33,007 bases of DNA from a virus. The translations under genes and the position numbers were made by a program. The notes below the pieces were generated by a model that saw nothing but the letters and a program-made list of their open reading frames with translations, ran no database searches and was not told where the DNA came from. Location: positions 1-33,007 of IMG/VR virus record IMGVR_UViG_3300048672_000599. One strand, written 5' to 3'. Shown here in pieces: positions 1-33,007 of the stretch. How positions within the stretch are numbered: the first letter of the stretch is position 1; every line of letters begins with the position of its first letter.

Positions 1-17
1 ACTCACGCGGCATAAAG

Positions 18-590
18 ATGAGCTTAACAGGCGCACAAGTAACGGCAATACAAACATTCCTGCTTGCTACACCATCTATCATGCCAGCAGTCAGAGCAGG
101 TCAGACGGATGTAGTGACAGGGTTTCTTAACGCTGATTCGACTATGAAAGTGTGGCGAACGTTTACCAATATTAACGATATTAACAATAATATCAATTGG
201 GCGAATTTTACGCCGTCTACTATAGCGACGGGTGGTGGGCAAGATGCAATGAACTTTATGCTAGCTTGCCAGGGAAAGCAGTTTAACCTGCAAAACCTGA
301 TAAATTCTGCAAATAGAAGCGGCCAGCTTGCTACCGGACTAGGAAACATTAGAGCCGGGTTACAGGATTCGCTAACGGGAATACAAAGTGGGGCAGCAGG
401 GGCAATATTAGGCGGCGGGTGGGCAAACGTACAGCTTGCAATACAGCGCTTTGCTTCTAATTATGAGTCTCTTTTTGCAACGGGAACAGGCACGCAAGCT
501 TCTCCAGCTTCATTAGTTTATGAGGGGCCGATTAGCAGAATAGATGCCGCTTTCTGTTTTTTGAACGATGATGGCACTATCAAAATATAG
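18..590 (+). CDS. Conserved phage structural protein (190 aa)
   Basis: I recognise the general pattern from hypothetical virion-region proteins of other phages: an N-terminal segment with a V-W-R-T motif (about residues 45-48) and a C-terminal half with an 'NIRAGLQDSLTGIQSGAAGA' type stretch followed by an 'ATGTGTQASPA' loop. There is no signal peptide or membrane segment. It is the first complete gene of the window and is followed 7 bases later by another small structural gene in the same direction. Its place between the portal (at the window's other end) and the scaffold suggests a head- or tail-associated role, but no activity can be assigned. The ATG start is in a purine-rich context (aaagATG). 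Confidence 0.7.
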   Translation: MSLTGAQVTAIQTFLLATPSIMPAVRAGQTDVVTGFLNADSTMKVWRTFTNINDINNNINWANFTPSTIATGGGQDAMNFMLACQGKQFNLQNLINSANRSGQLATGLGNIRAGLQDSLTGIQSGAAGAILGGGWANVQLAIQRFASNYESLFATGTGTQASPASLVYEGPISRIDAAFCFLNDDGTIKI

Positions 591-597
591 GTGATGT

Positions 598-987
598 ATG
601 ACAACTGCGGTTAAAAATGCGCGTACCATTGTCGCGGCTAGCACAAGTAATACGGCTGGCAGCACTACACGGGGAAGGGTTGACTTACAAACTGCGCTTG
701 GCGGCAGGCTTACGGTAAAGCTGATTAACGGCGCAACACCTCCCACCATACCTTGCACATGTAATATCCTTGTTGCCCATAATGCCACTATGCCAGCGGC
801 AGGCAGCGAAGGAGCGGACTGGAAAACAATATATAGTTTCACTGGCGGCACGACAGCAAGCGAAACTACGACTTATTCGGACGTTTATGGACCAGACATC
901 ATGAGCCTTGAGGTTGAGTTTACCGGCAACACGTCACAAACTGTAACCGTCGAAGCATACTTCTCTGAAATAACTAGCGTAGGGTAG
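598..987 (+). CDS. Small structural protein, beta-rich (129 aa)
   Basis: This hypothetical protein is rich in Thr, Ser, Gly and Val, with alternating hydrophobic residues typical of a beta-sandwich. Examples are the 'TCNILVAHNATMP' and 'VEFTGNTSQTVTVEAYFSE' segments. It has no Cys pair motif, signal peptide or membrane helix. The ATG follows a taggtgatgt ribosome-binding-like stretch and lies 7 bases after the preceding gene; the next gene starts 2 bases after its stop, so the three are surely co-transcribed. The composition fits a capsid decoration or head-fibre type protein, but that is inference from context only. Confidence 0.65.
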   Translation: MTTAVKNARTIVAASTSNTAGSTTRGRVDLQTALGGRLTVKLINGATPPTIPCTCNILVAHNATMPAAGSEGADWKTIYSFTGGTTASETTTYSDVYGPDIMSLEVEFTGNTSQTVTVEAYFSEITSVG

Positions 988-989
988 CA

Positions 990-2582
990 ATGGCTATCAC
1001 AATGCTTTATCAGCCGCAAGATCAATGCGCAATTAGCCCGCGATGGAAACCTGCCGCTGTATGGAACTTTGCAACAAAATCAGAAGCATTAAGCCGACAG
1101 GTAAACGTAGAAGGGGCGAATTCATCGAGAGACTTAACTCAATTCGGAAAAGGGGTTAAAGTCCAGGGAACGTCAAATCTTGACAGGCTATCCTGCTATG
1201 CGCCTAAGTCTGCAATGGATATAGGCTCTGGTGAGTTTACTGTATTTTGTATATTCAGATTAGATAGTAAGTCAAACACTACAGCCTCATCATTATTTGG
1301 AAGGTGGGGGACATCAGTAGCGCTCAGTGATTGGGATTTTGGCGGAAACTGGAATAGCGGCGGCGCAATCTTTCAGAATATAGTAGGCAGTACTTCTTAC
1401 ACAGCCCAAGTGTCTATTACTTGGACAGCGGGCAATCATTACGCCATGTTTGGCAGGCGATCTGGAACAACAATATTTATTGATCTTTATGATTATAAAA
1501 ATGCAACATGGTATAGCAGTTCTTTCACAAACGTAAACATAACTACTATAAATTGGCATGATGCTAACACGCCAATTTACGCTGGAACAGAGAGAACTGG
1601 GGCATCATTCAATAGTGATGTAACGCTTTATTTAGCATCTACATTTAAGCGGAAATTATCAAATGCGGACATATTGTCGCTTTCTGCAAATCCGTATCAG
1701 GTTTTAAAAAAAGAGCCAATAAATTACAGTCCGCTATTTTCTACCGCACCACAAGCGACAGTAAATATTTCAATAACTGATTCAAGAGATACCATTGCGG
1801 CAACAGCAGCGGGCGCGGCGACAGCTACACCAGCCATTACCGCACCAAACGATATTATTGCGGCGACAGCATCCGGCTCGGCGACCGCTACAGTAGCTAT
1901 TACTACCTTGGCTGATACGATTGCCGCTAACGCATCAGGGTCGGCAACGGCAACGGCGGCGATTACATCACCAAACGATACAATTGCAGTTGCAGAATCG
2001 CAAAGTTCAACCGCTACAGCCGCAATAATAGACCTTGCCGACACAATTGCGGGTAATGCCAGTGGCACCGCGGTTATTAATGCGTCCATTACCGCGCCGA
2101 ATGACACTATTGCCGCATCCGAGACTGGACAGGCGACGGCTAACATAGCCATAACCGACAGCAGGGATACTATCGCTTTATCGGCAGACATGCTTTCTAC
2201 GGTAGCAAACAATCAGGCAGGCCGATCAAAAAAACGCAGGCGTATAATTAATGGCATTAACTATGAGGTAACTGATGCCGAGGCCATGGCCTTAATTCAG
2301 AAGTTTCAGGATGAACTGTCAAAGCCAGAAAAGAAAGTAAAGCGCACTAAAAAAACATTAGAAAAAACATCTACAATAGATTATCCTACAGATAATCAAG
2401 CAATTACTGAGCAAATTAAGGCAAAAAGTATTGATATTGCTGATATTAAGCCATTAACGGCTCAATATGATGCTATTGCCGATCAAGCAATGATTAGGCA
2501 AATGGAGGCAGAATACGCAAGGATGCAAAAAGAAATAGAGGATGAGATAGACGATGAGCTGGCTCTTTTAATGCTTTTATAA
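990..2582 (+). CDS. LamG-like domain protein with tandem 21-residue repeats (530 aa)
   Basis: Residues about 60-240 look like a concanavalin A/LamG-type jelly roll: 'GEFTVFCIFRLD', then 'WTAGNHYAMFGRRSGTTIFIDL', then 'YLASTFKRKLSNADILSL', ending in the 'NPYQVLKKEP' sequence that commonly closes such domains in phage proteins. Residues about 255-395 are seven degenerate repeats of the form ATATxAITxxxDTIAAxASGS. The C-terminal 130 residues are highly charged and helical, starting with a basic KKRRR patch and a short 'INGINYEVTDAEAMALI' module. LamG domains bind carbohydrates and the D-T-(I/L)-A/S repeat type occurs in phage surface proteins, so a virion surface or receptor-binding role is likely. 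It starts 2 bases after the previous gene. Confidence 0.75.
   Translation: MAITMLYQPQDQCAISPRWKPAAVWNFATKSEALSRQVNVEGANSSRDLTQFGKGVKVQGTSNLDRLSCYAPKSAMDIGSGEFTVFCIFRLDSKSNTTASSLFGRWGTSVALSDWDFGGNWNSGGAIFQNIVGSTSYTAQVSITWTAGNHYAMFGRRSGTTIFIDLYDYKNATWYSSSFTNVNITTINWHDANTPIYAGTERTGASFNSDVTLYLASTFKRKLSNADILSLSANPYQVLKKEPINYSPLFSTAPQATVNISITDSRDTIAATAAGAATATPAITAPNDIIAATASGSATATVAITTLADTIAANASGSATATAAITSPNDTIAVAESQSSTATAAIIDLADTIAGNASGTAVINASITAPNDTIAASETGQATANIAITDSRDTIALSADMLSTVANNQAGRSKKRRRIINGINYEVTDAEAMALIQKFQDELSKPEKKVKRTKKTLEKTSTIDYPTDNQAITEQIKAKSIDIADIKPLTAQYDAIADQAMIRQMEAEYARMQKEIEDEIDDELALLMLL
1753..2190 (+). repeat. Seven tandem ~63-base coding repeats
   Basis: The protein repeat unit is about 21 residues (ATATxAITxxxDTIAAxASGS). 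At DNA level the units have diverged, mostly at synonymous positions, so the repetition is held at protein level rather than being a recent DNA duplication. The last units are more divergent and one is a residue longer. Confidence 0.75.
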
Positions 2583-2594
2583 CCGAGAGAAAAA

Positions 2595-3077
2595 ATGTCA
2601 CAATCTAACGCAAAAAGTTTCAACAAAACAATCACGCGTCCAAATGACGTAGTTGCTTACGCAGCAAATGATGTAATCGGAGCGGCTACAGGGTCAACAG
2701 GTGCGATTGAAATAACAGGTTTAATGCCTGGCCGACCGTTTAACCTAGTCAACACAAAACTGTTAATTAATTCAGCAACAGTGCTGGCTGGGATGACAAC
2801 CTTTAACCTGCATTTTTATAGCAAAGCCCCGCCATCTGTTCTTGGTGACAATGTGGCATGGGATTTACCATCGGGAGACCAGCCATTTTATCTTGGCTTT
2901 GTGTCACTTGGAACACCAGTCGATGTTGGAGCGGCTATTTATGTACAATCCAACAATATAAATGCTCATTTTACCCCGCAGGATACCAGCGTTTTTGCTT
3001 ATCTTGTTACGGTTGGTGGCTTTACTCCGGCGGCAAATACAACATTTAACATTCAGGGAGTAATGATAGACCCATGA
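2595..3077 (+). CDS. Putative head/tail surface protein (160 aa)
   Basis: This unrecognised protein looks like a compact beta-sandwich: many short hydrophobic strands such as 'FNLVNTKLLINSATVL', 'TTFNLHFYSKAPPSV' and 'SVFAYLVTVGGFTPAA'. It has no Cys motif, signal peptide or coiled coil. The ATG is preceded by cgagagaaaaa, an acceptable ribosome binding site. It overlaps the next gene by 4 bases (ATGA). Small phage proteins with 'N.F.v..y...P......DN..w.l...d...ylG.i' patterns occur near capsid genes, which this resembles; a decoration role is inference. Confidence 0.65.
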   Translation: MSQSNAKSFNKTITRPNDVVAYAANDVIGAATGSTGAIEITGLMPGRPFNLVNTKLLINSATVLAGMTTFNLHFYSKAPPSVLGDNVAWDLPSGDQPFYLGFVSLGTPVDVGAAIYVQSNNINAHFTPQDTSVFAYLVTVGGFTPAANTTFNIQGVMIDP

Positions 3078-3322
3078 CAGAAAACGATATAGACAGAATT
3101 AACGAAGAAGCGAATCAAGCGAAGACTTTTCTTGAAGACCCTTTTTTTATCTCATCGGTAACCGCTCTAAACGAAAGGATAAAAGCACAATGGCAGCAAT
3201 CAGTAACGACAGAGGCAAGGGAGCACCAGTGGTACAAAATGCAAGGCTTGAAGGAGATATTGCAGGAATTGAGACGCCCGTTAGACACGGCACAAGTTAT
3301 GATAAACCAGATGAAAGAGTAA
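3074..3322 (+). CDS. Small helical phage protein (82 aa)
   Basis: This is an all-helical, charged protein with the pattern 'LNERIKAQWQQSVTTEAREHQWYKMQGLKEILQELR', which resembles a widespread family of small phage proteins encoded between portal and scaffold genes. Its start overlaps the preceding stop by ATGA. The last 133 bases also encode the start of the next gene in the -1 frame. A run of seven T (3142-3148) lies in phase for -1 slippage (ccT TTT TTT) and would join it to that frame. Function unknown. Confidence 0.65.
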   Translation: MTENDIDRINEEANQAKTFLEDPFFISSVTALNERIKAQWQQSVTTEAREHQWYKMQGLKEILQELRRPLDTAQVMINQMKE

Positions 3323-3546
3323 CCGCGTCTATTGAATGGGGATCCTATGTGGATAGGCTGCATCACATTAGCGATGAAGCTTTCTCATCCGGAGATTTTC
3401 TGGTTGAGGTAACAGGGCCGTTTCTAAACTCTCCGGAATATTTTAAAAACTCACAAGGCATAGGTTGTCTGATTTTATCTGTTCCACAGGATAAAATAGA
3501 CTTTAAGTATCAAAGCGGAAGAATAGAAGTAGAAGAAATCAACTGA
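3190..3546 (+). CDS. Hypothetical protein, overlaps preceding gene by 133 bases (118 aa)
   Basis: This frame starts at an ATG preceded by cgaaaggataa, a good ribosome binding site, while still inside the preceding gene. The sequence 'MAAISNDRGKGAPVVQ...' is soluble and protein-like throughout, and the C-terminal part (IEWGSYVDRLHHISDEAFSS, VTGPFLNSPEYFKNSQGIGC) is not overlapped. No in-frame ATG occurs later, so the start must lie in the overlap unless a GTG is used or the frame is entered by -1 slippage from the upstream gene. The -1 frame is open back to base 3136. Role unknown; scaffold follows 33 bases later. Confidence 0.6.
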   Translation: MAAISNDRGKGAPVVQNARLEGDIAGIETPVRHGTSYDKPDERVTASIEWGSYVDRLHHISDEAFSSGDFLVEVTGPFLNSPEYFKNSQGIGCLILSVPQDKIDFKYQSGRIEVEEIN

Positions 3547-3579
3547 ACACGGCATATTGCCACTCAATAATGATAAGGA

Positions 3580-4539
3580 ATGAAAATGTTTAACTTTAGT
3601 GCAAGAAAATACAGAGAAGAAGCCGGTTTCGATGGTACCGACGATGGAAGCCAGGACTTCGAAGAAAACGAAGGCGAGGATGAAGGCGAGCTTGACGCCC
3701 TGACAGTGGCATTAATGGATGAAAACGAGCCAGTAGAAAAGAATGAGTCCGAGCCAGTAAAACCATCAGTTGTCGAGCCAGAAAAAGTAAAGCTAACTGT
3801 TGCCGGGGAAGAAAAAGAGCTTACCATTGATGAGTTAAAGGCAAGCTATTTAAGACAGGCCGACTACACGCGGAAAACGCAGGAATTAAGCGCGGAAAGA
3901 AGGCAGGTTGAAGCGGCGCAGGCTCAATATACTGAATACTTGCAATCAATACCGCTACTGGCAAGCCAAGCGCAAAAGAACATCCAGCAGGCACAGGAAT
4001 TTATAAATTCACCGGCTATGATAGAGCTTGCACAGAATGACCCGGCTGAATATATCGCTAACAAGGCCAAGGCTGAGGCGTTCTATGCTGAAAATGTAAC
4101 GGCCTTGCAGCAAATGGACAGGCAATATACAGAATTTGACCAGCAGCGGCAGCAGGCAGCACAAACGGCACGTGCGACCATGATAGCTGAGTCAAACGCA
4201 AAATTGTTGGCCGAGATGCCGGAATGGAGCAAGCCGGAAGTTAAACAGGCAATATCCGCTTATGCTTTAAGTGATGGTTATCTTCCAGAAGAAATTAACA
4301 ATACTATTGACCACAGATTTATAAAGACCCTGAACAAAGCCAGGCTTTATGATGAAATGGTCAAAAACAGTTCACTTGCAACCAAGCGTGTTAAGGATGC
4401 CCCGCAACGGGTAGTTTCAAGCGGAGCTGACATTGCGCAGGATGCAAGCTTTCAAACAAGAAAGCAGCAGGCTATTAAACGTGGAGACCCTGCAAAGATT
4501 GAAAGCTTACTGGCTGAGGCGCTTGCCTCAAGAATGTAA
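3580..4539 (+). CDS. Scaffolding protein (319 aa)
   Basis: The N-terminal 70 residues are very acidic (runs of D and E). Residues 81-103 carry the hallmark 'LTIDELKASYLRQADYTRKT' segment found in many phage scaffolds, followed by long Q/A-rich coiled-coil helices (residues about 100-200) and a basic C-terminal tail. In this family the helical rod guides capsid assembly and the basic tail contacts the coat protein. The gene lies directly upstream of the major capsid gene, as expected. The ATG at 3580 follows ataaggaatgaaa; a second in-frame ATG at 3586 has similar support, so the start is uncertain by two codons. Confidence 0.88.
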   Translation: MKMFNFSARKYREEAGFDGTDDGSQDFEENEGEDEGELDALTVALMDENEPVEKNESEPVKPSVVEPEKVKLTVAGEEKELTIDELKASYLRQADYTRKTQELSAERRQVEAAQAQYTEYLQSIPLLASQAQKNIQQAQEFINSPAMIELAQNDPAEYIANKAKAEAFYAENVTALQQMDRQYTEFDQQRQQAAQTARATMIAESNAKLLAEMPEWSKPEVKQAISAYALSDGYLPEEINNTIDHRFIKTLNKARLYDEMVKNSSLATKRVKDAPQRVVSSGADIAQDASFQTRKQQAIKRGDPAKIESLLAEALASRM

Positions 4540-4552
4540 TATTTAATCGACA

Positions 4553-4582
4553 CTAACAATTAGCAATTAGTTACGCTATAAT
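4553..4582 (+). promoter_or_regulatory. Candidate sigma70-type promoter upstream of capsid gene
   Basis: A perfect TATAAT lies at 4577-4582 with a CTAACA -35-like hexamer (4 of 6 matches) at 4553-4558 and an 18-base spacer. It sits in the only long non-coding gap of the structural region, 180 bases before the capsid start, so it could boost capsid expression over upstream genes. Confidence 0.5.
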
Positions 4583-4629
4583 CAGAAAAACAGGCTCAAA
4601 TGACCCGAAAGGATAACATGCGAGCCAAA

Positions 4630-4758
4630 GCGCCCTGAAGCCTTCGCACAACCTTCAGAGCGCCCCGTCAGGGGAAAACAACAGAACATCGACGGACAAG
4701 CGGCAACGCATCCTATAAGCGGCGAAATGATGGTTTAGTGCATATCATTTTTTATAGG
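4630..4758 (+). promoter_or_regulatory. Structured 5' leader of the capsid mRNA
   Basis: The 226-base gap 4540-4765 holds no credible gene beyond a 12-codon frame at 4599. It contains a stem 4630-4640/4653-4663 (GCGCCCTGAAG with CTTCAGAGCGC, one mismatch). A second stem, CCCC/GGGG (4663-4666/4671-4674), competes with it: CCCTGA at 4633-4638 can instead pair with TCAGGG at 4668-4673. Just before the start codon, CCTATAA (4712-4718) pairs with TTATAGG (4752-4758), and AAATGAT (4725-4731) with ATCATTT (4744-4750). The TATAGG contains the only Shine-Dalgarno-like bases of the capsid gene, so it would be masked by the stem. Folding was judged by eye. Confidence 0.45.
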
Positions 4759-4765
4759 TTACACA

Positions 4766-5743
4766 ATGGCTATTCAAGCAGCAGATCACACATATAACGT
4801 AATCGGAACACGAGAAGACTTGTCCGATTTAATATCAAACATTTCACCTACTGATACCCCGTTCACGGCAATGTGCCGAAAAGGTCGCGCTAAATCGACA
4901 TTAGTCGAATGGCAAATTGACTCTTTGGCAGCAGCAGCCACTAACGCGCAACTTGAGGGTGATGTAGCGCCTAACGCGGCTTTTGCGGCTACAGTTCGCG
5001 CAACCAACAGATGCCAAATTTCAGCTAAACAGGTAACTACTTCTGGCACTGTTGAAGCTACAGATAAGGCCGGTAGAGCGTCAGAGCTGGCTTATCAGTT
5101 AAGCAAAAAGACTAAAGAAATAAAACGTGACGTTGAAGTTGCGCTATTAACCAACAACGTACAAACCACAGGCAACACAACCACTGCACGTACCGCAATG
5201 GGACTGGTTGGCTGGGTCGATGGGGGCGTTGCTTTCGGCGGCGCTGGCTCGGTAATTTCAACCGGTACAGGCGGCAACCAGCCATTATTTGCGGCTAACA
5301 CTGCACGTACAGCGGCAACCGCAGCATGGGCAGCATTAACGGAAGCTAACGTAACAACTATCTTGCAAAACGCTTACCTTGCTGGCGGTGCGGCTGACGT
5401 GCTAATGGCTGATGCAAAAACTCGGGCTACCATTTCCGGCTTTACTTCTGGCACTACTAAATTCACTGAAGCGGTCGACAAAAAGCTGGTGGCAACAGTA
5501 TCAATTTACGAGTCTGATTATGGCGTGCTCAAGATTGTAGCTAACAGATTCTTGCCGGTTACAGCCCAGGTTAAAGTTTGCTATGCGCTCCAATCAGACG
5601 GTTTTGAACTGGCTTTCTTACGTCCTTACTTCGTTAAAGACCTTGCATCCACTGGTGACTACGAAGCTAAAAGCATCACTGCCGAGTGGACTCTGAAGGT
5701 TGACAACAATGCCAGCCATGGGGCAGTTAGAGATATTCTTTAA
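4766..5743 (+). CDS. Major capsid protein, DUF5309/SU10-type (325 aa)
   Basis: The N-terminus 'GTREDLSDLISNISPTDTPFTAM' followed by 'EWQIDSLAAAATNAQLEGD', 'RCQISAKQVTTSGTVEATDKAG' and 'ELAYQLSKKTKEIKRDVEVALL' is the signature of the DUF5309/SU10 major capsid family, an HK97-fold coat protein. The length fits that family. It follows the scaffold gene, as in related phages, and precedes a small conserved head protein and the adaptor. It is the only gene in the region with a long leader and its own candidate promoter; a hairpin follows its stop. There is no N-terminal propeptide. Confidence 0.93.
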   Translation: MAIQAADHTYNVIGTREDLSDLISNISPTDTPFTAMCRKGRAKSTLVEWQIDSLAAAATNAQLEGDVAPNAAFAATVRATNRCQISAKQVTTSGTVEATDKAGRASELAYQLSKKTKEIKRDVEVALLTNNVQTTGNTTTARTAMGLVGWVDGGVAFGGAGSVISTGTGGNQPLFAANTARTAATAAWAALTEANVTTILQNAYLAGGAADVLMADAKTRATISGFTSGTTKFTEAVDKKLVATVSIYESDYGVLKIVANRFLPVTAQVKVCYALQSDGFELAFLRPYFVKDLASTGDYEAKSITAEWTLKVDNNASHGAVRDIL

Positions 5744-5774
5744 TTCCATTCAAGATAATTTTTAACTAATAAAC

Positions 5775-5802
5775 GTGGAGGCCAAGCAATATCGGCCTCC
5801 AC
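5775..5802 (+). terminator. Perfect 9-bp hairpin after capsid gene
   Basis: GTGGAGGCC (5775-5783) and GGCCTCCAC (5794-5802) form a perfect stem with a 10-base loop, 31 bases after the capsid stop. No T-run follows, so it is at best a weak or factor-assisted terminator, or an mRNA 3'-end stabiliser limiting downstream expression. Confidence 0.6.
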
Positions 5803-5826
5803 ATCATAAGATTAGAGATATTTAAA

Positions 5827-6156
5827 ATGGCAAGATTAAGAGCAGTACAAGCGGAAGTAGGCGGCGGCTTTACCCAAACCTTTCTTGACAGAGACAAGAT
5901 GGTAGAGCGCTTTATTCTGAACAATGATGAAATGATTCAGAATAACAGGCTAATAGCTAACGCCGGTCATAATGGCTTTAGCCAATCGGGCAACATGCGA
6001 GAGATCGCCAGGATTGACCCGGTAACGCAATTAAAGCTGTTGCAAGATCACAATATAGACCTTAACCGATGGAACGCTGACGACAAAAAAGGAATTGTCA
6101 AATGGCTGAGAAACCCAGACAACAGATTTTTTAAAACCTGTAGTGGGGCCATATAA
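5827..6156 (+). CDS. Small conserved head-region protein (109 aa)
   Basis: The protein has a basic N-terminus and then the pattern 'FILNNDEMIQNNRLIANAGHNG...MREIARIDPVTQLKLLQDHNIDLNRWNADDKKGIVKWLRNPDNRFFKT'. I recognise this arrangement (a short helix pair, a conserved I-P/D-P step, and a closing L.(N)DPD.R..(R/K)T) from small phage proteins encoded immediately after the capsid gene. Its exact role is not established to my knowledge. The stop overlaps the adaptor start (TAATG), implying translational coupling. Confidence 0.7.
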   Translation: MARLRAVQAEVGGGFTQTFLDRDKMVERFILNNDEMIQNNRLIANAGHNGFSQSGNMREIARIDPVTQLKLLQDHNIDLNRWNADDKKGIVKWLRNPDNRFFKTCSGAI

Positions 6157-6779
6157 TGGCTATCACTACGTATGACGAGCTTAAAACGGCCATAGCTTCA
6201 TGGTTGCACCGCTCAGACTTAGACACCATCATTCCCAGTTTTATAGCCCTTGCCGAGAGTAAAATTGGCTCTGGCTTTAGATCGCGTGAGCAGGAAACAT
6301 CGACAAACCTTGTTACTGTTGCCGGTGTTGAAACGGTAGCCCTTCCAGCCGACTATCACTCACTTAAAAGTATCCAGATCGTATCTAGCTTTAATTCCGT
6401 ATTGCGCCTTATGCCCGATGACGCGGCTTTGCGCTACAAAGAAACTAACACACTTGCACAGCCTGAATATTACACGATTCAAGGCAGCAACTTAAGGTTA
6501 AGCCTATGCCCCGATGCCGTTTATACCTTGGAAGTCATTTATTACGCAAAAGTACCGGCGCTATCAGGCGCAGCACAAACTAACTGGCTACTTACTAAGG
6601 CCCCGCAGCTTTACCTATATGGCGCGTTAATCGAGGCCATGCTTTACGTGCAAGACGATGAAAGGCTACAACTTTATGCGGGATTGTTCGACGTTGCGCT
6701 GAACGGCGTTATTGCCAGTTCCAATATTGAAAGTTACAGCGGCGCACCATTACGCGCCGTTTCAGATTATGTTTGCTAA
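6156..6779 (+). CDS. Head-tail adaptor protein, gp4/SU10-type (207 aa)
   Basis: Recognisable family features in order are: 'TYDELKTAIASWLHRSDLDTIIPSFIALAESKI' (residues 4-36), 'ALPADYHSLKSIQI', 'PEYYTIQGSNLRLSLCPDAVYTLEVIYYAKVPALS', and 'NWLLTKAPQLYLYGALIEAMLYVQDDERL'. This is the phage adaptor family that forms the ring beneath the portal in short-tailed phages. The gene is translationally coupled to the preceding head gene by a TAATG overlap and is followed by the tail fibre-like and nozzle-like genes, a typical podovirus order. Confidence 0.88.
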   Translation: MAITTYDELKTAIASWLHRSDLDTIIPSFIALAESKIGSGFRSREQETSTNLVTVAGVETVALPADYHSLKSIQIVSSFNSVLRLMPDDAALRYKETNTLAQPEYYTIQGSNLRLSLCPDAVYTLEVIYYAKVPALSGAAQTNWLLTKAPQLYLYGALIEAMLYVQDDERLQLYAGLFDVALNGVIASSNIESYSGAPLRAVSDYVC

Positions 6780-6788
6780 GGAAAAAAA

Positions 6789-7679
6789 ATGAGCATTGAA
6801 AGCGCAACTTACATCAACCAACTTGTAACAACTAATCCTGATGGAGCGGTAGACTACTTATCAACGGTAGACGATCATTTGCGGCTGATTAAAGCAACTC
6901 TACAAAATACATTCCCACAAGTTTCAGGTGTCGTTTCGGCTAGCCATACCAGCTTAAGTGCATTAGCTTATGTGGTTGACACCGGCACATTGAATGCGCT
7001 TGTATGCAATCCAACGTCAGCCTTTGCTGCATATGTAGCCGGAACAGGGATTACAGTTAAACCGATAAACACAAATACCGGAGCGGCAACCATCAATATT
7101 TCAGGTCTCGGCGCTGTTGCCATTAAAGATGCGGCGGGCCTTGCTCTGGTGGGCGGTGAATTGATAAGCGGTAACGTTTATACCTTGCGCTATAACGGAA
7201 CGTCATTTTTCATGGCTGACAGGTGCTTTGGCGCAATGACCAGTGCCGACATTAAAGGTGATGGCGCAGGCCATATCACTAACAATGTTGCTTTTACCGG
7301 CGCTCCGACAGTGACCACAGCCGGAACCTCCGATGACTCTACCAAGATAATTAACTCAGCCTGGGCAAAGCTGGGGCTGGCTTATTCTCTGGTAGCAACT
7401 CCAGGGTACTTTAAATTCCCAACGTGGGCAGGTGGCTTAATTATTCAGTGGGGCAGTGGCACAACATCGGGAGGAAATGCCCTGGCAACAATAAGCCATG
7501 CGATACCATTTTCAACAACATTTGTTACTGTTGCCGGGGTAAAATCCGGTAATGCGGCTATTGATTATAACGTATTTGCAAGTCAGGCGACGAACAATTC
7601 CGCGTCAATCTATGCCCGCACAGGCGCTGGGGCTAATGCAACCGGCGTTGATGTTTATTACATTGCAATAGGCATATAA
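6789..7679 (+). CDS. Tail fibre-like protein with gp53-like C-terminal domain (296 aa)
   Basis: The N-terminus 'SATYINQLVTTNPDGAVDYLSTVDDHLRLIKATLQNTFP' is a common attachment segment of phage tail fibre proteins. The middle is Thr/Ala/Gly-rich beta structure. The C-terminus (about residues 207-296) begins 'GYFKFPTWAGGLIIQWGSGTTSGG' and ends 'YYIAIGI', which matches the gp53-like C-terminal fold (knob) found at the tips of many fibres. It therefore probably contacts the host surface. The ATG follows taaggaaaaaa, a strong ribosome binding site. The next gene's ATG immediately follows its stop. Confidence 0.82.
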   Translation: MSIESATYINQLVTTNPDGAVDYLSTVDDHLRLIKATLQNTFPQVSGVVSASHTSLSALAYVVDTGTLNALVCNPTSAFAAYVAGTGITVKPINTNTGAATINISGLGAVAIKDAAGLALVGGELISGNVYTLRYNGTSFFMADRCFGAMTSADIKGDGAGHITNNVAFTGAPTVTTAGTSDDSTKIINSAWAKLGLAYSLVATPGYFKFPTWAGGLIIQWGSGTTSGGNALATISHAIPFSTTFVTVAGVKSGNAAIDYNVFASQATNNSASIYARTGAGANATGVDVYYIAIGI

Positions 7680-10600
7680 ATGTCAAAAATCGCCGCATTT
7701 AATAATGTAGGGTCTGCAGGGGTTATTCAGGATTTATCTCCAGAGAGGCTTCCAGCTAATGACGAAAATGGATTTGCTTGGTCTTCTATAGAAAATTGTC
7801 GGCCAAAATCTGGAGAAATAGCAAAAATACCTGGATATTCATCTCTATTTTCAACATCTATCGCCCCATGGGAGGTGGTGCAAGTTTTTGATGTCGATCA
7901 ACCTGTTTATTTTTACATGTCAGGGACTCAAATTTACTTATACAGGCAATTGCAACATTACAATATGACACGGGTACTGGCTGGTTGGAACACTATTAAT
8001 GTTGGCAGCAATAAAACAGGTAGCGATCTTCCATTTGCCGCTAACAAAGCAAAGGTAATTGTTGATGTTGGGGGTGGCAAGACTGGTGCATCAGCAACAG
8101 GCTGGATTAGCAATGCAACCAACCATCTTGGCAATCTTAAAATTGACGGTGTTGATTATCCTATCTCGATAACCGGCAGCGCAGCACAAACCTATACAAC
8201 CCTTATTTCTCAAATAAATACCGACATTGGGGCTGTAGCAACAGCATCACTTGATGGCAATGGCAATTTATTGTTTACGTGTGACGTAAGCACAGCAAAC
8301 GCAACCAGCATGGTTTTAACTGACACTGGCTCAGGCATTACCAGATCATGGGCGCTTTTGACTGGATATGTATCGATTGGCTCAGCGACAACGCACAATT
8401 TGTCAGCTACCGTCACTATCGATGGCGGCGCTCCGCAAACCTTGGCAACACAGTCGCTACAAAACGCCAACTACACAGATTTTATTGCTGGGCTTAATTC
8501 GCAATTTACGGGCGGGACACTGACTTTGACAGGTGGAAATTTACGCATTACAACAGCGGGAATTTTGAGGACAGCAAGTGTATCAATATCTGACACCAAC
8601 CTATTTAGTTCATTGACAGGCTATACATCGATAACCAACACGGCAACAGATGACATTCCCTATTCGACACCAACAACAAATAGTTGGAACACATCATTAT
8701 TAAACAATATTCCTGTTTTTAATAACGGGTTCGATGACCCTCAATATTGGCCTTCTCCAAGAGCAACTACAACTATGTTGCAAACGTTGCAAAACTGGCC
8801 GAATGGAACAAAATGCTTAATTATGAGGGCATTTAAAGCGTATTTAATTGCACTGAATATAACTGACGCTGGTGGGACTAGATACCCGTCTAAAGTAAAA
8901 TGGAGTGGTTCAGCACTCCCTGGAGCCTTGCCGACTACCTGGGATATTACGGATGTAACCGCAGATGCCGGTGAGCAGTCTTTAAGCGACTCGCTTGGGC
9001 AAATAGTTGATGCCTCTACATTAGGTAATGACCTAATAATTTATAAGCAAAATTCAACTTATAAAATGAGTTATGTAGGGGGGTCAAAAATATTTTCCAT
9101 ACAGATGCTATTTTCTGGCATAGGCGCATTATCCATGAATTGCTCAGTAGAAATAGGAAACCAACATTTTGTAGTGACCTCAGAAGATATAATTATTCAC
9201 AATGGTGCAGAATATAAAAGCATTATCGATGGGCGTAATAGAAAATGGTTTTTCAAAAATTTAAATCGAGCCTATTCATACAGAACTAGATGTGTTGTTA
9301 ATTATGATTCAACTGAGGTATGGGTATGTTATCCGAGCTCATCGAGTCAATACATTGATAGCGCATTAATCTATAATTATGAATCAAATGTTTGGTGTAA
9401 GCGCCAACTCCCAAGTATTTACAATATGTTTTCCGCTATTTTTGATGCGGGAGCCCCTCCTACAATCAACGGAAGCTCAGCCTTTAATGCACCAGCTCCT
9501 ACCTCCGCTTTAACAGTAAATGTTTTAGCATATGGGGCAATTGGCAACGGAATTACTGATGATACTGCGGCTATTCAATCAGCAATAAACGCTGTTCAAG
9601 GTTCGGGAGGAACAGTAATAATAGGTAATGGCACATATCTAGTTAACCCAGAGCAAGGGTCGAGTCTTGCAATTACTGGCGCAATGACATTGAAAATGTC
9701 AGATGGCGCAATTTTAAAAGCAAAGACTAGCAGTGCAACACATTACGATATTTTGCGGATTGAATCGGCGTCAAATGTAAATATTATCGGAGGCATATTG
9801 CAGGGTGAGCGATACACGCATATTGGGAGCACAGGAGAGTGGGGGTTTGGACTTGGTATTTATGCATCATCAAATGTTTATGTTGAAAATACGATAGCAA
9901 AAGACTGTTGGGGAGATGGATTCTATATTACGGATAATCATGGTATAGGTGGAAGCAACCCATCAACTAACATAACTTTAGACAACGTAACAGCAGATTA
10001 TTGTAGAAGGAATGGAATTTCTTTAATTTGTTCTAATGGTGTCCTTATCAAAGATAGTTTTCTAAAAAATACAGGCGGCACTAATCCACAATACGGGATA
10101 GACATAGAGCCGAATACAGGAGAATCAAATAATAATGTCGTTGTTGATAATTGTACTTTCATTAATAATGCTGCGGGCTCGCTTTCGGTTTTCGGACAAA
10201 ATAATACAAATTTAGTGGTTAACAACAATAAAATGTATGGTGGCACAGGAGGATACATATTATTAATAAGTGATGCTGATAACGGCATGTATTCAAACAA
10301 CATAATAACCTCAATATGGCGCGGTGTTGAATTTAGGGGAGCGACAACGGGAAACACACTATTAAATAATAATATCTGTGCTACTTCCTTAACAATATCA
10401 AATCTAGGAACTAATATTTCAACTGGAAATACGCTGTCAAATGGTTCTTGTACAGTAGGAGACCCAGCTGACGCGATTGCAATTATGCACGCTGGTGGTT
10501 CTGAGATAATAAATACAGCTAATAGAATTATTGATTATGATGCAAGTAGCAATACATCAAGGCGATTGTTTGCAGGTATCCCGGAAAATTTAGGTATTTT

Positions 10601-10958
10601 CATTTTTGATTCTGAAACTTCCGATACAGATAACGGCTCCGCTATGATAGCGCTAGTTGAACGCATTGATTTGCCGTTGGAGCCAGAACAGCTTATAAAA
10701 ACAGTTAAGAGAGTATGGGTTAGGGCAGGCTCTAGGATAAAATCGCCTTCTCCTTTGCAGGTTTATGTAGGCCATGCGATGAGAAAAAATGAACCAATAA
10801 CCTGGGATGGCCCATTTCTATTTAACATTTTATCAGATAATTACATAAACTGTTTTTCGACCGGAAGATATATATCAATAAGATTTAAATCAACGACAAA
10901 TACTGACTGGAATTTACAGGGTTTCGATCTTGAGTATGATACAAAAGGCCGATTTTGA
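7680..10958 (+). CDS. Tail nozzle-like protein with inserted beta-helix domain (1092 aa)
   Basis: Residues 1-590 follow a recognisable pattern of phage tail tube/nozzle-like proteins. Diagnostic parts are an early 'NCRPKSGEIAKIPGY', then 'VKWSGSALPGALPTTWD', 'GQIVDASTLGNDLIIYKQ', 'VTSEDIIIHNGAEYKSIIDGR' and 'NYESNVWCKRQLP'. About residues 612-925 switch to a right-handed parallel beta-helix, opening with the pectate-lyase-type 'AYGAIGNGITDDTAAIQSAI' motif and continuing with N-rich coils (VDNCTFINNAAGS, VVNNNKMYGGTGG). From about 926 the tail protein resumes and closes with 'GRYISIRFKSTTNTDWNLQG', the usual family ending. The helix domain thus seems inserted into a loop and could bind or cleave a surface polysaccharide. 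Catalytic residues cannot be assigned by eye. Confidence 0.82.
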   Translation: MSKIAAFNNVGSAGVIQDLSPERLPANDENGFAWSSIENCRPKSGEIAKIPGYSSLFSTSIAPWEVVQVFDVDQPVYFYMSGTQIYLYRQLQHYNMTRVLAGWNTINVGSNKTGSDLPFAANKAKVIVDVGGGKTGASATGWISNATNHLGNLKIDGVDYPISITGSAAQTYTTLISQINTDIGAVATASLDGNGNLLFTCDVSTANATSMVLTDTGSGITRSWALLTGYVSIGSATTHNLSATVTIDGGAPQTLATQSLQNANYTDFIAGLNSQFTGGTLTLTGGNLRITTAGILRTASVSISDTNLFSSLTGYTSITNTATDDIPYSTPTTNSWNTSLLNNIPVFNNGFDDPQYWPSPRATTTMLQTLQNWPNGTKCLIMRAFKAYLIALNITDAGGTRYPSKVKWSGSALPGALPTTWDITDVTADAGEQSLSDSLGQIVDASTLGNDLIIYKQNSTYKMSYVGGSKIFSIQMLFSGIGALSMNCSVEIGNQHFVVTSEDIIIHNGAEYKSIIDGRNRKWFFKNLNRAYSYRTRCVVNYDSTEVWVCYPSSSSQYIDSALIYNYESNVWCKRQLPSIYNMFSAIFDAGAPPTINGSSAFNAPAPTSALTVNVLAYGAIGNGITDDTAAIQSAINAVQGSGGTVIIGNGTYLVNPEQGSSLAITGAMTLKMSDGAILKAKTSSATHYDILRIESASNVNIIGGILQGERYTHIGSTGEWGFGLGIYASSNVYVENTIAKDCWGDGFYITDNHGIGGSNPSTNITLDNVTADYCRRNGISLICSNGVLIKDSFLKNTGGTNPQYGIDIEPNTGESNNNVVVDNCTFINNAAGSLSVFGQNNTNLVVNNNKMYGGTGGYILLISDADNGMYSNNIITSIWRGVEFRGATTGNTLLNNNICATSLTISNLGTNISTGNTLSNGSCTVGDPADAIAIMHAGGSEIINTANRIIDYDASSNTSRRLFAGIPENLGIFIFDSETSDTDNGSAMIALVERIDLPLEPEQLIKTVKRVWVRAGSRIKSPSPLQVYVGHAMRKNEPITWDGPFLFNILSDNYINCFSTGRYISIRFKSTTNTDWNLQGFDLEYDTKGRF

Positions 10959-11209
10959 TGATTGATTACACACCCTCTCCAGTTCCTACAGATACGGCAT
11001 CAATACCCTCCTATCTGAAAAATGAATTTAATAAAATTGCACTATGCTTACAGCATGGCCCGAATAATTTGATAAAAACTTATGTCGCACCTGACAAGCC
11101 GAGAGACGGAGACCTTAAATACTCGGATGGTGTGCACTGGAACCCCGGTTCTGGTGTCGGCATTTATTATTACAAGGCCAGCGCTTCAGCCTGGATATTT
11201 TTAGGATAA
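10958..11209 (+). CDS. Small conserved tail-region protein (83 aa)
   Basis: The sequence 'VPTDTASIPSYLKNEFNKIA' followed by 'YVAPDKPRDGDLKYSDGVHWNPGSG' and a closing 'GIYYYKASASAWIFLG' belongs to a family of small proteins common in podovirus tail clusters, right after the nozzle-type gene. The chosen start is the ATG at 10958, which overlaps the nozzle stop (TGATG); a TTG one codon upstream is also open but unneeded. The domain resembles small trimeric beta caps, but function is unknown. Confidence 0.75.
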   Translation: MIDYTPSPVPTDTASIPSYLKNEFNKIALCLQHGPNNLIKTYVAPDKPRDGDLKYSDGVHWNPGSGVGIYYYKASASAWIFLG

Positions 11210-11212
11210 ATT

Positions 11213-11911
11213 ATGGCACTATTACAACCGAATGGAATGACTAACCCTGGTGCCGGAGGCAGTGAAGTCTATAACTTAGGCCAGGGATACGTTTTTAAAC
11301 AAGGTGACGGCAGTTTTAGCAGGACATACGACCCAAACAGCCAGTTTACCGCCCCGATAGCGGAGACACCAGAACATGCAATGATGAAATATCAAAATCG
11401 CATGGCAGGGTATCAGCAGGGGCATGCTAAAGACTTGCAGCGTCAATTATTTGACTTATATTTTCCAAAGGGGCAGCAAAAGATAGATGGAAAAGACCAG
11501 CGCCCAGACATGCAAGCATTTATTGGCCAGCAAAAACAGCCAGGACAAAGGCAGCCAATTGACATACAAGCATTAATGCAGCAGATACAGCGCAGCGGGC
11601 TTGCAAGTCAAATGCAACCATTCCACAAACAAGCGCCAGTTTATATGCAGCACGCGGCAGACCCTAACGCCAACATTTACATGCAGAATGGCTCGCCGAT
11701 GACGATGATACCAGGGCAGGGCGGAGCATGGCAAAAGTCTTATGGGGTGCCATACAACCCAGGAACAAACCCTAATCCAACAGCGGTTGGGTTTAACCCT
11801 GCTTTGCCAAGATTAGCGCCAACTCCTGTACCTGTTGGCGGGGTTCCAAATAACCCGGCTAACGCATGGTCTGGGCAACGTATCGTAACACAGCCACTGA
11901 GGGTGGGGTAA
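11213..11911 (+). CDS. Gln/Pro-rich virion-region protein (232 aa)
   Basis: The protein is unusually rich in Gln, Pro, Met and Gly ('GQQKQPGQRQPIDIQALMQQIQRS', 'QNGSPMTMIPGQGGAWQK', 'GTNPNPTAVGFNPALPRLAPTP'), with little predicted globular structure after residue 90. No known domain is recognised. Its place in the row of internal/ejection protein genes suggests a packaged virion protein. The ATG follows taggataaatt. Its stop overlaps the next start by one base (TAATG). Confidence 0.65.
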   Translation: MALLQPNGMTNPGAGGSEVYNLGQGYVFKQGDGSFSRTYDPNSQFTAPIAETPEHAMMKYQNRMAGYQQGHAKDLQRQLFDLYFPKGQQKIDGKDQRPDMQAFIGQQKQPGQRQPIDIQALMQQIQRSGLASQMQPFHKQAPVYMQHAADPNANIYMQNGSPMTMIPGQGGAWQKSYGVPYNPGTNPNPTAVGFNPALPRLAPTPVPVGGVPNNPANAWSGQRIVTQPLRVG

Positions 11912-12675
11912 TGTCTAGCACTGGGCAAATGGGCATAAACGGCTCACAGCAACAAGGCAATTTTGGTGGTGTTGTTCCGGGCTATATGGGCGCATCAGAT
12001 ATACCAAGAAACATGGGCGCTAATAAAATTGGGGGTGTTCATGGCCCTATCCAGCAAGCCAGTCAAAATATAAACCAGCAAAATGGATTTACGCCATTCG
12101 ACTATCAACAAATTATGGGTTCAAAAGACCCTTATGTTCCAGGGATGCAATTTGGGGCTCAAATAAATCCCGGAACACAAGGCCATAATGGGCAAATAAG
12201 AGGACAGACCTTTAATACCGGCAATGGCTATAATCCATCAATAACAATCGGTCAAATGCAGCAAGAAAGCAATGCTGGAAATTTTCAACATTTACCCGAT
12301 TGGATGAATGGAATTTATCAAAATTACACGCCTTGGCTGTCACAAGATTCGCTTGCAAGTAACATGAACAGCGCACCAAAAAACGCAACAGCTGAGCTAT
12401 ATAAAGCAGTGATAGACTCTGGTGGTGGATTTGGTGGGCTTAACAACGATATTTTTAGGCAGGGGCTTGGCTATGCAGGCGCAGCAGATCATAGCGGGGG
12501 AGCAATGAGAAGAAACCCTGGTTTTGATTTTGGCGTAAACAGTGAAATTCCGACAAGGCTTAACCAATTGCAGCGTTATTTGTCGACTCAAGAAAATACA
12601 ATGGCCGCAAACGGAAGGCCAATAATGCCAGGACAGCAACCAGTAGCAGAATTGCAAAGAGGGTTATTTACATGA
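11911..12675 (+). CDS. Gly/Gln/Asn-rich virion-region protein (254 aa)
   Basis: I chose the ATG at 11911 because it overlaps the previous stop (TAATG) and is preceded by gagggtggggt; a GTG/ATG-type start 45 bases upstream would run inside the preceding gene. The N-terminal half is low-complexity Gly/Gln/Asn (GINGSQQQGNFGGVVPGYMG). The C-terminal half has a more ordered 'QQESNAGNFQHLPDWMNGIYQNYTPWLSQD' and 'TAELYKAVIDSGGGFGGLNNDIFRQGLGYAGA' segment. No recognised domain. Likely co-expressed with the following paralogous pair, whose first ATG overlaps its stop (ATGA). Confidence 0.62.
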   Translation: MSSTGQMGINGSQQQGNFGGVVPGYMGASDIPRNMGANKIGGVHGPIQQASQNINQQNGFTPFDYQQIMGSKDPYVPGMQFGAQINPGTQGHNGQIRGQTFNTGNGYNPSITIGQMQQESNAGNFQHLPDWMNGIYQNYTPWLSQDSLASNMNSAPKNATAELYKAVIDSGGGFGGLNNDIFRQGLGYAGAADHSGGAMRRNPGFDFGVNSEIPTRLNQLQRYLSTQENTMAANGRPIMPGQQPVAELQRGLFT

Positions 12676-13847
12676 GCAGCTTGGGAAATAGCGGAACGGT
12701 ATCCGGACAGACGCAGCAGGCGGGAACAGAAACGCAAACAAATAACCCGTGGGCCGCGTCAGTTCCGTATTTGGGCGACATATTAAGTGAGGCTCAGCGC
12801 TTAAATACGCTTGGCGGGCAATCTTATACGCCCTGGGGGCAGGTAGCAAACCAAACACAAGACCAAGCAGCATATCAAGCTGGCATTAGAGATTACGTAA
12901 ACGCACCGGGCACTCAAAAATTCATGAGCAGCGGAAGTGATGCCATTAAAAACCTGATGACTCAGGTTGGCAGCGGTGGAGCACTCGGGCAGGTTGGTAA
13001 TGCGGGGGCTGGAAAGCTAGCAGGATTGGTTACAAACAACAATCTTTATGACCCTGGGCAAGCAACTAACCAGATGATGTACGGAGACACCATAAACCCT
13101 TACTTGGGTAAAAATGTTGATGCTGCCCTGCAATCGCAGGTCCAGGGATTTAACATAAATACCCTTCCCGGACTGCGGCGTGAGGCCATCGGTGATGGCT
13201 CGTATGGCTCTACTCGAAACATGCAGACTGAGGGCATGGCAGCTGGAGCGCTCGATAAGCAAATGATGGACACTGCCGGCGGAATGTATCAGGATGCCTA
13301 TAATACAGCCGAGGGCAATCGAATTAACGCGCTTGGCATTGGTTCAGACCAAGCCATTACCCAGGCAAAACTTATCCAGCAAATTATGGATAATGCAAGC
13401 GCTAACAGCATGTCATCGTCAGGAGCTGCACTGGCTCATTTGCCGGGAATGATTAACGCGCCGCTTGACCTTTTAGCGGCTCAGAATACGGCTGGTGGCC
13501 AGCAATTCAATCAGAACCAGGCGCAGCTTGATGATGCTACTAACCGTTTTAATTTTGACCAGACTCAGCCTTGGGATTCCTTGTCAAAATTTGCAGCGAT
13601 CATAAATTCTCAGGCAGGGCTTGGCGGCTCAAGTGTTCAAACTGGATTTTCTACGATGCCGCAAGTGTCCGGAGCGGCTAACGCAGCAGGGCTTGGAACA
13701 AGTGCGCTTGGACTATTGCTTAGCATGTATGGAAAAGGCGACTCAACAGGCAGCGGCAACGGAAATATAAACCCAAACTACAATGTAAGCACAAAACAAG
13801 CAATCAGCAACTCAATTACTCCAACCTTTAAAGGTGCAAGCGTATGA
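12672..13847 (+). CDS. Virion/ejection-type protein, paralogue A (391 aa)
   Basis: The N-terminal block 'NPWAASVPYLGDILSEAQRLNTLGGQSYTPWGQVANQT' resembles a family of phage internal/tail-associated virion proteins with 'PYL..l...A..ly..G...Y.pg..va..' signatures. It shares this block, 'GIRDYVNAPGTQ', 'LAGLVTNNNLYDP' and 'LLAAQNTAGGQQFNQNQAQLDDATNRFNFDQTQPW' with the next gene, so the two arose by tandem duplication. The C-terminus has a short hydrophobic 'AAGLGTSALGLLLSMYG' segment that may contact membranes. ATG overlaps the previous stop and follows agagggttattt. Confidence 0.7.
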   Translation: MSSLGNSGTVSGQTQQAGTETQTNNPWAASVPYLGDILSEAQRLNTLGGQSYTPWGQVANQTQDQAAYQAGIRDYVNAPGTQKFMSSGSDAIKNLMTQVGSGGALGQVGNAGAGKLAGLVTNNNLYDPGQATNQMMYGDTINPYLGKNVDAALQSQVQGFNINTLPGLRREAIGDGSYGSTRNMQTEGMAAGALDKQMMDTAGGMYQDAYNTAEGNRINALGIGSDQAITQAKLIQQIMDNASANSMSSSGAALAHLPGMINAPLDLLAAQNTAGGQQFNQNQAQLDDATNRFNFDQTQPWDSLSKFAAIINSQAGLGGSSVQTGFSTMPQVSGAANAAGLGTSALGLLLSMYGKGDSTGSGNGNINPNYNVSTKQAISNSITPTFKGASV

Positions 13848-14893
13848 CCGCGCAAGTTCCAGCGACAACAAGCAGCACAGTTCAACAGGCTCCATGGGCT
13901 GGATTAATTCCGTATCTTGGCTCTAACATGAGCGAGGCGCAGCGGCTTTATAACCTTGGCAATCAAGCATACACACCGTGGGGACAGGTAGCGAATCAGA
14001 CACCCGACCAGATTGCGGCATTAAGGGGCATACGCGATTACGTTAACGCACCCGGAACTCAAGGCTTACTTCAGTCTCAATCAGGGCTTGTTAGCGGGTT
14101 GCTGAGCGGTAATGCTGGCTATAACCCGCAAATGCAGATAGGTGGGATGGGCGCGCCAAAGCTTGCAGGGTTTGTTAGCAATAATACGCTTGCTGACCCA
14201 ACATCTGGTCTCAACCGGATGATGTACCAGAATACAACAGACCCGTCTTTAGTAGCAAATATTGGGCAAGCTTTAGATTCAGTAGGAAAAAACCTTGCAA
14301 GCGCGCATGGTGTGCAGGGCTTTGGCGCACAAATAGCAGAAAATGCACACGCCTTAAATCAACAAAATGCCGTAAACAGTCTTTTTGGCCATGCTTATGA
14401 TACTCAGCAAACAAACAAATTAAAAGGCATACAGTTAAGCAATAACTGGCAAAATAACCAAGCTGGAATGATTGCAGACCTGCTTAATTCCGGCGATAGA
14501 AATAAGTTGCAATCAGTTGAGCAGGGCTTAAGCGGGTTCGATTCAGCATTAAAGACGCCGCTTTCATTGCTCGCGGCACAAGGGGCGGCTGGCGATCAAC
14601 AGCAGGCGTATAATCAGGCGCAATTAACTGACGCAACGAATAGATTTAGCTTCGATCAAGCGCAGCCTTGGCAAAATTTAGCTAGATACAGCGATTTAGT
14701 ATCGCCAATAGCATCAATGGGGAAAACAGTAACTAATATTAATACTGCCCCACCAGTGCAGCAGGGCAATAAATTAATGGGTGCAGCAGGAGGGTTAATG
14801 GCAGGCGCAGGCGCAGGTGCAAGCGTTGGTGGGCCTTGGGGCGCTGTAATTGGAGGCGCAGCTGGTGCAGCAATGGGCTACTTTTCAAAATAA
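13844..14893 (+). CDS. Virion/ejection-type protein, paralogue B with glycine zipper (349 aa)
   Basis: This is a paralogue of the preceding gene: 'LIPYLGSNMSEAQRLYNLGNQAYTPWGQVANQTPDQIA', 'GIRDYVNAPGTQ', 'LAGFVSNNTLADP' and 'SLLAAQGAAGDQQQAYNQAQLTDATNRFSFDQAQPW' all align. Its C-terminus (about residues 310-349) is different: a Gly/Ala zipper of small residues (AAGGLMAGAGAGASVGG, then VIGGAAGAAMGYF), typical of membrane-inserting phage ejection proteins. It overlaps its neighbour by 4 bases. A role in forming a DNA channel through the host envelope is inference from this zipper and the context. Confidence 0.72.
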   Translation: MTAQVPATTSSTVQQAPWAGLIPYLGSNMSEAQRLYNLGNQAYTPWGQVANQTPDQIAALRGIRDYVNAPGTQGLLQSQSGLVSGLLSGNAGYNPQMQIGGMGAPKLAGFVSNNTLADPTSGLNRMMYQNTTDPSLVANIGQALDSVGKNLASAHGVQGFGAQIAENAHALNQQNAVNSLFGHAYDTQQTNKLKGIQLSNNWQNNQAGMIADLLNSGDRNKLQSVEQGLSGFDSALKTPLSLLAAQGAAGDQQQAYNQAQLTDATNRFSFDQAQPWQNLARYSDLVSPIASMGKTVTNINTAPPVQQGNKLMGAAGGLMAGAGAGASVGGPWGAVIGGAAGAAMGYFSK

Positions 14894-14902
14894 GGAATAA
14901 AA

Positions 14903-15994
14903 ATGCCAGACTTTAGCAATATGACAACAGCGACCAAGCCAGGATGGGCTCCCGAAATGGCCGATGTAATAGCCAACAGGGACACGACCTATAAAAATTG
15001 GGATAAATTCATCAATGCCGACTCGACCGGCTGGAATATTCCGGTAACGCCAGAATTGCTCAAGATTCTTGGCAAAAATCAGGACTTAGTTTACATGAAG
15101 GGCGCGGCGGAGGCTGACCCAAACAATGTTACTGGCTCAAACTGGCTTAATTATGGCGGTCAGTATACAGATGCTTACAAGCAGCAGATGCTGCAAAAGC
15201 TTATTGATTATTACAAGGGCTCAGCAGAGCACAGTAAGGCGGCAAACGGCAGTCCGCTTGTCGGACAGTTCCTTAATCCGCAAAACATTTACGACCAGGG
15301 CATGAAGGGCAACACTTATTTGCCTGGGGATGCCTTGCAATCAGTGAATATTGCCCAGGCTCGTGATTCAATTGATTCCGTCAGGCGTCAATTCGGCAAT
15401 GAGATTGCAGATAAATTTGCCGAGTTTGTGCAGTCAGAGATAGCAAGCGCCAGGCCAGACGCAACCACGGCCAAGAATTTACCGGCGCAGCAAAAGGCGA
15501 TTATTGACCAGCTTGGAAAGCCAGTGTCAGCACCTGTCAATTCAGCGAACTGGGGCGCTATCCACGGCCCTAATCCGCAAAACTCAAGCCTGACTCCCCC
15601 TACCACTATAGATGGCGTGTACCGACAGATTCTAGGCCGGGAACCGGATGCGGAAGGCAAGGCTTTCTGGGAGTCTCAACTTCAACAAGGGAATATTACC
15701 CCGCAAAACATGGCGGCAAAGATCGCTGAATCGGCTAGCAATTTTGACATATCTCAGTATAAAGGCCCAGTTCCGCAAGACATTTTGATTCAGTCAATTA
15801 ATAATGCAAAAACATATCTTGGCACTGGTAATCAGCCTGGATTACTACAAAAAACCTTGTTGCCGCCAGCAGCACCAGCAGCGCCAGCGCCAATAACGCC
15901 TGTTAATGCCCCACAGTTTAGCGGTTTATTCAGCGCACAAGCGCCAGCAGCAAACACTAATGTTCAGGCCGCAAGCCTTTTTGGAGTAAAATGA
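14903..15994 (+). CDS. Virion-region protein with DUF4214 domain (363 aa)
   Basis: Residues about 236-280, 'IDGVYRQILGREPDAEGKAF' followed by WESQLQQGNIT and AAKIAESASNF, match DUF4214, a roughly 45-residue helical module known from bacterial surface proteins and some phage virion proteins. The N-terminal 200 residues are helical and unrecognised; the C-terminal 60 are a Pro/Ala linker (PPAAPAAPAPITP) followed by a short tail. ATG follows aaggaataaaa, a strong ribosome binding site. It overlaps the next gene by ATGA and lies between the glycine-zipper protein and the lysozyme ejection protein, so it is probably another internal protein. Confidence 0.7.
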   Translation: MPDFSNMTTATKPGWAPEMADVIANRDTTYKNWDKFINADSTGWNIPVTPELLKILGKNQDLVYMKGAAEADPNNVTGSNWLNYGGQYTDAYKQQMLQKLIDYYKGSAEHSKAANGSPLVGQFLNPQNIYDQGMKGNTYLPGDALQSVNIAQARDSIDSVRRQFGNEIADKFAEFVQSEIASARPDATTAKNLPAQQKAIIDQLGKPVSAPVNSANWGAIHGPNPQNSSLTPPTTIDGVYRQILGREPDAEGKAFWESQLQQGNITPQNMAAKIAESASNFDISQYKGPVPQDILIQSINNAKTYLGTGNQPGLLQKTLLPPAAPAAPAPITPVNAPQFSGLFSAQAPAANTNVQAASLFGVK

Positions 15995-17079
15995 TGAGTG
16001 AGAATATTTTTCGTGACCCTGCTTTCGCAAGATTCCTGATGAGCATGGGCGCTGGCATGATGGGCCAGCCTACACTTGGCAAGGGCTTAACTAGCGGAAT
16101 GCAGGCGGGAGTTATGTCATATATGAATGACATGACCGACGAAGAAAAGCGCAAACACCAGCAGCAGCTTTTGAAAGATGAGCAGCAGGGCCGTTTGTCA
16201 TTGCTGAATACCGAGTACGGCTATAAAAACCAAGCTGCTCAGGATGAAGCAAGCAGCAAACAGGAACAGTTAAAAATAGCAGGGGCGGCAATAGCGGCTC
16301 AGGCTGAAGCAAGCGGAGTGCAATTTAGTCCACTATTCAAAGCTGCGCTTGAGGCTGGTGACGAAACAGCCATTAAGTCAGGTCAGGATGCCATAGACAG
16401 GAATGAAAAGGCCAAGATTGATGTAACGGTTAAAGGAATGGATAGGGCCGCTGACAGTTCTGAGTTTGACCGCAGGTTTTCTATACAGAATCCGGGTGGA
16501 ATTGAAACCCCTGAGCAAAAAGCGGCAAGAGAACAAGCTCTATGGTTATCAAGAAACGCTATCACTGACACGCAGCAAACTAAGCGCCAACTTGAGCAAG
16601 ATAGGATGGCTAGAGAGGCATGGATGCAGCAAAATGACTTCTCGCGCAATCAGGCAAAAAATGACGCGGCAATGGCAGCATCAGACAAAAAATCGTCAGA
16701 TGCTAACGACACTTTGTCTATACTTGAGGAAGTTAAGAAAATCTTACCTACTGCGACAAGTAGCCTGGTAGGGTCAAAGGTCGATCAAGGCTTAGCGGCA
16801 GTTGGCTTGAGTACCAGCGGTGCTGACGCATCTACTCAATTAAAAATATTAGGTAACTCATTAGTTATGAAAGTTCCGCGGATGCAGGGGCCACAATCAG
16901 ACAAAGACGTTCAGCTTTACAAGGAGGCCGCAGGTAATATTGGAGATGAGACTAAGCCGATAAGCCAGCGCATGGCGGCTGTTTCTACCATAGAAAAGCT
17001 TAATAAAAAATACGCCACAGTTAATTCTTCGACAGGCGGGGCACGTCCTGGTTACGTGCCATTCCGAATGGGTAAATAA
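15994..17079 (+). CDS. Internal virion/ejection protein (361 aa)
   Basis: The C-terminal part 'LKILGNSLVMKVPRMQGPQSDKDVQLYKEAAGNIGD' is a strongly conserved signature of phage internal or ejection proteins (pattern: K-x-P-R-M-x-G-P-Q-S-D-x-D). The preceding 200 residues are long charged coiled coil with many Gln, Ala and Lys. The N-terminus has a Met/Gly-rich segment (ARFLMSMGAGMMGQPTLGKG). Two ATGs lie in tandem (15991 and 15994); the second has better spacing from GGAG at 15983. The next gene starts right after its stop. Confidence 0.75.
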   Translation: MSENIFRDPAFARFLMSMGAGMMGQPTLGKGLTSGMQAGVMSYMNDMTDEEKRKHQQQLLKDEQQGRLSLLNTEYGYKNQAAQDEASSKQEQLKIAGAAIAAQAEASGVQFSPLFKAALEAGDETAIKSGQDAIDRNEKAKIDVTVKGMDRAADSSEFDRRFSIQNPGGIETPEQKAAREQALWLSRNAITDTQQTKRQLEQDRMAREAWMQQNDFSRNQAKNDAAMAASDKKSSDANDTLSILEEVKKILPTATSSLVGSKVDQGLAAVGLSTSGADASTQLKILGNSLVMKVPRMQGPQSDKDVQLYKEAAGNIGDETKPISQRMAAVSTIEKLNKKYATVNSSTGGARPGYVPFRMGK

Positions 17080-19485
17080 ATGGACAATAAGCGAAAATTT
17101 TTACTCGATTTTTTTACTTCTAAAGGGCTTGAGCCACATCAGGCCGCCGGTATTGTTGGCAACCTAGAAGGCGAGTCCAGCCTAGACCCATCCGCTATAG
17201 GTGATGGAGGCACATCGGGAGGACTCGCCCAGTGGCATAATACCAGATTAACCGGGCTAAACAAGTTTGCCTTTAAAAATAACTCTGATGCTAATGATAT
17301 AAGCACGCAAGCCGACTATTTGTGGCATGAGCTTAATACTACCCATAAATCGGCCCTGGATGCGTTAAAGTCTTCCACTGACGTGGCCACAGCTACACAA
17401 GCATTTACTGACAAGTTCGAGCGCCCCAAAGCGCCAGATTACGCCAAGCGGACGAGCCTTGCAGAGAAAGCGCTTAATCTCATTATCCCAACGGCTCAAG
17501 CTGACGAAACTATCCCGGCTAACGCTGGCGAGATAATCTATGCTGATACCTATGCTGACGCTGTAAAGGCGCAAACAGACAACCCGAGCGCCCAGGTTTT
17601 CATAAAAGAAGGTGTTACGGCGGATGTCGAGACACCGGCAGAAAGCGGGATAGCAGATGAGACAGACATAAGCCCAAACAAATCATTATTAAAGGGAATA
17701 GTAAGTGGAGCAACGCTTAATTCCGGCGATGAAATAGACGCGACAGCCTATGCGCTAAGGGATTTATTAAAAGGCGGGCAGGGCGACTTTAACACCAATT
17801 ACAAATTCTACCGTGACCGCGCAAGACAAGCGAATACAGAAGCGGAGGCGGCTAACCCGTCAGCCTACTCAATTGGAAATGTAGCCGGTTCATTTGCTGT
17901 ACCAATGCCCGGCGCGAGCTTAAAAAACATCCCTGGACTCATGAAGGCAAGCGCCATGATTGGAGGCGCATCAGCGCTTGGCGCGTCAACAAAAGAAGAT
18001 TTGCCAGGAATTTTGACCGATACGCTGGGCGGTGCTGGAGAATCGGCAGCAATTGGCTTTGGCCTTGGCGCGGCAGGAAGAGGGTTAGCAAAGGCTGGCG
18101 GCGGTATTGCCGACATGATGGCAAGTGTAGCTGGAAAAAATACACCAACATTGGACAAGGCGGCAAGCCTGGGGATCCCGGTAACTAATATTGACCGCTG
18201 GATGAACTCGGCAAGTCCTAGAGTGCGCGGCTTTGGCAATATGGTAAATGACACGGTTGATAACCTGCCGTTCATTCACAACAAAGAGGCAAGAATCGGT
18301 CAGGCTGAAGCGCTCGGAAAAGCGGCCTCCAAGTTAGAAACAAACATTAAGCCTGGAGTCTTGGATACCGGCCCCGCAGTGCTTGAGTCAATGACGCAAA
18401 AAATGAAGGAAGGAAAAAGTCACGTTAAGGCGTTGTATGACAAAGTCAAGAATATTGCTGATAATACGCCGGATATAGCACCGATAATCCCGGTTAAGAC
18501 TAAAGCTTCCGTTAGTGAATTGATGGATAAAACAGACTTTTTAAAAAGATTCCCGGACTCAAAAATAGAATCATTTTTTAAAAGGATTCAGGATGGCGGC
18601 GCTGACGAAGCGTTGACTTTTGATGACGCAAGGGCGCTTAAATCAATGGTTGGTCAGTATTCGCGCCGGGCCAAGAAATCATCTGGCATGTTAGGAGACA
18701 ATGATTACCGATTACTCACCCAAGTTCAAAATTCAGTTAATCAGGACGTTAATAAATGGGCTACGGATAGCGGAAATACTAAATTGCTTGATGCGCTAAG
18801 AAAAGCCGACAAAGCCAATATTGAAAAGGTAGTGCCGTACAAGGAAAATGAATTTTTAAAACAATTTAATTCCGGCAAGATCAACAGTGACAAGGTTATA
18901 AAAAAGGTAGTTGGAGGCGATGCGGTAGGGCCTTTGCAGACAAAAACATTTACCGATGCCATGGGTAAGGCTAGCGATGGGAAAAGTGGTGTTGACTATG
19001 TCAAGCATCAGATAGTAGCGGATGCCAGATCAAAGGCAATTGATGCAGACGGCAATTTTCATCCGATAAAGTTTGCCGCCGCGTTAGATAAAATTGGCAG
19101 CGAAAAAAGCGACATAATCTTTAAGAATGTTGGCGGCAGATCGCAGTCGGAAGCGGCGAAGATTCAAGCAGAAGTTAAAGGGATTAGGGATGTATCCAGA
19201 GTTATTGGCCTGTCAGTGTCGAAAGCCATGGCTGACCCGACTAACGGCAACAAGCTTGTCAGACTATTGGTTGGCACTGGCAGCATTGCGGCTACAGGGG
19301 CAACCGGAATATTGCCTGGGGTAGCGACTGGTATTATCCTTAACAAGTTTTTAACTGACCCAAAATACACAGGTCATTTTATCCGCGCAGGACTCGCAAA
19401 AGGCGGTGCTGCGACTAATCGTTACGCCGATGAAATGGTGAAACTTTTTATTAAAAATGAATCAATGAGGAAACGTAATGATTGA
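17080..19485 (+). CDS. Ejection protein with N-terminal tail lysozyme domain (801 aa)
   Basis: Residues 1-135 form a phage tail lysozyme domain (Phage_lysozyme2): 'FFTSKGLEPHQAAGIVGNLEGESSLDP', 'GTSGGLAQWHNTRL', 'ADYLWHELNTTHKSALDALK', 'FTDKFERPKAPDYAKR'. The Glu in NLEGES is the probable catalytic acid. The middle (about 200-350) has Gly/Ala-rich hydrophobic stretches (IGGASALGAST, AIGFGLGAAGRGLA) able to touch membranes, and the rest is long helical charged sequence. The C-terminus has another hydrophobic stretch (GSIAATGATGILPGVATGI). It is the functional analogue of a T7 gp16-type ejection protein that makes a hole in peptidoglycan as DNA enters. It is the last gene of the virion block. 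Confidence 0.85.
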   Translation: MDNKRKFLLDFFTSKGLEPHQAAGIVGNLEGESSLDPSAIGDGGTSGGLAQWHNTRLTGLNKFAFKNNSDANDISTQADYLWHELNTTHKSALDALKSSTDVATATQAFTDKFERPKAPDYAKRTSLAEKALNLIIPTAQADETIPANAGEIIYADTYADAVKAQTDNPSAQVFIKEGVTADVETPAESGIADETDISPNKSLLKGIVSGATLNSGDEIDATAYALRDLLKGGQGDFNTNYKFYRDRARQANTEAEAANPSAYSIGNVAGSFAVPMPGASLKNIPGLMKASAMIGGASALGASTKEDLPGILTDTLGGAGESAAIGFGLGAAGRGLAKAGGGIADMMASVAGKNTPTLDKAASLGIPVTNIDRWMNSASPRVRGFGNMVNDTVDNLPFIHNKEARIGQAEALGKAASKLETNIKPGVLDTGPAVLESMTQKMKEGKSHVKALYDKVKNIADNTPDIAPIIPVKTKASVSELMDKTDFLKRFPDSKIESFFKRIQDGGADEALTFDDARALKSMVGQYSRRAKKSSGMLGDNDYRLLTQVQNSVNQDVNKWATDSGNTKLLDALRKADKANIEKVVPYKENEFLKQFNSGKINSDKVIKKVVGGDAVGPLQTKTFTDAMGKASDGKSGVDYVKHQIVADARSKAIDADGNFHPIKFAAALDKIGSEKSDIIFKNVGGRSQSEAAKIQAEVKGIRDVSRVIGLSVSKAMADPTNGNKLVRLLVGTGSIAATGATGILPGVATGIILNKFLTDPKYTGHFIRAGLAKGGAATNRYADEMVKLFIKNESMRKRND

Positions 19486-19738
19486 TGTAATTGACACGAT
19501 AATTCTTCCTATTAGTGGAGGCTTAGTCTTGATGTTAATGGGGATTATTGGCTGGATTGGGAATAAAATTGATGTAAAGCTTGAACATATAACCGGAACT
19601 TTGAGCGGGCTTGAGCGTGATATGCGCGGAGAGCTGACAATGCTTGATCGCAGGCAAACGGTAACGGAAACAAAAGTAAATTTAATCATGCAGCGTAATC
19701 ACAATGGCGATAATCGCTATCAATTTGAGGAAAATTAA
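19478..19738 (+). CDS. Small membrane protein, XhlA/BhlA-like topology (86 aa)
   Basis: There is one hydrophobic segment at residues 7-29 (IILPISGGLVLMLMGIIGWI) followed by a charged helical tail with two heptad-like stretches (VKLEHITGTLSGLERDMRGELTML). Such N-terminal-anchor plus coiled-coil proteins accompany holins in several phages. The start overlaps the ejection gene by 8 bases and is preceded by atgaggaaacg, a strong ribosome binding site. It precedes the holin-like gene by one base. A lysis-associated role is inferred from neighbours; homology to a named holin is not certain. Confidence 0.65.
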   Translation: MIDVIDTIILPISGGLVLMLMGIIGWIGNKIDVKLEHITGTLSGLERDMRGELTMLDRRQTVTETKVNLIMQRNHNGDNRYQFEEN

Positions 19739-19739
19739 A

Positions 19740-19946
19740 ATGGACAAAATTTTAGGCGTATATCTCTATGTAGTATCGAGACTTGCTGAGCCATCAACGC
19801 ATGCCAGCATTTCATCATTGTTGATGGTAGCAGGGGTTAATCTGGATACCGGCCCCGTTCATGACTCCCTTGTCGCATTGTCCGTTATTTTTGGCTGCCT
19901 TGGTTTTTTTGTAAAAGAAGCAAAGCCATTAACTGTGCTAAAATAA
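19740..19946 (+). CDS. Holin-like protein (68 aa)
   Basis: The sequence pattern 'YVVSRLAEPSTHASISSLLMVAGVNLD' followed by one strong membrane segment (about residues 40-58, DSLVALSVIFGCLGFFV) and a lysine-containing end matches small phage holins of the type 'L..rl.epst.aglaal....G..ld'. The ATG at 19740 follows gaggaaaatta, a strong ribosome binding site; an ATG 36 bases earlier lies inside the preceding gene. Near its end the seven T at 19904-19910 lie in phase for -1 slippage (ggT TTT TTT), which would lead into the lipoprotein frame that follows. Confidence 0.7.
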   Translation: MDKILGVYLYVVSRLAEPSTHASISSLLMVAGVNLDTGPVHDSLVALSVIFGCLGFFVKEAKPLTVLK

Positions 19947-20080
19947 TACTTATCCTGGCGCTAACCGGATGTCAGGCTATTAAGCCGGTTACGGACAGGT
20001 GCAATCCAGCGGTTGAACTAATCAATTATGGAACCGGATACAGTTATATTTTAATATCATACTCATGCAAAACATTATGA
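19928..20080 (+). CDS. Small lipoprotein frame without a canonical start (~50 aa)
   Basis: In the -1 frame relative to the holin-like gene lies a lipoprotein signal: a Lys, then IILILALTGC with a clean lipobox (L-T-G-C), followed by a 36-residue mature part with three Cys, 'CQAIKPVTDRCNPAVELI' and 'YSYILISYSCKTL'. The frame is open from 19865 and contains no ATG, GTG or TTG before the signal. Possible entries are an ATT at 19928 (with agaag seven bases upstream) or -1 slippage at the T7 run in the holin-like gene. Position after the holin suggests an outer-membrane lysis partner (spanin-like), though it is not Pro-rich like classical Rz1. The coordinates assume the ATT start. Confidence 0.5.
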   Translation: MNCAKIILILALTGCQAIKPVTDRCNPAVELINYGTGYSYILISYSCKTL

Positions 20081-20295
20081 AAAATACATTAGATACAGAA
20101 TATTTAGAGCTGCATTATTTTGATCTTAGGGTTATGTCAGCTTTAAAGCGCATTAATGACATGCACGAACGCCATTCCAGCGAGATGTTCAAGGCTATAG
20201 AGCAGTTAAAGTCATATGAGGTAGATTATGACAATAAAGCGAAGGAAATAACGTGGTGGTTGAGATTTATAAAGTTTTGCGGTGGTGAAATATGA
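20077..20295 (+). CDS. Small charged protein (72 aa)
   Basis: Hypothetical. The chosen ATG overlaps the lipoprotein stop (ATGA); another in-frame ATG at 20065 would lie inside the lipoprotein frame. The sequence is a charged helix rich in Glu, Lys and His ('DLRVMSALKRINDMHERHSSEMFKAIEQLKSYEVDYDNKAKEITWWLRFI'), probably a coiled coil, ending in an aromatic segment. No signal peptide or clear membrane helix is seen. If the lipoprotein is spanin-like, this could be its inner partner, but it lacks the N-terminal anchor expected of an i-spanin. Confidence 0.55.
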   Translation: MKNTLDTEYLELHYFDLRVMSALKRINDMHERHSSEMFKAIEQLKSYEVDYDNKAKEITWWLRFIKFCGGEI

Positions 20296-20453
20296 GCTTT
20301 GAATTTTTAGTGTTGTTTTTTTACAAAAACGAGATGATAAAGCGCAAAAGGATTATCGCCTGCAGCAAAGACTCGGCACATGAGAAATTGCTATCAATGA
20401 TAGCAAACAATGAGCTTAATATAGCTAACTGGGATAGGTGGGCGTGGGGATGA
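20292..20453 (+). CDS. Very small protein (53 aa)
   Basis: This short frame is supported by ATGA overlaps with both neighbours, by a ggtggtgaaat ribosome-binding stretch and by protein-like sequence: an aromatic hydrophobic start (MSFEFLVLFFYKNEM), a basic patch (IKRKRII) and an ending with three Trp (NWDRWAWG). Function unknown. The hydrophobic stretch is too short for a confident membrane helix. Confidence 0.55.
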   Translation: MSFEFLVLFFYKNEMIKRKRIIACSKDSAHEKLLSMIANNELNIANWDRWAWG

Positions 20454-20701
20454 GTTTAAAAACAGCAGCAATTAAATCGCTTGTTTTCATTATCGGACAC
20501 CGGCAAACATTCTCGAGGGTTTTAGATGAGGTGGGCAGGGTTGAAATTAATAAACCCTATATGGAAGGAAAAGACAAAAGAGAGTATGTTAAGACAATTC
20601 TTTATATAATTTTTGATGACTTAAAGCCAATTGCTGAGCGGGTTATAAATTTATTGATCGAGTTGGCCTTAAGCTATCTTGAAGAAAAAGTTAAAGCTTG
20701 A
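20450..20701 (+). CDS. Small phage protein of unknown function (83 aa)
   Basis: The ATG at 20450 overlaps the preceding stop (ATGA) and follows ggtgggcgtgggg; a GTG four codons upstream is less likely. The protein is helical, with 'HRQTFSRVLDEVGRVEINKPYMEGKDKREYVKTILYIIFDDL' and an amphipathic C-terminus (VINLLIELALSYLEEKVKA). I have no confident family. It is the last rightward gene before the convergent minus-strand operon; only one base separates its stop from that of the opposing gene. Confidence 0.55.
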   Translation: MSLKTAAIKSLVFIIGHRQTFSRVLDEVGRVEINKPYMEGKDKREYVKTILYIIFDDLKPIAERVINLLIELALSYLEEKVKA

Positions 20702-20702
20702 T

Positions 20703-20855
20703 TTATTTGTCTAAAACTCTCTCTCTAACAAATGCTCTAAGCTTATCAGCAATGGCTGTTAAAGCTTCTTCTTTGTCATCATCATCCATATAAATCAGAT
20801 AGTTTTCAATAGCTAGTAGCAATACTATCTTTTCTTTTCGGCTTAGTTGTAACAT
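20703..20855 (-). CDS. Small acidic helical protein (50 aa)
   Basis: This minus-strand frame starts at an ATG with a strong AAGGA ribosome binding site eight bases upstream and encodes 50 residues: 'MLQLSRKEKIVLLLAIENYL', then a D-D-D-D-K-E-E acidic patch and 'ALTAIADKLRAFVRERVLDK'. It is a single soluble two-helix protein with no recognised family. It is the last gene of the leftward operon and lies downstream of a terminator, so it depends on readthrough or an unseen promoter. Confidence 0.55.
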   Translation of the reverse strand: MLQLSRKEKIVLLLAIENYLIYMDDDDKEEALTAIADKLRAFVRERVLDK

Positions 20856-20869
20856 TTTTTTTCCTTATG

Positions 20870-20891
20870 AAAAGCCCCGCAAAGCGGGGCT
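20870..20891 (-). terminator. Rho-independent terminator, minus strand
   Basis: AGCCCCGC and GCGGGGCT (20873-20880 and 20884-20891) form a perfect 8-bp GC-rich stem with a 3-base loop. On the minus strand it is followed by TTTT. It ends transcription of the exported-protein gene at 20910-21311. Confidence 0.8.
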
Positions 20892-20909
20892 AATTGATTA
20901 CATGTTAAA

Positions 20910-21311
20910 TTATAAAGGGCAGGTTAGCCATTCAAATTTAACTTTTACAGTTTTTACTCCCTTGTTTTTGTAAGTAAATGCAGCAATTTCCTGAACCAGC
21001 GGGAACAGCTTTGATTGCACTGTGCAGCCTGGGTCAGACACATGGCAAGTATAAACCTGTCCGGTAGTAGCGGAAGCTAAGCCAGGGATTTGATTGTCAG
21101 GAACTTCTGCTGACAGTTTTCCAGGCAGGCCGATTGCATTAACCTGATCGGCAAAGCTATCCAGAGAATTTATTGCGAAAGCAGGACGGTTGAGATTAAT
21201 TCCTCCATCAATTGATGCAGTAATACATTCAGGGCTTATACCATGAGCGGACACGATGCCGGCAAATGATAAAAGGATTGTTAAAGCGATGGATTTTATA
21301 ATTGATTTCAT
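20910..21311 (-). CDS. Exported protein of unknown function (133 aa)
   Basis: Residues 1-22 are a clear signal peptide (basic MKSIIKS, hydrophobic ALTILLSFAGIV, cleavage after SA). The mature part has four Cys (PEC, YTCHVSDPGC, WLTC) and could hold two disulfides. No family is recognised. The ribosome binding site is AAGAG six bases before ATG, and a terminator follows the stop. As an exported protein with its own terminator among recombination genes it looks like a moron: an added gene that may alter the host envelope or block superinfection. This is inference. Confidence 0.7.
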   Translation of the reverse strand: MKSIIKSIALTILLSFAGIVSAHGISPECITASIDGGINLNRPAFAINSLDSFADQVNAIGLPGKLSAEVPDNQIPGLASATTGQVYTCHVSDPGCTVQSKLFPLVQEIAAFTYKNKGVKTVKVKFEWLTCPL

Positions 21312-21356
21312 ATAATACTCTTTTAGGTTAAAGTTTTATTTTAATAAGCGTGATTA

Positions 21357-21701
21357 TTATATATTAGCTAAAGGAAAAGTTCTAATATATTTTTGTGCCA
21401 TTACATTGTCAAGTGTCGATATTCCCTCCTCAAGTTTATTAACAGATACGGTTGGTTGCGACTTATAGTCGCGCAAAAGTACATTGATATTGTTGCGCTC
21501 AAACCATTTCAAAACAGACGTCTTTAAATAAAGTTTTACTGCTGTTTTACTTGGAGCCGGATAAGGCCAGCCAAGCTCCAAGTTTCCTGATACTTGGTAA
21601 ATTAATTTTTTATAATCTTCACCTACCATATCGACTATATCTTTCCTCGTTACATAGTCTTTATTACGCTGAGTTATGCCTATGCGGTGCTTAACGTTCA
21701 T
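21357..21701 (-). CDS. Hypothetical protein, possible DNA-binding (114 aa)
   Basis: I chose the ATG at 21701, which follows GGGAG at a good distance and overlaps the upstream stop by a few bases; an earlier ATG at 21734 would overlap more. Residues about 10-70, 'RNKDYVTRKDIVDMVGEDYKKLI' to 'WPYPAPSKTAVKLYLKTSVLKWFERNNI', have the order of a small winged-helix (AlpA/excisionase-like) protein: a helix-turn-helix start, a Pro-rich wing and a closing 'V..W...N'. This resemblance is weak. It sits in the leftward recombination operon. Confidence 0.55.
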   Translation of the reverse strand: MNVKHRIGITQRNKDYVTRKDIVDMVGEDYKKLIYQVSGNLELGWPYPAPSKTAVKLYLKTSVLKWFERNNINVLLRDYKSQPTVSVNKLEEGISTLDNVMAQKYIRTFPLANI

Positions 21702-21909
21702 AGCAGGTAACTCCCTGGTCGAACTCATACTCACTGAATCTTTCAGCGCAGGCGCAGTTTTCTCCGCATGGCTGAGACACGATTTTGGCGTGTAATATAC
21801 CGAGCTTAACAGCCTTATAACGGATAGACTCCGTAGATATAAATCCGCATGATTTATTAGCTAACATAAATCTTGCAAATTCCCGCAAATTTTCTATTTC
21901 ATTGTTCAT
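21691..21909 (-). CDS. Small Cys-containing hypothetical protein (72 aa)
   Basis: The ATG overlaps the preceding stop (ATGA) and is preceded by AAGGAGCTAAA, a near-perfect ribosome binding site. The sequence begins with an acidic helix (NNEIENLREFARFMLANKSCGFIS) and ends with a Cys-rich part, 'SQPCGENCACAERFSEYEF' and TCYER, that could bind a metal. Function unknown. It is translationally coupled between the candidate annealing protein and the possible DNA-binding protein. Confidence 0.6.
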   Translation of the reverse strand: MNNEIENLREFARFMLANKSCGFISTESIRYKAVKLGILHAKIVSQPCGENCACAERFSEYEFDQGVTCYER

Positions 21910-22745
21910 TTTAGCTCCTTTGTCTCATCAGTTTTGTTACTGTATGACTCTTTATTTTCAAGAATTGAATCAATAGTTTTCTTTTCTTTTTCAGTCTCAA
22001 ACCAGTCAGAAATAGCGCCCATGCCGTCTTTTATGCTGGCGTATATTTTTTTAAGCTGGACAACCTGCGCTGGTTGAATGGTGTCAATCCGGCGCTGTAT
22101 CCTTTTTTCAATCTGCAATTGAGACACACCTATTGTAATAAAAGCGTCAACAATCCGCTTTATTCCTTCTGGAGATAAATCAGCAGAGGCTTTCATTGTT
22201 ACTTCACATTGGCGTACGGCTGCGTCTATTACATCTCCAGGGATAATTGCCAGAATACATGCTCTTAAGCGACGTGCCCCTTGGTTTGCAACCAGCTCAT
22301 AAATATCCCGCGGGTCGCTAAGAGTTACATTGCCTTTTGCCTTTGAATAGCGAATATGTGGAACCTGAAAAGTTACTTCTTTCCGCGTATTCGATTCAAT
22401 ATCCCAAGCGAAAGCCTGAACAGTAGAGGCCACTTTAGTTTGCTCAATTTCTCTAACGCCAAAATTCATGTTTCCCCACGCCTGGGCTACGGCCTCAGCA
22501 AGCCTTATTGACGGGCCTGAAACATCCTGTCCGCCTCTTGCATACTGGTAGACGGCTATCTCGGCAAGGGTTGGCCTTGTGCATGCGTTCAATATTCTAT
22601 CCATAGCCTGTATCTGGTCACGAGGGGTTTGTCTTGCAATTATCATTGATGCCTGAACTTCGGCAATGGCTTTGCTTGTTTCTCCAGCAGCGGAAACGCT
22701 TACTTGTTGATTTGATTGTTCAAATGGGTTTAATTGATTCTTCAT
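21906..22745 (-). CDS. Candidate single-strand annealing/recombination protein (279 aa)
   Basis: Residues 71-91, 'GGQDVSGPSIRLAEAVAQAW', and 144-164, 'DPRDIYELVANQGARRLRAC', are hallmarks of a widespread phage protein family usually annotated as hypothetical. They alternate with 'STVQAFAWDIESNTRKEV' strands. The C-terminal 60 residues are a charged helical tail. The gene lies one base downstream of a RecE/DUF3799-type exonuclease, and exonuclease plus annealing protein is the standard two-gene phage recombination unit. I therefore infer an annealing role; fold assignment to Erf, RecT or Rad52 groups cannot be made by eye. Confidence 0.65.
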   Translation of the reverse strand: MKNQLNPFEQSNQQVSVSAAGETSKAIAEVQASMIIARQTPRDQIQAMDRILNACTRPTLAEIAVYQYARGGQDVSGPSIRLAEAVAQAWGNMNFGVREIEQTKVASTVQAFAWDIESNTRKEVTFQVPHIRYSKAKGNVTLSDPRDIYELVANQGARRLRACILAIIPGDVIDAAVRQCEVTMKASADLSPEGIKRIVDAFITIGVSQLQIEKRIQRRIDTIQPAQVVQLKKIYASIKDGMGAISDWFETEKEKKTIDSILENKESYSNKTDETKELK

Positions 22746-22746
22746 T

Positions 22747-23532
22747 TTAATAGTCCTGGTTTAATGCCCAGTAGGGCAATTCAATTGTTTCTAAATATTC
22801 TGAGTATCCAGGCCAATCGCCGGTACTTTTTGCGCGCTCAAGCTTATCCAGTGCTGATTGGTAAGCCGACCTTCCGACTTCCATACTATCAGCCCCAAGT
22901 TCGTACAGACCAATTGCATAAGGAGGTTCCTTTTCAACCGCGATAAAAATAAACCCATCGGCCTCTAGCCCTGCCATTTTGCAAGTATCAAGATACCATG
23001 CTGCTTGGATGTGATACCCGAAGTTGTAAATTTGACGTGCGAATCCATTAGGGCTTGCATCATTGCAAGTTTTCAAGTCAAAAATATTTCCCGAATTGTA
23101 GTGATCGAGACGGCATTTTCTATCATTAGTAAATACTGAAAGCTCTGAATCACCTATTTTAAGCGCATTGCCAATGCCTTTGTTCGAGCTAACGGCAGTC
23201 GCTACCTGATTGCATAGGTCAGCCTCTGATTTTGATAGAATTACTTTTCCAGATTGCTTGGCTTCGTAAATAATGGATTTTCCTTCTTTAGTTCGTCCGT
23301 CTACGCCATCAGGAAGTATTACGTGTTTTTCCTCGAAAAAATCAGGTTCGAGAACAGCACAGTGTATTGCTGAGCCGATTTTCATTGCCTGGCTTTCTTC
23401 CTTTGGTTTGCTCAAGCTTGCAAGATAATGCGCTGGCGTTCGTGAAGCGATTAACTTTAGAGCGGAAGCGTTGATTTGTTTGGCAGCCAGATATCCGGAA
23501 AATGGTAAATTATGATAAATCCCTGGTTTCAT
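22747..23532 (-). CDS. RecE/DUF3799-type PD-(D/E)XK exonuclease (261 aa)
   Basis: The ATG at 23532 overlaps the upstream stop (ATGA); an ATG five codons earlier is also open. The protein follows the DUF3799 pattern: 'GIYHNLPFSGYLAAKQINASALKLI', 'MKIGSAIHCAVLEP' (H57), 'DGRTKEGK', 'DSELSVF' (E130), 'CRLDHYNSGNIFDLKT' (D143, D152, K154), 'GYHIQAAWYLDTC', and 'FIFIAVEKEPPYAIGLYEL'. The D...DxK core is the nuclease active site. These enzymes degrade duplex ends 5' to 3' and load an annealing protein, here probably the product of the next gene. No RecE-like N-terminal extension is present. Confidence 0.88.
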   Translation of the reverse strand: MKPGIYHNLPFSGYLAAKQINASALKLIASRTPAHYLASLSKPKEESQAMKIGSAIHCAVLEPDFFEEKHVILPDGVDGRTKEGKSIIYEAKQSGKVILSKSEADLCNQVATAVSSNKGIGNALKIGDSELSVFTNDRKCRLDHYNSGNIFDLKTCNDASPNGFARQIYNFGYHIQAAWYLDTCKMAGLEADGFIFIAVEKEPPYAIGLYELGADSMEVGRSAYQSALDKLERAKSTGDWPGYSEYLETIELPYWALNQDY

Positions 23533-23735
23533 AGGTTTATGCCCCATTTTACGACCGGCCTTGATTGAGCGTCTGCTCTGGCTTGGATACGCTTTAATTC
23601 GTTAAGGCTCAGGCGCATTTTATAAATTATTGTGTGTACGGATGATCTGTCCATGTTGGGTTGTTGCGCTAGGGTGTCGAGTAAATCTTCTATTTGCTCG
23701 ATGGTTGATTTATTGCTTTCTATTTGTGCTTTCAT
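23529..23735 (-). CDS. Small helical protein, first gene of the leftward recombination unit (68 aa)
   Basis: This is a fully helical charged protein ('SNKSTIEQIEDLLDTLAQQP' and 'SSVHTIIYKMRLSLNELKRIQARA') with no recognised domain, probably a coiled-coil dimer. The ATG follows AAGGACTCAAAA, a strong ribosome binding site. Its stop overlaps the exonuclease start by ATGA. It is the first gene after the candidate leftward promoter at 23848-23875, about 105 bases of leader away. A role as accessory factor of the exonuclease is possible but unsupported. Confidence 0.6.
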   Translation of the reverse strand: MKAQIESNKSTIEQIEDLLDTLAQQPNMDRSSVHTIIYKMRLSLNELKRIQARADAQSRPVVKWGINL

Positions 23736-23759
23736 TTTTTGAGTCCTTATTAGGAGTGG

Positions 23760-23819
23760 TTAAAGTCCAGGCATCGCACCTGGCTGGACGTTCGACGTTC
23801 TTTTTTTAGCCCTGAACAT
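23760..23819 (-). CDS. Possible 19-residue leader peptide
   Basis: In the leader between the candidate leftward promoter and the 68-residue gene is an open frame ATG...TAA encoding MFRAKKRTSNVQPGAMPGL. The same stretch can form a stem (GTCCAG with CTGGAC, and CCAGG with CCTGG). The ribosome binding site is weak, so this may be chance. Confidence 0.2.
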   Translation of the reverse strand: MFRAKKRTSNVQPGAMPGL

Positions 23820-23847
23820 ATCGTCTAAGGGAGTGGGGCTTGACTAC

Positions 23848-23875
23848 AGTTTAGCAATTGGCTAAGTAATGTCAA
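23848..23875 (-). promoter_or_regulatory. Candidate leftward early promoter
   Basis: On the minus strand there is a perfect TTGACA (23870-23875), a 16-base spacer and TAAACT (23848-23853, 4 of 6 matches to TATAAT). It faces the 68-residue, exonuclease and annealing protein genes. A palindromic operator fills the spacer, so it is probably repressed. Confidence 0.6.
23851..23865. promoter_or_regulatory. Candidate operator in leftward promoter
   Basis: TTAGCAATTGGCTAA is a 15-base palindrome with one mismatched pair, located between the -35 and -10 of the leftward promoter. Its TTAGC half-site recurs at the promoter of the Cro/YdaS-like gene (24193), so that protein is the obvious candidate ligand. 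Confidence 0.45.
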
Positions 23876-23884
23876 TAGGAACTA

Positions 23885-24163
23885 TCAAATAAATTTCATA
23901 TTTTTCCATTCAAGTCTTCTTTTTTCTATTTGAGCTTTAAGTTGCTCCCTTAAATCTTCTTTCGTATCAGAAACATATACTCTTTTGTAGCGGCTTTTAC
24001 CTTTTATCGTGTTATGACAAATTGCAGCAAAAACATAATCATTGTTTTCATTTTGTGCATAGCCAAATGAAATTGAGATGCCGTGTTCTCTTGATTTTGA
24101 ATCTATCCCGATTAAGAAAAATTGTTTTCCGGTTTTTTTGAAATTATTTATTTTGCTTTCCAC
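23885..24163 (-). CDS. Hypothetical protein (92 aa)
   Basis: It begins at GTG (24163); a stop lies three codons upstream, so no longer start exists. The sequence alternates strands and ends in a charged helix: 'GKQFFLIGIDSKSREHGISISFGYAQ', 'DYVFAAICHNTIKGKSRYKRVYVSDTKEDLREQL'. There are no Cys pairs, signal peptide or membrane segment. It lies upstream of the candidate leftward promoter and next to the divergent control region, a place where repressor or anti-repressor genes are common, but I see no helix-turn-helix in it. Function unknown. Confidence 0.55.
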   Translation of the reverse strand: MESKINNFKKTGKQFFLIGIDSKSREHGISISFGYAQNENNDYVFAAICHNTIKGKSRYKRVYVSDTKEDLREQLKAQIEKRRLEWKNMKFI

Positions 24164-24175
24164 TGACCATTACCA

Positions 24176-24204
24176 TTGATTAATATTATCTTTTAGCTAA
24201 TAAT
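24176..24204 (+). promoter_or_regulatory. Candidate rightward promoter with operator-like site
   Basis: TTGATT (24176-24181), a 17-base spacer and AATAAT (24199-24204) form a plausible promoter for the Cro/YdaS-like gene. The perfect palindrome TTAGCTAA (24193-24200) lies within it and shares the TTAGC half-site with the leftward promoter operator, which suggests autoregulation. Confidence 0.45.
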
Positions 24205-24231
24205 GTAATTTTACCCTACTTTTTGACTATT

Positions 24232-24450
24232 ATGAGAAATAAATTAAATAACTCTCTGCATGGAATAATGCAGTGTTTTGCAAAATTTGAAACCCAGCGA
24301 GAGCTTGCCAGGGCTTTAAATGTATCCGAGGTCACAGTGTCGCACTGGCTCAGCGGATTGAAGCGCCCAAGCTATAAAAATGCGCTATTATTGGAGCATC
24401 TAACCGGCGTACCACGTCAGAAAATTAGACCAGATATATACCCAGAATGA
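24232..24450 (+). CDS. Cro/YdaS-like helix-turn-helix regulator (72 aa)
   Basis: Residues about 23-50, 'TQRELARALNVSEVTVSHWL', are a clear helix-turn-helix, and the end 'LTGVPRQKIRPDIYPE' matches the YdaS/Cro-type ending (E..TGV.r..LRPD.Yp). This is a phage repressor or Cro-like switch protein. I start at ATG 24232; no Shine-Dalgarno is visible, the candidate promoter would give a leader of about 20 bases, and an internal ATG at residue 13 (gga upstream) is an alternative. It is coupled to the next gene by ATGA. Confidence 0.8.
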   Translation: MRNKLNNSLHGIMQCFAKFETQRELARALNVSEVTVSHWLSGLKRPSYKNALLLEHLTGVPRQKIRPDIYPE

Positions 24451-24692
24451 ATAAATGCGGCGATTGCGCACACTGGAATAAACCTTCTATCACCTATGAG
24501 CCAAACTCAATAGGCTCATGCAAGTTATTTGACGACTGGATGCTTAAACACGCCAGCCACGTAAGGACTCCATCTATACTAGCTCTTAACAGAGTCATGA
24601 CAGAGCTTGGCGCTACCCCCTATATACACGACTACAGGCATGTTTTCATTAGAGATACCCTGCGTAAATGCAAGCGCTTTGTATTAGCCTGA
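24447..24692 (+). CDS. Small Cys-containing phage protein (81 aa)
   Basis: It begins 'MNKCGDCAHWNKP' with C4 and C7, followed by 'GSCKLF' (C25) and a late Cys (C75), the pattern of a small zinc-binding protein common in phage early regions. No DNA-binding helix is evident. Its ATG overlaps the repressor stop, so the two are coupled, and a strong terminator follows its stop by about 30 bases. Function unknown. Confidence 0.65.
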   Translation: MNKCGDCAHWNKPSITYEPNSIGSCKLFDDWMLKHASHVRTPSILALNRVMTELGATPYIHDYRHVFIRDTLRKCKRFVLA

Positions 24693-24718
24693 CCAAGTTT
24701 TTAAGCCTCTCCCCTCTC

Positions 24719-24743
24719 GCCCGGTTTATCGCCGGGTTTTTTT
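24719..24743 (+). terminator. Rho-independent terminator
   Basis: CCCGG (24720-24724) and CCGGG (24732-24736) form a stem with a 7-base loop, followed by seven T (24737-24743). It closes the short Cro/YdaS transcription unit and separates it from the replication genes. Confidence 0.85.
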
Positions 24744-24761
24744 GCTTAATGAATTATTTAT

Positions 24762-24790
24762 TTGACATTTGCCATAATAAAATCTATTCT
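24762..24790 (+). promoter_or_regulatory. Candidate promoter of the replication operon
   Basis: A perfect TTGACA (24762-24767), 17-base spacer and TATTCT (24785-24790) lie directly after the terminator and 35 bases before the first gene of the replication block. No obvious operator is seen. Confidence 0.6.
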
Positions 24791-24824
24791 AAATCTGAAC
24801 TCAATCTCATCACACTGTATTTTT

Positions 24825-25022
24825 ATGAAAAACAATAGAAAAGAAGCTATAAAATCACATGATAAATGGTATTACACAGGCAAGCCATGCAAGCATGGTC
24901 ATCTATCAAAGCGAATGGTTATGGACGGTTCGTGCTATGAGTGCAGGCTTGAGCGTAATGCAATAGAGAGGTCAATTATAAAATCATACCTAAAAGACTT
25001 ACCTGAGGCACTGGTGCAATAA
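24825..25022 (+). CDS. Small zinc-finger-like protein (65 aa)
   Basis: The motif 'YTGKPCKHGHLSKRMVMDGSCYECRLER' places C22, H24 or H26, C37 and C40 in the spacing of a small treble-clef zinc finger seen in many phage early proteins ('G.pC..GH...R......C..C...r'), sometimes linked to HNH folds. The chosen ATG (24825) is the first after the candidate promoter; an upstream ATG-less extension would overlap the promoter. The stop overlaps the next start (TAATG), so it is coupled to the initiator gene. A regulatory or nucleic-acid binding role is likely but unproven. Confidence 0.65.
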   Translation: MKNNRKEAIKSHDKWYYTGKPCKHGHLSKRMVMDGSCYECRLERNAIERSIIKSYLKDLPEALVQ

Positions 25023-25870
25023 TGGCAGCATTACCCTACTTACAACTATATGTTGCAGATTATCTTTCAGACACTATGCACCTAAGCACTGAAGAACATG
25101 GCGCATATATTTTATTAATAATGAATTATTGGCAAACTGGCAAGCCAATAAACTCTAAGCATATCAAAGCGATAACAAAATTAAGTAACGAACGTATAAC
25201 GGACGTTATCGAAACGTTACAACACTTTTTTAACGTAGATGTAGACGGATTATGGTTCCACAAAAGAATTGAGGCCGATTTAGAAAAAGTTAGGGATAAA
25301 TCTATAAAATCATCTAACGCTGGAAAAATATCAGCAGAATTAAGGTGGAAAAATAACACAAAAGTAACGAACGTTATAACGGACGTTATCGAAACGTTAC
25401 AACGGAATTGTAACCATACAGAAACAGAAACAAAAACAGATACAAAAACAGATAAGATAAAAGATATATGCGCTAAAGCGCAGCCAAAAAAAATCAGTTC
25501 ACAAACTTTGCTTGCAGAATGGGGAATTAATGAAAACCTGTCGAATGATTTTATTGTTCACAGAAAATTAAAAAAAGCAGCAATTACAGAAACAGCTTTA
25601 AAGGGATTCCAGCGGGAGGCTGACAAAGCAAAAATATCACTATCCGAGGCGATTACATATTCGATTGAGCGCGGATGGGTTACATTCAAAAATGACTGGT
25701 ATCAAAACGCGATACAGCAAACACAAGCCGCAAATAAGGAAACAAAACATGACTACCAACTCAGACACATTAGAAACCTTACAACCGACCCAGAAGACAT
25801 GCCAAGATATGAACGAGTCATCGATATCACCGGGTACAATTCCGACCAAATGGATAACCCACCTTTTTAA
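25022..25870 (+). CDS. DUF1376 replication initiator-like protein (282 aa)
   Basis: Residues 1-95 match the DUF1376 pattern: 'LPYLQLYVADYLSDTMHLSTEEHGAYILLIMNYW', 'GKPINSKHIKAITKLSNERI', 'FFNVDVDGLWFHKRIEADLEK'. Such proteins act as phage replication initiators, comparable in place to lambda O. A Lys/Thr/Glu linker (ETETKTDTKTDK) joins it to a DnaT-like C-terminal region (FIVHRKLKKAAITETALKGF, then FKNDWYQNAI). The peptide ITDVIETLQ occurs twice because a 41-base DNA element is duplicated within the gene (25183-25223 and 25362-25403). It overlaps the next gene by about 120 bases. Confidence 0.82.
   Translation: MAALPYLQLYVADYLSDTMHLSTEEHGAYILLIMNYWQTGKPINSKHIKAITKLSNERITDVIETLQHFFNVDVDGLWFHKRIEADLEKVRDKSIKSSNAGKISAELRWKNNTKVTNVITDVIETLQRNCNHTETETKTDTKTDKIKDICAKAQPKKISSQTLLAEWGINENLSNDFIVHRKLKKAAITETALKGFQREADKAKISLSEAITYSIERGWVTFKNDWYQNAIQQTQAANKETKHDYQLRHIRNLTTDPEDMPRYERVIDITGYNSDQMDNPPF
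25183..25470. repeat. Duplicated nested dyad plus A-rich tract: candidate replication origin
   Basis: Two copies (25183-25223 and 25362-25403) of a 41-base element are identical but for one inserted T. Each is a symmetric array: GTAACG, 5 bases, ATAACG, GA, CGTTAT, 5 bases, CGTTAC (the second copy has 6 bases in the left gap). The outer and inner hexamers repeat every 11 bases, about one helical turn. After the second copy, 25420-25470 is almost pure A/purine with repeats of CAGAAA, CAAAAA and CAGATA. Iteron-like sites plus an easily melted tract inside the initiator gene is the lambda origin design. Confidence 0.6.
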
Positions 25871-26318
25871 AAGATTGCATTTTATATACGGCTCAAAATT
25901 TGAGGAACTGTGGAAAGGGCTAAACGAGCAGGAGCTTAAGGCGTTCTGGGCTGATGCGCTTGAAGGTTACACTTCAGACGAAATAAAAACAGGGCTTAAT
26001 GCTTGCATGACTCGCATATTCCCACCAACACTGCCGGAGTTTTTAATGCTGTGCAGGAAGCCGATAGACCCGCAGCAGGCTTTTATCGACGCTTGCAATG
26101 GCAAATTTGCTAATGAGGCAATCAGGCGTACAGCAAGAAAAATTGGCTCTTTCGATTTACAGCGGACAACCTGGGCGCAAATAAAAACGAGATGGACAAA
26201 TGAGCTGGCCTTTCAGCAATCGCAAAAAGAGCCAGTAGCAAAGCCAGGGCAATCTAGACTATCAACCGAACAACAAGGAGCCGGAAAAAATGAAATTCAA
26301 AGCTACAGAAAAATATAA
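25749..26318 (+). CDS. Lambda P-like replication protein, helicase loader (189 aa)
   Basis: I start at ATG 25749, which follows ataaggaaacaaaac (strong ribosome binding site); an in-frame ATG at 25809 is an alternative. The core 'FEELWKGLNEQELKAFWADAL', 'TSDEIKTGLNACMTRIFPPT' and 'LPEFLMLCRKPIDPQQAF' resembles lambda P-type helicase loaders, especially the '(W)PP.LPEF...C' signature. Its position right after the initiator gene matches the O-P order. The N-terminal 40 residues lie in the overlap with the initiator and look unstructured. It probably recruits the host DnaB helicase to the origin. Confidence 0.72.
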   Translation: MTTNSDTLETLQPTQKTCQDMNESSISPGTIPTKWITHLFKRLHFIYGSKFEELWKGLNEQELKAFWADALEGYTSDEIKTGLNACMTRIFPPTLPEFLMLCRKPIDPQQAFIDACNGKFANEAIRRTARKIGSFDLQRTTWAQIKTRWTNELAFQQSQKEPVAKPGQSRLSTEQQGAGKNEIQSYRKI

Positions 26319-26580
26319 TCCAATAGCAATGCTCAGAGAAGCAATGCTAAAGATCGAGGCCGATGAGTCCGGGCTTACTAAAGCTGAAAAATGGACAAAG
26401 CACCTTGAGCGGCTTAAAGATCACGAGTTTTTGATATACGAACATGAGCAAAAATTCAAGACAGCTCCGGCAGACCATATCTGTGATGGCCCATTTTGCG
26501 GGAATCCAGGCTCGATAAGTAGCAGCACAACAGGCGGCGGAAACTATTATTGCCAGGAACATTACAGAAGGGCTGGATAA
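26290..26580 (+). CDS. Hypothetical protein with a Cys/His cluster (96 aa)
   Basis: The ATG follows aaggagccggaaaa, a perfect ribosome binding site, and overlaps the P-like gene by 29 bases. The N-terminal 60 residues are a charged helix; the C-terminal part holds C65, C70, C88 and H91 ('ICDGPFCGNPGS', 'YYCQEHYRR'), spaced like a small zinc-binding unit. The family resembles phage early proteins of unknown function. The next small gene starts immediately after the stop. Confidence 0.65.
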   Translation: MKFKATEKYNPIAMLREAMLKIEADESGLTKAEKWTKHLERLKDHEFLIYEHEQKFKTAPADHICDGPFCGNPGSISSSTTGGGNYYCQEHYRRAG

Positions 26581-26703
26581 ATGATTAGCAAAGCATTAAT
26601 TAAGGCGTCAAATAACTCCAAGGCGAAGAGTTTAGGAAAAAACAATGCAGATGTATGGGTTATTATTAAAACGTTTAACCACGATCTAGAAATGAGGCAA
26701 TAA
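26581..26703 (+). CDS. Very small protein (40 aa)
   Basis: It is a short frame directly abutting its upstream neighbour and overlapping the RusA start (TAATG). The product is 'MISKALIKASNNSKAKSLGK' then NNADVWVIIKTFNHDLEMRQ. Tight spacing on both sides supports translation, perhaps mainly to couple RusA to the upstream gene. No family recognised. Confidence 0.45.
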   Translation: MISKALIKASNNSKAKSLGKNNADVWVIIKTFNHDLEMRQ

Positions 26704-27086
26704 TGAAATCTGAAATTATGAAAAACAAAACAGTTAAAGAATTTACGCTACCTTATCCTCCATCGCTAAATAGGGCTTATAGGGCCGTTTCTGGGAGAGT
26801 TATTCTGTCAGCAATAGCTAGAGCCTACATTGACATTATCGCAGTGTCTACATACGCTCAAGGGGCTAGAGCGGTCAATCCTATCCTTGGGCGTATAGCA
26901 GTTTGCATGCAAATCTTTCCACCAGACCGGAGAAAGCGAGATATAGCTAATTGCGAAAAGCTTTTATGCGACTCACTAACCAAAGCCAGAGTATGGGATG
27001 ACGATAGCCAGATTGACCGGCTGACGCTTATCAGGATGCCTAATGTTAAAGACGGAAAGATCATTGTGCAGGTTCAGCAGTTATGA
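26703..27086 (+). CDS. rusA: RusA-type Holliday junction resolvase (127 aa)
   Basis: The sequence follows the RusA pattern: 'LPYPPSLNRAYRAVSGRVILS' near the start, then 'FPPDRRKRDIANCEKLLCDSLTKARVWDDDSQIDRLTL'. The aspartates in RKRDIAN, VWDDDSQ and adjacent positions form the metal-binding active site of this endonuclease, which cuts four-way junctions. Length is usual for the family (about 120). It belongs to the early operon with the P-like protein and SSB, where it likely resolves replication or recombination branches before packaging. A second in-frame ATG at residue 6 is possible; start chosen from the TAATG overlap. Confidence 0.9.
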   Translation: MKSEIMKNKTVKEFTLPYPPSLNRAYRAVSGRVILSAIARAYIDIIAVSTYAQGARAVNPILGRIAVCMQIFPPDRRKRDIANCEKLLCDSLTKARVWDDDSQIDRLTLIRMPNVKDGKIIVQVQQL

Positions 27087-27250
27087 CAGATCGGGAATTT
27101 ATTGAATTTATGCGCCCTATGGACTGGAAGGACGATGATATTTACAGCTTCGTTGAGAAAGTAGGGATAATCATGAATGACGGTGTTGTCGAAGAAAATG
27201 ACGCGCAAATCATGGCATATAATTTTATTTATAATGCAAATAAAGCTTGA
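27083..27250 (+). CDS. Small acidic protein (55 aa)
   Basis: The ATG overlaps the RusA stop (ATGA). The product is strongly acidic ('MTDREFIEFMRPMDWKDDDI', 'VVEENDAQIMAYNFIY') with a single predicted helix-rich fold and no Cys. Function unknown. Its charge and its place among DNA-processing genes would suit a DNA-mimic or regulatory protein, but there is no specific evidence for that. Confidence 0.5.
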   Translation: MTDREFIEFMRPMDWKDDDIYSFVEKVGIIMNDGVVEENDAQIMAYNFIYNANKA

Positions 27251-27310
27251 CAATATTAGCCAATGGATAAATAATATATCAAGACAAATAACAAATTGAA
27301 AAAAAAACAA

Positions 27311-27451
27311 ATGACAACCTTATCGAGCATGCTTTACGGACTTTACACTATAGCAAAAATGATTGTTTTCACGCTAATATTCTTGATCGGCTCAGTAAGA
27401 ATCAGCTATGAAATATCACTTCAATTAATTAAACTTTTGGAAAAAAAATGA
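27311..27451 (+). CDS. Small one-helix membrane protein (46 aa)
   Basis: Residues about 13-31 are a membrane-spanning stretch ('IAKMIVFTLIFLIGSVRI') flanked by short polar ends with a basic tail (KLLEKK). The ribosome binding site is poor (poly-A before ATG), but the stop overlaps the ssb start (ATGA), supporting translational coupling. Small membrane proteins in phage early regions often affect host envelope or exclude other phages; none is recognised here. Confidence 0.45.
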   Translation: MTTLSSMLYGLYTIAKMIVFTLIFLIGSVRISYEISLQLIKLLEKK

Positions 27452-27870
27452 GCAACGTATTTAGTTTTACAGGCAGAATTGGAAGAGATGCGGAAGTTAA
27501 GCATCTTCCAAGTGGCAGTTCAGTTCTTAATTTCACTGTTGCCAATAATGTTGGCTATGGCGACAACCAGAAAACAATCTGGTTGCAATGCTCGGTGTTT
27601 GGTAAACGAGCTGAGGGTCCGCTGGTGAATTATTTGAAAAAAGGGATGGGGGTATTCGTATCGGGAGAATTGAGCGAACACGAATACACCGGCAATGATG
27701 GTATTACCAAGAAATCACTGAATGTGGATTGTAATATCGTCGATTTAACCGATAAAAAACAGGATTCGGCAGAGCAAAAAAGACCGGCTCAACCAAGCCA
27801 GCAGGATAGGGCGGATGGCAGATCAAAGCCTGCGTCAGTGGATGATTTTATTGATGATATCCCTTTTTAA
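27448..27870 (+). CDS. ssb: Single-stranded DNA-binding protein SSB (140 aa)
   Basis: The OB-fold core is clear: 'NVFSFTGRIGRDAEVKHLPSG', 'VLNFTVANNVGYGDNQKTIWLQCSVFGKRAE', 'YLKKGMGVFVSGELSEHEY'. Residues 108-131 are a Gln/Pro/Arg linker and the end DDFIDDIPF is the acidic tip used to bind partner proteins in bacterial SSBs. It protects single strands during replication and works with the exonuclease/annealing pair and RusA. The ATG overlaps the preceding stop. A fragment resembling its 3' part recurs at 28141-28170. Confidence 0.93.
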   Translation: MSNVFSFTGRIGRDAEVKHLPSGSSVLNFTVANNVGYGDNQKTIWLQCSVFGKRAEGPLVNYLKKGMGVFVSGELSEHEYTGNDGITKKSLNVDCNIVDLTDKKQDSAEQKRPAQPSQQDRADGRSKPASVDDFIDDIPF

Positions 27871-27919
27871 ACTCTCCGGTTGAGCGACGGGTTAGACATT
27901 TTAAATAGGATTATGAATA

Positions 27920-28138
27920 ATGGAAACTGAAATAATTGATAAGTTGTTTTTGGAATTATCCCAAGTTAGTAAGGCGCAAACTTGGCGTGAAATTGAGTTA
28001 GAAAGGCGGGTACATGCTTTGAAGAAAGCGGCAAAGCCATTCGTTGATTTGATGCGCTCAACTGATGGACGTATACCAACAGAGAGGCTCTCGTTAGAGA
28101 ATTGGCATAATCTGGTAAAAGCCAATTCAGCTAAGTAA
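27920..28138 (+). CDS. Small helical phage protein (72 aa)
   Basis: It is helical and charged ('IDKLFLELSQVSKAQTWREIELERRVHALKKAAKPFVDLM'), with a short C-terminal 'ERLSLENWHNLVKANSAK'. No Cys, signal or membrane segment. The ATG follows taggattatgaata. It resembles small early-region phage proteins but I cannot name a family. It lies after ssb, with a 50-base gap. Confidence 0.55.
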   Translation: METEIIDKLFLELSQVSKAQTWREIELERRVHALKKAAKPFVDLMRSTDGRIPTERLSLENWHNLVKANSAK

Positions 28139-28140
28139 CC

Positions 28141-28170
28141 AGGACAGGGCGGATGGTAGATCGAAAACTA
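28141..28170 (+). repeat. Partial copy of the ssb 3' region
   Basis: About 30 bases (CAGGACAGGGCGGATGG and following AGATCGAAA) match ssb bases about 27803-27832 at roughly 24 of 30 positions. It is non-coding here and looks like a remnant of a duplication or recombination event. The rest of the 28139-28252 gap holds only a 21-codon frame (28191-28256) that overlaps the next start by ATGA. Confidence 0.45.
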
Positions 28171-28252
28171 AAGCAATTCATCGGCATATTATGATTTTGA
28201 GCAAATTGAAATGGACTTGTTTTAAATATAACGCTAATCTGAGAAAAACATT

Positions 28253-28579
28253 ATGAGAAAATTATCAGTTATTTTATTTGTAATTTTATACACGTCTTTT
28301 TTCATCTTTGGAGATGTGGACGCTGACACTTGTAGATCAGCAAAAGTAAAGCGCAACTTTGATTTTTATAAGGGATATCCTCATGGTAGAAAAGGTTTTG
28401 TGGTCGATCATATCTGTGCTCTTGAGTGTGGCGGCCTTGATGCAATCGTTAACATGCAGTACCAAGATAAGGCGGATTCACTTTTGAAAGACCGTTGGGA
28501 AAGAACTAAGGCCGGATGCGCATTAACGTGTAATTCGAGTAATTCAACCAAGACTAGACAAGTCTTTAATTGTAAATAA
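28253..28579 (+). CDS. Secreted HNH-type nuclease (108 aa)
   Basis: Residues 1-24 form a signal peptide (MRKLSVILFVILYTSFFIFG, cleavage near DVDA). The mature part carries an HNH-family core: 'GRKGFVVDHICALECGGLDAI' (H53 after D52), 'NMQYQDKADSLLKDRWER' (N67, K79-D80), a pattern I know from small phage and bacterial HNH proteins (DHI.pL.cGG...NMQ....A..KD.WER). Four to five Cys could form disulfides, which fits export. Such an enzyme would act in the periplasm or outside, not in packaging. The gene sits between early genes and the endolysin group. Confidence 0.75.
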   Translation: MRKLSVILFVILYTSFFIFGDVDADTCRSAKVKRNFDFYKGYPHGRKGFVVDHICALECGGLDAIVNMQYQDKADSLLKDRWERTKAGCALTCNSSNSTKTRQVFNCK

Positions 28580-28583
28580 ATTT

Positions 28584-28937
28584 ATGAGCAAAATAATTGT
28601 AGAAGAATGCTTAGCGCCAATAGAAGACAAATCTGATATAGCAGATTTTCATAGATACCAGGTGTTAATTGCGCCAGACTGCAATGAAATTTATGTTGGA
28701 AGATATGACACTGAGAAATCAGAGGGTATGACCGATGGCTTCTATTTTCAGCCGTATGAAGATGTTACGGTTGATTGTATTATCGCAGTAGCAGAGTTTT
28801 TGAAGCGGGTTAATAGAAATTCAATAGTTGGACAAAATAGAGATGAAACTAAGTATGTTTTATCAATAAGGCCGTTCGATATTTTAACGGACGGGGCGAA
28901 AGAAATAACCATAGAGGGCGACAAAAATGTACATTAA
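28584..28937 (+). CDS. Hypothetical protein (117 aa)
   Basis: It is a soluble, acidic mixed alpha-beta protein ('ADFHRYQVLIAPDCNEIYVGRY', 'FYFQPYEDVTVDCIIAVAEFLKRV', 'RDETKYVLSIRPFDILTDGAKEI'). No family recognised. There is no strong ribosome binding site; it starts 4 bases after the nuclease stop, so it may be translated by coupling. It overlaps the following exported-protein gene by 11 bases. Confidence 0.55.
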   Translation: MSKIIVEECLAPIEDKSDIADFHRYQVLIAPDCNEIYVGRYDTEKSEGMTDGFYFQPYEDVTVDCIIAVAEFLKRVNRNSIVGQNRDETKYVLSIRPFDILTDGAKEITIEGDKNVH

Positions 28938-29205
28938 AATTATAACGCTGGCTTTATTGCTGGCATCCACATCAGTAAAAGCAGATGAACATTCGTCGGT
29001 AGTTCAGGAATTCATGAGCGATGTTCACCAGCAAGATCAGGTTAGGCTTCAGCAGTATCATGAGACTATGCAAAATGATATGACCCTTAACCAGCAGTTA
29101 TTTAATGCCCGGTTTAATGCCTGGGCAGCCCAACAGCACAATTCAACAACGCTACAGTTCGGCGGTGGAGTGCCTCCAAAAGTAATAATTTACAGACCAC
29201 AATGA
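28927..29205 (+). CDS. Exported protein, possible lysis factor (92 aa)
   Basis: Residues 1-19 are a signal peptide (MYIKIITLALLLASTSVKA). The mature part is a Gln/His-rich helix ('HSSVVQEFMSDVHQQDQVRLQQYHETMQND') followed by a short 'GGGVPPKVIIYRPQ' tail. It is soluble, so it would reside in the periplasm. A good ribosome binding site (gagggcgac) precedes the ATG. Helical periplasmic proteins beside an endolysin can be spanin-related, but no anchor or lipobox is present, so the role is open. Confidence 0.55.
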   Translation: MYIKIITLALLLASTSVKADEHSSVVQEFMSDVHQQDQVRLQQYHETMQNDMTLNQQLFNARFNAWAAQQHNSTTLQFGGGVPPKVIIYRPQ

Positions 29206-29366
29206 TAATAGTTAGCATAGGTATTACTGGACTAAGTCAGGTGCATTTTAAGTTTAATCCTGGGGACGAAAAAACCCATGTTACCAGGATGGCAATTAGC
29301 GAAAAAGACACGCAAGCACTTTTGGAAACAGTAAAAACACAAATTGAAGGGATTATTAGTGGATAA
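29202..29366 (+). CDS. Very small hypothetical protein (54 aa)
   Basis: The ATG overlaps the previous stop (ATGA) and its end overlaps the endolysin start. The product 'MIIVSIGITGLSQVHFKFNP' then GDEKTHVTRMAISEKD and TQALLETVKTQIEGIISG has a short beta start and a helical end, resembling small phage proteins. Function unknown; translational coupling to the lysozyme is the clearest inference. Confidence 0.5.
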   Translation: MIIVSIGITGLSQVHFKFNPGDEKTHVTRMAISEKDTQALLETVKTQIEGIISG

Positions 29367-29832
29367 ATTAATTGAGCAATTAATGCAGCATGAGGGGTAC
29401 AGAAAACAAGTTTATAAAGACAGCAATGGGATTGATACTATCGGGTACGGGTATAATTTAAGCAGCAATATGGCAAAGTTTTCGTCTATTGAACTTGCTT
29501 ATTTTTACCGAGAGGGGGTCTCAAAAACAGTCGCTCTAAAGGTGTTAAAGCTTTGTGTAAGTAAAACTAGGGATGAGCTTGAATCAAAGTTTAAATGGTT
29601 CCGCTCACTGTCTAAGACAAGGCAGGACGTATTAATTAATATGTGCTTTAACCTTGGGATAGTAAAGTTGCTTAAGTTTAAGAAAATGCTTAAATGCTTG
29701 GAGGATGGAGACTGGCAAGGGGCGGCAGGTGAGATGCTTGAATCGAAGTGGCATAGTGACGTAGGGCAACGGGCGATAACGCTGTCAGCACAAATGATGA
29801 GGGGGGAATATGAGACTAATTCGATGGCTTAA
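29359..29832 (+). CDS. T4-type endolysin (glycoside hydrolase 24 lysozyme, 157 aa)
   Basis: I use the GTG at 29359, which follows gaagggattatta; a TTG five codons earlier is open but has no site. The catalytic triad is in T4 lysozyme spacing: E12 in LMQHEGYRK, D21 in YKDSNG and T27 in DTIGYGYNL. Later 'RQDVLINMCFNLGI' is the conserved helix of the family. It cleaves peptidoglycan glycosidic bonds. There is no signal peptide, so a holin must release it; candidates are the 57-residue membrane protein just downstream and the holin-like gene at 19740. It overlaps the upstream gene by 8 bases. Confidence 0.92.
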   Translation: MDKLIEQLMQHEGYRKQVYKDSNGIDTIGYGYNLSSNMAKFSSIELAYFYREGVSKTVALKVLKLCVSKTRDELESKFKWFRSLSKTRQDVLINMCFNLGIVKLLKFKKMLKCLEDGDWQGAAGEMLESKWHSDVGQRAITLSAQMMRGEYETNSMA

Positions 29833-29983
29833 GAAGTGGATTATTATTTTTAAGTTGATGGCAGAGGCGTGGGCAGTGATGATATTCTTCTACATTCTGC
29901 ATAGAGGAAAAATGCAAATTGGTAACGAGCAGACCAAAAAAGTTGGGAGAAAATTATGGTTTGGGGCTACAAAGAAAGGGTAG
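29810..29983 (+). CDS. Small membrane protein next to endolysin, holin/anchor candidate (57 aa)
   Basis: A very strong ribosome binding site (gaggggggaat) precedes the ATG. The protein starts with a basic helix (MRLIRWLKKWIIIFK), has one hydrophobic segment (about residues 11-31, with AWAVMIFFYIL) and ends with a Lys/Arg-rich cytoplasmic-type tail. This fits a one-helix holin, pinholin or anchor protein beside the endolysin. It overlaps the endolysin gene by 23 bases and the next gene by 28. No named family recognised. Confidence 0.6.
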   Translation: MRLIRWLKKWIIIFKLMAEAWAVMIFFYILHRGKMQIGNEQTKKVGRKLWFGATKKG

Positions 29984-30357
29984 TTAATATCTCAAAATCG
30001 AAAAGGTCAGAAGGTAATACAATATGCCGTGTTTGCTACTGCAAAAAGTGTAAGAAGTTTGTAAGAAGCGCCGATATGGTTCAGACAACAGCGTTCGATT
30101 ATTGCAAGGCGTGTCACCTTAAGATTAATGTAAGAAAATTTAAGGAGTCAGAGACCATTAAGGCCGCTAATGTGCAACGACAAAGGATGGTAAAACTTTT
30201 GGAAAAAGACCCTGTTAGCATGAGTTTAAGCATGTTAAAAGCGATGGCTGAGAACAAGGCAACGCCAAAGATGCTGCTTGATATTAAAGAGGTTGAGAAG
30301 CAAAAGGCGCTTAGGAGTGGGGATTATGAGAGGAACGATAAAAATTTGTTCAAGTAA
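29956..30357 (+). CDS. Zinc-finger-like hypothetical protein (133 aa)
   Basis: The N-terminal 60 residues carry 'ICRVCYCKKCKKF' (C24, C27, C29, C32) and 'FDYCKACH' (C50, C53), enough for one four-Cys zinc finger. The rest is a basic-acidic helical region with 'QRQRMVKLLEKDPVSMSLSMLKAMAENKATPKML'. A ggga-type ribosome binding site precedes the ATG (gttgggagaaaatt). It lies upstream of the terminase genes; a small-terminase role is conceivable because no classical one is seen, but I have no motif for it. Confidence 0.6.
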   Translation: MVWGYKERVVNISKSKRSEGNTICRVCYCKKCKKFVRSADMVQTTAFDYCKACHLKINVRKFKESETIKAANVQRQRMVKLLEKDPVSMSLSMLKAMAENKATPKMLLDIKEVEKQKALRSGDYERNDKNLFK

Positions 30358-30444
30358 AAAAACAGCAGTTTGTTGTAGATTTACCTAAGCTAAAGAAATA
30401 AATCAGATATAGAATCCAGGTTATATCACTAAAAGAGATAAGTT

Positions 30445-30639
30445 ATGCCAATATTTGAAACAAAATGCACAAAGTGTGGCAACCTGGACGACAGGATTGC
30501 AAAAAACAGTGAAGAATTGCCGTCATGCATTAATTGTGGCGGCGAATTAATGAAGATTCAAACACACCAGTTCGCTTTCAGCTTTGCCAGCGGCGGCGGG
30601 TGTCATAGCCAGCGTTTAAGCTCACCAAGCAGGAATTAA
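30445..30639 (+). CDS. FmdB-type zinc ribbon protein (64 aa)
   Basis: It begins 'MPIFETKCTKCGNLDDRIAK' with C8 and C11, then 'LPSCINCGGELMKIQT' with C28 and C31: the two CxxC knuckles of the FmdB zinc ribbon family. These tiny proteins occur next to terminase genes in several phages; their role is not known to me. An aagagata-like ribosome binding site precedes the ATG. The next gene starts one base after its stop. Confidence 0.75.
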   Translation: MPIFETKCTKCGNLDDRIAKNSEELPSCINCGGELMKIQTHQFAFSFASGGGCHSQRLSSPSRN

Positions 30640-30640
30640 T

Positions 30641-30907
30641 ATGTCAGTAGAGATACTTAGTAAAGACCCGCGTGCATTGCCGCCATTTGAGTGGTTTGCG
30701 GGGAAGACAAATAAGGAGCTTATAGAGGGATTGCGACCAATTCTTTCATTCAACACGATGGATAAGCTTGTAAACGGCGTGATGCCCGATGAAAAGAACG
30801 TTGAATTAAGCATTAAATTGATGGCAACGCTTGAAGCATTGGCAAAGGCAGAGACCGAATCCGGTAATTCTGAAGAGGTTTTCTTTGATATTTTGGGGGA
30901 TAAATGA
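30641..30907 (+). CDS. Hypothetical protein upstream of terminase (88 aa)
   Basis: The sequence 'DPRALPPFEWFAGKTNKELIEGLRPILSF' followed by 'NGVMPDEKNVELSIKLMATLEALAKAET' is soluble and helical. No helix-turn-helix of a small terminase is recognised. The ATG follows aggaattaat, a good ribosome binding site, and overlaps the next start by ATGA. It is a positional candidate for the small terminase subunit but nothing in the sequence proves it. Confidence 0.55.
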   Translation: MSVEILSKDPRALPPFEWFAGKTNKELIEGLRPILSFNTMDKLVNGVMPDEKNVELSIKLMATLEALAKAETESGNSEEVFFDILGDK

Positions 30908-31296
30908 GTGCATCACTATTGCAGCTTCATCAACCAGAGTATAACTTTCAAAGCATTAAAAATGCCTATGACGCCGTTAATTTAAAGGTTACATTGTCAT
31001 ATACTCTAAAACAGCTTGGACTTGATCTATTTGCAGGGAAAATTGGCCTGTATATGAGTAACGATACTTTGCTGATTGTTCGGATAGATAATTATGATGT
31101 TGGCTCAAAAAAGATCATGTTTATTATCCTGGCTTATTCAGTCAATGGCGACGCCCTGGAAATGTATCGGCAGCAGGTTAGGACATTGGCTAAAGAGCTT
31201 GGCTGTTCTACGATACAATGGCAAAGTCCAAGAATGTACACCCGGGCGGTGGAGGGCTCAAGGGTTAAAGAGTGGCTTTATGAGCTGGATATTTGA
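30904..31296 (+). CDS. Hypothetical protein preceding large terminase (130 aa)
   Basis: It is a mixed alpha-beta protein ('KIGLYMSNDTLLIVRIDNYD', 'KKIMFIILAYSVNGDALEMYRQQVRTLAKELGCSTIQWQSPR'), with the strand-helix-strand order ending in 'C..I.W.S.R' that recalls small acetyltransferase-like (GNAT) phage proteins; the usual Q/RxxGxG/A loop is not seen, so I keep it as unknown. It is coupled to its neighbours (ATGA upstream, TGATG with the terminase start). Confidence 0.6.
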   Translation: MSASLLQLHQPEYNFQSIKNAYDAVNLKVTLSYTLKQLGLDLFAGKIGLYMSNDTLLIVRIDNYDVGSKKIMFIILAYSVNGDALEMYRQQVRTLAKELGCSTIQWQSPRMYTRAVEGSRVKEWLYELDI

Positions 31297-32810
31297 TGGC
31301 AGGCATAACAAGGGAAGAATTTATTCAGCGGGCACACCGTGACTTCGAATTCTTTTCCAGAAACTCACTAAAAATCCTCAACAAGTCAGGGAAGCTGGTT
31401 CCCTTCGTGCTGAATACTCAGCAATTAGAGGTTCACCGGCGCATAGAGCAGCAGCTTCAGGAAACCGGCAAAGTTAGAGTTATCATCCTTAAATCGCGCC
31501 GCCTTGGTATCAGTACGTTTGTCGCAGGGCGTTTCATCTGGAAAGCCAGATTTAACAAATACCAGCGTTCCGGGGTAATGACCCATCTTGCCAGTTCCAC
31601 ATCGGCCCTGTTTAAGATTTACAAGCTCATGCACAAGCATTTGCATCCCTGGCTTGAAACTAAGCTCGGGGCGAGTAACGCAAAGGAGTTGCTGTTGACC
31701 GGGGCAGAGTCAAGCATAGCAGTAAGCACCGCAGGAAGCGCTCAGACTGGCCGTGGTGACACTTTACAACGTGGTCACTTGTCTGAGTGCGCCTTTTTCC
31801 CGAATGACCGGGAGATCGCAGCTGGCTACATCGAGGCGATCAGTAATACCCCGGACTCTGAGATCATCATCGAGTCAACATCAAACAATATCGGCAACTA
31901 CTTCTATGACATGTGGGTAGATGCCGAGCAGGGCCGCTCAGAGTTTATCTGTATTTTCCTGCCATGGATGAGCGACCCCGATTGCTCCACTATCCCGCCG
32001 GAAGATTTTAAGCTTGACGATGAAGAGCGGGAATATAAAGAGCTTATGGGCTTAACCATGTCTCAGGTGTACTGGCGCAGGCTAAAAATACTGAGCCTTG
32101 GCGACGACAGGTTCCGACGGGAATACCCGGCAACGGTAGCCGAGGCGTTCAGGACGTCAGCGGGCAAAGAGTTTATCGACGCCACAGCAGTGTTACAGGC
32201 AAGAAAGCGCAATCTGGAAATTAACCCATCTATGCCGTTAGTTCTTGGCGTTGACGTTGCTAGATACGGCACTGACAGAACATGCATTGCCTGGAGACGT
32301 GGCCGTATAGTGTTAAAAACGCTCAAATTGAGCAAGATGAGCGGGCAGGACATAGCTGACATACTGATTCCTATCATCCAAAAGGATAAGCCGCTTAAAG
32401 TCTACATTGACGGTACTGGCGGCTATGGCGGTGCTGTGGTGGATTGCCTGAGGATGATGGGCTATGACTCAACCGAGATTAACTTCAGTTCTTCCCCGAT
32501 CAACAAAGAGGACTTTTTTAACCGTAGGGCTGAGATGTATCACAGGCTTAAAGTATGGCTTCCAGATGGACAGTTACCGGATGAGGACGACATCGAGCAG
32601 GACTTGACAGGCTTCAGCTTCACGCACAGAAACAACAAATTGTTGCTTGAAGATAAAGAGGCGGTAAAGAAGCGTCTTAAGCGTTCGCCAGACACTGGAG
32701 ATTCTATAGCGTTGACATTTGCAGAAGAGCTTGGCTCAAGTATCAATACTGTCGCAAACAACAGCAATTGGCAACAGATCGTAAACCGGGAGCCTGTTTA
32801 TGCGTGGTAA
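31296..32810 (+). CDS. terL: Terminase large subunit (504 aa)
   Basis: The ATG at 31296 overlaps the preceding stop (TGATG); a TTG one codon upstream is unlikely. The ATPase part has a Walker A-like 'LKSRRLGIST' (residues 65-74), 'HLSECAFFPN' around E164 as Walker B-like, and 'IIESTSNN' as coupling segment. The RNase H-fold nuclease follows: 'VLGVDVARYGTDRT' (D320), 'VYIDGTGGYGG' (D372) and 'RSPDTGDSIALTFA' (D466/D469). It pumps DNA into the prohead and cuts concatemers. Length is usual. Followed by the portal gene. Confidence 0.93.
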   Translation: MAGITREEFIQRAHRDFEFFSRNSLKILNKSGKLVPFVLNTQQLEVHRRIEQQLQETGKVRVIILKSRRLGISTFVAGRFIWKARFNKYQRSGVMTHLASSTSALFKIYKLMHKHLHPWLETKLGASNAKELLLTGAESSIAVSTAGSAQTGRGDTLQRGHLSECAFFPNDREIAAGYIEAISNTPDSEIIIESTSNNIGNYFYDMWVDAEQGRSEFICIFLPWMSDPDCSTIPPEDFKLDDEEREYKELMGLTMSQVYWRRLKILSLGDDRFRREYPATVAEAFRTSAGKEFIDATAVLQARKRNLEINPSMPLVLGVDVARYGTDRTCIAWRRGRIVLKTLKLSKMSGQDIADILIPIIQKDKPLKVYIDGTGGYGGAVVDCLRMMGYDSTEINFSSSPINKEDFFNRRAEMYHRLKVWLPDGQLPDEDDIEQDLTGFSFTHRNNKLLLEDKEAVKKRLKRSPDTGDSIALTFAEELGSSINTVANNSNWQQIVNREPVYAW

Positions 32811-32822
32811 AGTATTAACGCT

Positions 32823-32849
32823 TTGTTAATTCCCTAATATGACTATAAT
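32823..32849 (+). promoter_or_regulatory. Possible promoter upstream of portal gene
   Basis: A perfect TATAAT (32844-32849) lies in the 78-base gap after the terminase, with a weak -35 TTGTTA (32823-32828, 15-base spacer). Together with the perfect TATAAT before the capsid gene it may mark late promoters, but the weak -35 lowers confidence. Confidence 0.35.
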
Positions 32850-32888
32850 GCAACAAAATACGCCCACATATAACCAAATGGAATATAA

Positions 32889-33007
32889 ATGGCAGCTAAA
32901 AGAAAGAAATTAACCGATGACGATTTAGTTGCCATTATTGATGACAATATAAATCAATCTCAAAATTATAGCTCTAAGCTTTCATCTAGCCGGGCTGAGG
33001 CATTAAA
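32889..33007 (+). CDS. Portal protein, N-terminal fragment cut by window end
   Basis: The ATG at 32889 opens a frame running off the window: 'MAAKRKKLTDDDLVAIIDDN', then INQSQNYSSKLSSSRAEAL. Its final 'S..SS.RAEAL' pattern and position after the large terminase are typical of the N-terminus of SU10/podovirus-type portals, in which this stretch precedes a '(K)YY.GE' motif. Only about 39 residues are visible, so the assignment rests mainly on context. Confidence 0.65.
   Translation, partial: MAAKRKKLTDDDLVAIIDDNINQSQNYSSKLSSSRAEAL

Follow-up and report, generated by a model that had tools for sequence, protein, structure and literature searches.

The window analysed here, a single stretch of 33,007 bases, is an entire virus record (IMGVR_UViG_3300048672_000599). 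Genes for a major capsid protein, a tail adaptor, a tail fibre and a tail nozzle lie in this order, which fits a SU10-like short-tailed phage (Table 1). No other fibre gene was recognised by the family searches in this genome, and the nozzle ORF is intact and encodes 1092 amino acids. Downstream, two adjoining genes (12672-13847 and 13844-14893) both match the DNA ejection protein family phrog_4287; each also matches the other's copy in a related phage at 37-39% identity, and they are probably paralogues. Further on, 17080-19485 encodes an 801-residue protein with an N-terminal Phage_lysozyme2 domain (PF18013, 3e-34), likely a peptidoglycan-cutting virion protein.

Table 1. Features of the tail gene region, with positions in the window. 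L095 denotes the nozzle of the sibling phage described in the text.
Feature	Position	Strand	Basis or remark
SU10-type major capsid protein	4766..5743	+	PF17236 E 2e-80
SU10-type tail adaptor protein	6156..6779	+	PF24175 E 2e-35
Tail fibre gene, 296 aa; conserved dock-binding N-terminus (V27 before DDHLRLIK), Gp53-like C-terminus	6789..7679	+	
Tail nozzle gene with two inserted modules	7680..10958	+	phrog_3287 E 1e-105; 9nwi_Y E 1e-68; Foldseek 9nwi_Y E 4e-30, TM 0.85 of target
Nozzle N-terminal side, residues 1-600: platform and beta-propeller, including the ~93-326 insertion	7680..9479	+	73% identical to L095, ungapped
Separate insertion, residues ~93-326	7956..8657	+	Gap in short nozzles; low model confidence; common to sibling
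Dock anchor 1, I596, before the insert	9465..9467	+	Aligns with the first Trp of other docks; Tyr596 in sibling
Insert of 340 aa, residues 601-940, missing from the sibling nozzle	9480..10499	+	Alignment to L095
Right-handed beta-helix domain, residues ~612-921	9513..10442	+	Pfam/PHROG; AlphaFold2 alone pLDDT 86.3, pTM 0.89; Foldseek
Conserved polar residues of the helix family: E720, D746, R776, R777, D808, E810	9837..10109	+	Invariant in 10 relatives
Nozzle C-terminal side, residues 941-1092	10500..10955	+	66% identical to L095; within the nozzle fold in the model
Dock anchors 2 and 3, I943 and I950, after the insert	10506..10529	+	Align with L603 and I610 of sibling; register of W-x6-W-x6-W

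At the sequence level, residues 328-589 and 963-1089 of the nozzle gene product matched, in order, a single solved nozzle chain (9nwi_Y), which Foldseek names as part of the tail of Pseudomonas phage Pa223. The first of these segments also matched the nozzle of Vibrio phage VP1 and, more weakly, that of SU10. In the AlphaFold2 model of the full-length protein, residues 340-580 and 980-1090 mostly scored above 90 and the helix mostly 75-95, figures on which one misplaced row of the alignment, a distant helix (L171), should have had little effect as the remaining rows took their expected places. Confidence was low in both linkers (590-601 and 922-958), so the model does not predict where the helix is placed. 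Foldseek aligned this model over the whole Pa223 nozzle; the flanks thus form one domain, as a preliminary description of this DNA had proposed. The N- and C-terminal parts are homologous to nozzles, the model has a platform-plus-propeller fold that includes the C-terminal part, and the gene follows those for adaptor and fibre. The product belongs to the tail nozzles of the Pa223/SU10/VP1 type, and a right-handed beta-helix that folds on its own interrupts it.

The exact extent of the interruption was read from a sibling phage in IMG/VR, IMGVR_UViG_3300021438_000047 (L095; also L094), whose nozzle of 752 residues is collinear with that of the window. The two align with a single gap of 340 residues and no other indel, which places the insert at residues 601-940, each edge being ambiguous by a few residues. 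The helix-free homologue that the preliminary description had asked to be compared thus yielded the boundaries. The limits given in that description (residues 612-925, bases 9450-10460) were nearly right for the folded helix, and the whole insert comprises residues 601-940 (9480-10499).

Elsewhere the two phages are close, with identities of 96% for the terminase, 98% for the capsid protein, 98% for the adaptor, 95% for the 801-residue virion protein and 86% for the fibre. Divergence is highest at the nozzle and the next two genes. These two, at 10955-11911, are only 66% and 41% identical between the phages while the remaining genome is mostly at 80-98%, which suggests from sequence comparison a local hot spot of change. 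As a separate observation, the sibling contig (G001; L322/L323) carries a terminal overlap of 149 bases that is 99.3% identical. The overlap makes it probable that this genome is complete and circularly permuted; the window covers nearly the same circle.

A gene of this kind could also arise if an assembler had joined a beta-helix fragment of another phage into a nozzle gene. The junction is present in one record only, DNA searches for the left junction and for a stretch of the helix gave no second copy, and the relatives of the helix are located in unrelated phages, all of which a chimera would explain. However, both junctions are in frame and lie in one homologous loop with every flanking residue kept, in trinucleotide composition the insert resembles an average stretch of the genome (58th percentile), and the searches found no helix relative closer than 46-48% identity that might have been misjoined. 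Because of the in-frame ends, the homologous loop and the average composition, we consider a misjoin, which the preliminary description had named as a possible source of error, very unlikely.

The N-terminal flank is itself not uninterrupted. Residues 1-590 had been described as one continuous nozzle, which is only partly right: short nozzles have nothing that corresponds to residues ~93-326, a second and separate insertion. It probably sits near the place of the Ig-like nozzle domains of SU10. Searches with residues 91-330 gave no convincing match in Pfam and no match in the PDB. An internal duplication within this insertion was considered and rejected, as its score did not rise above that of shuffled sequences (18 of 200 shuffles reached it).

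The existence of a beta-helix within a nozzle-like protein, the core of the preliminary description, was borne out. Residues 601-926 matched beta-helix families (PF13229, 8e-8; PF12708, 3e-6; PHROG tail spike, 3e-21) and folded into such a domain when modelled alone (Table 1). Foldseek matches of the isolated helix included a Geobacillus virus protein, the polysaccharide lyase RbmB, AlgE epimerases (AlgE4), viral spikes, phage depolymerases and the adhesin PfbA, the nearest being mostly enzymes or phage spikes. Its closest relatives, 46-48% identical, are a domain of an 883-residue tail protein in another phage (L002/L003) and a domain of a 526-residue secreted-looking protein (L004); no relative of the window capsid protein was found on their contigs, which may be fragments. 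More distant relatives occur in tail spikes and tail proteins of Vibrio, Corynebacterium, Bacillus and crAss-like phages, among them crAss001 gp22, whose structure is solved. The gene of the secreted-looking protein (L004:5386-6963) adds an N-terminal hydrophobic stretch, a TP-rich linker and an FnIII-like domain to the helix module, and judging by these features its product is possibly a secreted glycan-active protein encoded on a phage contig.

In an alignment of 10 diverse phage helices, Glu120, Asp146, Arg176, Arg177, Asp208 and Glu210 were invariant, and all are kept in the window (Table 1). In the model they lie at the edges of seemingly equivalent strands in four successive turns, as read from the strand table and not from measured geometry; this looks like the arrangement expected for a groove along one face. 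The helix is most likely a polysaccharide-active enzyme, a binding domain being the second choice. That it would act on polysaccharide is supported by the family and the conserved polar residues; catalysis, substrate and oligomeric state are inferred.

Phage depolymerase helices normally act as trimers, and such modules are usually carried on separate, exchangeable trimeric spikes. The helix described here shares with depolymerase tailspikes the right-handed parallel fold and the conserved acidic residues of a putative active site, but, unlike them, it is not a spike in its own right, equipped with parts for anchoring to the virion and for trimerisation, and no trimerisation domain is indicated for it. 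Since it is internal to the nozzle and has linkers on both sides, we do not file it as a tailspike. It may work as a monomer or pair with neighbouring helices. In a second reading, the helix is a non-catalytic adhesin that reversibly anchors the phage to surface glycan without cutting it. A built-in monomer may lack the intersubunit sites used by some trimeric depolymerases, and beta-helix adhesins exist, PfbA being among the fold matches. Yet the helix retains every acid and arginine that does not vary among the tail proteins of unrelated phages, a pattern that resembles an active site rather than a binding face free to vary, and the nearest fold matches are mostly enzymes or phage spikes. 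We regard an adhesin as the less probable role, though one with some weight.

The same conserved residues speak against a purely structural function, in which the helix would be a collar or spacer stiffening the fibre base. Other nozzles do bear structural insertions, for example the Ig-like domains of SU10 (PMC9509320). A stiffening element is however at odds with the two linkers that flank the helix, which the model gives with low confidence and which are probably flexible, and with polar residues that are conserved across the family, and we think such a role very unlikely.

The place of the insert within the nozzle gives the putative enzyme its particular context. SU10 clamps its trimeric short tail fibre with a loop at blade 1 of the propeller of its nozzle, using Trp839, Trp847 and Trp857, and at infection this dock loop and the fibre swing by 135 degrees (PMC9509320). 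We located the dock loop in the SU10 gp17 sequence and the corresponding segment in related nozzles. The nozzles compared form a large though not exhaustive sample, drawn from the best 80 loci of each scan, and a strongly divergent helix in an equally divergent nozzle would escape it. Among the matches listed, the dock segment measures 36-75 residues in 234 of 235 unique nozzles and 400 residues in the window. Three Trp occupy the dock in 211 of these 235 listed nozzles and three aromatic residues in 230. The three-Trp loop is thus common in the family and not universal, and because 24 of the 235 nozzles lack the pattern, its absence from the window marks a variant of the dock and does not exclude membership of the family.

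The sibling carries Tyr596, Leu603 and Ile610 at these places, in the 7-residue register of the dock Trp. In the window nozzle I596 takes the first place, and the second and third were assigned to I943 and I950 through this one sibling rather than through a solved dock. I596 precedes the insert and I943 and I950 come after it, so the helix is positioned between anchors 1 and 2, and the dock itself, as far as the alignment tells, appears to be kept. Both the dock-loop site and the preservation of the dock-binding end of the fibre gene go beyond what the preliminary description contained.

The N-terminus of the window fibre is the same docking end as that of Clew-3 and of SU10 gp16, and the fibre residue directly before the DDH motif (Gly27 of SU10 by position) varies with the dock. 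Among 123 nozzle-fibre pairs this residue was Gly in 108 of 108 with three-Trp docks and other than Gly in 15 of 15 with other docks, raw counts that overstate the co-variation as the sequences are related. It was mostly Ala or Ser with Phe/Tyr docks and Leu or Val with Ile docks. When switches of dock and fibre were placed on a tree, all seven independent switches were concordant (two-sided p 0.016), one Salmonella phage with three widely spaced Trp being scored as a Trp dock in this run; an earlier run with fewer sequences gave five concordant switches out of six and none opposed. With its Ile anchors and Val27 (codon 6867-6869), the window belongs to the Ile-dock/Val class and obeys the rule, which lends indirect support to the view that fibre and dock still meet in this phage.

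This evidence also bears on a different outcome of the insertion, namely that the helix destroyed the dock, that the fibre is seated elsewhere and that the helix is the sole receptor-binding part on the nozzle. Such a loss would agree with the disappearance of all canonical dock Trp, which are gone in the window and the sibling. However, the sibling has no helix and is without Trp all the same, yet it keeps the fibre. Moreover, Ile occupies all three dock places in other nozzles too (for example L264), and such docks with 7-residue spacing (L264/L336, L338) are paired with a fibre Leu, like the Val here. We therefore rate a replaced dock as improbable.

Taken together, we think it probable that the window encodes the nozzle of a small SU10/Pa223-like phage in which a mobile beta-helix was inserted into the fibre-clamp loop, setting six putative polysaccharide-active domains at the fibre bases. 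The nozzle would be a hexamer by analogy to SU10. The inserted module lies between the first and second of three fibre-anchor residues, and with one dock per subunit, six helices on flexible linkers would surround the tail at the six fibre bases. They could meet surface glycan as the fibres bind, and would bind and probably cleave, or otherwise modify, host surface polysaccharide, clearing a path for the short tail. Upon fibre rotation the helices would swing towards the cell, provided that the dock moves as it does in SU10. We are about evenly divided on a fuller proposal: a composite dock in which a depolymerase-type helix sits between the clamp anchors while the fibre is still docked, so that one fibre and one sugar-active domain per subunit move together, combined with a size rule for fibre-nozzle pairing that holds across these phages (Trp with Gly, Phe/Tyr with Ala/Ser, Ile with Leu/Val).

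Here a sugar-active module would be built covalently into the tail core that conducts the DNA, at the clamp of the fibre, and the helix-free sibling offers a natural comparison. It becomes testable whether a beta-helix enzyme can work outside a trimer and how sugar-active domains are gained by phages that need no new part to attach them, and the size rule provides a way to predict which fibres suit which nozzles in the family.

Searches for precedents gave no phage protein with both parts among 655 phage records (best coverage 42%), and none of the 50 matches listed from a viral structure library extends past the nozzle share of the query (TM of query ≤0.42). Two candidates were rejected as nozzle-plus-helix proteins: Salmonella phage PKM.Hi.22.6 (H38), whose match reached residue 690, has a 567-residue nozzle without helix, and an Anaerolineae match (L333) is a pair of epimerase-like helix proteins without nozzle. 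No depolymerase inserted into a nozzle was found in the papers searched.

Among known systems, the sibling is the nearest. It shares the fibre gene and the ~93-326 insertion, and it differs in the absence of the helix and in its anchor residues. Both flanks align over the 512-residue nozzle of Pa223 (PDB 9nwi, chain Y) by sequence and fold, but that chain has no room for an inserted beta-helix. Clew-3, a Pa223-related phage, has the same order of adaptor, fibre and nozzle genes, whereas its dock loop is short and bears three Trp. The SU10 nozzle gp17 and short tail fibre gp16 (PDB 7z47) belong to the same families, the nozzle by sequence and fold, with the same dock loop site and a homologous fibre N-terminus, and gp17 also contains inserted domains. 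In contrast to the window, these are Ig-like domains between blades 2 and 3, and the dock loop with W839, W847 and W857 is uninterrupted (PMC9509320). The helix module and its conserved residues recur in other phages (L002/L003, L004, crAss001 gp22 (PDB 7qoj), SPO1-like and phi674 tail proteins), but there the module belongs to a tail or secreted-looking protein in its own right and not to a nozzle. For a core tail protein with polysaccharide-degrading activity, the dual-function tail tubular protein TTPA of Klebsiella phage KP32 has been reported; it is a tail tubular A protein, and the paper mentions no beta-helix (PMC5440376). What was not found in the papers and collections searched is the combination, a nozzle whose fibre dock holds a helix of the spike type; its ingredients have precedents in nozzle insertions (the Ig-like domains of SU10), in polysaccharide activity of the core tail (KP32 TTPA) and in the helix module on spikes.
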